Origin: Sycon ciliatum
Lineage: Eukaryota; Porifera; Calcarea; Leucosolenida; Sycettidae
Reading direction: 5' to 3'
DNA length: 64,000 nt
Assembly (NCBI RefSeq): GCF_964019385.1
Contig: NC_088643.1
Span: 6,476,495-6,540,494, forward strand
In this document: positions 1 to 64,000 of the stretch, one piece after another
Layout of the letters: each line of letters starts with the position of its first letter
Position numbering within the stretch: the stretch's first letter is position 1
Translations under genes and position numbers: made by a program
The notes under the pieces: model-generated
Database searches by the model: none
Told to the model about the DNA's origin: nothing
The model's input: only the letters and a program-made list of their open reading frames with translations

Positions 1-2
1 CG

Positions 3-2200
3 ATTCATGGCAGGTATCCAACAGTCACCCACCTTGCGGTTCACTTGGAGAATGGCCAGCGAGTCTACTTCACAGAAGAGACCGCCCATACGGTAAGTGA
101 GAGTCCGCCAGAGACTACTCTCACTGCTTTTTTCAAGCTTTGTGCCACTGATGCCTTCGCGAGAACTCTTCTGTACAACAGCGTGCCTTCCTACTTCGTG
201 TGGGATGCCCAACGGAAGAAATTCAAGAGGCGCAAAGTCGGCACTCCTGTCCCAGGCTACGAGGGGGTCAGGAAAAGTGATGCTCTCGGCCGAGTGTACG
301 CCGTGCACCCAAGGCAGGCAGAGTGCTATTACTTGCGGCTCCTTCTGCACACTGTTCACGGGCCGACTTCGTTCGATGATGTCAGGACAGTAGATGACCA
401 AGTTTGCGAAACGTACAGGCAAGCCTGTCAGCTTCGGGGTCTGCTGCAGGACGACGAGCATTGGCTCGGTGCCTTGCTTCAGGCTGCCGAGTCCAGCCAT
501 CCAGCTGCGATCAGGCACCTCTTTTCCATCATGTCCTTCTGCGAAGTTAGTGATCCTTTGCGACTATGGAATGAATTCCGTGAGGCAATGTCAGAAGATT
601 ATTTGCAGGCGGCGCGTCGACAGGAAGGGAATGAGGCGCGAACATTTTCTCAGATGGAGTTCGATCAGTGCCTTTGCGCCATCCAGACACACCTTCTCAC
701 CATGTGCGGTAGAACCTTGGTAAGTGCAGGCCTTCCAGACCCATCACAGGCAAGTTCAACTCTGTCCGACCAGCCTCTTGCAAGGGAGACCAACTACGAC
801 CGTGCCGCGTTGCTTGAGCAAGTACGACAACAAGAACCGACACTAACCGACGATCAACGTTTGGCGTATGACGCAATTTGTGACCAGGTACAGACAAGTG
901 ACGATGGGTTGATTTTCCTCGACGCACCCGGTGGTACAGGTAAGACATACGTCACAAACTTACTTCTTGCAAAGGTTAGATCAGGTGGACACGTTGCCTT
1001 GGCTGTTGCCTCTTCCGCAATAGCAGCCACACTCTTGGCTGGTGGTCGGACTGCTCACTCCACATTCGCTTTGCCCTTAGATCTGCACCGCCTTGAGGAG
1101 CCAACCTGCTCGATCGCCAAAGATTCTGAGAAAGCAGCGCTCCTTCGTGAGGCTGTGCTGATCGTGTGGGACGAATGCACGATGTCACACAAGCATGCTT
1201 TCGAGGCTGTCGACAGGACTTTGCGAGACCTGCGCAGCTCTAATTCCTTGATGGGTGGTGTGACGGTTGTGATGTCCGGTGACTTTCGCCAAACGTTGCC
1301 TATTGTTCCTAGAGGCACTTCTGCTGATGAGATCAATGCCTGCATCAAGTCTTCGGCGCTCTGGCGTTCCGTGGTGGAGTACACACTTACCACAAACATG
1401 CGAGTTCTGCGTAGCAGTGATACCAATGCGGGTCAATTCTCTGCGCAGCTCCTTAAAGTCGGCAACGGTGCAATACCCGTTCTGCCTTCAGGCGAAATTG
1501 CGGTTCCGGGTGATCTCGCACAGATTGCTGCTTCCCAAGAAGACATTGTACGAATAATCTACCCTGATGTCGCGGACAATTTTGTAGATCCCACTTGGTT
1601 GAAAGAAAGAGCTATCCTTGCACCTTTGAATGACACTGTCACTGACATGAATGGGATACTCATGCACAAACTGCCAGGTGACTTGGTCCAGTACGAGTCT
1701 GTTGACACTGTCGAAGATGACGACTCTGGTGATTACCCTGTTGAATTCCTGAACTCCTGTAACCCCTCAGGCTTACCAAGTCACCTGCTTCAGCTCAAAG
1801 TGGGTGTGCCGGTCATGCTTCTCAGGAACCTGGATGCGCCGAAGTTGTGCAATGGAACAAGATTGTGAAGCGCATCCAGCGACATGTAATTGAAGCTGAG
1901 ATTTTGACTGGCTCGGGTGCAGGAGAACCGGTGTACATACCGAAAATACCCACGACATCCACCAATCTGCCATTCCAACTTCGACGTGTCCAGTTCCCAC
2001 TCCGTGTCTGCTTTTGCATGACCATAAACAAGTCCCAAGGGCAGTCCCTGAAGGTTGTTGGTTTGGACCTAACAACACCATGCTTTGCTCATGGACAGTT
2101 TTATGTGGGTTGCTCACGGGTAGGTAATCCAGACAACCTTCACATTTTGTGCAATGACGGCAAAACGAGAAATGTAGTTTACCCGGCTGCACTACAGTGA
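3..2200 (+). pseudogene. Helitron RepHel helicase (PIF1-like), C-terminal part, frameshifted
   Basis: The protein is the SF1 PIF1-type DNA helicase domain of a Helitron replicase, which unwinds DNA during rolling-circle transposition. The frame is open from base 3, so the true start lies upstream; a TTG at 45 is not a start. Visible motifs are Walker A (GGTGKT, about base 930), Walker B (WDECTM, about 1170), motif III (GDFRQTLP, about 1280), a TNMR motif (about 1395), and near the end the INKSQGQS and YVGCSRV helicase motifs (about 2030 and 2105). The frame stops at 1866-1868 right after NGTRL and resumes in another frame from about 1868 to the stop at 2198-2200. One lost base explains this, since the two halves join as a normal Helitron helicase. 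There is no sign of an intron at the break. Confidence 0.9.
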
Positions 2201-2255
2201 CTGCACGTCATGCCCACAGGCCTCTAGCAGAAGAAGGTGCCACATACCGCATGGT

Positions 2256-2358
2256 GTGTGGGGGAGGGGGGAAGGGGGAGGGGGGGAGAAGGGGGGATGG
2301 GTGCATGGGGGGGGGGTGCGGGGGAGGGGGGAGGGGGAGGGGGGAGGGGAGGGGGAGT
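2256..2358 (+). repeat. G-rich low-complexity tract
   Basis: About 100 bases of G with scattered A and T, with many runs of four or more G, lie inside the Helitron 3' non-coding region. The plus strand could form G-quadruplexes. Gly/Arg-rich and Pro-rich frames across it are composition artefacts. Confidence 0.85.
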
Positions 2359-2846
2359 CTCCATAACCATTGCATTTGTCCCTGTAAGATCTCTGTTACC
2401 TGCAGCTTCCTCTGATCCAACTGCCTACCGAACCTCCTTCCCTTGCGTCTCCAGTGACCTATGGCTTCCTTGCATTGGGTTTCCACTTTGCCTTTGTTCT
2501 GCCTCTTCTGGGGTCTCTTGAGGCCACGCTTTAGCAGTTTCGTGCAGGGCATTGTGTCTCCTGCCTTGAATTTTTTTTGGTGTCTCCTGCGGGTGTGCCG
2601 CAGTACTTTGCCGACGATTTGTTGTCATGGCTGACTAATCCCAATAACTGAGAACTCTATACGTGATTCCATTCACTCACCATGCTGCGCATTACTGTTC
2701 GCATTATTGTTCGAGGATGAAGCATCCCATCATCCCATATGCTGAACACAAGTACACTCTCTATGTCCAAGCTGCCACATGTACATGTACGTACATGTCT
2801 CAACATGCCTAAGGCACAATTTCCCAATAATTGGATGAGCCTTCAC

Positions 2847-2924
2847 TATTTGTATACTTTATTTATAGTGGAAATCAAAACAGGCAAAATGCCTAATAAC
2901 ATTGGACCCACTGTGAATAACATG
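2847..2924 (-). repeat. LINE 3'-end fragment
   Basis: The complement matches the 3' tail of the LINE at 26,170-27,960 (CAGTGGGTCC, ATTAGGCA, GCCTGTTTTG, CCACTATAAATAAA). It is a short, strongly 5'-truncated copy that the Helitron carries inside it, either captured or inserted. Confidence 0.6.
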
Positions 2925-3059
2925 TTAAAGGATATTGTGGGGAAAAAAAAAAACTATTGTGAATCTCAGTTCTATAACTGCTCATAAACAACTACCCGGT
3001 CATGCGGTGTTACACAGCAATGTGCTGTTCATGTACTTGCTTCACCCGCATGCCACGTT

Positions 3060-3090
3060 CGGCCAGGCAACGCTGGCCGGGTGCTGCTAG
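3060..3090 (+). other. Helitron 3' terminal hairpin and CTAG end
   Basis: CGGCCAG pairs perfectly with CTGGCCG around a six-base loop. After the stem come seven bases and CTAG, then T. The hairpin ends 11 bases from the element end, the spacing typical of Helitrons, where it acts as the transposition terminator. Confidence 0.85.
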
Positions 3091-3480
3091 TCCCTAAATA
3101 CAATAAGTGACATGAGATCTTATGTTGCTAAAATTCAACTCAAGTCGTGCTAGCCATTCTGTGAGTTATCAGGGGAAGCGCAGTGTTCGAAATGCTAAAA
3201 ATGTCCAAGTACGAATCGGGAGTAGTCGGCGCACGACGCCGTCGTCTGTTCACAATCGAATTGCAGCCGTTTTGTACGCTTGCGTCCCCGTCTACGCCCG
3301 TCTACGGTACGAAAAGTTGGAACGATCCAACTCTTCCCGTCGCTTCCCGATCTGTACGGTAATACGGTTGCGTTCCCGTTCCTGGTGTTCACATTGGACT
3401 CCGGACTCCGTCAAACCGTCCCGTCGCTTCCCGTCGATCCTTACGTCGCGTCCCGTCGAATGTGAACTAGGCTTCAAATG
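3091..3480. other. Non-coding stretch between Helitron and DR repeat
   Basis: No gene is supported. From 3,270 to 3,460 there are several imperfect repeats of the CCCGTCGCTTCCCG type on both strands, which produce short overlapping frames but no recognisable protein. Confidence 0.5.
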
Positions 3481-3483
3481 ATA

Positions 3484-4530
3484 GTCCCGACACAAGCAAT
3501 GCAACGAAACTTTGCTTTAGTGCGAAAAATAATTGCGAACAACGGGAATTTCAGCAAATTGAGTAAGCAGATGTTCAAGCCTTCAGTTCACCTTACCGTC
3601 CGTGGTCTGAGTGAGAGTCTTCGATCCGTCTAGGTGAGCTTCTGCCGAATTCTGCAGGATCGTACTAGTCAGCAGAGAATTTGAGTTTCAACTACGACAA
3701 TCAGTGTATTCGCCTAGCTACAGCGGGACAGCAACACCATCAGTAAATCTAGAGAAGAATTGAAATCTGTTCAGTAGGAAAGCAAGCCTCGGGAACTAAT
3801 AATAGTAGTAGTAGTAGTGTTAGCTACTGATACTCGCTACAACTGAAACAAATCTCTCCCAAAGCCTTTTATACGCGCCATGCTGTCATGTAGGCGAATC
3901 CACAACCACTGATCTTTTACACACAGCTGGTAGTGACCATGCATGCGAACCGCTGGGGACACGTACACGCCAGCTAAGGACTAAGTCACGTAATTGACGT
4001 CTAGTTCTTGGAATTGATCGAACGACGCATACGCGGTATTCTTACGTGGGCAACACTGCCAAGGCCAAGTAGTTAAGTACAATTACAATGACTATGTAGT
4101 AGCTCCACGTACACGTGATGTCGGTCTTTGGCCCCTTGCCTTTGGCTTCGTCTACGTGGCCACGTATAGTAGACGAAGTTCGAAGCCAAAGCTAAAGCCT
4201 GCCGAAGACCGACATCACGTGTACTCATTATGCATTAATCACTGTAGTTGGTCTCGACTCTCGATCGAGTCGATGAGATGAGAGGCTCGCAGTTGGCGCC
4301 CACGTCATTATTGGGACACTCCAGCTAAAGACTTGGACTTGATCGAACAAAGGCGTTACGCGTTAGGTGTGCAACGCAGTTACACTACCAAGCCAACAGG
4401 CACCCTACGATCCGTGATCAGCAAGTCGACTCAGCTTGAATTTCGAGGCCTATTACAACATGTATTACGTGCAGACTGCAGGTCATTATTATAAGTACGT
4501 ACAATGACTATTTAGTAGCCCCACGTACGT
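3484..4530. repeat. DR dispersed repeat, copy 1
   Basis: Closely matches 48,484-49,510 and 63,154-64,000. Shared landmarks are the start TCCCGACAC, the GAGTCTTCGATCCGTCTAGG block (about 3,610), CACGTGATGT, and TTGGCGCCCACGTCATTATT (about 4,295). This copy lacks the hAT-like MITE that precedes the copies at 48,484 and 63,154, so it supplies that element's empty target site at 3,484-3,491. It carries the conserved splice-donor-like site on the minus strand (exon end 3597, then GTAAGG). A second partial copy of its 3' part lies at 4,525-4,665. The homology continues at 7,500, 12,527 and 15,462 as pieces separated by insertions. Confidence 0.8.
4111..4223. repeat. Imperfect palindrome with CACGTG ends
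   Basis: ACACGTGATGTCGGTCTT at the left is mirrored by its complement at the right, and the interior (GCCTTTGGCTTCGTCTACGTGG and its mirror) also folds back with small interruptions. Equivalent palindromes lie at about 49,100-49,240 and 63,815-63,955. CACGTG is an E-box core, but the main feature is the long hairpin potential. Confidence 0.7.
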
Positions 4531-5397
4531 AGAGAGTCGTAGACGAAGCCAAAGAGGCCGAATACCGACGTCACGTGTACTCTTTATGCATTAATCACTG
4601 TAGTCGTACTCGAGTCGAGACGATGAAACGTTCGCAGTTGGCGCCCACGTCATTATTGCAATATTGGATCCTTCTCTTAGTCTTAGCCTGTCAAACCCTA
4701 CAAATTACAATATTAATAACAATAATTATTATTACATGTATTGGGTTGTACACCGGCTCGCAGTTTTTGATCAAGAATCGTAGCGAAAGCTCGCGGCCTC
4801 GCTGCTCCAGCTCGAGCCGCGGACCCCGGTCACTATGGTAATGATGACGTTTCAAGTCGCGGATGACCACCAGCGGAGTAGCGGAGCCGCATTGGAGCCC
4901 GGCCCTAAGCGGGATACCACATAGCACACAGGGATGGAGGTCAGGGACGTGGTGGCTAGACCTACTGCATTGTTCCTTTGCTCAAGAAGTACAAGTAGGT
5001 TTAGAATTGTTTTCAGGTTGTCTTAGAGGTGAAGGTCGGGGACGTGGTGGCTGCACTTTCATTTCTACTAGACTACACTCGAGCACGCGTACCTGGAAAA
5101 CTTGATGAAGGCGAAAAGTCCTGCCCGACCGCCATGATCGTGTTTCAGGTTTCCACTTTCTTTGGCCCGCGTATATGGTACACCAGCTACATGTATATAT
5201 TAAAGCTAAAGATTACTAGTAATTATTTTGACTGATCATACTCGAACTCGAGTACACGTACCTTGTTAGTACTGAACTGTAGCTGACTACTAAAAAATTA
5301 ACAATAATCTCGTACTCGTACGATCGTAGTCCTTAAAGTTGATTGTCCCAACTAGGAACACAGTGACACACGCTTCTTGCCGAACTTGACACTTGAC
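4531..5397. other. Repeat-rich non-coding stretch
   Basis: Contains the second partial DR copy (to about 4,665) and two related blocks with GGGGACGTGGTGG or AGGGACGTGGTGG (about 4,945 and 5,038). No gene is supported; the frames here are short and match nothing recognisable. Confidence 0.5.
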
Positions 5398-5479
5398 TGA
5401 CTCACGACTGCCATCCAGAGCACACGAGGAGCACGTCGCACCTTCCACTCTGCAACCCTGCAGGAAAGCACCACTCCCT

Positions 5480-5526
5480 ACTCAATACACAGTGTTTCGG
5501 GGAATTCATCCCTCATCAGTTTAGCT
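5480..5526 (-). ncRNA. Candidate hammerhead ribozyme (left arm)
   Basis: On the minus strand: CUGAUGA, stem II GGG...CCC with one bulged base, GAAA, a three-pair stem III (ACA/UGU) with loop CUG, A at the cleavage position, then UUGAG pairing with the CUAAA before the core (one G.A mismatch). The core is complete but stem I is imperfect, so activity is uncertain. Confidence 0.5.
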
Positions 5527-5778
5527 TGAGTAGGCTGAGGAAGATTGTGCGACTAGTTGTTGGAGGTGACAGCGTTGCGAACAGCTATACTGGCTCTCAA
5601 CGTCTGTTTAGCACAACTCCATGAGCGAGTCTGACTCACGCTGCTACCTGGAGCTTCACGAGGTGTTCGTCGCGCTGGAAACAAAGTGTCTCTGTAAGTT
5701 TGTATCCCTGGTGATGGTTTGGCCTGGAGAGCAGTATAAGTGGTGCTTTTCAGGCACAATCTTCCTCAGCCTACTCAA

Positions 5779-5824
5779 GCTAAACTGATGAGGGATGAAT
5801 TCCCCGAAACACTGTTTATTGAGT
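5779..5824 (+). ncRNA. Candidate hammerhead ribozyme, degenerate (right arm)
   Basis: Mirror of the left-arm motif with CUGAUGA (5785-5791), stem II and GAAA kept. A G-to-U change breaks the middle pair of stem III. Probably a decayed copy of the same ribozyme. Confidence 0.4.
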
Positions 5825-5906
5825 AGGGAGTGGTGCTTTCTTGCAGGTTTGCCGAGTGGAAGGTGCGACGTGCTCCTCGTGTGCTCTGGATGGCAGTCGT
5901 GAGTCA

Positions 5907-7499
5907 TTCAAGGGAAGCAGATCTCAACAAGTACAACGCTGTGGTGTGAAGTGACACTGATAAAATCAGCTGTAGCGGAGCTGAAGCGCACGGAGCTGAA
6001 ACTCACACGCTTTGAGAAGCGAGACAAAATCAGCTGTATAGACTGTGAGCCAAGTGCATGAATTCATGATTTTCGTTCCCACTTTGGGTGTACCGCGATT
6101 TTGTTCTTTTAGCATGTGGAGAGACCTAATAGAAGATCATTTTTGATTGTTGTCAGTTTGGGAAGCTTGCAGGGAAGTCAAAATAAGCAATTACCTTAAC
6201 ATACCCCGTTTCCATAGCAACTACATAGCAACTGACATAGCAACATGCTATTTTGAAGGTGTTTCTTACTTTTTTCAGCAGGCAACGGCACTGGACGAAG
6301 AAATGTATATCAAGCGTCATTGCAGCTGGGTTAAAATAACTATACGAGCCAAAAATTATAGAATTACGCATAAGTGCATTGTATAAAGTACGTGCACATT
6401 TTAAATATTACTCGAAGTGACGATGCACTGGTAGGTAAGTGCACATGAAATGGTGCCGACAACCACGAAATGCATTTCAGGAATGATAATGTACAGAACA
6501 AACAGGTGGCATTCAATATACAAAGCCCAGCAGCAGCGAATTCTCCAGACAACGGTTGGAAAAGACCATCAACAACAGCCAGGAGAATCTGGTTTAATCC
6601 GGTGCAATGCTCATTTCACCCTCTACATCTCTATAATATATACATGTACAGTATGGCAGAACAATGTTAAAGAAGTTGCTGGATACAGGATTTGTATATT
6701 TGCACTCATATAACTGATCAATGTAACGTTACTTCGTAAGTACTGCTGTATTGCTTCCTAACTTATAAGTGCAAAGGGTAGAGCAATGACCGTAACCAGT
6801 AACGTTAGAGGACCACAGGGGTATACCGGCAGATACAGATCTGTAGTTTATTTGAACTATAATAATTATTATTTTGAAACATTACCCATTGTATGTACAG
6901 AACACAAGCGGAAAGATACATGCATATTCATGTTAATCATAGTCTGAAGCACTTCAGTATAAAAGATCGAAACAGTTATTAGCTCTCCGGAGATAAGGTA
7001 CATTGTACGTTCTACATGTATTTCTGCTCCAACACTGATTACAAAAACCTTTAGTTTAGCTTGACTGATCAGCAGCAAGCATGCTAGCACACTGATATGA
7101 TGGACATGATGATGTTCGTACTGCCACTGCGCTGCACTAGCACTGCACACAATACTATAGTCGTATAGAAACCACGAAAAAACATCGTCATGATGCGGCT
7201 GGGTTTGCACCACCGTACATTTTTGCGAGGTCAGTGGTGCAACAGAAGTCCGCTCCAGCTCTTGTGACCTTGGTTCTTGTCGATGGCGGCTATTGATTTG
7301 GCCAAAGTAGTTTCTCCCTTCTATTTGGGCATGTTCGTGCCTGATTTGGAAGTGACAACAAGCTGAATTCGTATCTAGTCGAGTAGATGAAACGAACTGG
7401 GGAAAAAAATTGCGGTACGCTCAAGGTCGGAACGAAAAAAAATTCTAACAGGATTTTTGGTGCCTGGCTCACAGTCTAGTATAATTATTAGGGGAGCTA
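5907..7499. other. 1.6-kb stretch without recognisable genes
   Basis: AT-rich. Frames up to 114 codons occur on both strands but have no recognisable motifs. At 5,982-6,035 there is a fragment of the GGAGCTGAAACTCACA block that also occurs in DR pieces (7,515, 15,595, 49,566). Nothing else is supported. Confidence 0.5.
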
Positions 7500-7610
7500 G
7501 CTCAAGAAGCGCAAGGAGCTGAAACTCACAAGCTGAGTCCACCACGTCCCCGACTCCCCGCCCACCACCCCTATTAGTATGCTATAGCCTAGGCTATAGG
7601 CTATACCGTA
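7500..7610. repeat. DR repeat fragment left of the Ngaro-like element
   Basis: GAAGCGCAAGGAGCTGAAAC, ACAAGCTGAG and CCACGTCCCCGAC match 49,558-49,625 and 15,588-15,650. The uninterrupted copies continue into the sequence found at 12,540, so this and 12,527-12,628 are two halves of one repeat split by the 7,611-12,526 insertion. Confidence 0.75.
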
Positions 7611-8250
7611 TTAGCCCCATCCCTCACACAAACAAGTCAACAAAGAGGCATCTTTGGATTGAGGAGTGCTGGTTTCGAAACAACTGGTTTGAAGCTCGAA
7701 GTAGAGCTGGTGTTAGCTCAGAGCAGAGCTGCTGTTAGCTCAGAGCAGAGCTGCTGTTAACTCAAAGTAGAGCTGCTGTTAGCTCAAAGTAGAGCTGCGG
7801 TTAGCTCAAAGTAGAGCTGCGGTTAGCTCAAAGTAGAGCTGCTGTTAGCTCAAAGTAGAGCTGCTGTTAGCTCAAAGTAGAGCTGCAGTTAGCTCAAAGT
7901 AGAGCTGCGGTTAGCTCAAAGTAGAGCTGCTGTTAGCTCAAAGTAGAGCTGCTGTTAGCTCAAAGTAGAGCTGCTGTTAGCTCAAAGTAGAGCTGCTGTT
8001 AGCTCAAGGTAGAGCTGCTGTTAGCTCAAAGTAGAGCTGCTGTTAGCTCAAAGTAGAGCTGCGGTTAGCTCAAAGTAGAGCTGCTGTTAGCTCAAAGAAG
8101 AGCTGCTGTTAGCTCAAAGAAGAGCTGCTGTTAGCTCAAAGTAGAGCTGCTGTTAGCTCAACGTAGAGCTGCAATGCTAAATGGATGTAATATAGCGCAA
8201 GGCAGAGCCGCAGCAAATAGCTAGATAACACCAGTTGTGAGAGTGGACCC
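7611..8250 (-). repeat. B2 split direct repeat of the Ngaro-like element
   Basis: Direct copy of B1 (8528-9189): starts TTAGCCCCATCC, contains the 22-base minisatellite, ends GAGAGTGGACCC. About 58 bases of unshared sequence (8251-8308) separate it from A2. Confidence 0.8.
7694..8172. repeat. Minisatellite, 22-bp unit, about 21 copies (in B2)
   Basis: Unit GTTAGCTCAAAGTAGAGCTGCT with scattered changes (T/G at the GCTG/GCGG position, GTA to GAA). The unit is a short imperfect palindrome (AGCTC...GAGCT). The same array lies at 8,609-9,111 with one more unit. Confidence 0.9.
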
Positions 8251-8308
8251 GATTAGTGGGTACGATAATATGATGGTGTGAATAAGTTGGATAGGGAGGG
8301 ATGGTGGG

Positions 8309-8527
8309 AAAAGAAACACTGCTGAAGCACGATCCGTTGTCTGGACGAGCACAACAGGGCAAGCAAGATTTGTTTTTCTTTTCCGCAAAATGGGCTGGTG
8401 CCATTTGTGATAACGCAGCAAAACAAAGCGCATGACGTCAGTCTTGAATGCAGTACAAAGCAATGCAGTGCAGTGTGTGCGCTAGTTCGGATTGTTGCTA
8501 ACAAGTACTAGCACAGCTAGTACACCA
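8309..8527 (-). repeat. A2 split direct repeat of the Ngaro-like element
   Basis: Nearly identical to A1 (12307-12526) in direct orientation, from AAAAGAAACACTGC to AGTACACCA. It abuts B1, which forms the internal copy of the joined ends. Confidence 0.8.
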
Positions 8528-9189
8528 TTAGCCCCATCCCTCACACAAACAAGTCAACAAAGAGGCATCTTTGGATTGAGGAGTGCTGGTTTCGAAACAA
8601 CTGGTTTGAAGCTCGAAGTAGAGCTGGTGTTAGCTCAGAGCAGAGCTGTTGTTAGCTCAGAGCAGAGCTGCTGTTAGCTCAAAGTAGAGCTGCTGTTAGC
8701 TCAAAGTAGAGCTGCGGTTAGCTCAAAGTAGAGCTGCGGTTAGCTCAAAGTAGAGCTGCTGTTAGCTCAAAGTAGAGCTGCTGTTAGCTCAAAGTAGAGC
8801 TGCAGTTAGCTCAAAGTAGAGCTGCGGTTAGCTCAAAGTAGAGCTGCTGTTAGCTCAAAGTAGAGCTGCTGTTAGCTCAAAGTAGAGCTGCTGTTAGCTC
8901 AAAGTAGAGCTGCTGTTAGCTCAAGGTAGAGCTGCTGTTAGCTCAAAGTAGAGCTGCTGTTAGGTCAAAGTAGAGCTGCGGTTAGCTCAAAGTAGAGCTG
9001 CTGTTAGCTCAAAGAAGAGCTGCTGTTAGCTCAAAGAAGAGCTGCGGTTAGCTCAAAGTCGAGCTGCTGTTAGCTCAAAGTAGAGCTGCTGTTAGCTCAA
9101 CGTAGAGCTGCAATGCTAAATGGATGTAATATAGCGCAAGGCAGAGCCGCAGCAAATAGCTAGATAACACCAGTTGTGAGAGTGGACCC
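8528..9189 (-). repeat. B1 split direct repeat of the Ngaro-like element
   Basis: Direct copy of B2 with one extra satellite unit. It lies just downstream (minus strand) of the recombinase remnant. Confidence 0.8.
8609..9111. repeat. Minisatellite, 22-bp unit, about 22 copies (in B1)
   Basis: Same unit and the same order of variant units as 7,694-8,172, so the array was copied with the terminal repeat and then gained or lost one unit. Confidence 0.9.
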
Positions 9190-9309
9190 ATGAAACCAGC
9201 ACTCCGTTAGCTAAGCACTATTGACGCACAGCAAGGGTCAATTAATGTCAGCACAGGCAAGCATTGCGCAGCTAGAGTTCAGTAGCTCATTACTCACCCG
9301 AGTTGGGGA

Positions 9310-10052
9310 TCATGGCATCCATGGCACGGCAGCAAGCCGGGATGATAGCTGGCGCTTAGCGCTTGTTGTAGTCCGGATGTAGCATAGACACGCATCGCTC
9401 TTTCCACTGACCTGCCACTCGGAAGAAGGAGTTGGGGGCACTAGCCACAGCAGCGGTGGTGGCTGCACCAATGTGGACCGAATGCCCGGAGTAGTTCGAC
9501 TGGGATGGTACACCGGCCGCAGCGACACGAGACCATACTGTTACTGTGAATGACTGCCTGGTCAGCTGCTGTCTGTTCGAGAGTACGAACAAGAGTTGCT
9601 CCAGTCACTCGCGACGAGTGACAAATGGGTAGCTTACAATGGCACGGACCGGGTAGTACGACGGTACAGACGGGCCAATGTCACTAGTAACGCCTTTACC
9701 GAATGGGTCCGTCTTGGATGAAAGCAGGAAGAATTGCAGGCGTCCGTCACCAGGGGAGCTAGTACAGCCCCGTGTGATGCCATTAGTGAATTCAGCACAA
9801 CGAAGAAATCCAAAGAAGCAGCATGGCGGCTTGGTAGAGCAGCTTGTCATGGCCATTCAGGATACTACTTTTCCGGCGTGCATCCGTCATGTGTCGTAGG
9901 ATTGGCATAGTTATAGGAAGGCGAGGGGTGAGTACAGCCGTACCATGGCATCGCTGGATGCCCTTCAACACCCTCTTCAGAAGCCACGCATCTACTAAGG
10001 GGCCGGCAAACCCATTCTCAAGGTGGGCTTTATGCACTGCACTCGCATACAC
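9310..10052 (-). pseudogene. Tyrosine recombinase of the Ngaro/DIRS-type element, broken
   Basis: Tyrosine recombinases integrate the circular DNA copy of DIRS-order elements. Pieces in different minus-strand frames form one domain. LPITMPIL (about 9,920) is followed by the arm with FLRCAEFTNG, which holds the first catalytic Arg (about 9,800). Then come SKTDPFGKGV (about 9,710), GHSVHIGAATTA (about 9,480) and a terminal HPDY, the likely nucleophile Tyr (about 9,365). The second catalytic Arg, normally HxxR in HSFRIGAA, is His here, consistent with a CGC-to-CAC change. Frameshifts lie near 9,830 and 9,600. With the changed Arg it cannot be active. Confidence 0.8.
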
Positions 10053-10075
10053 AGATACAGTTCAGGGCACGCTGA

Positions 10076-11100
10076 TCATAGTTCACGCATGAATGTGTGT
10101 CCAGGAACGATGACTCGGGCAGCAAAAGTGAGCTTCCCCAGGAGGGACTCGAGTTGACGCTGGCCGATGCTGCGCTCGCTGATAGTAGCCATGGGTGGCG
10201 CACGGCTCTCGGACAGCTTGTCCTCTGGTAGCCGAGCTTCGTGGCGCTCGCAGTCTAGGACAATACCAAGGAAAGTCAATGATGGTGATGGCCCTTCGAG
10301 CTGGGATGGAGCAAAGAGGAGTGCCGAGATACGTGAATGCCCAGAGGGGGATGGTGAGTTGCTGGTTGGCTGCAGCCAAACCAGTGGAGATATCGAGAAA
10401 GTCATCGAGGTAATGAAGACGGTGATCTATAGCAAACTCGTGCTGCATGATCCAGTTGACTGCTGTGGCTACTGAGTCAAAGACGGCTGGGCTGGAGCGG
10501 AGGCCGAAAGACAGAAAGCGCTCGTAGTAGTAGGAGCCTTCCCAGCGAAGTCCTGACGGCGGACTGGGATCTGCCGAAATGCACTGCGTACATCGAGCGT
10601 GGACAAATACACAGGCTGTGGGCATGACATGATGATGTTGATCGCGTTGTCAGTGCTCGCGTAGTGCAGAGAGAGCGGCTCGGCAGGAATGCTGTCGTTC
10701 GCGCCGGTGCCTTCCGGACTAGACAGATGGTGGATCATTCGCAGCTTGCCGTTCGTTTTGGGGATGGCACCAATACCAGAGCGGCGCATGAACTGAAATG
10801 GAGGTGACGGAAATGGGCCTGTGGTCTCGCTGCGGGCGCAGGAAGCAGCTAATTGCTCGGATATAAATGCCGCGTGAGTGAAAGCCAAGGGTAGATTATT
10901 AGAGAAAACCGAAATGTCGTGTTGGCCGGCAGATCCAAGAGTAAAGCCACGGCGCAGGCCATGGAGAACATACGCAACACATGATTGATCTGAGTGGTTA
11001 CGTAACAGGCGGGCAAAGTGGTCAGCTAGCGGTGTGGTGTCTGCAGAGTGTATAGGAAAGAAGCTACGTACCGAGTCAAGCGATTCAGTAGCCATTCTGC
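10076..11100 (-). pseudogene. DIRS-type reverse transcriptase, frameshifted, RNase H missing
   Basis: Minus-strand frames give a DIRS/Ngaro-type reverse transcriptase in order: FMRRSGIGAIPKTNGKLRMI (about 10,760), LSTLDVRSAFRQI with the first catalytic Asp (about 10,590), FLSFGLRSSPAVF (about 10,500), the catalytic box HYLDDFLD (about 10,410), then the connection FLGIVLDCERHEARLP and LLGKLTFAARVIVPG (to about 10,100). Frameshifts lie near 10,555 and 10,390. Only about 25 bases separate the end of this domain from the recombinase remnant, so the RNase H domain that normally lies between has been deleted. Confidence 0.8.
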
Positions 11101-11139
11101 TAGGAGCGGCGGGGTGGCCGATTGGCTCCGCGCTGCTGC

Positions 11140-12205
11140 TGGTTTTACATGATGCATGGGTGGTCCTTGCCACACTGGCTGCAGGTGTGGGAGAAGCGGC
11201 ACGACGACGAAAAACAGCGACCTCCATTGAAGTTGCGGCAGATTTCTTGGCCGTCGCTGGTATGGTTGCGACCCCTGGAGGTAAATGCTGCTGGCTTGGG
11301 GACGAAACGGACACAAACCGCCCCTGGATGGACCGTCTTACATTGAGCGCATTTTGGGTGTGCATGGCCTGTGACAGCTACATGTATCTGCCATAGGTTC
11401 ACGTCGATGGTGTCCAACCTCTTCGTGCATGGTTACTGGGCCACGAGCATCCGCAGCTGGCGGTCGTACTCTAGCCCCGCGCTTGGGAAGAACTGGCGGT
11501 TAGCGGTCAGGATCAACTGCTGGTACGCAATCAGTTCAGCAGTTCAGCAGTGCGGTGTAGGGCAGCAGCAATGATAACAGACATGTATGTGGTCCATGCC
11601 TTGAGCCGAGTAGCTGATGATAATTATCGTGAACCTTGCGACGCACCTGCTTCGCGTCATCCGACTCAACGACATTTAGCTGGCTATCGTCATTCGGGCT
11701 GTGCACCAGCCGGAATGTTGGGCCGGAAGTGTGCAAGAATTTCAAGCAACAAACTTGAAAAATCTACGAACTCCCCTCGCAAGATACGTTCTTGCGCAGC
11801 CTTGGGCACAGCTGGTGCAGGTGGCTGATCGAGTGGGTTACAGGAGCTTGGCCTGGCGTAGTGGCGGCAGCAGCCGCATTGCCTTGGCCTTGGGTGAGGA
11901 GCGGCACAATGCTCTCCGATAATAATAATGTCGGCCGACAAAGCCGACTACACCTCGTCCCGTACGAGAGCGCAGAGATCCGTTGAGCCCGCGTCAACTG
12001 AGCTGGCGGAGGAGGCATTGGGGCAAGTCGGGCTTCTGGGCTCGCGAGCCGTGTCCACACTGTCATGTTGCTGGTTCTCCTGGCCGGAGCAGACCTCACT
12101 ACTAAGGGCTAGTTGTGCCAGCAAACGGTCCTGTAAAATACTTTTACTAAGTTTCCTTTCGGATTCAAGCCGCACTGAGAAGGCTCGCCGCGGAGGGCTT
12201 GGCAA
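11140..12205 (-). pseudogene. Gag-like protein of the Ngaro/DIRS-type element with CCCH finger, broken
   Basis: The first gene region after A1 decodes in several minus-strand frames. An N-terminal part carries a leucine- and charge-rich stretch (about 12,150). A middle part has ERILRGEFVDFSSLL (about 11,770), like the conserved region of DIRS-order gag proteins. The C-terminal zinc finger is CRNFNGGRC...CRFSHTC..CG..HPC (about 11,160-11,240). The finger probably binds the element RNA. At least two frameshifts separate the pieces. The gag assignment rests on position and the finger. Confidence 0.55.
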
Positions 12206-12306
12206 GGCATAGCCTTGACAGTGTCGACAGTTAGGTCAGCTCAGACATACTGGAGAAATACAGTGTCGAGGTGACACTCGGGCTGGCAGCAAAGCTACGA
12301 AAGGAA

Positions 12307-12526
12307 AAAAGAAACACTGCTGAAGCACGATCCGTTGTCTGGACGAGCACAACAGGGCAAGCAAGATTTGTTTTTCTTTTCCGCAAAATGGGCTGGTGCC
12401 ATTTGTGATTACGCAGCAAAACAAAGCGCATGACGTCAGTCTTGAATGCAGTACAAAGCAATGCAGTGCAGTGTGTGCGCTAGTTCGGATTGTTGCTAAC
12501 AAGTACTAGCACAGCTAGTACACCAT
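12307..12526 (-). repeat. A1 terminal repeat of the Ngaro-like element
   Basis: 5' end of the element on the minus strand, nearly identical to A2. The right flank, ACTATGGTATACC, is DR repeat. Confidence 0.8.
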
Positions 12527-12628
12527 ACTATGGTATACCAGGTATACGTGTCTCGCTTTGTACCTTCATGTGACGTCGGCTGATGCTGTGCGTGTAAGAA
12601 GATCTACGTGTACATGTGACATAACTAG
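12527..12628. repeat. DR repeat fragment between Ngaro-like and piggyBac elements
   Basis: TATACGTGTCTCGCTTTGTA, GCTGATGCTGTGCGTGTAAG and ACATGTGACATAACTAG match 15,662-15,745 and 49,640-49,725. It joins the sequence at 7,500-7,610 on its left and that at 15,462 on its right once the two insertions are removed. Confidence 0.8.
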
Positions 12629-15461
12629 CCTCTTCAGCACGGCAGGGGTTTGTACCTGGCCCGCGGGCCGTTTTTCATTAAATTTCACTTTTTTCTAAAA
12701 TTCGATTCTAGCTTGTGAATTTCACCTAACAATGTGCATTTATCATTGTGATGACTTATTTCAGCAGTAAAGTCGGTGTGAACATACCCTACTGCACAGA
12801 TTTCAATGCAAATCAGCGCAGCAAATTTACGTATTTCCAGCACATCTATAAAAGTAGGACAGCTATTACAGGGTTTACTGCATGCAGTATCGCTTCTAGC
12901 TACAGGTATCAACAACTGCTAGTCAGAATGATAAAATATAAAATGTATACTCATGGTTCACCCTCTATATGTACATATTTACAGCGGTTTAGGACACGCT
13001 ACATGTCCGCAAACTCGAACAAATTTGCGTTTAGGAACCACTCGGCAATTGTGGAACAGCTACTTTCCTCGGTGCGATGTCTCGAAGCACTCAAGGCAAT
13101 ACCCTGGGTTCTTCGGGCAATCAGCACACATCTGCCGCACATCTCGGCGTTTCCCGTTGGCATAGCAGAACACACACATCTTCTGCGGCTTCTCCTTCTT
13201 GGCAGTCGCTGGGATGAGCCGTAGAAAGTGAGTGTCGAGTGGCTTTGCGGTACCGGCTGCAGCAGCCACAGCTGTGGTGTGCTCTGTGATCTCCAACTTG
13301 CCCTCTGCTATCAAACTCTTGATGGCTGCCTTCACGAAGTCATAATGCGACATCTTCACCTTCATCTTGTGCAGATAGTATGCGTTTAGCAGGGCCTGCT
13401 CCATCAGGTGCGTGGCCAGTTTTTTATACCATTTTCTGGTTTTCCGAGCAGCAGTGTACACCGAAATCATCCCGTCGTTTTTGTCCACACCACCCATCTT
13501 CTTATTGTAATCCTGCACCAAATCAAGCTTCCGTACCGGCCGGCGCTGGAGATCGCGCTTGCCAGTTGCACTGACCGTGGCTGTGTGGAGCGTGGAGAGG
13601 AAATGTACCTCTTTCGTGTCATGTAGCTTGATGAAAATCATGCCACCGCCACAGCGATACAGGAACTGGCCTTTCTGGAGGCCCTTGTGCTTTGCCACCT
13701 GCTTTGGAAGGCCAGTCCTGTTCTTGCGAACAGTGCCGCAGACGCCGGTGTTGTGCTCAGCCAAGTGAGTAGCGAGTGGCACGCTGGAGTACCAGTTGTC
13801 GACGAAGAGCTTGTAGCACTTGCCGAGTAGCGGGTCCATCAGCTTGTCGACAACGGCACCAGGCACTCCAAGCTTCTTCACCGTGTCCGGGCTGAAAGTG
13901 TCGTTGTCTTTGCCCGTGTAAATGATGAAATTGTGGAGATAACCGCTGTCCTCACACAGGGCGTATATCTTCATTCCGAACCGTGCTCGTTTCGATGGAA
14001 TGTACTGGCGGAATGAAATACGGCCCTTCCATGCCACCAGCTCCTCGTCAATGCACACCCACTCCTTCGGCACATACACTTGCTGAAAACGGTTTTGGAG
14101 GAAAGTCACCAAGGGCCGGATCTTGGTCAATTTGTCAGATTCGTCAACTTCATCGTTGTTGGCAAAGTGAAGGAAATTGAGAATTGATGTAAAACGCTCG
14201 CGGCTCATGGTGCGGTTGTAGAATGGTGTGGCTATCACAGGGTCAGTTGCCCAGTACTGGTCAATCTCCGGCTTGTTGACAATGCCCATGTTGAGGTAGA
14301 GTCCCAGGAAAACTTTCATCTCTCCAACAACAACTGGCTTCCACGAGCGGGCAAAACTGCGAGCCGGCAGAGTATGTAGGTTGGCATCGATAAATGCGCG
14401 TGCATAGCGATTGGTTTCCGTCACAAGATACTCAAAGAAATCTTCGTGGAAGAACAATTTCAGGTAGTCAAGTGGAGTTGGATGGTCTGGAAGCGGCATT
14501 TGGAGACCGGAGTTGCCAGTGAATGGCAGTGCGGTAGGTGCAATACTCTGCTTCACCCATATGCCTGGATGCATGTAATCACAATGTGCAGAAAATGTGT
14601 ATTTCAGTATCAATTCACATATCTGTTGCATATTTATTTGTACTTCAGTACTTGGTGTCCATAACATCAACAGTGACATGCTAGAACGGGCACAAAATAT
14701 CTGCAATTCAAAATACCACTAAGTTAGCCCACCTTTGCAAAAATATAGTCAACAGCATGCAACAATGCATGAATATTTGAAATTTCAAAATTCAAAATTA
14801 GTGAAATTTTCAAATTGTAAATGCACCCAACTCACCTTCGCTTCCATCGTCACCTGCAGCTAGAACCTCGACAGCTTCCACATGCGACTTCAAGGACATG
14901 GCCTCGTCGCCAGCACTGGTGTCCTCCGTACCACCTGTTGCTGCTGCTTCCGTGCTCTCCATCCCCTCAACATCGTCAGCAGCATCGCCAATTTCTGGCG
15001 ACGCACTTCGTTCAGGAGATGAAGACACAGACTCATCTGCCGACGAAAAATCGCTCTCAGAGACAGTTGGCTCATTATCGCTATCCAAACTCAGCGTGAC
15101 CTGCTCTAAAACTTGGTCGATCTCCTCTGCGCTGTATCTACGTCGTGCCATGGTTGAAAATGTCAACAAATTGTCAACAAATTTATTTCTGATTTATTTC
15201 CGCACTGCGCGACCTACTCTTGCCGTGATACGTGGCGAACTCCACGTGTACTTGTCGTGATACGTCTCCTGAACAGGCCTAGCTCCGCGGGACCACGGTA
15301 GATCTACAGTACAGGCCTGGTAGATCTACTACTAGTACTACACGGAAGCCAAAACAACTGAACTGTACGACGTGATGTAGATCGTATCACGTATATGTAC
15401 GTGATCCGTGGACCGGTAGCATCCAGGATCACGTACATTTACGTGATGCGTGCTAAAGAGG
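12629..15461 (-). mobile_element. piggyBac-type DNA transposon with CTAG target duplication
   Basis: Ends are CCTCTTCAGCACG at the left and its complement with one change (CCTCTTTAGCACG) at the right, a 13-bp terminal inverted repeat. Both ends are flanked by CTAG (12625-12628 and 15462-15465). Uninterrupted copies of the flanking repeat at 15,740 and 49,720 read ATAACTAGAGCAAAAATAG with one CTAG, so this is a clean insertion. The single gene inside is a piggyBac transposase. The family normally uses TTAA. Confidence 0.8.
13060..15151 (-). CDS. piggyBac transposase (PGBD-like), two exons, apparently intact
   Basis: Cut-and-paste DDD transposase. Exon 1 runs 15151-14836 from ATGGCACGACG (MARRRYSAEE). 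The donor is GAAG|GTGAGT, a 271-base intron follows, and the acceptor is CATCCAG|GCATATGG. Exon 2 runs 14564-13060. The two exons total 1,821 bases (607 codons with stop) and read in frame across the junction (SE-G-IWVKQS). Exon 1 is acidic and Ser-rich, like the N termini of piggyBac proteins. Exon 2 holds DYLKLFF, VFLGLYLNMGI, the first catalytic Asp in CIDEELVAWKGR, the second in LFVDNWYSS, the third in YNKKMGGVDKND, and a Cys-rich C-terminal finger (CVFCYANGK...CADCP...CLECF). Length and domain order are those of the family. No lesion is visible, so it may be active or recently active. The splice sites are my inference; the frame match supports them. Confidence 0.85.
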
Positions 15462-15898
15462 CTAGAGCAAAAATAGGTGAGGTGGGCCTTGTCTGAACCA
15501 TAATCCACAACATGTATTACGTGCAGACTGCAGGTCATTATCATAAGTACGTACAATGACTACTGTATAATAATAGGGGAGCTAGAAGCGCAAGGAGCTG
15601 AAACTCACAAGCTGAGAACAACACGTCCCCGACCACCACCTCCCCTATACTATGCTATGCTATACGTGTCTTGCTTTGTATACCTTCAATTCATGCCGCC
15701 GGCTGATGCTGTGCGTGTAAGTGTACATGTGACATAACTAGAGCAAAAATAGATGACGTGGGCCTTGTCTGAACCATACTCCTACACAGTTGCGTGACGT
15801 GTTTTTCACGTCATTAGACTCCCACACTCATTCAGAGCGCGCAAGAAGCAGTACACCTAGATCTACTGCGGCGGGTGCACTCCGAGTCAGTGCTCTCA
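15462..15898. repeat. DR repeat pieces right of the piggyBac element
   Basis: CTAGAGCAAAAATAGGTGAG continues the repeat broken at 12,628. From about 15,507 a second DR piece begins (ATTACGTGCAGACTGCAGG) and runs to TCAGTGCTCTCAACT, matching 49,490-49,888. Confidence 0.75.
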
Positions 15899-16138
15899 AC
15901 TCAAGGCAAGCTTGCATTCGAACTGACACGCATAATAATGTTCGAAGGCTAGCTATGTATAAAATCTAGCCTTCGATTAATAATATGTTTCAGTTGCTTC
16001 GCGTAATTCGTGTCGCGCTAGCTAACACTACAATGGTCTAGTACTAGTATCCGAGGTTTGCTTTGCCAGTGGACATATTTCTTCGCTTCTTCTCTAGATA
16101 TGCTGATGGTGTTGTGCTTGTGGTCACAAAGTAGCTAG
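15899..16138. repeat. Inverted DR-related sequence
   Basis: The complement of about 15,990-16,400 resembles 48,530-48,900, although diverged. This DR-type block therefore points the other way from the piece before it. No gene is visible. Confidence 0.55.
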
Positions 16139-16250
16139 GTGAATACAGCTGTTGTCGTAGCTGAAAGCCAAATTCTTGTCGAGCTACAAGGCTGCATATA
16201 CTCGGCAGAAGCTCACCTAGACGGATCGAAGACTCTCACTACCACAGACG
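16139..16250 (+). other. Conserved first-exon candidate ending in a splice donor (locus 1)
   Basis: GAAGCTCACCTAGACGGATC, GAAGACTCTCACTACC and ACAGACG|GTAAGGTGG (donor at 16251) are conserved in the minus-strand DR copies at 3,597 (GTAAGG), 48,599 (GTAAGG) and 63,279 (GTAAGTAAG). Conservation centres on an exon-like block and its donor. It could be a non-coding first exon for the F-box-type gene downstream on the same strand. The exon start is unknown; 16139 only marks where the clear similarity begins. Confidence 0.45.
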
Positions 16251-16604
16251 GTAAGGTGGACCTTCCTTTAACATTTGCTTCTACTTATTTTGCTGCATTT
16301 TCCCGTTGTTGGTACTTTTTTTCGCATGAAGGCAAAGTTGCGATAGACTTATTTTTTGACGGAGTTACGAATGTTTGTACACTGATCTTAGGCCCTCTTC
16401 AGACTAGGTACAAAACAGCCTATAAGTCACATTTACATACTTCCTCCGTATAAAAACGTCGTGACTTTCTTTAAAGCTGCGCACAGCTCTGGAATTACTC
16501 CGTTTGACTTGGAATAACACCCGTGGCATTGTCTGACCTGTTTACAAGCTATACAAAGAAAAAAAGCAATTATTAATTGGACCTTATTTATAAGTTGATA
16601 ACCG
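16251..16604. other. Intergenic or intronic sequence
   Basis: The first 150 bases still resemble the inverted DR repeat (complement of 48,500-48,600). The rest is AT-rich and shows no gene. Confidence 0.4.
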
Positions 16605-16724
16605 CAATCAATAAAACTAGCTGAACCGACATTTATGTACTTTATTCATGCAATGTAAAAACGGTGGAGACGATGTGCAATAAAACGATGAAAATATGAA
16701 GAAATGGTGTAGAGAAAAAGTATG

Positions 16725-16762
16725 GATTCAAACAAGTTTTCGTACAACACTCATCAGGAATC
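16725..16762 (-). ncRNA. Hammerhead ribozyme (left arm), minimal type I
   Basis: Minus strand: stem I GAUUC/GAAUC, core CUGAUGA, stem II GUG-UUG-UAC (three pairs, one G.U), GAA-A, stem III AAC/GUU with two-base loop UU, U at the cleavage site. All conserved core positions are present. The tiny stem III is typical of animal retroelement hammerheads. Confidence 0.7.
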
Positions 16763-16892
16763 GTCGTTGTACTAAAGGACACTGAAACAAAAATTGAACT
16801 ATTATAGAAAATCTAAGTTAGAGAAATAACACTAAGAGCAACAGGAGTGAAATTTACAAGTGTGAATTTTAACAATCAAAGCGCACAACGAC

Positions 16893-16930
16893 GATTCCTG
16901 ATGAGTGTTGTACGAAAACTTGTTTGAATC
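16893..16930 (+). ncRNA. Hammerhead ribozyme (right arm), minimal type I
   Basis: Same 38-base motif as 16725-16762 on the opposite strand: GAUUC (16893-16897), CUGAUGA (16898-16904), GAAUC (16926-16930). Confidence 0.7.
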
Positions 16931-17070
16931 CATATTTTTTCTCTACACCATTTCTTCATATTTTCATCGTTTTACTGCACATCGTCTCCACCGTTTTTAC
17001 ATTGCATGAATAAAGTACACAAATGTCGGTTCAGCTAGTTTTATTGATTGTGGACCAATAAGATTGAGTT

Positions 17071-17650
17071 TATTCTGAGTCTTCGTCGCTCGTGTCATTG
17101 TCACCTGACGACGCTGACTCCGCATCGCCAACAGTCGCTGCTTCCGCTCCCATGTCGTTCAGCTTCTTGTCAGCTGCAGTGATGATCAGATGCAGGACTT
17201 TGGCTACCTCATCTTCATCTCCAGAGCTGTGAACAAATCGGTGTCGACTATATCCAGTCGTTCCACCCCGCGACCTCCATTATGCCGTGAAACGAGTCGT
17301 ACAAGCACATCCAAGCCTTTCGCATTTTCTCGGCAGGATAATCCTCCCAGCATTCTACGATGGCTTCGCAGAGGTCCCTGCGATTCCCCTTGGCAACAAA
17401 GGAGACGTCTGACTGGAGAGAGGTGAAGAAAGGTCGTTGACATTCCGATCAGTCTGCGCTGGTTGCACGACGACTGAAATGCTTCATCTAGCAGTGCAGG
17501 GATCAACCAAACTAAATATACTTTCCTCGATATGAATGTGAGTTGTCGATGACAGGCTTTGGCGCGGTTCGTTGAGTAGGTTCTTGCTCCAAAACAACGT
17601 TGAAGAAAAGTCACGAAGTTTTTGTATACGGAGGAAGTAGAAGGTTCCAA
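17071..17650 (-). other. Possible coding remnant, minus strand
   Basis: Around 17,420-17,280 one minus-strand frame reads FVAKGNRRDLCEAIVECWED then YPAEKMRKAW and IMEVAGWNDWI. After an AG acceptor-like site (about 17,235) another reads SSGDEDEVAKVLHLI and ends in an acidic tail (DTSDEDSE) with a stop near 17,071. The pattern (N..L..AI...W..YP...M..A) resembles the C-terminal region of some DDE transposases and the tail looks like a real protein end. I cannot assign a family, and upstream exons are not visible. Confidence 0.3.
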
Positions 17651-18269
17651 GACAACAACAATAATCTGGCGGGAAGCCTAAAAAGCTGCCCAATCCTTTC
17701 AGGCAGGGTGCGAACCCTTGAAGGCTTGAACTAGGCACTTAAGCGGGGTTTTCAGAATGTGAAAACCAGCTGTTTCACTTGGGAATCCGACAAAGCCGTT
17801 CGTTTTGACCATGCACCAAAAATGTCGGTAGGAAATTCCCCTCCATACCGAAGATATAAACGATCAAAGACAGACAGTTTCATAAGGTGAATTTAGTACA
17901 ATTCGTGGTATTTTTGGGTACCCCTGAAGTATTTCAGTGGACATAGTTGCAAAAAGTAAAGTGCAAGATATACTTGTAAACAGCACTCTAAAGCAGAGCG
18001 AATGTCTCACTTACACATCATACCAACGGAAAATGGAAATGAACAATGTTTTGGCGACCCCGATCACGGTTGCCATGGACACCGCATAGCAACCACATTG
18101 CAACAGCTTCAAAGCATTGTAGAAGTGCTGTGTATGGCTTCCAGACGAACATTAGACATTATAAAATACATCTGGGTGGAACTTGCATTCAACATGCAGG
18201 CAAACAAGTGTAATTGCAGCAACAGACTACGAAGTTCCAAGAAAATGGATGTACTGAAGAAGGCTGAAA
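17651..18269. other. No gene seen
   Basis: Mixed-composition sequence with short frames only. A plus-strand frame of 115 codons (from 18,002) overlaps the end of the transposase-like pseudogene and has no recognisable features. Confidence 0.4.
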
Positions 18270-21250
18270 TCATGAGAACAAGGTCACCAGGTTGTCCAGC
18301 ATCTCATCAATTGACAACTGTTTTCCGCCTGTGGAGAGTGCGTATATAGACGTTGAGGCTTTCTGGAGCAACACGTACTTGCGAAAGTACAGCTGCTGAC
18401 GTAGGGCCTGGAGCTTGTCCGTAAGGGTGACACTTTCGACAGTTCTTCCGTAACCATTTCCTTAGATGTCCACATCCCTCCAAGAGCAGTGATTTCGGTT
18501 GTCAGCGTTTCTTTTCGTTTCCTCTCTTGTTCTCTCTTCTTGGTAATGTCTGCCTCCTTCTCTTTCAAGCGCTGAAGCCGAACTTTCTGGATTTCCTTCT
18601 GGCGTATCTTGAACTGCTGCCGAAACTCTGGTGCTGCACGACGGGCCGTCTCCGCCATTGCATCTCTTTCCCGTGCTGTTTTCTGCTGAAGCCAGGCTGC
18701 TGTCTTGTTGTTGCTGAACATGAGCAAGCCTTCCAGAGCAACGGTGTCGATGTTCGGCTTCTCACGCAGATACTGGTCCAGTTTGCCGAAATCGCTCTCC
18801 GAAATTGCATTCGTCTTACGAACTGAAGCGGTTTCGGTGAGCAAAGCGCTGTGGGTTGGTGAAAGTTGCCGCCAGGCAGGTGCTCAGCGAGTAGACGGGT
18901 TGAGTAGATGTGAAAGCATGCGAAGAGCATCTGCAGTATTTCTCAGGTCACGCCATCTGTGTCCACGGGCTCCAGCAGCTTACTCAGCACTGGGTCCATC
19001 CTGTCCACCTTGGCTGCTGAGAAGGCTTTGCAAGAGCCCTCAAGGACAGGTTCCGCATCCACACTCCATGTCTGCATGTTGTCTACAAGCTCAGTGTAGA
19101 TAGTGCTCATGTCGAAAATGCTCCTGTCTTTATCTTCCAGGGCAACCCGAGAGGTGAGATGACAAATTTGCTGATCAAGCCAAGAGCTCGGCAGCCAGCA
19201 ATAAGCTCAGGTACGCAGAGGTCTGCCTTGACGTCTTTCAGCAAGCGGTTCGTCTCGCCATACACGTCGACCAGGAATTCCAACATGATCTCGTGAAGAT
19301 ATAAAACTCCTGCACCATTGTGGAAGATCACGCAGTTGCGGTTGCCACGGAAATCAGATAGCGGAGCTTTGAGATCCACACTCTCAAGGAAGGCCTTAAA
19401 ATCCGCAATGCAACCTGCTGCCTCGTCACCATGCTCTGCAAAAGCCTTGGTTGCAGAGTAGATTAGGCGGTTGGTAGAACTGTGGCTTGAATCCCAAGCA
19501 CCAGACAGCACACCAGCTCCAACTTTCTCTCCATCAAAGTGGACTTCCTCCCACTTCTTCTGCAAGGCATCTGCCTGGTCTGCGAGACCAACAATGTAGT
19601 GCAAAACCACAAAAGAAAAAGTCATGACGGAAAGCTGCTTTTGCTGAGCATCCGACATGAAGACCAGCTGGCATGCACGTCTGGCAATACCTCGGCCCGG
19701 TACGCCTGAAGCAGCTCCTTGAAGTTTTTCTGCACGATGCTTCTGTCGCTCATGGTGTTCTTAATGTTAGACACGATACGTTCGCCAATACCTTCTGAGT
19801 CGCTAGATACTTTGGCAACATCTGCCCCGCCAATACCTTCTGAGTCGCTAAATACTTTGGCAACATCTGCCAGCACAGCTTTCAGCATTTCCAAGGTATG
19901 GACGGCCGTGCCTCTCTCCATGTCGACCATACCAAGGCTGTAGACTCGTTGGCTGGTGGCGATCTGGAACGAGCCATACTTCCGACCATGTCTGCTAGTC
20001 CCGTCGCTATGGAGGGTGGTGTTCTCCTCTCCTTCCAACTCCTCAGCTAACTGGAGACTGGCCACACCATTCAGCATAAAGGGGAAGTTAAGGCAAAAAT
20101 TAAAATTTCACCAGTTGTAGTCTTCAGGGTGCTGAGTCGAATGGTCTTGGTCCGAGAAAGCTGAGACGCTCCCTTCCTACTTGAATCCCAATCGAACTTC
20201 GAACTTCAATCGACATTTTGCATACAAATCCCCATCTAGTAGGGCGCAGTCACCCAGTTTCGGTGGAAGTGCGCGAGTTCGATTGGGATTCAAGTAGGAA
20301 GGGAGCGTCTCAGCTTCCTCGGACCACGACCATTCGACTCAGCACCCCGAAGACTACAACTGGTGAAATTTTAATTTTTGCCTTAACTTCCCCTTTAACA
20401 TAAAGCTGAGAGAGTGTTCCATGCGATGGAAGATGGTCTGCCCGTTTGCCAGCCAGGGCGAGAACGCTGTTAATCACTTTCCTGACATTGAAAATGCCAA
20501 CATTACTGGCCAGCAACTCCAGGCAGCATTGCCGGTCATGTGGCAAGTATGTTCCGCCTGCCATCGTTTCAATGTCTCCATCGGATGAATCGGCATGCAG
20601 AGATGACACCTCACTGCGCAGTGCAACATTCTCCTTCTCCGACGCAGATAGTCGTTTGTTTAGGAGTTCCACCTCATCTTGCAAGCAAGCGATCGCAGAG
20701 TCAGCATCCACAAGTTTCTTTCTCATTTGGTGCTCCTTCTGGTAATGCTTATTCAGGAGCGCCTGTTGGCTTTCTTTCAACTCGTGTAGCTCTACATCTG
20801 CTTCTTCTTCCAACACCTCTGATTTGCTTTCCTCGCGGTGTAAACGTCTACGGACGTTATGCAGTCTGGACTTGTTGGCTCGAAGCTTCTCGACAGTGTC
20901 CGACAGACTGGACACTTCAGCAGCAAGTTGAAAATTGACAGAAGATGTGACAGGGTCAGAGGTACGTGAGATCACTGATGTTGCAACACCAACCAAAGGC
21001 ACACTCGATGCTGACGTCACACTGCCACTGGCCTCTCCTGGCTGCTCACCAGACTCTTCCTCTTCCTGCGCAGCACTTGTTGCAGCTCCAGAATGCAGAC
21101 TAAATACACTATTTAGGTACGCATCAAGGGATTCTGGCGAACGCTTCGCTGACCTTACGGAGCTTCGTCTTCGTTTCCTTCAAGCGGTGGAGATGGAGAT
21201 GGAATGTTTTTACACTGACGACTGCTCCCCGCTGAGGAAACAGCCGCAGC
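18270..21250 (-). pseudogene. Coiled-coil transposase-like protein, locus-1 copy, decayed
   Basis: Minus-strand homologue of the copy A and B genes at 45,149 and 59,812. From the N terminus: traces near 21,150-21,200; a coiled coil of about 150 residues (21,000-20,560); CCLELLASNVGIFNVRKVI; the RNase-H-like start TTLHSDGTSRHGRKYGSFQ (about 20,010); NTMSDRSIVQKNFKELLQ (about 19,750); LHYIVGLADQA (about 19,590); and FRGNRNCVIFHNGAG (about 19,350). Unlike A and B it keeps a long C-terminal part: LEDKDRSIFDMSTIY (about 19,120), a basic helix, LTTEITALGGMWTSKE (about 18,470) and KLQALRQQLYFRKYVL, ending at TGA 18270-18272. Damage: a 315-bp MITE at 20,080, frameshifts near 19,140 and 18,440, and an in-frame stop near 18,950. 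The Cys of CxxH is Val. The DDE assignment is inferred. Confidence 0.65.
20080..20394. mobile_element. MITE (AGGGGAAG-type ends), nearly fully palindromic
   Basis: Ends AGGGGAAGTTAAGGCAAAAA and complement; the inverted similarity extends about 120 bases inwards from each end, so the element is almost one hairpin. The flanks are ATAA (20076-20079) and TTAA (20395-20398), suggesting a decayed TTAA (or TAA) target duplication. It interrupts the transposase-like pseudogene. The larger element at 38,921-40,323 shares the AGGGGAAGT ends and internal blocks (GCTGAGTCGAATGGTC). Confidence 0.8.
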
Positions 21251-21609
21251 ACTAGTGTGTGCATTACATCGGTGCTCAGCTTCTCTGTACTTTGGAATGC
21301 AAGAAGCTCCGACAGCAGTCCGTTGGTGCAGAACGAAGCATCCCGAACACAATCGTAAGATGAGTCCCTTTATGCTTCTGATTGATAAGTTGCTTTCGCT
21401 AATCTACGGAGCAAGGACTTTTCAGTAAATGTACGCGTTATGGCACCAAGGCACGCCAAGCAATCACCAGCCCTATCAAATAGAGGGATGCCTAGATGAA
21501 GACAATGTCGAAAAATAATCTATTTGTCAACGTACTCCTTTAGTGTGTAACCCAAACTCTACTGGCTACATTTTTAATATGAATTTGTGTGTTGTTTGGC
21601 TTGCTCTAG
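21251..21609. other. No gene seen
   Basis: Sequence between the two divergent locus-1 genes. It could contain promoter elements, but no clear TATA-type or initiator motif stands out. Confidence 0.4.
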
Positions 21610-24600
21610 GTTGATCAGGTTTGCGGATTGGGGTACAACTGCTGCCGCCAAAGGCCTGATATTTGGAAGATGAAGAAGAGGTGAGTCTTGTTAACTCTAT
21701 TTGTGTAACTGGCTGTCTGCCTAAATTCAGCTCGTGACAAACATAAATATTGTGTTATCATTTAAGGAAACAATTGAAGGCGTATCTGATGTCCACTCAA
21801 CTCGACTGATCACACAGCATGGAGGCCGAGGGGTTGTGTTCCCAAATTTAAGTTAAAGAAAATGGACCAAACAGATTGAATACAGACAAGAACACGATAA
21901 GCAACAAACGCACAGGAGTGAAGCGAGAAATGGCAACTAATCTCGCGAGATGTGGGCTTCGACACTGCCAGAGTGTGGGATTCCTCATTAGCAGCAGCAC
22001 GATGCCTAAGACAAGAGACACACAAACAAAACAATGCAAGAACGCAGCAGAGTAAATGAAATCCTGCACCGAATGAAAGGTGTGTCCAATGTGGAAAGAA
22101 GTGTCAGAGCCGACGCAATCCACACAGTCAAGTAAAGCCGATTTAGTAACTGAGCGTTGTTCGTTCCCTTCTCACCATGGAATAATTATTGGAATATGTC
22201 GAATACAGCAACTTAAAGAGCTAGAAGCCAAAGGAGAGATCGGACCTAACACTATACGTCACAGGGAATTGAAAACGTTCGGTTACTAAAGTGCCTATAC
22301 TTGACTGCGGATGTGTGTGTGAGGGGGGGGGGTGGGGGTGGGTGGGGGTTGTGTAGATTAATACAAGAGTAAAGATGCAATTGCACTGACCACGACTGGC
22401 AAACACGGAGGCCTAGGTTGAAATTTTCTTGGTATTGTTGGCCACTGTCAGAGAGTGGTGACTTAACGCTCAACTGTCAACTCTATGTTCATCCTTTTTT
22501 ACTCTTGTTTTCATGGCATGTTTAGAACCGTTCAAAGTTCCTGGGAAGAACAGGTGGAAGAAGACAATGTTCACCTGCCCTACAGTCTTCGGGGGCGTCC
22601 TGTTGGTCTACGTCAGTTCTCAGAAAGCCACACCGAGACGGATTGTCATCAGCCTGGGCCCGTTTCAGATAGCAATGATCAGGGTGATGTAGTACGCTCC
22701 ACGGTCGTGTCCGATCTGGAAGATGAGAACACAGCAGATATGCATCACGAGTTAGTGTGCCAAAGCTCGGGCAATCTCCACAGTCTCTTGTACGATGTGT
22801 GGATCTCATCACTTCTACCTCTCCTTGATGTCAGGTCAATGTTTCGCCTTTGCGGCGTGTCGCGGAACCTACGAGAACGGTTGATGACGGAGCAGACATT
22901 CAAGCTTCTCTGTGTGGTGAGTACGAGTACTGTGTGTGAGAGGAATGACAGCACGTACACTAGCCAGAAATGATGGCATCAGTTACAGCGCTCTCGAATT
23001 TGGTGTTGCTTGCAATACAAATTATTAGAATCACATCCAGCTAGCCTACGTTTCATTATTACGTCACCGCCAACAAAGCTGTACAAATTCACAGTAACCC
23101 TGCTTCACACTTTCCATAGTAGGCTTAAGGGTTTAATGAAAGGTGATATGCAAATATGTTCACCACCTATATATGAACGATTTGATTTTTAAGGATAAGT
23201 AGCAGGCTTTGGCCTTCTAAAGTTTATTCTCTATCAACCATCCCTCCAAATCTGCGCGCACAAAGCTGATATCGACACGTTGCCACAGCACCCCATCAGC
23301 AATGCGACACATTGGTTGTTACTGAGTTCCCACATTGTGCATACAGCTGTTTCGAATGATAAACTCTCGTCGATGAGAGTTTGATATTGTTGAATGGCTA
23401 TAAAATAGCCATCACGCTTTTGTAGCGAAAAGGAAAGCATCATGCGCACCTGAGGTGCAAAGATCAGGGCTAGGCAAATTGTCAAAGTTGAAAATACTTG
23501 TAAAATAGAGTTAACTGGACATGTGAAGTGGTAGTGCAAATAGTAGGCTGGTGTGAATCAATTATTTGAACCTGCCATAACATCTTCTCTTGATCTACAT
23601 TTACATGTACTGTAGGTAGAATAGGCGAAAGAAATCACATGAACGACTCTTTGCACAACAAATCCTGTAAGGGAATTTAGGTAATGTTATTGCTGGGCGA
23701 AATACCATTATTTATTTATTTTTAATTTCGGCCAGTCGGCTACTATCATTTTTGTCTTGGGGGCTAGACAAGGGGAAGTAGCCATGTCAGGGCATGAGCC
23801 CGCCTTTCGGCACCGGGAGTTAAATACCATTATGTATATTCTCGCAACATGGTATGTTGGATAGACTGATAATTTACCTGACATATTCCTGTGAATAAAC
23901 TGCTACAAAAGAGTCGATGTCTGTAATGACCACAATTTCATATCACCGAACCTGGCCAAATTTTCGACTTCATTTGAAGTCAGCGAGGCTTCTTTCATCT
24001 CTGGGTGGACCTCATTCACCGTACATTACAAAGTTGGATGGCCAAATATTACAAGGGAAATGGGATTGGTGTGCGAACACAGTTGGTTTGGCTGCGCTGT
24101 ACAGTTGTTGTTGAATCTTGTTTCAGTGAGTAGTTTAGTCGATTTCTTGACTTTGACTGGTATTCAAGAAACGATGGACTTTGGGACCAAACTGTCAAAG
24201 TGGGCTAAAAATGTCCATCCCCGGAAATGTGGACATGTCCGCTGATATTTAGTCTATAAAGACATTAATGAAACATCCAAACACGGAAACATCCGACTCT
24301 ACCACATCTGACCATGTCCTGCACATCAATATTGTATGCATACACAAAAGAAAATGATGATTTTCAGTGTTACAGTTATGGCTACATTAGTTAGACCCGA
24401 CTGTAAAATGAGCACTATGTTTCAATATGGTGTTTGGTGGATTATGATTGCTATGGTTCATCTCTCTCCTGTTTATCTTACATGCACAGCGTCGCTATGG
24501 CATCAGCCCATTGTTGGATTTATCGTACATCGATATCAGCAAAACATTGTTTGCGGTCACAACAACCATGAGATTAGATATCTCCACGTGCAGCCGAATC

Positions 24601-25479
24601 TACCACCTTCTACCTCCAAGGAAATATAATCACATGCCGCGTCCAAAAAAAGTCCTGGACCTGGCTCTTCCATTGCTCTCTGCCAAAATGGAATCGTTGA
24701 AAAAGCAAGGGGAGGACTACGCCAGAATTATCTGTAATCACGACTCTCTGGACTGCTCTATTCTAAATATTGTAGTGGAAGGCCTGCCAAAACTGGAGAA
24801 GATTGACATAGAGCAAGAGTACCCCCCGCCCCGTTCTGATGTGACAGGTAATGCACGGATCTGCTACGATTGGTGTCATCTCAGCAACCTGAAAAACTTA
24901 TCAGTTCAGCGCTGTGGTTCCGTGGAAGCCTATCAGACGGAGGTAATCGAAAAGATGATGAGTTTCACTTGGCGGGTCCTTCCAATGCTTCGATACCACT
25001 ATCGCGAACAAAGATTAGTGGAAGTAGCCAACGTATTGTCCGCGACTGTTGGAAAATTCCCCGAAGCACTGGGATGCCTGGGCGTGGCGTTTCCAGGAAG
25101 TAATGACCCTGTTGATGTTCGCATGGCATGTAAAGTGAGTCAGTGGCATTCCGCCTTGCAGCTTTACATTGTTAATCAGCTAGATATGTCTCTTGAGGAC
25201 TACTTCGAGGTTTGCCTGGAGTACCGCAAAGTCAGTGATGCCCAGGTGTTCACAACGGAAAAGGGTTGGAGGTATTTTTACTCAGGTTTGGGCGAGCATC
25301 TGAGAACCGTGTTGAGTCCTGACCACAGCGAGAACAGAGCCAGCCAAAAGGATCTATTGGATTATTTTGCAGAGTATGCCGAGCTAGTTGACTGGGATTT
25401 GGTCATTAATATCACTGATCACTTGTGTTGCTATGATGTACATCTGCCCCTCGAAACATTTAACGCATTATTTCTGTAA
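21610..25479 (+). CDS. F-box-type protein gene, locus 1, spliced
   Basis: Proposed exons: 21610-21680 (acceptor CTCTAG|G, donor AGAG|GTGAGT), 22526-22916 (acceptor TTTAG|A, donor GTG|GTGAGT) and 24490-25479 (acceptor TGCACAG|C, stop TAA 25477-25479). The phases agree at both junctions. An ATG lies at 21670, though the frame is open upstream of it, so earlier coding is possible. The second exon encodes an F-box-like helix set (LYDVWISSLLPLLDVRSMFR then LCGVSRNLRERLM). F-box proteins bind SKP1 and recruit substrates to SCF ubiquitin ligases. The third exon (330 codons) is acidic to neutral with no recognised repeat; it shares SYIDIS, MACKVSQWHSALQLYIVNQL and SGLGEHL with SYIDVA, MAAKLSEKHSVLKLLIMGRL and SGLGSHL in copies A-C. 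No lesion is seen. A SINE sits in the second intron. The F-box call is from pattern only, and the substrate is unknown. Confidence 0.6.
23712..23821 (-). mobile_element. Short SINE-like insertion with 12-bp target duplication
   Basis: A 110-base insert flanked by AAATACCATTAT on both sides (23700-23711 and 23822-23833). On the minus strand it ends in an A/T-rich tail (AATTAAAAATAAATAA), preceded by a folded GC-rich body (CCCGGTGCCGAAAGGCGGGC). The long duplication and the tail indicate insertion by LINE machinery. It lies in the second intron of the F-box-type gene. Confidence 0.75.
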
Positions 25480-26168
25480 AGTTATATTTCTCTCCGGTCG
25501 AGCGGAGCGAGTAAGCCAAGAAATGATTTCTCACGCAACAAAATTATTTCTTTTGCGAATATGGAATCTGATGTTTTCTCTTTTTGTTGCTGTTCTTTTT
25601 GCTCGACTTCTTCAGTCAGTTGTTTGTGTCTCAACAGTGTCCCCACCCTCCCACCCTTCATATCTGCCCATCTTCTTCCCTTCCTTTCTTGGCTGTAGAT
25701 ATGTTGTGCCTGTTTTTATGCTGCCATGTTGCCACTTGGGGTTATACACCCGGTTTTTTCCTTCATTCGTGCGTCCGTCGGCGCGAGGGTTTTTTCCCGG
25801 CTGGGTCGGTCCAGAAAAATTAATCTGACGGTCCCAAGTGGTCGTTGTCCTGGCCTATTATTTTATGTTATGTTTTCTTCTGCATTCCGGTTCACATCTG
25901 GCTGCGGCCTACTACCCTCACTCTGTGTGCTCCTGCCTCTGTTGTCTGGGTCCATGTCGTTATGTCGGTGTACGTGGAGCGAGAATGTTAGCTGCTCTAT
26001 GTATTTCGCTGTCTTCTGTTTGCTTGACTCCTGCTCACCATCTCAGTTCATATCGTGGGTGAAGTCCAGTAGCAATACCCTGTTTAGACAGCCTGTTCCA
26101 AGGAAATCTATTCTACACATTTGCCTGTTTGTTCTTCGAGTCTAAATAAACAACAAACAACAACAACA
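25480..26168 (+). repeat. Probable LINE 3'-end fragment with (AAC)n tail
   Basis: Pyrimidine-rich sequence without a conserved frame. It ends GAGTCTAAATAAAC followed by AACAACAAC repeats at about 26,140-26,168, the same kind of end as at 32,270-32,306. The 5' border is unknown; it begins somewhere after the F-box-gene stop. Confidence 0.4.
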
Positions 26169-26169
26169 C

Positions 26170-27960
26170 CTAGTAGTAGTATAGTAGTATTCTTTTATTT
26201 ATAGTGGAGAAACCAAAACAGGCAGATGCCTAATAATAATGCACCCACTGTGTAGGGTGGTGGAGGAGGGGGGGGGGGAGACATGGCTAATTGTAAATAG
26301 TGGCGGCGAAATAGAGCAGTTCCAGCACAGCTACAGAAACATAGGCGTAAAGCTAAAAGCAAGCAAGAATGTGTTGCAAAGCACTTGACTTGAAGGCGAA
26401 ATAGAGCAGTTCCGGCACAGCTACAGAAACATGGGCGTAAAGCTAAAAGGTAAAAGTAGGCAAGGATGTGTTGCAAAGCACTTGACTTGAAGGCGGCCAG
26501 TTTGGTGACGCCTTGGATATCCGCATGGAGGGAATTCCAGAGAACTGCGCCAGCATGTGTCACCAATTTGGTAGAATGTGCAGAAGCAGCGGCATGGACG
26601 ATAAGCAGGTTACTGTTGCCTCCTCGACTTCTTCGTGACGAAAGAGGTCGAAAAAAAGTTTCAAACAATCCACTTCCTGAAGAATTTAGACAACGCCATA
26701 TAAAGCAGAGCAAGTTAAGTAGAATGGTAGCGCGCAAGGGAGAGACATGTACACGCTCAAGCAGCGTAACGGTGGGAGTCCATGGGGGCACTTTACATAC
26801 AGAACGCAGTGCGCGCTTGAAGAGCCTTTCCAGACGGAGCTCCTGGTGAACAGATAGATATGGGACATAAGCATTGGATGTATACAAAAACTCAGGCAGC
26901 ACAAAGCATTTGAAGTAGCAGATACGACATGAGAGGGGTAAAGATGCAGCATGGCGGACTAAGACAGCTATTTTAGCAGAAACCCTGATAGCAAAACGTT
27001 GAACCATTGTCTGCCAGCACATTGACGTGTCAAAATGTAAGCCTAGATACTTGGCCGATGGTACCACCGGCAGATCTTAACTATTGCATGTCACGCGTAG
27101 GGCAAAGGGTGGTGATCTGTGAGGAGGGATTGGTAGGATTTGTGTTTTCGTTTCATTCAGAATTAAGCCAAGCTGTCGTAGCCAGTCAGACAGGTGTTGT
27201 ACTGCACCGGACAGTCGCTGAGCAACAATTGCCGGTGTCTCGGCACTGGCTCGTAATGAGATGTCATCTGCAAACTGTGTTGGGGTAACACCGTATGGCC
27301 TCACCATATGAGGCATATCTCGAACATACACAACCAAGAGCAATTGACCCAGCACTGATCCTTGCGGAACACCACAGCTACTTGCGTAGGCAGCACTTTT
27401 GCTTGGGCCAACTAGAGTCTGATGCGGCACTTTGTCGAAGGCTTTCGACATGTCTACAAAAGCGACTCCAGTGTAGAGGCGTGCCACTTGTGCCTGTTGA
27501 ATTTGCTCTACCGTTAACACTAGGGCATCAGAGGTGGAGTGGTGGCTACGAATACCAAATTGTTCCATTGGTAGAAGATCTTGGCTCTCCAGAAAATCAG
27601 ACAGTTGCTCATGAACAATCCGTTCAAGGATCTTGGAGACCACAGGGAGTAGGGAAACTGGTCTATAGTTATTAGGTTGGCTGGGGTCACCGGCTTTGAA
27701 CAGTGGGCGGATGCATGCCCTTTTCATTGATTCTGGGAATTTCCCCTCCCTCAGTGATCTGTTGAACAGCAAAGTCAGCGATGGGGCCAGGGTATCCCCA
27801 CACAAACGGAGAAGGACAGTTGGTATACCATCGCTTCCAGTTGCTTTAGTTGAATTCACTGATTGCAGCAGCGTAGTACTAGTACTAACATCACGTAGTT
27901 GGGTCTGTGAAGAGAGAGGTGAATGCGTCAGGTAGTAGGTGGTGTTTCTTTGGCTTCCCT
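26170..27960 (-). pseudogene. Non-LTR retrotransposon (LINE) reverse transcriptase, 5'-truncated, broken
   Basis: Minus-strand frames give a LINE reverse transcriptase: KATGSDGIPTVLLRL (about 27,840), NNYRPVSLLPVVSKILE (about 27,660), FVDMSKAFDKVPH (about 27,460), GVPQGSVLG (about 27,370), QFADDI (about 27,265), KYLGLHFD (about 27,045), then the C-terminal region to about 26,330. The stretch between KAFDKVPH and GVPQGS is much too short, so about 30 residues are deleted. A stop near 27,077 and a frame change split the protein. An 85-95-base segment is tandemly duplicated (about 26,309-26,393 and 26,394-26,490). No endonuclease domain remains. The 3' end is CACTATAAATAAAAG with an ACTACT-type tail at about 26,170. 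The clade is CR1/jockey-like by pattern. Confidence 0.8.
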
Positions 27961-28243
27961 AACGCGTGTGAATGCTAGGCTTCGGCGGATTTTGCACGTG
28001 AAATCATGGAATTATGCTTTCATGGGGGGGGGGGGGTTGCTCGCAAGGTCCTCCTATTATGCTTTGGGATGCGGGGATTCATATTCACTTTGTTGTACTT
28101 ATGCAAGTTATGGAGCCTCAAAGTTCGGAAAATTGTGCCTTTTTCGTACTTGCAAGTGGCCATAAGTGCAACAACATGTTACATGAGTATTCCCATATCA
28201 AGGTGTCCATGCATGCTAGCCTAGAGATCAACATAGAAAAGAT
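27961..28243. other. No gene seen
   Basis: Short spacer with a run of ten or more G (about 28,024) between the LINE and the retrozyme insertion. Confidence 0.4.
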
Positions 28244-28494
28244 AAAACATTACTTATGGTTGATAAATATGGTGGTAAAGACACACCTGGCAATATGGCG
28301 GTAAACACACGCCTGCCCACACACGCTCTCTAGGCTGCAAAGTTCTGGCACAGAGCTCTCCTTCTCACCACCACCACCACCATCAGTTCGCGCCTGGCGC
28401 CTGGTCGATGCATGGCTGGAGGTATCCGGCATAGCAGGCTGGTACATCAAGTAGCGCATGGCACATAGATGATGACACAGCAACGACATAGCTC

Positions 28495-28538
28495 GATTGC
28501 GACGTACGTTTCGTCCCCGCTGGACTCATCAGGCAATC
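28495..28538 (-). ncRNA. Hammerhead ribozyme, minimal type I (family 2)
   Basis: Minus strand, 44 bases: stem I GAUUGC/GCAAUC (six pairs), core CUGAUGA, stem II GUCC/GGAC with loop AGCGG, GAAA, stem III A-CG/CG-U with two-base loop UA, C at the cleavage site just before GCAAUC. Every conserved position is satisfied. The partner copy in the inverted part (about 28,793-28,830, plus strand) lacks the first half of the core and is dead. Confidence 0.9.
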
Positions 28539-29072
28539 TTCTTCTTGGATGTCTTCATACGGAGCTTAACTCGGGAGAATGAAATTGAAGACACCACTGC
28601 AGCTGTACTTATGGTTGATTAATATGGTGGTAAAGACACACCTAGCAATATGGCGGTAAACACACGCCTGCCCGCACACGCTCTCTAGGCTGCAAAGTTC
28701 TGGCACAGAGCTCTCCTTCTCACCACCACCACCATCAGTTCGCGCCTGGCGCCTGGTCGATGCATGGCTGGCGGTATCCGGCATAGCAGGCTGGAGTCCA
28801 GCGGGGACGAAACGTACGTCGCAATCGAGCTATGTCGTTGCTGTGTCATCATCTATGTGCCATGCGCTACTTGATGTACCAGCCTGCTATGCCGGATACC
28901 GCCAGCCATGCATCGGCCAGGCACCAGGCGCGAACTGATGGTGGTGGTGGTGAGAAGGAGAGCTCTGTGCCAGAACTTTGCAGCCTAGAGAGCGTGTGTG
29001 GGCAGGTGTGTGTTTACCGCCATATTGCCAGGTGTGTCTTTACCACCATATTTATCAACCATAAGTACAGCT

Positions 29073-30229
29073 TATCGATTATCGTAAAGCCTTTGACACA
29101 GTTAACCACTCATATCTTTTCGGTTGCCTTTTGGAATTTGGTTTCCCTCGCCACATAGTTTGTTTGCTTCAGAATCTTTACACAGGGATGAGCGGAGTTA
29201 TCAGATGGAATGGCTCGCATTCGCCGGAGCTCGCCATCAAGAAGGGTGTTCGGCAGGGCTGTATTTTGTCCCCACATCTATTTAGCCTGTACACTGAGAG
29301 TGTTATGCGTGTTGCTGATGTGGACAGTATCGGTGTGAGAATCGGAGGACGCCGGCTATCGAACCTACGATATGCAGATGACACGGGGTTGTGTGCACAT
29401 CCATCAGAAGTGTCTACCCTCACCAATGCTGTTAATGACGCTGGAAGAGAGAAGGGCCTGTCGCTGAATCTGTCCAAAACCAAGATCATGCATATCGGAA
29501 CCTGTACTGCTGGTGCAAACGATACTGCTCCAACGCCCCTTGTGGTCGACGGAGAACGAATTTCAGAGGTGAGCAGTTTCAAGTATCTGGGATCCTGGAA
29601 GACAACAAACGGTGATTGCAGCCTCGATATTCGGTCAAGAATTGCCATGGCGAAAGAGCGTATGCTGCAGTTAATTGACATCTGGAAAGACCACAACATC
29701 TCCAGACAGCTGAAAATCCGGATAATGCATGCCTTAGTGTGGTCTGTCCTGCTGTATGGAGCTGAGAGTTGGACTCTGCGGAAGACAGATGAACGACGAA
29801 TACAGGCAGCAGAAATGTGGTGCTACCGACGTCTGCTCAGAGTATCCTGGATGGAGAAGCGCACAAATGACAGTATCCTGGTGGAGTTGGGAGTACAGAG
29901 ACAGCTGCTAGCCAGGGTCAAGATACGCAAATTGACCTATTTCGGGCACACATGCCGCCCATCTGGCTGCGAGCTTGTACGTGACGTGATGTTTGGTGTC
30001 GTGGATGGTAAGAGAAAGCGTGGTCGTCCGAAGATTTCCTTTGCTGACAACATCGTTTCGTGGACTGGTATGTCTCTGCATGAGAATTGCCAGTTGGCAT
30101 CTGACAGAGATGCCTGGCAGTCGCACTGTGCATCTACTGCTTACACAGCTGCATAATGCCGTTTATTATTATTTTTAAAATTTTACTTTTATTATTTTTT
30201 CGGCAACGCAGATGATGATGATGATGATG
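29073..30229 (+). mobile_element. 5'-truncated LINE with 10-bp target duplication
   Basis: Flanked by AAGTACAGCT (29063-29072 and 30230-30239). It ends in a GAT-repeat tail (30211-30229) after the coding region. It lies inside the inverted arm of the retrozyme, which is continuous when the LINE is removed, so the LINE is younger. Confidence 0.85.
29074..30156 (+). pseudogene. LINE reverse transcriptase C-terminal half, frame open
   Basis: In frame from the insertion point: DYRKAFDTVNH (first catalytic Asp), GVRQGCILSPHLF, RYADDTGL (catalytic YADD), NLSKTKIM, FKYLGSWK, then the region after the reverse transcriptase (LLYGAESWTLRK, RRLLRVSWMEKRTNDSIL, KLTYFGHTCR, RGRPK) to the stop TAA at 30154-30156. 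The frame itself is undamaged, so the insertion is recent, but the endonuclease and the first third of the reverse transcriptase were lost by 5' truncation. It is a non-LTR retrotransposon of undetermined clade. Confidence 0.85.
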
Positions 30230-30279
30230 AAGTACAGCTGCAGTGGTGTCTTCAATTTCATTCTCCCAAAACATTACTT

Positions 30280-30566
30280 CTTATAATTATTCTTGCGATG
30301 ACTTCTTTTTTAAAGAGATGTTTTCATTGCCGAATTAGTTTGAGTTACCTTCGAAAGTTATCATGTTCAACTGTCTTCGTAATTGTCATACTCGTCCAAC
30401 CGATGTCACCTTCACCCTGCGAATAATCAGCTCATCTCTCCCGTAGCTCCACCTCTCCTTCCATCATGACCGAACATCAAAATTTAATGTACCTCTATTT
30501 ATTCCCGTAGCTATGCAGAAGACGTTACTTCAGTAACGTCTGGCGCTAGCCAGGGTCCACACAGCT
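30280..30566. other. No gene seen
   Basis: AT-rich spacer between the retrozyme and the TTAA MITE. Confidence 0.4.
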
Positions 30567-30570
30567 TTAA

Positions 30571-31172
30571 CCCTTTAAGAGCCACAGGAAAATTTCAAAA
30601 TTCTGCATTTTTTCGTGTTCCTTGGATCATAGCTTCAGTTCTACTCACTCAATCCTCACAATCTAGGGCTTCCTGGAAAGGTCTCCGCGAGAGGAAGAGA
30701 ATGAGGTCGATCATGATCGCCAGCACACCATCTATCCAGCGCTAGATCGCAGCGACAGTACGAAAAATGCCCCAAATGCGTCCAATTGCGTCCCGCTCCA
30801 GATATTTCATTTTGCTCGATCGTGGAGTTCCAATTTTTTCGCTGTGTACTCTTGACAATATCAACAGTGAAACCTGTGCAAATTCGAGTAAACCAGCGTG
30901 ACGAAAAGTCTCAAAATTGTCAATACTAAAGTCGCACTGCGCGCTTTTGAAATTGCCGCGATCGCGGCTCAACTTACGAGTGATTTATCTCAGGAACCGT
31001 AGCTCGCAGCGTTTCGCGGATTGTTTCTCCCGACAGGTGAGAGTTTTCTCTTCGCCCTGGATATTTCGATCACTGGATTTGAGCGAGATTGGACTGAGTT
31101 ACGATCTTTTGAAGTTTTGCATTTGAATGCGTCGTTTACGACGCATTCAAGTATGGGGCGGCTCTTAAAGGG
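30571..31172. mobile_element. piggyBac-type MITE with TTAA target duplication
   Basis: A 602-base element with 13-bp perfect ends CCCTTTAAGAGCC and complement, flanked by TTAA at both sides (30567-30570, 31173-31176). CCC-type ends and TTAA are the signature of the piggyBac superfamily. No transposase. Near its right end a GAATGCGTCG/CGACGCATTC hairpin lies at about 31,125-31,148. Its ends differ from those of the piggyBac element at 12,629. Confidence 0.85.
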
Positions 31173-31219
31173 TTAATTTGGTATTTGTGTGTTTGTTTGT
31201 GTGTTTGTGTCACGCCTGG

Positions 31220-31460
31220 CGCTATCCCGTATCTGTCCCGTACCGTACCCTACCATCAAACACAGCTGGCCACATACAGCTGGCCGCAATATTCAAATAG
31301 GGCTTTCAAACGCAAGATCATAACGTGAAGCAACTTGGAAGCATGGGTATGAATGCGAAGTGTATGGGGGAATGCATGTAGGGCGATAATGCGGGTTCGA
31401 ATCCCAGGATATGCCTGAAAAAAAAAGAAGGAGAATTGAAAAATGTATAACATCCCTATG
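31220..31460 (+). repeat. tRNA-like SINE, copy 1
   Basis: Shares GATCATAACGTGAAGCAAC, GCGAAGTGTAT, GGGTTCGAATCCC and ATAACATCCCTATG with the copy at 31,865-33,390. GGTTCGAATCC is a polymerase III B box and TGGAAGCATGG could be a weak A box. An A-rich tail starts about 31,418. Confidence 0.55.
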
Positions 31461-31539
31461 AAGTCTTGCAATACGTCTTCTGCATTTAACGCCCATCTTG
31501 CCTGCCTTCTTAATGACGGGCCACAATGTACCCGGTTAA

Positions 31540-31828
31540 AACAGCTCCTTTTTGAAAATGTTTTCGATGAGTGATGTGTCGCTTTGTTTTGCTCTAATTG
31601 GTGCTTTTCTCCAATGTCATGCAGTCGTATTTATTCAGCTTTTATTTCTTGTGTACTTGCATACTGGTATTAGTTTAGTCCCACAATCTGCGATAAAATG
31701 ATCAGCTGTAGCACCTACTCCACTTTTATGTTTATGTATCTATGTCATTCGGATCTTCCCGAGTTGTACAATGTACTGTTGAGATACCGAATTCAAATAA
31801 ATCAATACCATACCATACCATACCATCC
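31540..31828 (+). repeat. Probable retroelement 3' end with ACCAT-repeat tail
   Basis: Non-coding sequence ends GAATTCAAATAAATCAAT followed by five ACCAT units (31804-31828), like the tail of a LINE or SINE. No reverse transcriptase remains. Confidence 0.4.
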
Positions 31829-32029
31829 CTAGGCTTTTTTGGCCGTCATCAAGTCGTATTACCCTCGATCGTACCTGTCCCGTACCTATCCCGTATCGTA
31901 CTGTACCATCAAAGACGGCTGGCCACAATGCAGATTTCAAATGCAAGATCATAACGTGAAGCAACTTGGAAGAATTACATGTAGTATGTATGCGAAGTGT
32001 ATCGGGGCTGCATGCAGGGCGCGCGATAG

Positions 32030-32032
32030 TGA

Positions 32033-32087
<55 letters not shown>

Positions 32088-32304
32088 ACTCCTTTCGTCC
32101 CGGTTGCCGTGCTTGTGACTTTTTTTCCCCTGCTGCCGTGCTCATATTAGTTATCTAACTACAGCTGTATCTTCTTCTTGGTTCTGTTTGTCCGCTTATT
32201 ATTATATTTTCTTTTCTCTTATTATCAGTGGGACCATTGTCATTAGGTTTAGGCCTGTTTTGGAACTCCACTTTAAATAAAGCCAAACAACAAACAACAA
32301 CAAC
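32030..32304 (+). repeat. LINE 3' fragment with (CT)n start and (AAC)n tail
   Basis: Inserted in the SINE with ATAGTG at both sides. Its 3' part (CAGTGGGACCATTG, GCCTGTTTTGGAACTCCAC, AATAAAGCC) matches the 3' end of the LINE at 26,170 and the fragment at 2,847. A (CT)n run of about 28 units occupies 32,036-32,092. Confidence 0.55.
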
Positions 32305-32467
32305 ATAGTGCGGGTTCGAATCCCAGGTTATGTCTAAGACTCTTAAAAAATAGCTATGCCTTGAAAAGTATCAAGAGTGCATTTATGGACTCTTGAAAGT
32401 ATGAATGCCGCAGACATCACCACGCAACATGACAATTAATATTTTGTTCAAAGTTTGGTTTTGTGTG

Positions 32468-32507
32468 TTTCCAAAATCGATTTTCACGCTCCGATCATCA
32501 GTGGAAA
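32468..32507 (-). ncRNA. Hammerhead ribozyme (left arm of inverted-repeat element)
   Basis: Minus strand, 40 bases: stem I UUUCCA/UGGAAA, core CUGAUGA, stem II U-CG-GAG-CG-U (two pairs closed by a U.U mismatch), GAAA, stem III AAU/AUU with loop CG, U at the cleavage site. The core is perfect; stem II is weak. Confidence 0.65.
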
Positions 32508-32712
32508 TACGGAACTAAAGAGATCAAGGGAAAAACAAAGGTTAAAAATCCAAAGAAGTGTGACACATGACGGGTAACTTGTGGTAAGTATTACAAAAAG
32601 TGAGAACTAAAATAAAGAGTAAGTGTGACAACCGGGCATGAACAGTGCAGAAACAACTCATGAACACGGGGTGCAAACTCACGAAAATAACCTAAGTGCT
32701 AAAACACTCAAT

Positions 32713-32756
32713 CTGCGGACAGAACTGTTTCGTCCTTTGTGGACTCGTCAGCGCAG
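32713..32756 (-). ncRNA. Hammerhead ribozyme 1 of the family-1 retrozyme
   Basis: Minus strand: stem I CUGCG/CGCAG, core CUGACGA, stem II GUCC/GGAC with loop ACAAA, GAAA, stem III A-CAG/CUG-U with loop UU, C at the cleavage site followed by CGCAG. All conserved positions are intact. Confidence 0.92.
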
Positions 32757-32940
32757 CACAGAGGAAATGAGGCCGAACCTGATAGCAATGGAAATAAAAA
32801 TTTCCAATCAGGCCCGAACGTACCTTGCCAGAGTGCTCAAACTGACAAGTCCGAGTGAGCTCTGCATAACGCAAACAGCAAAGGCACTACCCCACGCAAG
32901 AGTGCTCAACTGCTACAAGAGCAGGAGCGAAATACTCAAT

Positions 32941-32984
32941 CTGCGGACAGAACTGTTTCGTCCTTTGTGGACTCGTCAGCGCAG
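32941..32984 (-). ncRNA. Hammerhead ribozyme 2 of the family-1 retrozyme
   Basis: Identical 44-base motif, one monomer (228 bases) away from the first and in the same orientation. Two cleavages would cut out exactly one unit. Confidence 0.92.
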
Positions 32985-33198
32985 CACAAAGTGCTAAAAC
33001 ATGTTCTTTTTGCTTACACAAATCGGGCTTATGCGTACGAGTTCATGAGTTGTTTCTGCACTGTTCATGCCCGGTTGTCACACTTACTCTTTATTTTAGT
33101 TCTCACTTTTTGTAATACTTACCACAAGTTACCCGTCATGTGTCACACTTCTTTGGATTTTTAACCTTTATTTTTCCCTTGATCTCTTTAGTTCCGTA

Positions 33199-33238
33199 TT
33201 TCCACTGATGATCGGAGCGTGAAAATCGATTTTGGAAA
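33199..33238 (+). ncRNA. Hammerhead ribozyme (right arm of inverted-repeat element)
   Basis: Plus-strand mirror of 32468-32507: UUUCCA (33199-33204), CUGAUGA (33205-33211), GAAA (33221-33224), cleavage after 33232, UGGAAA (33233-33238). Confidence 0.65.
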
Positions 33239-33390
33239 CACACAAAACCAAACTTTGAACAAATTGTCATGTTGCGTGGTGATTGATGTCTGCGGCATTC
33301 ATACTTTTCATAGGTATTATTAAACTTTTATCTCCTCGTAGACTCTTAAAAAAAAGATTTTTTTTAAAGAATTTATAACATCCCTATGCT

Positions 33391-36110
<2,720 letters not shown>

Positions 36111-36118
36111 TTGTGTTC

Positions 36119-36281
36119 ACATGTGTATGCGTGCGTGTGTGTGTACATGGTGTGTGTGTATGTGTGTGTGTATGTGTGTTTGTGTGTGTGTGTGTATGTG
36201 TGTTTGTGTGTGTGTGTGTATGTGTGTGTGTGTGTGTATGTGTGTGTATGTGTGTGTGTATGTGTGTGTGTGTGTGTGTAT
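36119..36281. repeat. GT-rich microsatellite with ATGT interruptions
   Basis: Compound GTGTGT/ATGTGT repeat. Val-Cys and Thr-His frames here are artefacts. A similar tract lies at 36,439-36,496. Confidence 0.85.
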
Positions 36282-36490
36282 AGCTGTATGGTGTAGACCA
36301 GGCTGAATAGTGACGGTCAATTCTTCAGCCCTGCAAGCTGTTGAATGGTGCAATCCCGGCACAAGTTGCTATGGCTTCTGCCGTAGCATTGCTATCATCG
36401 CCTCCGGCGATGGGCGTCAAAGGTCAAAGGTCAAAGGTGTATGTGTGTGTATGTGTGTGTGTATGTGTGTGTGTGTGTATGTGTGTGTGT

Positions 36491-37270
36491 GTGTGCGAAC
36501 ACATCACCAACGAAGAGCTGCTGGTGCGCTGGGGAGACTCCGAGACGATTAAAGCCAAAATTGCACATCGGCGGTTGGAGTGGTTGGGGCATGTGGCGCG
36601 GATGCCGGACAACCGCATCCCAAAACAGGTACTGTTTGGCTCCTTCTTGCAGCGTCGCCCAGCACATGGCCCACGCCGCAGATGGAAGGATTGTGCTGTC
36701 CGGGATCTACGTGCCCGTGGCGTGGAGGCATCATGGTATGATGTTGCATGTGAGTCTCGCGCGGAGTGGCGCAGCACCTACCAAGAGCCTGACAATGTGC
36801 CTGAGCCTCCGCCCCGAGTGGTATGTACGGTATGCGGACGGGATTTTGCACGGAAAGGAGACATGGCTCGGCATAAGTGTCTGGAGGAGCGTGCGCGGCC
36901 TGTGTCTGAGCAGCGGGGCGCCAGTCAGTGCGGGCGGTGTGGGCGGTGGCTGAGAAGCCGCCGTGGCTTGGTCCGGCATGTGTGTGCCTCAACGGTGGAT
37001 GCCGCAGTGCCACCTGGAACTACCGGAACGTCGGCACCGGCGGAGGGATGTTGTGCCGCGCATTGTAAACAGGTGTGGTCGCTGCTTTCGCGATGTCCGG
37101 GGACGGGGAAGGCATCGCTGTTCAAGGGTGGCGCATAGACCAACAGCAGAGGAGCGCTCAGCCTTCCAGCACGTGTGCATATGCGGCAAGCGGATGCGAC
37201 TACCCGTGCACCTGGAGCGTCATCGAGCGTCGTGTCCTCTCTCTCTCTCTTCTCAAGTTTCCCAGTGATG
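36491..37270 (+). pseudogene. LINE C-terminal tail with zinc fingers, copy A
   Basis: Frame from within a GT repeat: ITNEELLVRWGD, HRRLEWLGHVARMPDNRIPK, GPRRRWKDCAVRDLRARGV, EWRSTYQ, the usual end of a LINE polyprotein after the reverse transcriptase. Two C2H2 fingers follow: CTVCGRDFARKGDMARHKC and CGRCGRWLRSRRGLVRHVC. After a frame change near 37,030 come two more (CGRCFRDVRGRGRHRC and CICGKRMRLPVHLERHRASC). No reverse transcriptase is present, so it is 5'-truncated. A GT-rich tract borders it on each side. Copy B matches from 36,606 onward. Confidence 0.75.
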
Positions 37271-37316
37271 GGATCACGTGACCCTTTTGCGGCAGTGACT
37301 CTACAGGACAGGACAG

Positions 37317-37512
37317 GTGTGTGTGTGTGTGTGTATGTGTATGGGTGTGTGTATGTGTATGTGTGCGTGTGTATGTGTATGTGTGCGTGTGTATGTGTGT
37401 GTGTATGTGTGTGTGTATGTGTGTGTGTATGTGTGTGTGTGTGTATGTGTGTATGTGTGTGTGTATGTGTGTGTGTGTGTGTGTGTGCGTGTGTATGTGC
37501 GTGTGTATGTGC
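37317..37512. repeat. GT-rich microsatellite, copy A
   Basis: GTGTGT with ATGT and GCGT interruptions, right after the ACAGGACAGGACAG end of the LINE tail. The copy-B equivalent is 53,480-53,668, with a different length and order. Confidence 0.85.
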
Positions 37513-38282
37513 ATGCCCATTGAATAGTCTAAGTTAAACGACATTTTCTTTTTTGATTCATAAGTAGGGACTGTGCTTGCGAATGAGAACACCATTCATT
37601 ACTTTGAGTTCTTTTTTGAAATTTAGACACAAAAGCAGAGTATAATATACATGTCTACATGTATGCACAAAGAACAAAAAGGGGAATATTGAAACGATTT
37701 TTACTTCTGTGATGGAAGTACTAAGTACTCAATAGATTCCGCGGTACTGCCCTCGTACTCGTGCAGGAACCTGTTCTTAACTCGGATACTGCGCCAGTAA
37801 TAAATGTAAAAAAGGACTGTGTTTTCTTCTCTTTTTTTGCAAGAAAATAAATAAAGGAAAAGTGTGTAAATAAATACTTCAAGTAGAATTAAAAAAATAC
37901 AAAGCAAACAAAGAGTACCATACAATTGTCATCATTCATGTGCTGTATTGAGTAAAACTCAACCAAATTCCAAAAATTTAAAACATGTTGTGGACAGACA
38001 TGCTAATGCAATCGATCGTTACATGTAATTCCAAATGTACTAATTATGATAGACTGAGAACAATCGTGTCAAAAACTAGAGCTGACAAAATAAATAAAGA
38101 AGAGGATAAGAAGGATCTAGTCAATCATCATCATCATTGAATACTTGAAACGGTAACAACTAGCCGTGACTAACACTGTTAGTGTTAACAAGGGCGGGTG
38201 AAGTGGACTATCAAAATAAGGAGGTATACAATCACGAAGTTCGACATGCATAACATTGCAATATACAATGTAGTGTGGGGTG
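37513..38282. other. Duplicated non-coding flank (copy A)
   Basis: Nearly identical to 53,670-54,476 and, from 37,880, to 49,918-50,308. It lies downstream of the minus-strand F-box-gene paralogue and may include its 3' untranslated region. AT-rich, no gene. Confidence 0.6.
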
Positions 38283-38367
38283 TCAAATGTACGTCCATGT
38301 GTATACGTGTCTTGGTGTGTCTGCGTGCGCGTGTGTGTCGGTGTGATCGCCGCGGCCATCGGTTGTT

Positions 38368-38781
38368 GACACGGGACGCTGTTTAGATGATAATTGGACT
38401 ATTCTTCGCGTTCTTCGTCTTCTTTCTTTTCGTCTTCTTGCACACATTCTGGTCTTCTTTGCTTCTCTGAAAGCGGTAGCTTTTCTGGCCGCAAAGAAAA
38501 CTAGTTTTTTTCCATAATCCTTCATGGCGTTCACTAGCTCCGGTTTCGTCCATAGCTTCTGATCAGGCGATCCTGACACGGGGCGCTGGTTAGATGATAA
38601 TTGGACTATTCTTCGCGTTCTTCGTCTTCTTTCTTTTCGTCTTCTTGCACACATTCTGGTCTTCTTTGCTTCTCTGAAAGCGGTAGCTTTTCTGGCCGCA
38701 AAGAAAACTAGTTTTTTTCCATAATTCTTCATGGCGTTCACTAGCTCCGGTTTCGTCCATAGCTTCTGACCAGGCGATCCT
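38368..38781 (-). repeat. 207-bp in-frame tandem duplication in copy A
   Basis: 38368-38574 and 38575-38781 are near-identical and each encodes 69 residues (GSPDQKLWTK to the basic tail ending RPVS). Copies B and C have one unit, so the duplication arose after the segmental duplication. Confidence 0.85.
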
Positions 38782-38920
38782 GATATTGATGAAAGTAGAT
38801 GGCTTCCCAAGCCGCTGCATAGAACTTCACGACTGGGGCGACTTGACTTAGCCAAACTCTTCCAGAATTCTTCATATTCGTTGAGAGCCATGGAGTAAAT
38901 CTCGGGATTCAATGTCGTAA

Positions 38921-40323
38921 AGGGGAAGTCCGGTGAAAAATTTAAATTTCACAGTCCGTAGAGTTCGGGTCGCTGAGTCGAATGGTCTTTGTCTGAGGAG
39001 GCTGCGGCTTATGGTTCGTCAGATACGCCCAATCGAACATGTGCGAATTTGAGCGCGCATCACCCAGATCCAGGTGATGACGTCACAGCGTGCAGCCATG
39101 TAGCCACACCATCTAGTTGTGTACAAAAATGGCCATATTCGGAACGCGTTCGATTGGGGAACCGTTTGTCGCAGCTTCTTCGGACCAAGACCATTTGATT
39201 CAGTGGTACAAACACTAAGTAACCTGTGATTTTCAGCTCGGTAAACCTGGAGGTTATACCATATTTTAGCCGTTTCCGAGTTGGACTTTTCCGTCAGCCC
39301 GTCTTAGCCGTCTACGCGCTCTGCGCTGCGTGCATGCAGTGCGTGCAGTGTGTTATCTAGCTGTAGTGCAGTCAACAAACTCATGTCACAACTGACACAA
39401 GACTCAGAAAACTAGTCAACACACGGACTTGTCATGTACACTGTACTACACTCGTATCAGTCGTATTGTACAGTCATGTAGTCAGAGAACGTGCGATTCT
39501 CCTTGCCGGTGCGTGGCGCTCGGTGGTTGTGCTTTGAGAAAGAAAATTTTAGTTTTCCGCACCCGCCTCATTATTTTATGCTACAGCGATGAGTGCACAA
39601 CCAGACAAGTGACAAAACAGCGAACAGCTCCCGGACCTAGAACTTTCAGATTCCATAGCGTTGCGAGCGAAGAGTCGTGCCCGTGGTTCAAAGAGCCTGC
39701 ACTGTTCTCCAATTGAGTAGTCCGAAATATTCCAAGTTCGCACCAAAACATACCATGTGGCAGGCTACTGGAGTCTAAGCGAATCTAATCGGTATGGAAC
39801 AACATTTAGAGCACTCGCATCACTCTTCTCCATTTTGGCGACCCTGCTCTCCAGCGATCTGATAATTACATCAGCCTCGTCTGCAATAGCTGCTGCTTCT
39901 TCATCAGTCGGAAACTCAGTAGCGCTCACTCTTGACCGGCCCGCGTGGCCATTTCTTCAGCTGAATACCGAGGTTCTCAGCCCCAGACTGAACTCATGAA
40001 GGTCAGCCATGGCTGCATCCTCACTCTCACAAGGAGTTACAGGTCTTCGGGGTCGCTTGCACCACCTAATATCAGTCGCCAAATCATTTGAAATAGCACT
40101 GACACTATTGCTTTCACGCACTCCTTTTGACCTAGCTGCACGCTATGACGTTGCAGAGGGTGTGGCGCGGCCGCATGACGTCATGGCGCAGCCCCCGAAA
40201 CTCAGTTTTTCGAACGGAAATATCTCGAGAACGCTTTGTCGGAGACACGTGGGACCAACACCATTCGACTCAGCGCCCGAAACTCTACCGACGCTGAAAT
40301 TTAAATTTTTCACCGGACTTCCC
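38921..40323. mobile_element. Non-autonomous DNA transposon, AGGGGAAG-type ends, 1.4 kb
   Basis: Ends AGGGGAAGTCCGGTGAAAAA at the left and complement (one G shorter) at the right; the inverted similarity extends about 70 bases. The flanks are GTAA and TTAA. Copies B and C read GTCTTAAGCC without the insert, which proves the insertion and suggests a TTAA (or TAA) target duplication. The interior has frames up to 140 codons with no recognisable transposase. Relative of the MITE at 20,080. Confidence 0.85.
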
Positions 40324-41096
40324 TTAAGCCTACCCATTATCAGCAGCTTCAGAACTGAGTGCTTTTCTGAGAGCTTTGCGGCCATGTCGACCAATGTTCG
40401 GGACTTATCCATATCTTCGCCCAGATCATAGTTGTCGCAATAGTTGATATCACAATGGTCGTAAGGGTTATAATAGTCCGTCCACTCATCATCATCGTCG
40501 ATAAGGGGAAATGCGTTGAGATCTTCAAGTTCCAGAGCTGATAACAATTTTCTGTCTTTCTGGGCTAAATTGTGCAGGGAATGCGCAATTTTCACAAGCC
40601 TCCGCGAGCGGTTAACGTAAGGCATGTATTTGGTCATCCTTGAAACAAGTGGTTCCATCGAGTTGATAATCACTGCTTGACGCGTTTTCTTCGATCTGAA
40701 ACGCTTGAACAAATCTGCCACATCTCTAAACAGGTACTGCAATGGTTCAAAGCGAAGGGAACTCAAGTCTTTGGTCGACTTAACGTTTCGGTCTTCTCGA
40801 TCTTCTTCTGCATGAAGTAAATGGCGTTCAGCGAGTGACTTGAACAGGCCAGCGCTGTCCCAGCTAGTGGTATGACTCAACTGTGCTGGCAGCATCAACT
40901 CTAGGCACGACAGTGTGATAATCGACCGCTTCTTTTCTCTGCCGACCAAACCAACATCCACATCGCTGCCGTAAATGCAATGCATGGTATCGATGCACCG
41001 GCTATGATACAGGCCGGCCACACCGGTGACAATTTCCAGGTTTCTGGCAACGTCTATATATGACATGTCCAAACCAGGACTGAGTTGATAGCGTTG

Positions 41097-42033
41097 CTGC
41101 ACGCATGGGACAAAGAATACAAAAATTGATAGTGAAAACAACTTATTTGTGCATTCGTGAGGCATATCGGTTGACAATTGGACCTGATCATTATGATAGT
41201 ACAGCCAGTTTTCCTTAGACGCTTCCGTCTGTGATTTTCTCAATCTAAATAATAGAATGGAAGTGGAAGATTCAATGGACTTCTCGTGTGCTCTGGATGG
41301 TTGTCGTGAGTCAGTCAAGTGAGAATTCAAGTCGGCAGGAATAGCTCAAGCTCACACGTAGGGAGCAACACACAATTCCCCGGGAATAGTAAAGTAGAAT
41401 TGCAACGAGACGTATATGGACAAAACGGCTGCATTTCGAGTGTGAACAGGAGACGGTGTTGTGTGCCGACTCCCCCCCCCCCCCCCCCCCACAACAAAAC
41501 TACATACTAGAGTTCTTTAGCATTTCAAACACTAAGCTCCCCATGTTAATTCACCGAATGTCTAACATGATTCATTCTCTCCATTGAACTTGCAAAATGC
41601 AAGCTCCGTTTCCTTACCATGTTCACACCACCAGCATTAGCTCTATTCTCAAACAGTAACTCCAACATCCCAGGAACACCGGTAGTAATGACAATTGCAA
41701 ATACGTTGTGCCCCTCTAAAGCTGGGAACACCTGGCAACAGCTGACCATTGGTTTCCGCCGTGAAGCTTTGGAACACCCTGCCACAGGAGATCACCTCCA
41801 CTTGTCGCCATAATTCGTAAGAACTATTGCTGAAAGTGTTCGTCCATGGTTAATCTAGCCGAACATTTTACAACCAGATATTTAATCATCCCAGTCATGT
41901 TTGTATCTTTTCTTGCCGCCTTAGATCACAATTGGCAACCATACCACCAGAATGGTAATGTACAGATATACAATAGTAAATGCTGCTGTCTGATGATCGC
42001 TGAAATGCCTGAAAACTTGTAGCTGTAAAGTTA
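41097..42033. other. Upstream flank of the copy-A paralogue
   Basis: Begins with an intron-like acceptor tract. It contains a fragment of the 5,398 inverted-repeat element (41,283-41,330) and a C run (about 41,470-41,490). Further on, CAACAGCTGACCATTGG then CGTGAAGCTTTGGAACACC give a short frame that resembles the end of a LINE polyprotein (TIGFRREALEHP). Duplicated at 51,538-52,312 and 55,689-56,619. Confidence 0.45.
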
Positions 42034-42640
42034 ATTTAGGTACGTTCGGGCCTGGTTTAAATCTGGCTTTGGAAATTCTATTGTTCATTGCTGTCAGGGT
42101 CGATCTCATTTTCTTTATGCTGCACTGACGAGTCCACAAAGAACGAAACATTTAGTATTTCACTCCTGCTCTTTTAGTAGTTGACCACCCCCATGCAGGT
42201 AGTGCCTTTGCTGTTTGCGTTACGCAGAGCTCACTGACTTGTCGGTTTGAGCACTCTGGCATAGTGGCAAGGTGCGTTAGGGCCTGGTTTAAAACTGGCT
42301 TTTAAAAATTATTTTCAATTCAAATCAGGTTCGGCCTAATTTTCTCTGTGCTGCGCTGATGAGTCAACGAAGGACAAAGCAGTTCTGTCCCCGGATTGAG
42401 TATTTCACTCCTGTTCATAGAAGTTGAGCACTCTCGTGGTGGGTAGTGCCTTTGCTGTTTGCGTTATGGAGAGCTCACTGAGTTGTCGGTTGGAACACTC
42501 TGGCAAGGCACATTCGCGCCTGGTTTAAATCTGGCTTTGGAAAATTTATTTCTCACTACTATCAGGTCCATTTTCTCTGTGTTACGCTGATGAGTCTACA
42601 AAGGGCAAAACAGTTCTGTCCGCAGATCGAGTACTGTAGC
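42034..42640 (+). repeat. Degenerate family-1 retrozyme trimer, copy A
   Basis: Three relatives of the 228-base retrozyme unit, spaced 231 bases apart (cores at 42125, 42356, 42587). Core 1 keeps CUGACGA and GAAA but has lost the 3' half of the motif. Cores 2 and 3 have changes in the GAAA box. None looks active. The unit sequence (GTAGTGCCTTTGCTGTTTGC, GGCCTGGTTTAAA) matches the intact retrozyme. Confidence 0.8.
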
Positions 42641-42848
42641 TGTAAATTTGAAAAATGTACATGCCAGTTCCAAGGATTCCTTCAGAAGTCATTGGAAATA
42701 TGTCATATTTTCAAGGATTTTGTAAAGTTGATCTACACCCCGGAAAGAAACCTGGCTGGGGGATTTCAACATTCAACAGCCAGCAAGGCTGATGGATTTA
42801 CCGCTACGGCCTAATCTCATCGCATACAAATGGGTCGAGTGGCTTTTA

Positions 42849-43053
42849 TTTCGTGAGGCCGCTTTCTAACGTTACTTGAGTTGAGAAGTGAAGAATGTGC
42901 AAGTGGCTGCGTTGGAGTTTGTGGACAATTAGAGTTTTTTTAACCAATTGGAGGTCATGACGTGGGTAAAGTGTGAAGATATACTTTCGGGTAGTCTTAG
43001 GTAGATCACTACCTGGGATAAGTCAAGTAACGTTAGAAAGCGGCATCACGAAA
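42849..43053. mobile_element. Small MITE with TA flanks, copy A
   Basis: Inverted ends of about 30 bases (TTTCGTGATGCCGC, TTTCTAACGTTACTTGA) with TA on both sides, as in Tc1/mariner-type MITEs. Also present at 57,450-57,654 in copy B. Confidence 0.6.
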
Positions 43054-43171
43054 TAACGATTTCCTTGCATCAAGCATAAACAGATGCTGGGAATACAATT
43101 GCAGTAGTCGGTGTTTCTTGGCGCGCAGACTCAAAAAACACCAGCAGATAACGAAGAAGAATTTTATTTTG

Positions 43172-43244
43172 AAGGATCAATTGGGGAAGTGAACTGCCTG
43201 AAAAGAGAAAAAATTCAGGCAGTTCACTTCCCCAATTGATCCTT
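43172..43244. repeat. Perfect 31-bp hairpin, copy A
   Basis: AAGGATCAATTGGGGAAGTG then AACTGCCTGAA pairs perfectly with 43214-43244 around an 11-base A-rich loop. Copy B (57,773-57,845) has one mismatch. It could be a tiny MITE remnant or a small-RNA hairpin. Confidence 0.8.
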
Positions 43245-45148
43245 TGAATTTGAAGTTCTCTCAATTCTTTCAAAATATTATTTTGACTAGTACTATTCTT
43301 TAATATAGCTATAAATAGGATGAAGGCAGCAGACATTATACTTTGTGAATAATAATATTATTCTTTGGCCCAGTATCAGCGAGAATCGACCTACGGGTGA
43401 AAATATTTTTACACAGAAAAAGTCATTTTCTGCAACGGCAAAAATCTCTTGCTTCGCGCTGTGCACATCCAAACAAAAATTAGTTCATTGCGACAATGAA
43501 AGCTTTTGATTGTCCTAAAAGTGTAGTAGGAGCGTTGGCTCACGATGGCCAACTGCTGTCCATCTCTGCCAGAAGTCATTGGACTTCCTAGGTAGGAATC
43601 GTCGCGTCTGGTAGAGAACGACAACAGTTCTCACAAGATGTTTTTGTCGACATCCAATTCCTATTTTAGCAACGAGAAATTCAACTTTATTTATGCGCTC
43701 CGCCAAAGGAGCTCTTTGCTGGTGGAAGTCCTTTCTGACATCTTGAAATCCTCGTAGGGCCCTTCTGATTTTAGGACAGCTCCTGTCAGGGGAAATACCC
43801 AACGAGGAGACACTAGTGAGGCGACGGCGACAGAAGCGGTTCAACTGAAATGTCCTGGATCAACTCGAGTTAGGACCAAAGAGCTCTGCCGCTTATGACA
43901 TGATCTGTCACCCTGAACTCCGTGCTGTACACCAAAATCCTAGCATGGTGCCAGAGCTGAACTAACCTGTGTCTGTTGTGATCTATGAACTCTCTGCGCT
44001 CAGCGCTGGAATCATGGCACACTGACGCGGATGCTACCACTGAGTTTCCCACAGAGATCAAATTTGCAGCAGAACCATGATGGACTCCATATACCACAGA
44101 ATCATGTACAAGATGAAGTCCATGCTGTTAGAATGTTGTGTCTGTGCCATATTCCCTGTGGCATGCACAGATTGGGACTCCAGGTGTAGTTGTAGCTACG
44201 CTCCCTCCTGTTCTGGACTTCTGTGGGTTTTCAGCAGACTTGGGAGGGTGCAAGCAATTTTCATTGGTCCGCAGTGATGAGGATCAAGACCACCCATGCT
44301 CTACGCCAGAGGTTGCGCGAGAGTTGTTGTGCAACAACAACTGGATGGCTGATTTATTCACTGCCTTTTGTAACACACAGTATTCTGATGTGGAAAACGC
44401 TGTGATAAATTGTTGTATTTCCTGATATGTACCTATGGTTGTTTTAAAAAAATTTGAACACTCTACGATGAAGGAGACGGCTATGGCGGAGTTTTGAACT
44501 TGTCATTTGCATGCCTGACGTTGAGAAGACGTCGCTGCGTTCCAGCGCTGGTTGTTTGACTGCTGAGGCAAAGGATGTGGTATCATCGTGCTGGTCTCGT
44601 CCAGAGCTTTCCAACGAGCCCAAGATTCTAAAAATCGAATGAGTACAACTAAAGTTATGACCTGGCAAAGCTGAAATTTCGTTCGACGTTTCAATGGGTG
44701 AAATTTATATGACGGTTAAAGGGTTAAGAAGCTTCTGGGTCATTGATATTGATTTGTTCCGTCTAATACTTTGCCATGTGATCACTAGATATAGGGAGTT
44801 AAATCACGTGACCGGGCACTTACATTGGGTCTCTACACGCGGATGTACGCATGGCCAGGTGGGCAGCGTCGCGTTTTTTTTAATGTTTTACTGCAAGCTC
44901 AAATTTTTGAGCAAGAAGACATCCATTTCCTGGTTCGTGAAAACAGTAGCTTTTGTTTGGTGTGTCGCTTGCCGTCATAGAACCGTTTTCCGACGTCCAA
45001 AGTTCATTTCGATCGTGTTTTTCAGTGCTTTCTTCTGGTTGCTCGCCGAGGAAACGCTCATATTCGTGTAGAGAACCCTCGAATTTAGTAAGATCGAGTC
45101 GTCCTGCAACTTCAGGAATTAGCAAAAGTCTGCCAAATTACCTGATCG
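43245..45148. other. Non-coding stretch upstream of transposase-like gene, copy A
   Basis: Almost identical to 57,846-59,811. Several frames of 60-125 codons are shared with copy B only because of the duplication; none shows recognisable domains. Promoter sequence for the transposase-like gene would lie at the right end. Confidence 0.5.
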
Positions 45149-46950
45149 ATGGCAAGTCATACAGAAAAGGAGACAGATGACAGCACCAAGGGCGTCGTTG
45201 GAGATATGTGTAAAGTGCTGGGTTTGACTCGGACGTCGCTGCTAAATTCAGTGGAAAACAACGATGCATTTACGTCTCTGAAGCGTAGTGCTGAGAGCTT
45301 GTCCAATGGTCTTGTGTTGGAGCTTTTCCGATTAAAAGAAACGGAGAAACTGACGTTCAAGGCTTTCACAACATGGCTGGAAGGAATATCTGGGAGAGAA
45401 CGTTCAACTTTAAATTCGAAGGCAGTGTCTGTCAAAATGAACAGACTGAAAGACAGACGTACTTACGTCCTGAAAGCAAACAAAGAGCAGTGGCATTTGC
45501 TTTCTGAGCAGGTATTTGAGCTTCCAGCTGGAGAGGCAGCAGGCTCTGGGTCCAGAGCTGGATCAAGCAGTGAAGCTGAGAGCAAATCCGCCGTGTCCAG
45601 TTCTGACCAGGCCACTGTAGAGATGATGAACTTCTGTCCATGGAAGGAGAACTTGCTACTGTGAACAAAAGGAAAGATGCTCTGGAGGAGACTGTAAAGA
45701 GGCAGCGGGATAAGATCAGGAATGCGACAAAGAAGATGAAGCGCCAAGACAGTGCCCTTGCTGAGGCCCAGGATAGCGAGGAGAACACAGAGGTTTCGTA
45801 TCTGGAGCGCAAGCTTACAAACGAGCAGCACCGTGTTTATTACTACCAAAAGCAGCTGTCAGTCAAGGACGAGAATATGAGGGAGCTTGAATGTAGCCTG
45901 GCGGAAGTTCGCCGATTGCTCTCTGCGGCTCAGAGCGAGATTTCTTCTCTTGAGGCTGGCCTGATGGATGCGCATGAAGAAACGGAATACTGTGACACAG
46001 ATGTGAAGACGATGGATGTTGGGAAATATCGAGATGCTGTGAGGGAGTGCTGTCTAGGCTTACTGGCGATGAATGTGGGAGTAAGGCATGTCGGTCCAGT
46101 TATCCGAACCGTACTGAAAATGGTTGGTAAATCAGCTGATCCCCTTCCAAGTGCCGGGCTGCTCTCCAAAATGCTTGTAGTTGTAGAGCTCAAGCAAATC
46201 AGTTCAATGCAAGTTGGCGAGTCCCTGATGGAAGCATCTAGCACCACCCTCCACAGCGATGGCACAAGTAAGGGTGGCTTCAAGTTCGGCAGCCACCAGG
46301 TGGCACGAACTGCCACAGAAGTGCTGACTCTGGGAATTGTGAACATGAAGTGTGGTAGTGCAGACCATGTGTTGGACAAGCTGAAGCAAGTACTGGGAGA
46401 TGTCGCGAGTGCTTGCAGTGGCGACGGCAAAGAACAAATTGCGGAGATCTTGAAAGGCATCACCAATACCATGAGTGACCGCTGCATAGTGCAGAAGAAA
46501 TTCAACGAACTGCTGCAGGAATACCGTGCTGACGTATTGCCAAGTGTTGTTGGCGGATGGGAGGATTTGACATCGGAGCAGCAGAGCAAGTTAACAACAA
46601 TGAACAACTATTTCTGCGGACTCCACTACATATTCGGATTAGCAGACCAAGCCCAAGAGCGCCTGAAAAAGTGGGAAGAGGTCCATTTCGAAGGCAAGGC
46701 ATTTGGGGCCACAGAGCTGCCACGGGCGTTTGACACGACTGAGTCCAGAGTGATCCGCATGCTTTGCACCACTGCCAATGCCTTTGAAAAGCATGGCAAC
46801 GAACAGGCCGGCTGCATGGCTGACTTCAATGTCTACATGGAGGAGACTGGCATTCCTGTCCCACTTGCCGAGCTACGTGGTAACCGCAGCTATGTTTGCT
46901 TTTACAACGGCGCCGGTGTCTCCTATTTGCGAGAGACCCTTCTCCAGTAG
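45149..46950 (+). pseudogene. Coiled-coil transposase-like protein, copy A, one 7-base deletion
   Basis: Starts ATGGCAAGTCATACAG and would encode 602 residues like copy B. N-terminal 130 residues helical and charged; Ser/Ala-rich linker; coiled coil (about residues 165-290); then an RNase-H-like pattern: TTLHSDGTSKGGFKFG (candidate first catalytic Asp), EVLTLGIVNMK, NTMSDRCIVQKK, YFCGLHYIFGLADQA (a CxxH motif, as in hAT/Kolobok-type transposases), LRGNRSYVCFYNGAG. A 7-base deletion near 45,628 (GCTGCTG present in copy B) shifts the frame. The stop after RETLLQ ends it earlier than the locus-1 homologue, which continues for some 300 residues. The transposase nature is inferred from the fold-like pattern. 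Confidence 0.65.
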
Positions 46951-47008
46951 ATACCTCCAGATGACAAAAGCAGAAAAACGTCATTTTGTGAAAAATCACC
47001 CTAACTAA

Positions 47009-47405
47009 GGGTGCGTTCTTAAATCCTCTCGGAAAAGTTGGACACTCTCCGAAGAGCTCGAGAGCTGTTCTTATTCTCTCCGACTTTAAGGAGGCTCTCC
47101 AAAGCTCTCCAAGCTTCAGAGGTGGTTGAAACTCGGAGATTCCTGCGGTTTGGGATCAGCGCTTGCGAACTACGACTAAAAGCCACGTGTTAATCATGAG
47201 TGTACCCATTTCCCTTTTCGCATACGCACACGTGCATATTACATTCATCACTCAAGATCGCTTCCTTTGGCGCTTCATTTTGCTTGACATGTGCAAAATA
47301 TCTCCGAATTCTTCGAGACCCGTTCTTGAATTATCCCGGTTCAGCGGTTTCTTTGACTTCTCTTTTCTTCTTCTCCGAGAAGCTAGGGAATATAAGAACG
47401 CACCC
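47009..47405. mobile_element. PIF/Harbinger-type MITE, copy A
   Basis: 397 bases with ends GGGTGCGTTCTTA and complement, flanked by TAA at both sides (47006-47008, 47406-47408). Three-base TAA duplications and GGG ends fit Harbinger. It lies 59 bases after the transposase-like stop. Also in copy B at 61,679-62,075, so it predates the duplication. Confidence 0.8.
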
Positions 47406-47598
47406 TAAGGTCCATTTTTGCAGATACTGGGCCATATCATAAGCCTTGACGGACAAATTTGCTTTGGGGGTGCACACAGAAAACTGAGCATACGATTTTT
47501 ATTCATATCCCACAACTGCGTGCACATGCATTTGAAGTGAACATCTGCGCACGCTAGTGCTAGGGATGATGGACAAAACCTAGTGTGATAGTCCCGAC

Positions 47599-48483
47599 CA
47601 GGGAGTAGTAAAATACAGCGAGGTGACACGCCACTAATCGTGATTTTTGATGGGTGCCTCGCGCTTGTTTTTTTTTCTTTTGCAAAAAAAGATGATCTGC
47701 TTAATCAATCTTGAGTATTTGTCGAAGAACTAATTCCGTGAAAAGGTCTATCCATCTCATGGAACAGCATTTGTTTTGCCCTTGTGATGCATCTGTGTCA
47801 TCGTCATATGGAAAAGTATCACCCTTCCGAAATTCGTCCCGATCGACGGCATGGAGCAATAGAACGAAGGTGATTTCCTTGAGAACAATATGTGTATGAT
47901 TGGAGATGAAAAGCGAGTGCACCGATTTCGAAGTCGAAAAAATCTCTAGGACACCACACGATCGGCACTAATTTCTCCTCAGTTGTGATCAACCAGTACT
48001 TCTCTACCTTCTTTGTGATGATGAGCATTTCATATTATCGTATGCTAGAGATTCGGGAGTTCACTTTTCGGAATGAAATGTTCCTAAGTTTGTGAAGGAT
48101 TGAAATGCGGCCTACATCGTCGTAAACAGCTTGTATCGACACAGGAAAAATCTACGGCGCGCAGGGATATCTCCCAAAGTGATACCACTCTTGCCGGACT
48201 TCTATCCTGACATAGTGGTAGTTTGGTCGACTACCAAACTTTGTGAAGGCAGACAATTGTTGGAAATTCTCAGCGCTGAGTTTCTACGGGCTGCAGTAGG
48301 AGTCTCTTTGGCGGTAGGTATTTTACTACTCCCTGATCGAGAGAATCCTCATCCGCGCGCGTGTCTACACACTTCGGTTCCCATAGTACCCCAATCTCAC
48401 CCGCCGGGTGAAAACGGTGCTGAGGCAATCGTCAAACTGGCCGTATATGCTCGTGTCACCTCCCTGTATTTTACTACTCCCTG
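47599..48483. mobile_element. hAT-type MITE, 885 bp, copy A
   Basis: Ends CAGGGAGTAGTAAAATACAG and complement with 8-bp duplication GTCCCGAC (47591-47598, 48484-48491). The empty site exists at 3,481-3,500 (ATAGTCCCGACACAAGC). CAG-type ends and 8-base duplications are the hAT signature. An extra internal copy of the end motif lies at about 48,318-48,335. No transposase. Also at 62,269-63,153 in copy B. Confidence 0.9.
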
Positions 48484-49888
48484 GTCCCGACACGAGCAAC
48501 GCAACGAAACTTTGCTTTAGTGCGAAAAAATAATTGTCAACAACGGGATAATGCAGAAAAATTAGTAAGCTGATGTTCAAGCCTTCAGTTCACCTTACCG
48601 TCCGTGGTAGTGAGAGTCTTCGATCCGTCTAGGTGAGCTTCTGCCGAATTCTGCAGCCTCGTACTAGTTAGCAGAGAATTTGACTTTCAACTACGACAAT
48701 CAGTGTATTCGCCTAGCTACAGCGGGACAGCAACACCATCAGTAAATCTAGAGAAGAACGGAAATATGTTCAGTAGGATGGCAAGCCTCGGGTACTCAGT
48801 CAGTACTAGAAGTAGTGTTAGCTACTGATACTCCGCTACAACTGAAACAAATCTCTCCCAAAGCCTTTTATCCCCATGCTGTTATGTAGGCGAATCCACA
48901 ACCACTGATTTTTTACACACAGCTGGTAGTGACCATGCGAACCGCTGGGGACACGTACACGCCAGCTAGCTAAAGACTAAGTCACGTGATCGAACACAAT
49001 GCGCGTTATTCTTACGTGTGCAACACTGCCAAGGCCAAGTCCCACGTAGATGAACACGTGATGTCATTCATAATGACTATGTACTAGCCGCACGTAGATG
49101 AACACGTGATGTAGGTCTTCGGCCCCTTTGCCTTTGGCTTCCTCTACGTGGCCACGTAGACGAAGTTCGAAGCCAAAGAGTGACATGGTAGACATGGTAG
49201 ACGAAGCCGAAGCCTGTAACCGAAGACCGACATCACGTGTACTCATTATGCAAAAATCACATGTAGTCGGTCTCGACTCTCGATCGAGTCGATGAGAGGC
49301 TCGCAGTTGGCGCCCACGTCATTATTTGGACACGCCAGCTAAAGACTTGGACTTGATCCAACAACGGCGTTACGCTTTATTGTTAGGTGTGCAGCACAGT
49401 TACACTACCAAGCCAACAGGCACCCTACGATCCGTGATCAGGCAGTCGATTCAGCTTGAATTTCGGGGCCTATTACAACATGACTGTATTACGTGCAGAC
49501 TGCACGTCATTATTATAAGTACGTACAATGACTACTGTATAATAATAGGGGAGCTAGAAGCGCAAGGAGCTGAAACTCACAAGCTGAGTCCACCACGTCC
49601 CCGACCACCACCCCGGCTATACTATGCTATGCTATCCGTGTCTTGCTTTGTATACCTTCATTGGCTTCAACTCATGCCCCCGGCTGATGCTGTGCGTGTA
49701 CAGGTGTACATGTGACATAACTAGAGCAAAAATAGATGACGTGGGCCTTGTCTGAACCATACTCCTACACAGTTGCGTGACGTGTTTTTCACGTCATTAG
49801 ACTCCCACACTCATTCAGAGCGCGCAAGAAGCAGTACACCTAGATCTACTGCGGCGGGTGCACTCCGAGTCTAGTCAGTGCTCTCAAC
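48484..49888. repeat. DR dispersed repeat, copy A (most complete)
   Basis: About 1.4 kb from TCCCGACACGAGC to GTGCTCTCAACTT, the uninterrupted reference for the DR family. It shows the undisturbed target sites of the Ngaro-like element (about 49,625-49,640) and of the piggyBac element (about 49,720). On the minus strand it has the conserved exon-like block with donor (exon end 48599, then GTAAGG). Confidence 0.85.
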
Positions 49889-49917
49889 TTAACTTGTAAT
49901 GTCTTTTTCCTTTCTAC

Positions 49918-52312
49918 ATATAAATAGAATTAAAAAACTACAAAGCCAACAAAGAGTACCATACAATTGTCATCATTCATGTGCTGTATTGAGTAAAACT
50001 CAACCAAATTCCAAAAATTAAAACATGTTGTGGACAGACATGCTAATGCAATCGATCGTTATATGTAATTCCAAATGTACTAATTATGATAGACTGAGAA
50101 CAATCATGTCCAAAACTAGAACTGACAAAATAAATAAAAAAGAGGATAAGAAGGATCTAGTCAATCATCATCATCATTGAATACTTGAAACGGTAACAAC
50201 TAGCCGTGTGTTAACAAGGGCGGGTGAAGTGGACTATCAAAATAAGGAGGTATACAATCACGAAGTTCGAGATGCATAACATTGCAATATACAATGTAAT
50301 GTGGGGTGTCAAATGTACCTCCATGTGTATACGTGTCTTGGTGTGTCTGCGTGCGCGTGTGTGTCGGTGTGATCGCCATGGGAATCGGTTGTTGACACGG
50401 GGCGCTGTTTAGATGATAATCGGACTATTCTTCGCGTTTTTCGTCTTCTTTCTTTTCGTCTTCTTGCACACATTCTGGTCTTCTTTGCTTCTCTGAAAGC
50501 GGTAGCTTTTCTGGCCGCAAAGGAAACTAGTTTTTTCCAAAATTCTTCATGGCGTTCACTAGCTCCGGTATCGTCCATAGCTTCTGATCAGGCGATCCTG
50601 ATATTGATGAAAGTAGATGGCTTCCCAAGCCGCTGCATAGAACTTCACGACTGGGGCGACTTGACTTAGCCAAACTCTTCCAGAATTCTTCATATTCGTT
50701 GAGAGCCATGAAGTAATTCTCGGGATTCAATGTCTTAAGCCTACCCATTATCAGCAGCTTCAGAACTGAGTGCTTTTCTGAGAGCTTGGCGGCCATGTCG
50801 ACCAATGTTCGGGACATATCCATATCTTCGCCCAGATCATAATTGTCGTAATAGTTGATATCACAATGGTAGTAAGGGTTATACGAGTCCGTCCACTCAT
50901 CATCATCGTCGATAAGGGGAAATGCGTTGAGATCTTCAAGTTCCAGAGCTGATAACAATTTTCTGTCTTTCTGGGCTAAATTGTGCAGGGAATGCGCAAT
51001 TTTCATAAGCCTCCGCGAGCGGTTAAAGTAAGGTATGTATTTGGTCATCCTTGAAACAAGTGGTTCCATCGAGTTGATAATCACTGCTTGACGCGATTTC
51101 TTCGATGCGAAACGCTTGAACAAATCTGCCACATCTCTAAACAGGTACTGCAATGGTTCAAAGCAAAGGGAACTCAAGTCTTTGGTCGACTTAACGTTTC
51201 GGTCGATTTCCCTCAGCAAAAGGTTTGGTAGGAACTCTCGATCTTCTTGTGCATGTAGTAAATGGCGTTCGGCGAGTGACTTGAACAGGCCAGCGCTGTC
51301 CCAGCTCGTGGTATGACTCAACTGTGCTGGCAGCATCAACTCTAGGCACGACAGTGTGATAATCGACTGCTTCTTTTCTCTGCCGACCAAACCAACATCC
51401 ACATCGCTGCCGTAAATGCAATGCATGGTATCGATGCACCGGCTATAATACAGGCCAGCCACACCGGTGACAATTTCCAGGTTTCTGGCAACGTCTGTAT
51501 ATGACACGTCCAAAGCAGGACTGAGTTGATAGCGTTGCTGCACGCATGGGACAAAGAATACACAAATTGATAGTGAAAACAACTTGTTTGTGCATTCGTG
51601 AGGCATATCGGTTGACAATTGGACCTGATCATTATGATAGTACAGCCAGTTTTCCTTAGCCGCTTCCGTCTGTGATTTTCTCAATTTAAATAATAGAATG
51701 GAAGTGGAAGATTCAATGGACTTCTCGTGTGCTCTGGATGGTTGTCGTGAGTCAGTCAAGTGAGAATTCCAGTCGGCAGGAATAGCGCAAGCTCACACGT
51801 AGGGAGAAACACACAATTCCCCGGGAATAGTAAAGTAGAATTGCAACGAGACGTATACGGACAAAACGGCTGCATTTCGAGTGTGAACAGGAGACGGCGT
51901 TGTGTGCCGACTCTCCCCCCCCCCCCCCCCCCCCACAACAAAACTGCATACTAGAGTTCTTTAGCATTTCAAACACTTAGCTCCCATGATAATTCACCGA
52001 ATGTCTAACATGATTCATTCTCGCCATTGAACTTGCAAAATGCAAGCTCCGTTTCCTTATGCACCATGTTCACACCACCAGCATTAGCTCTATTCTAAAA
52101 CAGTAACTCCAACATCCCAGGAACACCCGTAGTAATGACAATTGCAAATACGTTGTGCCCCTCTAACGCTGGGAACACCTGGCAACAGCTGACCATTGGT
52201 TTCCGCCGTGAAGCTTTGGAACACCCTGCCACAGGAGATCACCTCCACTTGTCGCCATAATTCGTTAGAACTAATGCTGAAAGTGTTCGTCCATGGTTAA
52301 CCTAGCCTAACA
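49918..52312. repeat. Partial segmental copy C
   Basis: Matches copy A from about 37,880 to 41,860 without the MITE, and copy B from 54,060 to 56,450. It contains only the F-box-gene paralogue and its flanks, and joins directly to the DR repeat of copy A. Confidence 0.85.
50309..51537 (-). pseudogene. F-box-gene paralogue, last exon, copy C, frameshifted
   Basis: Starts after the same acceptor (exon base 51537) with QRYQLSPALDVSYTDVARNL and reads through the family landmarks, including the extra EFLPNLLLREID segment that copy A lacks, to VNAMKNFGKN. One base lost in a T run near 50,533 shifts the frame; the basic tail continues in the other frame to about 50,309. Single-unit tail, no 207-base duplication. 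Confidence 0.7.
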
Positions 52313-52765
52313 TTACCTCCCTTGAGCATCTGCCCTCATTTCCCCGTTCTTGTCTGATTGTAAAGTTTGTCAAAAATTGGCTTGTAATTCCCAGTACATG
52401 TATTTTCCCTTTATTTCTCTCATTTTCTCGAGACACTTTTCATTTTTTATTCTATCGCCATTATAATATTGGACATCAATGCCCGATTGTTTTGCAATCT
52501 AAATTAGAACTTCAAGTAAACAAACTACTTACCCGGAATCTGTGGTGTAATCTGTAAACTACATCCCTTTCTACCTGCACGTGCGAAACGACAAGTCTGG
52601 TGGACTCTGTAGTAGAATGACAGGGGGCAATCTACTATAGTAGAACGACCCCCCCCCCCCCCCGGTCATTGTACTATATAGTAGATTGCCCCCGGGGTCA
52701 CTCTACTATATAGTACAATGCCCGGGGGTCCATCTGCTGGGGGGTCATTCTACTATATAGTACAC
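52313..52765. repeat. Junction sequence with TACTATATAGTA palindrome cluster
   Basis: Unique sequence to about 52,600, then at 52,620-52,765 four TCTACTATATAGTA-type palindromes separated by C- or G-rich blocks (GGGGGTCATTC, GCCCCCGGGG). The left end of copy B follows at once (GGACAACCGCATCCC). Confidence 0.6.
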
Positions 52766-53430
52766 CGGACAACCGCATCCCAAAACAGGTACTGTTTGGC
52801 TCCTTCTTGCAGCGTCGCCCAGCACATGGCCCACGCCGCAGATGGAAGGACTGTGCTGTCCGGGATCTACGTGCCCGTGGCGTGGATGCATCATGGTATG
52901 ATGTTGCATGTGAGTCTCGCGCGGAGTGGCGCAGCACCTACCAAGAGCCTGACAATGTGCCTGAGCCTCCGCCCCCAGTGGTATGTACGGTACGCGGACG
53001 GGATTTTGCACGGAAAGGAGACATGGCTCGGCATAAGTGTCTGGAGGAGCGTGCGCGGCCTGTGTCTGAGCAGCGGGGCGCCAGTCAGTGCGGGCGGTGT
53101 GGGCGGTGGCTGAGAAGCCGCGGTGGCTTGGTCCGGCATGTGTGTGCCTCAACGGTGGATGCCGCAGTGCCACCTGGAACTACCGGAACGTCGGCACCGG
53201 CGGAGGGATGTTGTGCCGCGCATTGTAAACAGGTGTGGTCGCTGCTTTCGCGATGTCCGGGGACGGGGAAGGCATCGCTGTTCAAGGGTGGCGCATAGAC
53301 CAACAGCAGAGGAGCGCTCAGCCTTCCAGCATGTGTGCATATGCGGCAAGCGGATGCGACTACCCGTGCACCTGGAGCGTCATCGAGCGTCGTGTCCTCT
53401 CTCTCTCTCTCTTCTCAAGTTTCCCAGTAA
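52766..53430 (+). pseudogene. LINE C-terminal tail with zinc fingers, copy B
   Basis: Duplicate of copy A from its DNRIPK motif onward. Fingers in order: the first is damaged, its second Cys changed to Arg (CTVRGRDFARKG); CGRCGRWLRSRGGLVRHVC is intact; the two further fingers lie in the shifted frame. The 5' border coincides with the palindrome cluster. Confidence 0.7.
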
Positions 53431-53479
53431 TGGGATCACGTGACCCTTTTGCGGCAGTGACTCTACAGGACAGGACAGG

Positions 53480-53668
53480 TGTGTCTGTGTGTGTATGTGT
53501 GTGTATGTGTATGTGTGCGTGTGTATGTGTATGTGTGCGTGTGTATGTGTGTGTGTATGTGTGTGTATGTGTGTGTGTATGTGTGTGTGTATGTGTGCGT
53601 GTGTGCGTATGTGTGTGTGCGTATGTGTGTGTGTGTGTGCGTGTGTATGTGTGTGTGTGTATGTGCAT
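53480..53668. repeat. GT-rich microsatellite, copy B
   Basis: Compound GTGTGT/ATGT/GCGT tract, equivalent of 37,317-37,512 but diverged in pattern. Confidence 0.85.
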
Positions 53669-54476
53669 GCTTATTGAATAGTCTAAGTTAAACGACATTT
53701 TCTTTTTTGATTCATAAATAGGGACTGTGCTTGCGAATGAGAACACCATTCATTACTTTGAGTTCATTTTTGAAATTTAGACACAAAAGCAGAGTATAAT
53801 ATACATGTCTACATGTATGCACAAAGAACAAAAAGGGGAATATTGAAACGATTTTTACTTCTGTGATGGAAGTACTAAGTACTCAATAGATTCCGCGGTA
53901 CTGCCCTCGTACTCGTGCAGGAACCTGTTCTTAACTCGGATACTGCGCCAGTAATACATGTAAAAAAGGAAACACATGAGAACGAGTTATGCGGCAACTA
54001 TCCACGACTGTGTTTTCTTCTCTTTTTTTGCAAGAAAATAAATAAAGGAAAAGTGTGTAAATAAATAGAATTAAAAAAATACAAAGCCAACAAAGAGTAC
54101 CATACAATTGTCATCATTCATGTGCTGTATTGAGTAAAACTCAACCAAATTCCAAAAATTTAAAACATGTTGTGGACAGACATGCTAATGCAATCGATCG
54201 TTATATGTAATTCCAAATGTACTAATTATGATAGACTGAGAACAATCGTGTCAAAAACTAGAACTGACAAAATAAATAAAGAAGAGGATAAGAAGGATCT
54301 AGTCAATCATCATCATCATTGAATACTTGAAACGGTAACAACTAGCCGTGACTAACACTGTTAACAAGGGCGGGTGAAGTGGACTATCAAAATAAGGAGG
54401 TATACAATCACGAAGTTCGAGATGCATAGCATTGCAATATACAATGTAGTGTGGGGTGTCAAATGTACGTCCATGT
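53669..54476. other. Duplicated non-coding flank (copy B)
   Basis: Matches 37,513-38,282 with a roughly 40-base insertion near 53,970-54,005. No gene. Confidence 0.6.
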
Positions 54477-55688
54477 TTATACGTGTCTTGGTGTGTCTGC
54501 GTGCGCGTGTGTGTCGGTGTGATCGCCGCGGCCATCGGTTGTTGACACGGGACGCTGTTTAGATGATAATTGGACTATTCTTCGCGTTCTTCGTCTTCTT
54601 TCTTTTCGTCTTCTTGCACACATTCTGGTCTTCTTTGCTTCTCTGAAAGCGGTAGCTTTTCTGGCCGCAAAGAAAACTAGTTTTTTTCCATAATTCTTCA
54701 TGGCGTTCACTAGCTCCGGTTTCGTCCATAGCTTCTGATCAGGCGATCCTGATATTGATGAAAGTAGATGGCTTCCCAAGCCGCTGCATAGAACTTCACG
54801 ACTGGGGCGACTTGACTTAGCCAAACTCTTCCAGAATTCTTCATATTCGTTGAGAGCCATGAAGTAATTCTCGGGATTCAATGTCTTAAGCCTACCCATT
54901 ATCAGCAGCTTCAGAACTGAGTGCTTTTCTGAGAGCTTGGCGGCCATGTCGACCAATGTTCGGGACTTATCCATATCTTCGCCCAGATCATAATTGTCGC
55001 TATAGTTGATATCACAATGGTAGTACGGGTTATACCAGTCCGTCCACTCATCATCATCGTCGATAAGGGGAAATGCGTTGAGATCTTCAAGTTCCAGAGC
55101 TGATAACAATTTCCTGTCTTTCTGGGCTAAATTGTGCAGGGAATGCGCAATTTTCACAAGCCTCCGCGAGCGGTTAAAGTAATGTATGTATTTGGTCATC
55201 CTTGAAACAAGTGGTTCCATCAAGTTGATAATCACTCCTTGACGCGTTTTCTTCGATCCGAAACGCTTGAACAAATCTGCCACATTTCTAAACAGGTACT
55301 GCAATGGTTCAAAGCGAAGGGAACTCAAGTCTTTGGTCGACTTAACGTTTCGGTCGACATCCTTCAGCAAAAGGCTTGGTAGGAACTCTCGATCTTCTTG
55401 TGCATGTAGTAAATGGCGTTTGGCGAGTGACTTGAACAGGCCAGCGCTGTCCCAGCTAGTGGTATGACTCAACTGTGCTGGCAGTACCCACTCTAGGCAC
55501 AACAGTGTGATAATCGACTGCTTCTTTTCTCTGCCGACCAAACCATCATCCACATCGCTGTCGTAAATGCAATGCATGGTATCGATGCACCGGCTATGAT
55601 ACAGGCCGGCCACACCGGTGACAATTTCCAGGTTTCTGGCAACGTCTATATATGACACGTCCAAAGCAGGACTGAGTTGATAGTGTTG
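54477..55688 (-). CDS. F-box-gene paralogue, last exon, copy B, open frame
   Basis: Open from the acceptor (exon base 55688, CCCATGCGTGCAG|CAACAC) to the stop at 54477, about 400 codons; the frame also stays open upstream into the presumed intron. Landmarks: HYQLSPALDVSYIDVARNL, LVKIAHSLHNLAQKDRKLL, acidic DDDDEW patch, MAAKLSEKHSVLKLLIMGRL, LNEYEEFWKSLAKSSR, SGLGSHL, basic tail ARRRKERRRRTRR that may be a nuclear signal. The only one of the three recent copies without an obvious lesion. No F-box exon was found upstream, so either it lies too far away or diverged to see, or the copy is a partial gene. It is antisense to the transposase-like gene, as in locus 1. Confidence 0.5.
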   Translation of the reverse strand, partial: QHYQLSPALDVSYIDVARNLEIVTGVAGLYHSRCIDTMHCIYDSDVDDGLVGREKKQSIITLLCLEWVLPAQLSHTTSWDSAGLFKSLAKRHLLHAQEDREFLPSLLLKDVDRNVKSTKDLSSLRFEPLQYLFRNVADLFKRFGSKKTRQGVIINLMEPLVSRMTKYIHYFNRSRRLVKIAHSLHNLAQKDRKLLSALELEDLNAFPLIDDDDEWTDWYNPYYHCDINYSDNYDLGEDMDKSRTLVDMAAKLSEKHSVLKLLIMGRLKTLNPENYFMALNEYEEFWKSLAKSSRPSREVLCSGLGSHLLSSISGSPDQKLWTKPELVNAMKNYGKKLVFFAARKATAFREAKKTRMCARRRKERRRRTRRIVQLSSKQRPVSTTDGRGDHTDTHAHADTPRHV

Positions 55689-56619
55689 CTGCACGCATGG
55701 GACAAAGAATACAAAAATTGATAGTGAAAACAACGTATTTGTGCATTCGTGAGGCATATCGGTTGACAATTGGACCTGATCATTATGATAGTACAGCCAG
55801 TTTTCCTTAGACGCTTCCGTCTGTGATTTTCTCAATCTAAATAATAGAATGGAAGTGGAAGATTCAATGGACTTCTCGTGTGCTCTGGAGGTTGTCGTGA
55901 GTCAGTCAAGTGAGAATTCAAGTCGGCAGGAATAGCTCAAGCTCACACGTAGGGAGCAACACACAATTCCCCGGGAATAGTAAAGTAGAATTGCAACGAG
56001 ACGTATATGGACAAAACGGCTGCATTTCGAGTGTGAACAGGAGACGGCGTTGTGTGCCGACTCCCCCCCCCCCCCCCAACAAAACTGCATACTAGAGTTC
56101 TTTAGCATTTCAAACACTAAGCTCCCCATGATAATTCACCGAATGTCTAACATGATTCATTCTCTCCATTGAACTTGCAAAATGCAAGCTCCGTTTCCTT
56201 ATGCACCATGTTCACACCACCAGCATTAGCTCTATTCTCAAACAGTAACTCCAACATCCCAGGAACACCCGTAGTAATGACAATTGCAAATACGTTGTGC
56301 CCCTCTAACGCTGGGAACACCTGGCAACAGCTGACCATTGGTTTTCGCCGTGAAGCTTTGGAACACCCTGCCACAGGAGATCACCTCCACTTGTCGCCAT
56401 AATTCGTAAGAACTATTGCTGAAAGTGTTCGTCCATGGTTAATCTAGCCGAACATTTTACAACCAGATATTTAATCATTCCAGTCATATTTGTATCTTTT
56501 CTTGCCGCCTTAGATCACAATTGGCAACCATACCACCAGAATGGTAATGTACAGATATACAATAGTAAATGCTGCTGTCTGATGATCGCTGAAATGCCTG
56601 AAAACTTGCAGCTGTAAAG
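55689..56619. other. Upstream flank of the copy-B paralogue
   Basis: Equivalent of 41,097-42,033, with a C run at about 56,064-56,078. No gene beyond the short LINE-like fragment noted for copy A. Confidence 0.45.
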
Positions 56620-57230
56620 TTAATTTAGGTACGTTCGGGCCTGGTTTAAATCTGGCTTTGGAAATTCTATTGTTCATTGCTGTCAGGGTCGATCTCATTT
56701 TCTTTATGCTACGCTGACGAGTCCACAAAGAACGAAACATTTAGTATTTCACTCCTGCTCTTTTAGTAGTTGACCACCCTCATGCGGGTAGTGCCTTTGC
56801 TGTTTGCGTTACGCAGAACTCACTGACTTGTCGGTTTGAGCACTCTGGCATAGTGGCAAGGTGCGTTCGGGCCTGGTTTAAATCTGGCTTTTAAAAATTA
56901 TTTTCAATTCAAATCAGGTTCGGCCTCATTTTCTCTGTGCTGCGCTGATGAGTCAACGAAGGACAAAGCAGTTCTGTCCCCGGATTGAGTATTTCGCTCC
57001 TGTTCATAGAAGTTGAGCACTCTCGTGGTGGGTAGTGCCTTTGCTGTTTGCGTTATGGAGAGCTCGCTGAGTTGTCGGTTGGAGCACTCTGGAAAGGTAC
57101 ATTCGCGCCTGGTTTAAATCTGGCTTTGGAAAATTTATTTCTCACTACTATCAGGTCCATTTTCTCTGTGTTGCGCTAATGAGTCCACAAAGGGCAAAAC
57201 AGTTCTGTCCGCAGATCGAGTACTGTAGCT
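56620..57230 (+). repeat. Degenerate family-1 retrozyme trimer, copy B
   Basis: Cores at 56714 (CUGACGA), 56945 (CUGAUGA) and 57176 (CUAAUGA), again 231 bases apart. All carry disabling changes. Same array as 42,034-42,640. Confidence 0.8.
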
Positions 57231-57449
57231 GTAAATTTGAAAAATGTGAAAAATGTACATGCCAGTTCCAAGGATTCCTTCAGAAGAAGTCATTGGAAAT
57301 ATGTCATATTTTCAAGGATTTTGTAAAGTTGATCTACACCCCGGAAATAAACCTGGTTGGGGGATTTCAACACTCAACAGCCAGCAAGGCTGATGGATTT
57401 ACCGCTACGGCCTAATCTCATAGCTTACAAATGGGTCGAGTGGCTTTTA

Positions 57450-57654
57450 TTTCGTGATGCCGCTTTCTAACGTTACTTGAGTTGAGAAGTGAAGAATGTG
57501 CAAGTGGCTGCGTTGGAGTTTGTGGACAATTAGAGTTTTTTTAACCAATTGGAGGTCATGACATGGGTAAAGTGTGAAGATATACTTTCGGGTAGTCTTA
57601 GGTAGATCACTACTTTGGATAAGTCAAGTAACGTTAGAAAGCGGCATCAAGAAA
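57450..57654. mobile_element. Small MITE with TA flanks, copy B
   Basis: Duplicate of 42,849-43,053. Confidence 0.6.
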
Positions 57655-57772
57655 TAACGATTTCCTTGCATCAAGCATAAACAGATGCTGGGAATACAAT
57701 TGCAGTAGCCGGTGTTTCTTGGCGTGCAGACTCAAAAAACACCACCAGATAAAGAAGAAGAATATTATTTTG

Positions 57773-57845
57773 AAGGATCAATTGGGGAAGTCAACTGCCT
57801 GAAAAGAGAAAAAATTCAGGCAGTTCACTTCCCCAATTGATCCTT
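57773..57845. repeat. 31-bp hairpin, copy B (one mismatch)
   Basis: Duplicate of 43,172-43,244 with one changed base in the left arm (AAGTCAACTG). Confidence 0.8.
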
Positions 57846-59811
57846 TGAATTTGAAGTTCTCCCAATCCTTTCAAAATATTATTTTGACTAGTACTATTCT
57901 TTAATATAGCTATGAATAGGATGAAGGCAGCAGACATTATTCTTTGTGAATAATAATATTATTCTTTGGCCCAGTATCAGCGAGAATCGACCTACGGGTG
58001 AAACTATTTTTTGACAGAAAAAGTCATTTTCTGCAACGGCAAAAATCTCTTGCTTCGCGCTGTGCACATCCAAACAAAAATTAGTTCATTGCGACAATGA
58101 AAGCTTTTGATTGTCCTAAAAGTGTAGTAGGAGCGTTGGCTCATGATGGCCAACTGCTGTCCATCTCTGCAAGAAGTCATTGGACTTCCTAGGTAGGAAT
58201 CGTCGCGTCTGGTAGAGAACGACAACAGTTCTCACAAGATGTTTTTGTCGACACCCAATTCCTATTTTAGCAACGAGAAATTCAACTTTATTTATGCGCT
58301 CCGCCGAAGGAGCTCTTTCCTGATGGAAGAACTTTCTGACATCTTGAAATCCTCGTAGGGCCCTTCTGATTTTAGGACAGCTCCTGTCAGGGGAAATACC
58401 CAACGAGGAGACACTAGTGAGGCGACGGCGACAGAAGCGGTTCAACTGAAATGTCCTGGATCAACTCGAGTTAGGACGAAAGAGCTCTGCCGCTTATGAC
58501 ATGATCTGTCACCCTGAACTCCGTGCTGTACACCAAAATCCTAGCATGGTGCTAGAGCTGAGCTAACCTGTGTCTGTTGTGATCTATGAACTCTCTGCGC
58601 TCAGCGCTGGAATCATGGCACACTGACGCGTATGCTACCACTGAGTTTCCCACAGAGATCAAATTTGCAGCAGAACCATGATGGACTCCATATACCACAG
58701 AATCATGTACAAGATGAAGTCCATGCTGTTAGAATGTTGTGTCTGTGCCATATTCCCTGTGGCATGCACAGATTGGGACTCCAGGTGTAGTTGTAGCTAC
58801 GCTCCCTCCTGTTCTGGACTTCTGTGGGTTTTCAGCAGACTTGGGAGGGTGCAAGCAATTTGCATTGGTCCGCAGTGATGAGGATCAAGAGTGACGGTGA
58901 CGGTGACGGTGACGGGCGGCGGCGGGCGGCGGGCCGGGGGCCGGGGCAAGACCATCCATGCTCTACGCCAGAGGTTGTGCGAGAGTTGTTGTGCAACAAC
59001 AACTGGATGGCTGATTTATTCACTGCCTTTTGTAACACACAGTATTCTGATGTGGAAAACGCTGTGATAAATTGTTGTATTTCCTGATATGTACCTATGC
59101 TTGTTTAAAAAAATTTGAACACTCTACGATGAAGGAGACGGCTATGGCGGAGTTTTGAACTTGTCATTTGCATGCCTGACGTTGAGACGACGTCGCTGCG
59201 TTCCAGCGCTGGTTGTTTGACTGCTGAGGCAAAGAATGTGGTATCATCGTGCTGGTCTCGTCCAGAGCTTTCCAACGAGCCCAAGATTCTAAAAATCGAA
59301 TGAGTACAACTAAAGTTATGACCTGGCAAAGCTGAAATTTCGTTCGACGTTTCAATGGGTGAAATTTATATGACGGTTAAAGGGTTAAGAAGCTTCTGGG
59401 TCATTGATATTGATTTGTTCCATCTAATACTTTGCCACGTGATCACTAGATATAGGGAGTTAAATCACGTGACCGGGCACTTACATTGGGTCTCTACACG
59501 CGGATGTACGCATGGCCAGGTGGGCAGCGTCGCGGTTTTTTTTTAATGTTTTGCTGCAAGCTCAAATTTTTGAGCAAGAAGACAGCCATTTCCTGGTTCG
59601 TGAAAACAGTAGCTTTTGTTTGGTGTGTCGCTTGCCGTCATAGAGCCGTTTTCCGACGTCCAAAGTTCATTTCGATCGTGTTTTTCAGTGCTTTCTTCTG
59701 GTTGCTCGCCGAGGAAACGCTCATATTCGTGTAGAGCACCCTCGAATTTAGTACGATCGAGTCGTCCTGCAACTTCAGGAATTAGCAAAAGTCTGCCAAA
59801 TTACCTGATCG
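57846..59811. other. Non-coding stretch upstream of transposase-like gene, copy B
   Basis: Matches 43,245-45,148. At 58,890-58,945 it has a copy-specific GC-rich insertion: GTGACG repeats followed by GGCGGCGGGC blocks. No gene. Confidence 0.5.
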
Positions 59812-61620
59812 ATGGCAAGTCATACAGAAAAGGAGACAGATGACAGCACCAAGGACGTCGTTGGAGATATGTGTAAAGTGCTGGGTTTGACTCGGACGTC
59901 GCTGCTAAATTCAGTGGAAAACAACGATGCATTTACGTCTCTGAAGCGTAGTGCTGAGAGCTTGTCCAATGGTCTTGTGTTGGAGCTTTTCCGATTAAAA
60001 GAAACGGAGAAACTGACGTTCAAGGCTTTCACAACATGGCTGGAAGGAATATCTGGGAGAGAACGTTCAACTTTAAATTCGAAGGCAGTGTCTGTCAAAA
60101 TGAACAGACTGAAAGACAGACGTACTTACCTCCTGAAAGCAAACAAAGAGCAGTGGCATTTGCTTTCTGAGCAGGTATTTGAGCTTCCAGCTGGAGAGGC
60201 AGCAGGCTCTGGGTCCAGAGCTGGATCAAGCAGTGAAGCTGAGAGCAAATCCGCCGTGTCCAGTTCTGACCAGGCCACTGTAGAGATGATGGCTGCTGAA
60301 CTTCTGTCCATGGAAGGAGAACTTGCTACTGTGAACAAAAGGAAAGATGCTCTGGAGGAGACTGTAAAGAGGCAGCGGGATAAGATCAGGAATGCGACAA
60401 AGAAGATGAAGCGCCAAGACAGTGCCCTTGCGGAGGCCCAGGATAGCGAGGAGAACACAGAGGTTTCGTATCTGGAGCGCAAGCTTACAAACGAGCAGCA
60501 CCGTGTTTATTAATACCAAAAGCAGCTGTCAGTCAAGGACGAGAATATGAGGGAGCTTGAATGTAGCCTGGCGGAAGTTCGCCGATTGCTCTCTGCGGCT
60601 CAGAGCGAGATTTCTTCTCTTGAGGCTGGCCTGATGGATGCGCATGAAGAAACGGAATACTGTGACACAGATGTGAAGACGATGGATGTTGGGAAATATC
60701 GAGATGCTGTGAGGGAGTGCTGTCTAGGCTTACTGGCGATGAATGTGGGAGTAAGGCATGTCGGTCCAGTTATCCGAACCGTATTGAAAATGGTTGGTAA
60801 ATCAGCTGATCCCCTTCCAAGTGCCGGGCTGCTCTCCAAAATGCTTGTAGTTGTAGAGCTCAAGCAAATCAGTTCAATGCAAGTTGGCGAGTCCCTGATG
60901 GAAGCATCTAGCACCACCCTCCACAGCGATGGCACAAGTAAGGGTGGCTTCAAGTTCGGCAGCCACCAGGTGGCACGAACTGCCACAGAAGTGCTGACTC
61001 TGGGAATTGTGAACATGAAGTATGGTAGTGCAGACCATGTGTTGGACAAGCTTAAGCAAGTACTGGGAGATGTCGCGAGTGCTTGCAGTGGCGACGGCAA
61101 AGAACAAATTGCGGAGATCTTGAAAGGCATCACCAATACCATGGGTGACCGCTGCATAGTGCAGAAGAAATTCAACCAACTGCTGCAGGAATACCGTGCT
61201 GACGTATTGCCAAGTGTTGTTGGCGGATGGGAGGATTTGACATCGGAGCAGCAGAGCAAGTTAACAACAATGAACAACTATTTCTGCGGACTCCACTACA
61301 TATTCGGATTAGCAGACCAAGCCCAAGAGTGCCTGAAAAAGTGGGAAGAGGTCCATTTCGAAGGCAAGGCATTTGGGGCCACAGAGCTGCCACGGGTGTT
61401 TGACACGACCGAGTCCAGAGTGATCCGCATGCTTCGCACCACTGCCAATGCCTTTGAAAAGCATGGCAACGAACAGGCCGGCTGCATGGCTGACTTCAAT
61501 GTCTACATGGAGGAGACTGGCATTCCTGTCCCACTTGCCGAGCTACGTGGTAACCGCAGCTATGTTTGCTTTTACAACGGCGCCGGTGTCTACTATTTGC
61601 GAGAGACCCTTCTCCAGTAG
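59812..61620 (+). pseudogene. Coiled-coil transposase-like protein, copy B, one nonsense codon
   Basis: 603 codons from ATGGCAAGTCATACAG to TAG, nearly identical to copy A. The 7 bases missing from A are present here, but a TAC-to-TAA change at 60511-60513 stops the frame at about residue 234, inside the coiled coil. Landmarks: coiled coil (residues 165-290), candidate catalytic Asp in LHSDGTSK (about residue 372), EVLTLGIVNMK, NTMGDRCIVQKK, CxxH in YFCGLHYIFG (about 491), LRGNRSYVCFYNGAG near the end. The C-terminal part present in locus 1 is absent. Not a known family to me; best guess is a hAT/Kolobok-type DDE transposase or a domesticated relative. Confidence 0.65.
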
Positions 61621-61678
61621 ATACCTCCAGATGACAAAAGCAGCAAAACGTCATTTTGTGAAAAATCACCCTAACTAA

Positions 61679-62075
61679 GGGTGCGTTCTTAAATCCTCTC
61701 GGAAAAGTTGGACACTCTCCGAAAAGCTCGAGAGCTGTTCTTATTCTCTCCGACTTTAAGGAGGCTCTCCAAAGCTCTCCAAGCTTCAGAGGTGGTTGAA
61801 ACTCGGAGATTCCCGCGGTTTGGGATCAGCGCTTGCGAACTACGACTAAAAGCCACGTGTTAATCATGAGTGTACCCATTTCCCTTTTCGCATACGCACA
61901 CGTGCATATTACATTCATCACTCAAGATCGCTTCCTTTGGCGCTTCATTTTGCTTGACATGTGCAAAATATCTCCGAATTCTTCGAGACCCGTTCTTGAA
62001 TTATCCCGGTTCAGCGGTTTCTTTGACTTCTCTTTTCTTCTCCTCCGAGAAGCTAGGGAATATAAGAACGCACCC
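61679..62075. mobile_element. PIF/Harbinger-type MITE, copy B
   Basis: Duplicate of 47,009-47,405, same length, TAA flanks. Confidence 0.8.
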
Positions 62076-62268
62076 TAAGGTCCATTTTTGCAGATCCTGG
62101 GCCATATCATAAGCCTTGACGGACAAATTTGCTTTGGGGGTGCACACAGAAAACTGAGCATACGATTTTTATTCATATCCCACAACTGCGTGCACATGCA
62201 TTTGAAGTGAACATCTGCGCACGCTAGTGCTAGGGATGATGGACAAAACCTAGTGTGATAGTCCCGAC

Positions 62269-63153
62269 CAGGGAGTAGTAAAATACAGCGAGGTGACACG
62301 CCACTAATCGTGATTTTCGATGGGTGCCTCGCGCTTGTTTTTTTTTCTTTTGCAAAAAAAGATGATCTGCTTAATCAATCTTGAGTATTTGTCGAAGAAC
62401 TAATTCCGTGAAAAGGTCTATCCATCTCATGGAACAGCATTTGTTTTGCTCTTGTGATGCATCTGTGTCATCGTCATATGGAAAGGTATCACCCTTCCGA
62501 AATTCGTCCCGATCGACGGCATGGAGCAATAGAACGAAGGTGATTTCCTTGAGAACAATATGTGTATGATTGGAGATGAAAAGCGAGTGCACCGATTTCG
62601 AAGTCGAAAAAATCTCTAGGACACCACACGATCGGCACTAATTTCTCCTCAGTTGTGATCAACCAGTACTTCTCTACCTTCTTTGTGATGATGAGCATTT
62701 CATATTATCGTATGCTAGAGATTCGGGAGTTCACATTTCGGAATGAAATGTTCCTAAGTTTGTGAAGGATTGAAATGCGGCCTACATCGTCGTAAACAGC
62801 TTGTATCGACACAGGGAAAATCTACGGCGCGCAGGGATATCTCCCAAAGTGATACCACTCTTGCTGGACTTCTATCCTGACATAGTGGTAGTTTGGTCGA
62901 CTACCAAACTTTGTGAAGGCAGACAATTGTTGGAAATTCTCAGCGCTGAGTTTCTACGGGCTGCAGTAGGAGTCTCTTTGGCGGTAGGTATTTTACTACT
63001 CCCTGATCGAGAGAATCCTCATCCGCGCGCGTGTCTACACACTTCGGTTCCCATAGTACCCCAATCTCACCCGCCGGGTGAAAACGGTGCTGAGGCAATC
63101 GTCAAACTGGCCGTATATGCTCGTGTCACCTCCCTGTATTTTACTACTCCCTG
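62269..63153. mobile_element. hAT-type MITE, copy B
   Basis: Duplicate of 47,599-48,483 with the same GTCCCGAC duplication (62261-62268, 63154-63161) and the same 885-base length. Confidence 0.9.
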
Positions 63154-64000
63154 GTCCCGACACGAGCAACGCAACGAAACTATTACTTTGCTTTAGTGCG
63201 AAAAAATAATTGCGAACAACGGGATAATGCAGCAAAATTAGTAAGTTGATGTTCAAGCCTTCAGTTCAACTTACTTACCGTCCATGGTAGTGAGAGTCTT
63301 CGATCCGTCTAGCTGAGCTTCTGCCGAATTCTGCAGCCTCGTACTAGTTAGCAGAGAATTATTGGACTTTCCACTACGACAATCAGTGTATTCGCCTAGC
63401 TACAGCGGGGCAGCAACACCATCAGTAAATCTAGAGAAGAATTGAAATATGTTCAGTAGGAAGGCAAGCCTCGGGTACTCAGTCAGTACTAGAAGTAGTG
63501 TTAGCTACTGATAGTGATACTCCGCTACAACTGAAACAAATCTCTCCCAAAGCCTTTTATCCCCATGCTGTTATGTAGGCGAATCCACAACCACTGATTT
63601 TTTACACACAGCTGGTAGTGACCATGCGAACCGCTGGGGACACGTACACGCCAGCTAGCTAAAGACTAAGTCACGTGATCGAACACAATGCGCGTTATTC
63701 TTACGTGTGCAACACTGCCAAGGCCAAGTGCATGTATAATGACTATGTACTAGCCCCACGTAGATGAACACGTGATGTCATTCATAATGACTATGTACTA
63801 GCCGCACGTAGATGAACACGTGATGTAGGTCTTCGGCCCCTTTGCCTTTGGCTTCCTCTACGTCACGTGGCCACGTAGACGAAGTTCGAAGCCAAAGAGT
63901 GGCCACGTAGACATGGCAGACGAAGCCGAAGCCTGTAACCGAAGACCGACATCACGTGTACTCATTATGCATTAATCACATGTAGTCGGTCTCGACTCTC
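63154..64000. repeat. DR dispersed repeat, copy B (runs out of the window)
   Basis: Matches 48,484-49,275. On the minus strand the exon-like block ends ACCATGGACG|GTAAGTAAG (exon end 63279), the strongest donor among the copies and the only one with an ATG in good context just before it. Confidence 0.85.

Follow-up and report, generated by a model that had tools for sequence, protein, structure and literature searches.

Insertion anatomy of a hammerhead retrozyme family in an animal genome is consistent with reverse transcription around a circular RNA

Introduction

A 282-bp insert in the 64,000-nucleotide stretch of DNA analysed here (the window) carries two hammerhead motifs in direct repeat, and the question it raises is what kind of element it is and how such an element is copied into a genome. 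Animal non-LTR retrozymes are recognised by a unit of about 150-450 bp that is flanked by hammerheads and arranged in dimers to multimers (Cervera and de la Pena 2020, PMC7229834). Penelope-like elements (PLEs) have been named strong candidates for mobilising animal retrozymes, and a circular template copied by a PLE enzyme has already been proposed (PMC7229834, PMC7761336); a passage of the latter text also states that no conserved motif in animal retrozymes reveals which retrotransposon mobilises them. Circle and PLE belong to these earlier proposals; the insertion signature and the mechanism described below are the new part.

Sequences and samples

The host assembly searched comprises 538 Mb in 313 contigs. 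The wnt family gives 55 matches in it and none in 14 control genomes, seemingly prokaryotes; wnt is animal-specific, and the host is, by this sequence marker, an animal. A first DNA search for the insert yielded 29 matches, a gross undercount of the family, and copy counts were taken from pattern searches instead. The 25-nt ribozyme end occurs 3231 times genome-wide with at most two mismatches (reversed control, 0), and 2493 exact matches were counted for a 28-nt segment lying upstream of the ribozyme, against 0 for the control. Since thousands of copies stand against zero matches of the reversed control, the family exceeds chance. The preliminary description had named a lack of further genomic copies as part of what would refute it, and such copies are found in the thousands.

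Sets A and B come from the first 100 places of each pattern search. Set 0 consists of the 29 loci of the first DNA search, counted as 21 insertions, with the ten loci of the C13/C11 group taken as one (L023, L024 and L029 are broken at the 3' end) and L004 taken as two. Set A was picked by the ribozyme end on contig C1. From 100 listed places we excluded the window's two and L046, which ends in GAG followed by AA, and the remaining 97 places form 73 clusters; removal of loci with duplicated flanks (L066, L119, L120) and of those extending past the fetched piece (L067, L068, L072, L075, L124, L128) left 64 events. Set B contains 40 C1 clusters picked by the piece upstream of the ribozyme, so it is unselected for the 3' end. 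These are 40 of the 44 clusters outside set A among the matches listed, and 2 of the 40 run off the fetched piece. Subtracting the set A clusters leaves set B with fewer exact ribozyme ends, a bias that runs against the junction claim made below. L153 and L165 were assigned to the GAG junction by eye, as target letters had extended the alignment. L139 and L140 share flanks and are both counted in the set B fractions 36/38, 28/36 and 25/36 and among the 100 events of sets A and B. L042-L062 were inspected and uncounted, and L063 and L064 were fetched and unused.

Results

The window insert is a retrozyme copy with two identical hammerheads

The preliminary description had placed a 282-bp animal retrozyme between 13-bp target duplications, with two identical 44-base hammerheads 228 nt apart from start to start, and all of this holds at the positions given in Table 1. 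It had also put both motifs in one orientation; they do share a strand, and that strand, left unstated there, is the minus strand. In RNA sense the ribozyme reads ...CUGCG-CUGACGA-GUCC-ACAAA-GGAC-GAAA-CAG-UU-CUG-UC^CGCAG-AUUGAG. The insert amounts to 1.24 laps of the 228-nt unit, and the 54-nt segments at its two ends are identical.

Table 1. Coordinates of the features discussed, in window positions
Feature	Position	Strand	Remarks
Target-site duplication AAGTGCTAAAACA, left copy	32694..32706		Adjoins the RNA-sense 3' end of the insert
Target-site duplication AAGTGCTAAAACA, right copy	32989..33001		Perfect 13-bp match to the left copy
Host inverted-repeat element, left arm	32396..32668	+	High-copy element
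Host inverted-repeat element, right arm	33038..33310	-	251-nt core arms 94% complementary
Retrozyme insert	32707..32988	-	A 228-nt unit and 54 nt of another lap; the minus strand has the RNA sense
Hammerhead type I, 5' copy in RNA	32941..32984	-	RF00163 30.1 bits; predicted cleavage between 32946 and 32945
Hammerhead type I, 3' copy in RNA	32713..32756	-	RF00163 30.1 bits; predicted cleavage between 32718 and 32717
Predicted 228-nt RNA freed by double self-cleavage	32718..32945	-	228 spacing
Fixed RNA-sense 3' junction (...CGCAGAUUGAG, then target)	32707..32709	-	At the outer end of stem I of the ribozyme; 11 nt downstream of the cleavage site
GGACUUGUCAGU	32841..32852	-	Predicted pairing with the ribozyme core (GCUGACGAGUCC) in the circle
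Second hammerhead, type I, minimal form, palindromic stem III	28495..28538	-	RF00163 35.4 bits, over the gathering score
Second-family two-way (head-to-head) insertion, 3' ends outward	28256..30267		Flanks AAAACATTACTT at 28244-28255 and 30268-30279

An Rfam search, proposed in the preliminary description as a check, aligns RF00163 with both motifs over the full model length, positions 1-45 (window positions 32712-32757 and 32940-32985; in a search of 8 kb each scores 30.1 bits with E 2.6e-4). A default whole-window Rfam scan omits both, because 30.1 bits lies below the gathering score of 34; the relatives L043, L044 and L045 reach that score. We aligned 17 of 40 family motifs, all 40 found by similarity to the window motif, leaving out the second L001 motif, L011, one damaged L020 motif and the rest of the C13/C11 group. 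The core is nearly invariant across the 17, and 93.0% of cells in the ribozyme helices remain paired. An outer CUC/GAG helix past an internal loop lengthens stem I and is kept in most of the 17 (92% of cells). In four motifs, which probably share ancestry, both bases of one stem II pair have changed (C-G to U-A). Covariation is modest, the number of pairs changed on both sides being matched by 144 of 500 shuffles and the covariation score by 2 of 500, and we take the two-sided change as mild support for the ribozyme.

The 54-nt ribozyme stretch is the only end repeat of the insert, which has no LTR and no retrotransposon gene. It encodes neither a reverse transcriptase (RT) nor a GIY-YIG domain and is itself not a Penelope-like element. 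Type I topology, the absence of LTRs, the 228-nt unit, multi-unit relatives, a long target duplication and high copy number agree with the earlier identification as an animal retrozyme, and they support reading the insert as a copy of a non-autonomous animal non-LTR retrozyme. Its RNA would self-cleave at both hammerheads and could circularise.

The predicted fold of the 228-nt circle reaches -79.9 kcal/mol against a shuffle mean of -63.9 (z -3.7), and none of 200 shuffles is as low. Within this fold, the pairing of GGACUUGUCAGU is predicted to occlude the ribozyme core. For the isolated 57-nt ribozyme, the hammerhead is not the predicted favourite (-11.8 vs -16.1 kcal/mol).

The insert interrupts a target site in a host repeat

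The insert occupies the loop of a host inverted-repeat element that the preliminary description had missed. The host element is very common, with 1151 first-look candidates genome-wide, of which 40 were scored. The duplicated sequence AAGTGCTAAAACA occurs exactly twice on the plus strand of the window. We fetched 12 loci among 50 host-repeat matches listed, and an uninterrupted single AAGTGCTAAAACA is present in 10 of the 11 copies other than that of the window, one of which (L036) reads through the site with two extra bases; the remaining copy, L039, ends within the site. These 10 of 11 host copies with a single site show that the target duplication is real. When the perfect duplications and identical ribozyme ends are set against the 94% complementarity of the host arms, the retrozyme seems younger than the host element, and the insert is a genuine, fairly young copy. 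Separately, the window copy of the host element (32396-33310) diverges from most fetched copies past GCGTACGA.

Most copies share one RNA-sense 3' junction and a TA-type target

Of the 38 set B loci that could be resolved, 36 have their RNA-sense 3' end at GAG, 11 nt beyond the cleavage site; merging L139 and L140 makes this 35 of 37 insertions. The same junction is found in 17 of the 21 insertions of set 0, and in set A, which was selected to contain GAG, the sequence departs from the unit right after GAG in the 64 events. The exceptions are L006, L007, L015 and L028 in set 0 and L151 and L157 in set B. The uncounted locus L062 has its 3' end at the cleavage site itself. Two further features characterise the junction: no tail common to the copies follows GAG, and the junction sits inside the repeating unit, where multi-unit copies read through it. 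Two inspected loci with diverged hammerheads (L054 and L061, with GACC/GGU-type stem II) also show ATTGAG followed by unrelated sequence, and may belong to a further family that uses this 3' junction.

Immediately past GAG, the dinucleotide is TA in 45 of 64 set A events (TG in 7, CA in 5), against a TA background of 12%, in 28 of 36 set B loci and in 14 of 17 set 0 insertions; in the window copy it is TG. That the TA is part of the target follows from clear cases in which it also starts the other copy of the duplication (TAGCTACAGTAATTA in L123, TATACTAGTACATT in L102, TACTGAATCCTAT in L141). The RNA unit, too, continues with these two bases (GAG-UA), and a two-base pairing between primer and template at the start is possible, the alternative being a preference of the endonuclease.

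Target duplications are about 12-14 bp across the family. In set A, where one event has a 5' flank too short for the test, duplications scoring at least 7 were found in 33 of 63 events, against 1.05 expected from mismatched flanks, with a median of 14 bp; the other 30 score below. The mean score was reached by none of 5000 permutations. In set B the corresponding figures are 25 of 36, against 1.5 expected, with a median of 12 bp and 11 of 36 below. Some called duplications fall in microsatellites, and those calls are weak. An 11-bp 'duplication' at L006 was discarded, being apparently the element's own ribozyme sequence.

Five-prime ends vary, and copies of more than one lap are homogeneous

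The 5' ends of the 100 events vary from 30 nt to 4.99 units back. Copies extending more than 15 nt past one lap number 27 of 100, and the longest covers 4.99 laps. The stop rate, computed in 12 bins, peaks in the bin from -4 to +15 nt around a full lap at 0.0148 per nt, compared with 0.0013-0.0089 in the other bins. Of the 34 stops falling in the range -60 to +100, 11 belong to this pile-up at lap completion (p 0.0014), in an interval chosen after looking. Three of the 11 (L136, L122 and L131) have one-lap 5' ends within 2 nt of the cleavage site. Two apparent 5'-end preferences did not last: a hot spot at GGACUUGUCAG, seen in five set 0 copies, weakened in larger samples, and an end at unit position 127 proved to be an artefact of a length variant missing from the reference unit.

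We compared the units of 29 multi-unit copies, including seven outside the 100 events (L067, L068, L075, L124, L147, L148, L151). Units within one insertion differ at 0.78% of columns (102/13011), compared with 3.6% (16524/454820) between insertions. Of 148 variant columns, 79 are common to all units of an insertion, many of them being subfamily differences, 66 affect a single unit, with 40 of these in L146, L151 and L155, and 3 are mixed. Among the matches listed, the spacing is constant within all eight clusters with at least three regular one-strand matches, at 226 nt in three, 228 in four and 229 in one. Unit homogeneity and constant spacing are most simply explained if one template was copied repeatedly, and a circle would be the simplest such template.

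An alternative is that the template was a linear multi-unit transcript that escaped cleavage, with RT starting at the same internal site. Multi-unit genomic copies do exist for transcription, and the transcript of a homogeneous tandem array could also yield multi-unit copies. Moreover, L131, L122, L136 and L003 end at or beside the cleavage site, as a linear dimer with a cleaved 5' end predicts. Yet the other one-lap 5' ends are scattered between the start site and the cleavage site, as lap completion predicts, and the pile-up at one lap also speaks against a linear template, though it consists of 11 copies in a range picked post hoc. Mixed-unit variants, moreover, make up only 3 of the 148 columns in the 29 multimers, while old arrays do carry single-unit changes, and unit length stays constant in every one of the regular clusters among the matches listed. 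We regard the linear template as unlikely and prefer repeated copying of a circle.

Two-way arrays of the second family have their RNA 3' ends outward

Locus L133 consists of two opposed copies, each starting at GAG, which are together enclosed by a 13-bp duplication, TACATCATTACAA. L135 resembles it and sits in a microsatellite. In L069 two copies have their 3' ends inward across a (TA)n tract, which is best read as two insertions.

A second hammerhead element, missed in the preliminary description, lies 4 kb from the insert (Table 1). It belongs to a second, retrozyme-like family with a unit of about 352-355 nt, for which 211 matches were obtained from 40 scored of 1216 candidates. The 150 matches listed of these 211 form 40 clusters, 24 two-way and 16 of single orientation. 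In the two-way clusters among the matches listed, the RNA 3' ends point outward in 24 of 24, with none inward and none mixed; two of the 24, those of the window and of C1:6579949, resemble each other and may go back to a single duplicated event. Outward 3' ends are the arrangement expected if both ends of a staggered cut prime. The exact left boundary of the second-family insertion is ambiguous, because TACTT belongs to target and element alike. In the window copy, a single case, the ends of the two halves are separated by 33 nt on the RNA, compared with the one start site of the first family, an offset reminiscent of the PLE tail. A mir-31 match at 28758-28914 (30.8 bits, gathering score 51) was rejected as a chance match to the palindrome of this element. 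A 5'-truncated LINE (29073-30229; RVT_1, 81 bits; GAT-repeat end) is inserted in it, with a 10-bp duplication, AAGTACAGCT, at 29063-29072 and 30230-30239.

Discussion

A proposed life cycle and its enzyme

Insertion, target duplication, a fixed 3' junction, variable 5' ends, homogeneity over several laps and outward arrays are all directly legible in the genomic copies; RNA cleavage, circularity and a PLE as the enzyme are what we infer. A multi-unit copy would be transcribed, and the hammerheads would cut the RNA into units of roughly 226-240 nt, which would be ligated into circles by analogy with published animal retrozymes. An enzyme with endonuclease and RT activities would then cut genomic DNA at a TA-type site, staggering its two cuts by about 12-15 bp, and the freed DNA 3' end would prime RT at a fixed position of the circle, 11 nt past the ligated cleavage site (GAG^UA), which is the outer edge of ribozyme stem I. 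RT would circle the template to a variable extent, less than one lap giving 5'-truncated copies and more than one lap giving tandem units. Priming by both DNA ends would give a head-to-head array with its 3' ends outward. The most likely enzyme would be a PLE. Taken as a whole, this life cycle, with its circular template, fixed internal start, multi-lap RT and PLE, is probably correct for the family described here. Whether it holds for animal retrozymes at large, namely that PLE-like machinery inserts them with the circle as an endless template, that synthesis starts at GAG^UA, that either or both ends of a staggered TA-type cut prime, and that several laps produce tandem and head-to-head arrays in one event, we consider evenly balanced. 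If so, the ribozyme would serve twice, in making the circle and in marking the start site.

A PLE-like frame, open over 807 aa, is present in the genome at C1:2909266, with a YIDD RT-like segment (L178) and, in the same frame, a GIY-YIG segment (L179) whose match scores 28.3 bits against a cut-off of 22.6. Its RT part was not recognised in Pfam, NCBIfam and PDB searches; we take the frame to be PLE-like from its sequence motifs together with the GIY-YIG match. Three PLE-style traits are read from the genomic copies themselves, namely a fixed internal start, an AT-rich (TA) target and the extension of both strands of the break. Against a PLE stands the single start site of the first family, instead of the two, 30-40 nt apart, described for PLEs.

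LINE insertions are characterised by 5' truncation and 10-20-bp duplications. A LINE of the host genome could thus be the mobiliser instead, by target-primed RT of an RNA whose 3' end is fixed at GAG, and both of these LINE-like features are found in the family. The window also contains LINE-type RTs (RVT_1 at 27080-27958 on the minus strand and at 29065-30153 on the plus strand) and the LINE fragment with its 10-bp duplication. However, the junction, being internal to the repeating unit and crossed by multi-unit copies, is more than the end of an RNA, and the copies have no common tail after GAG. The opposed cDNAs of L133, in addition, start at one RNA position, which differs from twin priming as described for LINE-1. 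LINE enzymes are a possible mobiliser and, to our judgement, a rather improbable one, and a PLE is the reading we retain.

A tandem satellite that carries the ribozyme along passively and spreads through recombination or duplication of DNA would fit the clear DNA-level duplicates (the chromosome C13 group, L065/L066, L118-L120, L139/L140, L052/L053, L058/L059), yet it is very improbable for the family, as dispersed copies have unrelated flanks, target duplications and a common 3' junction, and the window copy has an empty site in the host repeat; the duplications and empty sites already contradict it. That the hammerhead is a chance look-alike in a repeat, as its sub-threshold Rfam score of 30.1 against 34 and its modest covariation might hint, is scarcely credible given two identical full motifs in the insert, a near-invariant core, a two-sided change of one stem II pair in 4 of 17 motifs, and the gathering score reached by L043, L044 and L045.

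Comparison with known systems

Among animal non-LTR retrozymes, that of Acropora millepora is the closest (Cervera and de la Pena 2020, PMC7229834). Shared with animal retrozymes are type I hammerheads, units of about 225-245 bp that occur as dimers up to long multimers, the presence of two length variants, the absence of LTRs, duplications longer than 4 bp, thousands of motifs and a predicted compact circle (PMC7229834). In that account, most animal circles leave the ribozyme free, whereas the circle predicted here pairs the ribozyme core, which may be a difference; GC content is below 50% in animal retrozymes and at the border here (50.0% for the unit, 50.7% for the insert). The parts of PMC7229834 consulted do not describe a fixed 3' junction, a TA target, lap statistics or outward arrays.

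The PLE PAc of Anolis (Frangieh et al. 2024, PMC11167929) is alike in that RT starts inside the RNA downstream of a hammerhead, the target is AT-rich and both DNA strands are cut and extended, as was seen in vitro with the PLE protein. PAc differs in being autonomous, encoding RT and GIY-YIG, and in starting within its ORF, roughly 90 nt past the ribozyme cut, at two adjacent sites; the PLE tail there consists of two start sites 30-40 nt apart (PMC11167929). PAc ribozyme mutants still insert in vitro, and the word 'circular' is absent from the main text of that paper.

Plant LTR retrozymes are likewise non-autonomous, with a hammerhead-flanked unit and a circular RNA, but have type III ribozymes, LTRs, a tRNA primer site, 4-bp duplications and circles of 600-800 nt (PMC7229834, PMC7761336). 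The hammerhead repeats of newts and salamanders also contain a type I hammerhead in tandem units (PMC7229834). They differ in their 330-353 bp units and in a weak helix III acting as dimers, compared with a stem III of three to four pairs in the first family, while the second family of the window is similar to them in its weak palindromic stem III.

Searches of the open-licence PMC literature did not bring up the insertion anatomy in print. A common 3' junction, a TA target, lap counts and outward arrays supply a signature of the mobiliser of the kind reported to be lacking. This signature makes the idea of a circular template countable in any assembly and gives biochemistry an exact RNA position. 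The creation of an instant tandem or inverted array by one insertion event could be explained in this way.

Other features of the window and family

Ten set 0 loci (L018-L024, L026, L027 and L029, on C13 and C11) carry an old three-unit retrozyme copy lying in a region duplicated many times on C13, and this copy was likely amplified as DNA. The LINE-type RT fragment at 27080-27958 (minus strand) matches RVT_1 with 103 bits. An open frame of 552 aa at 13063-14718 (minus strand) matches the piggyBac-type transposase profile DDE_Tnp_1_7 over its entire length (E 3.5e-96). A GT microsatellite of more than 1 kb lies at about 34230-35600. No tRNA gene was found in the window; the motif GGTTCGAATCCCAGG, which we take to be box-B-like, occurs twice, at 31386-31416 and 32305-32335, and the pair perhaps represents a tRNA-derived SINE.
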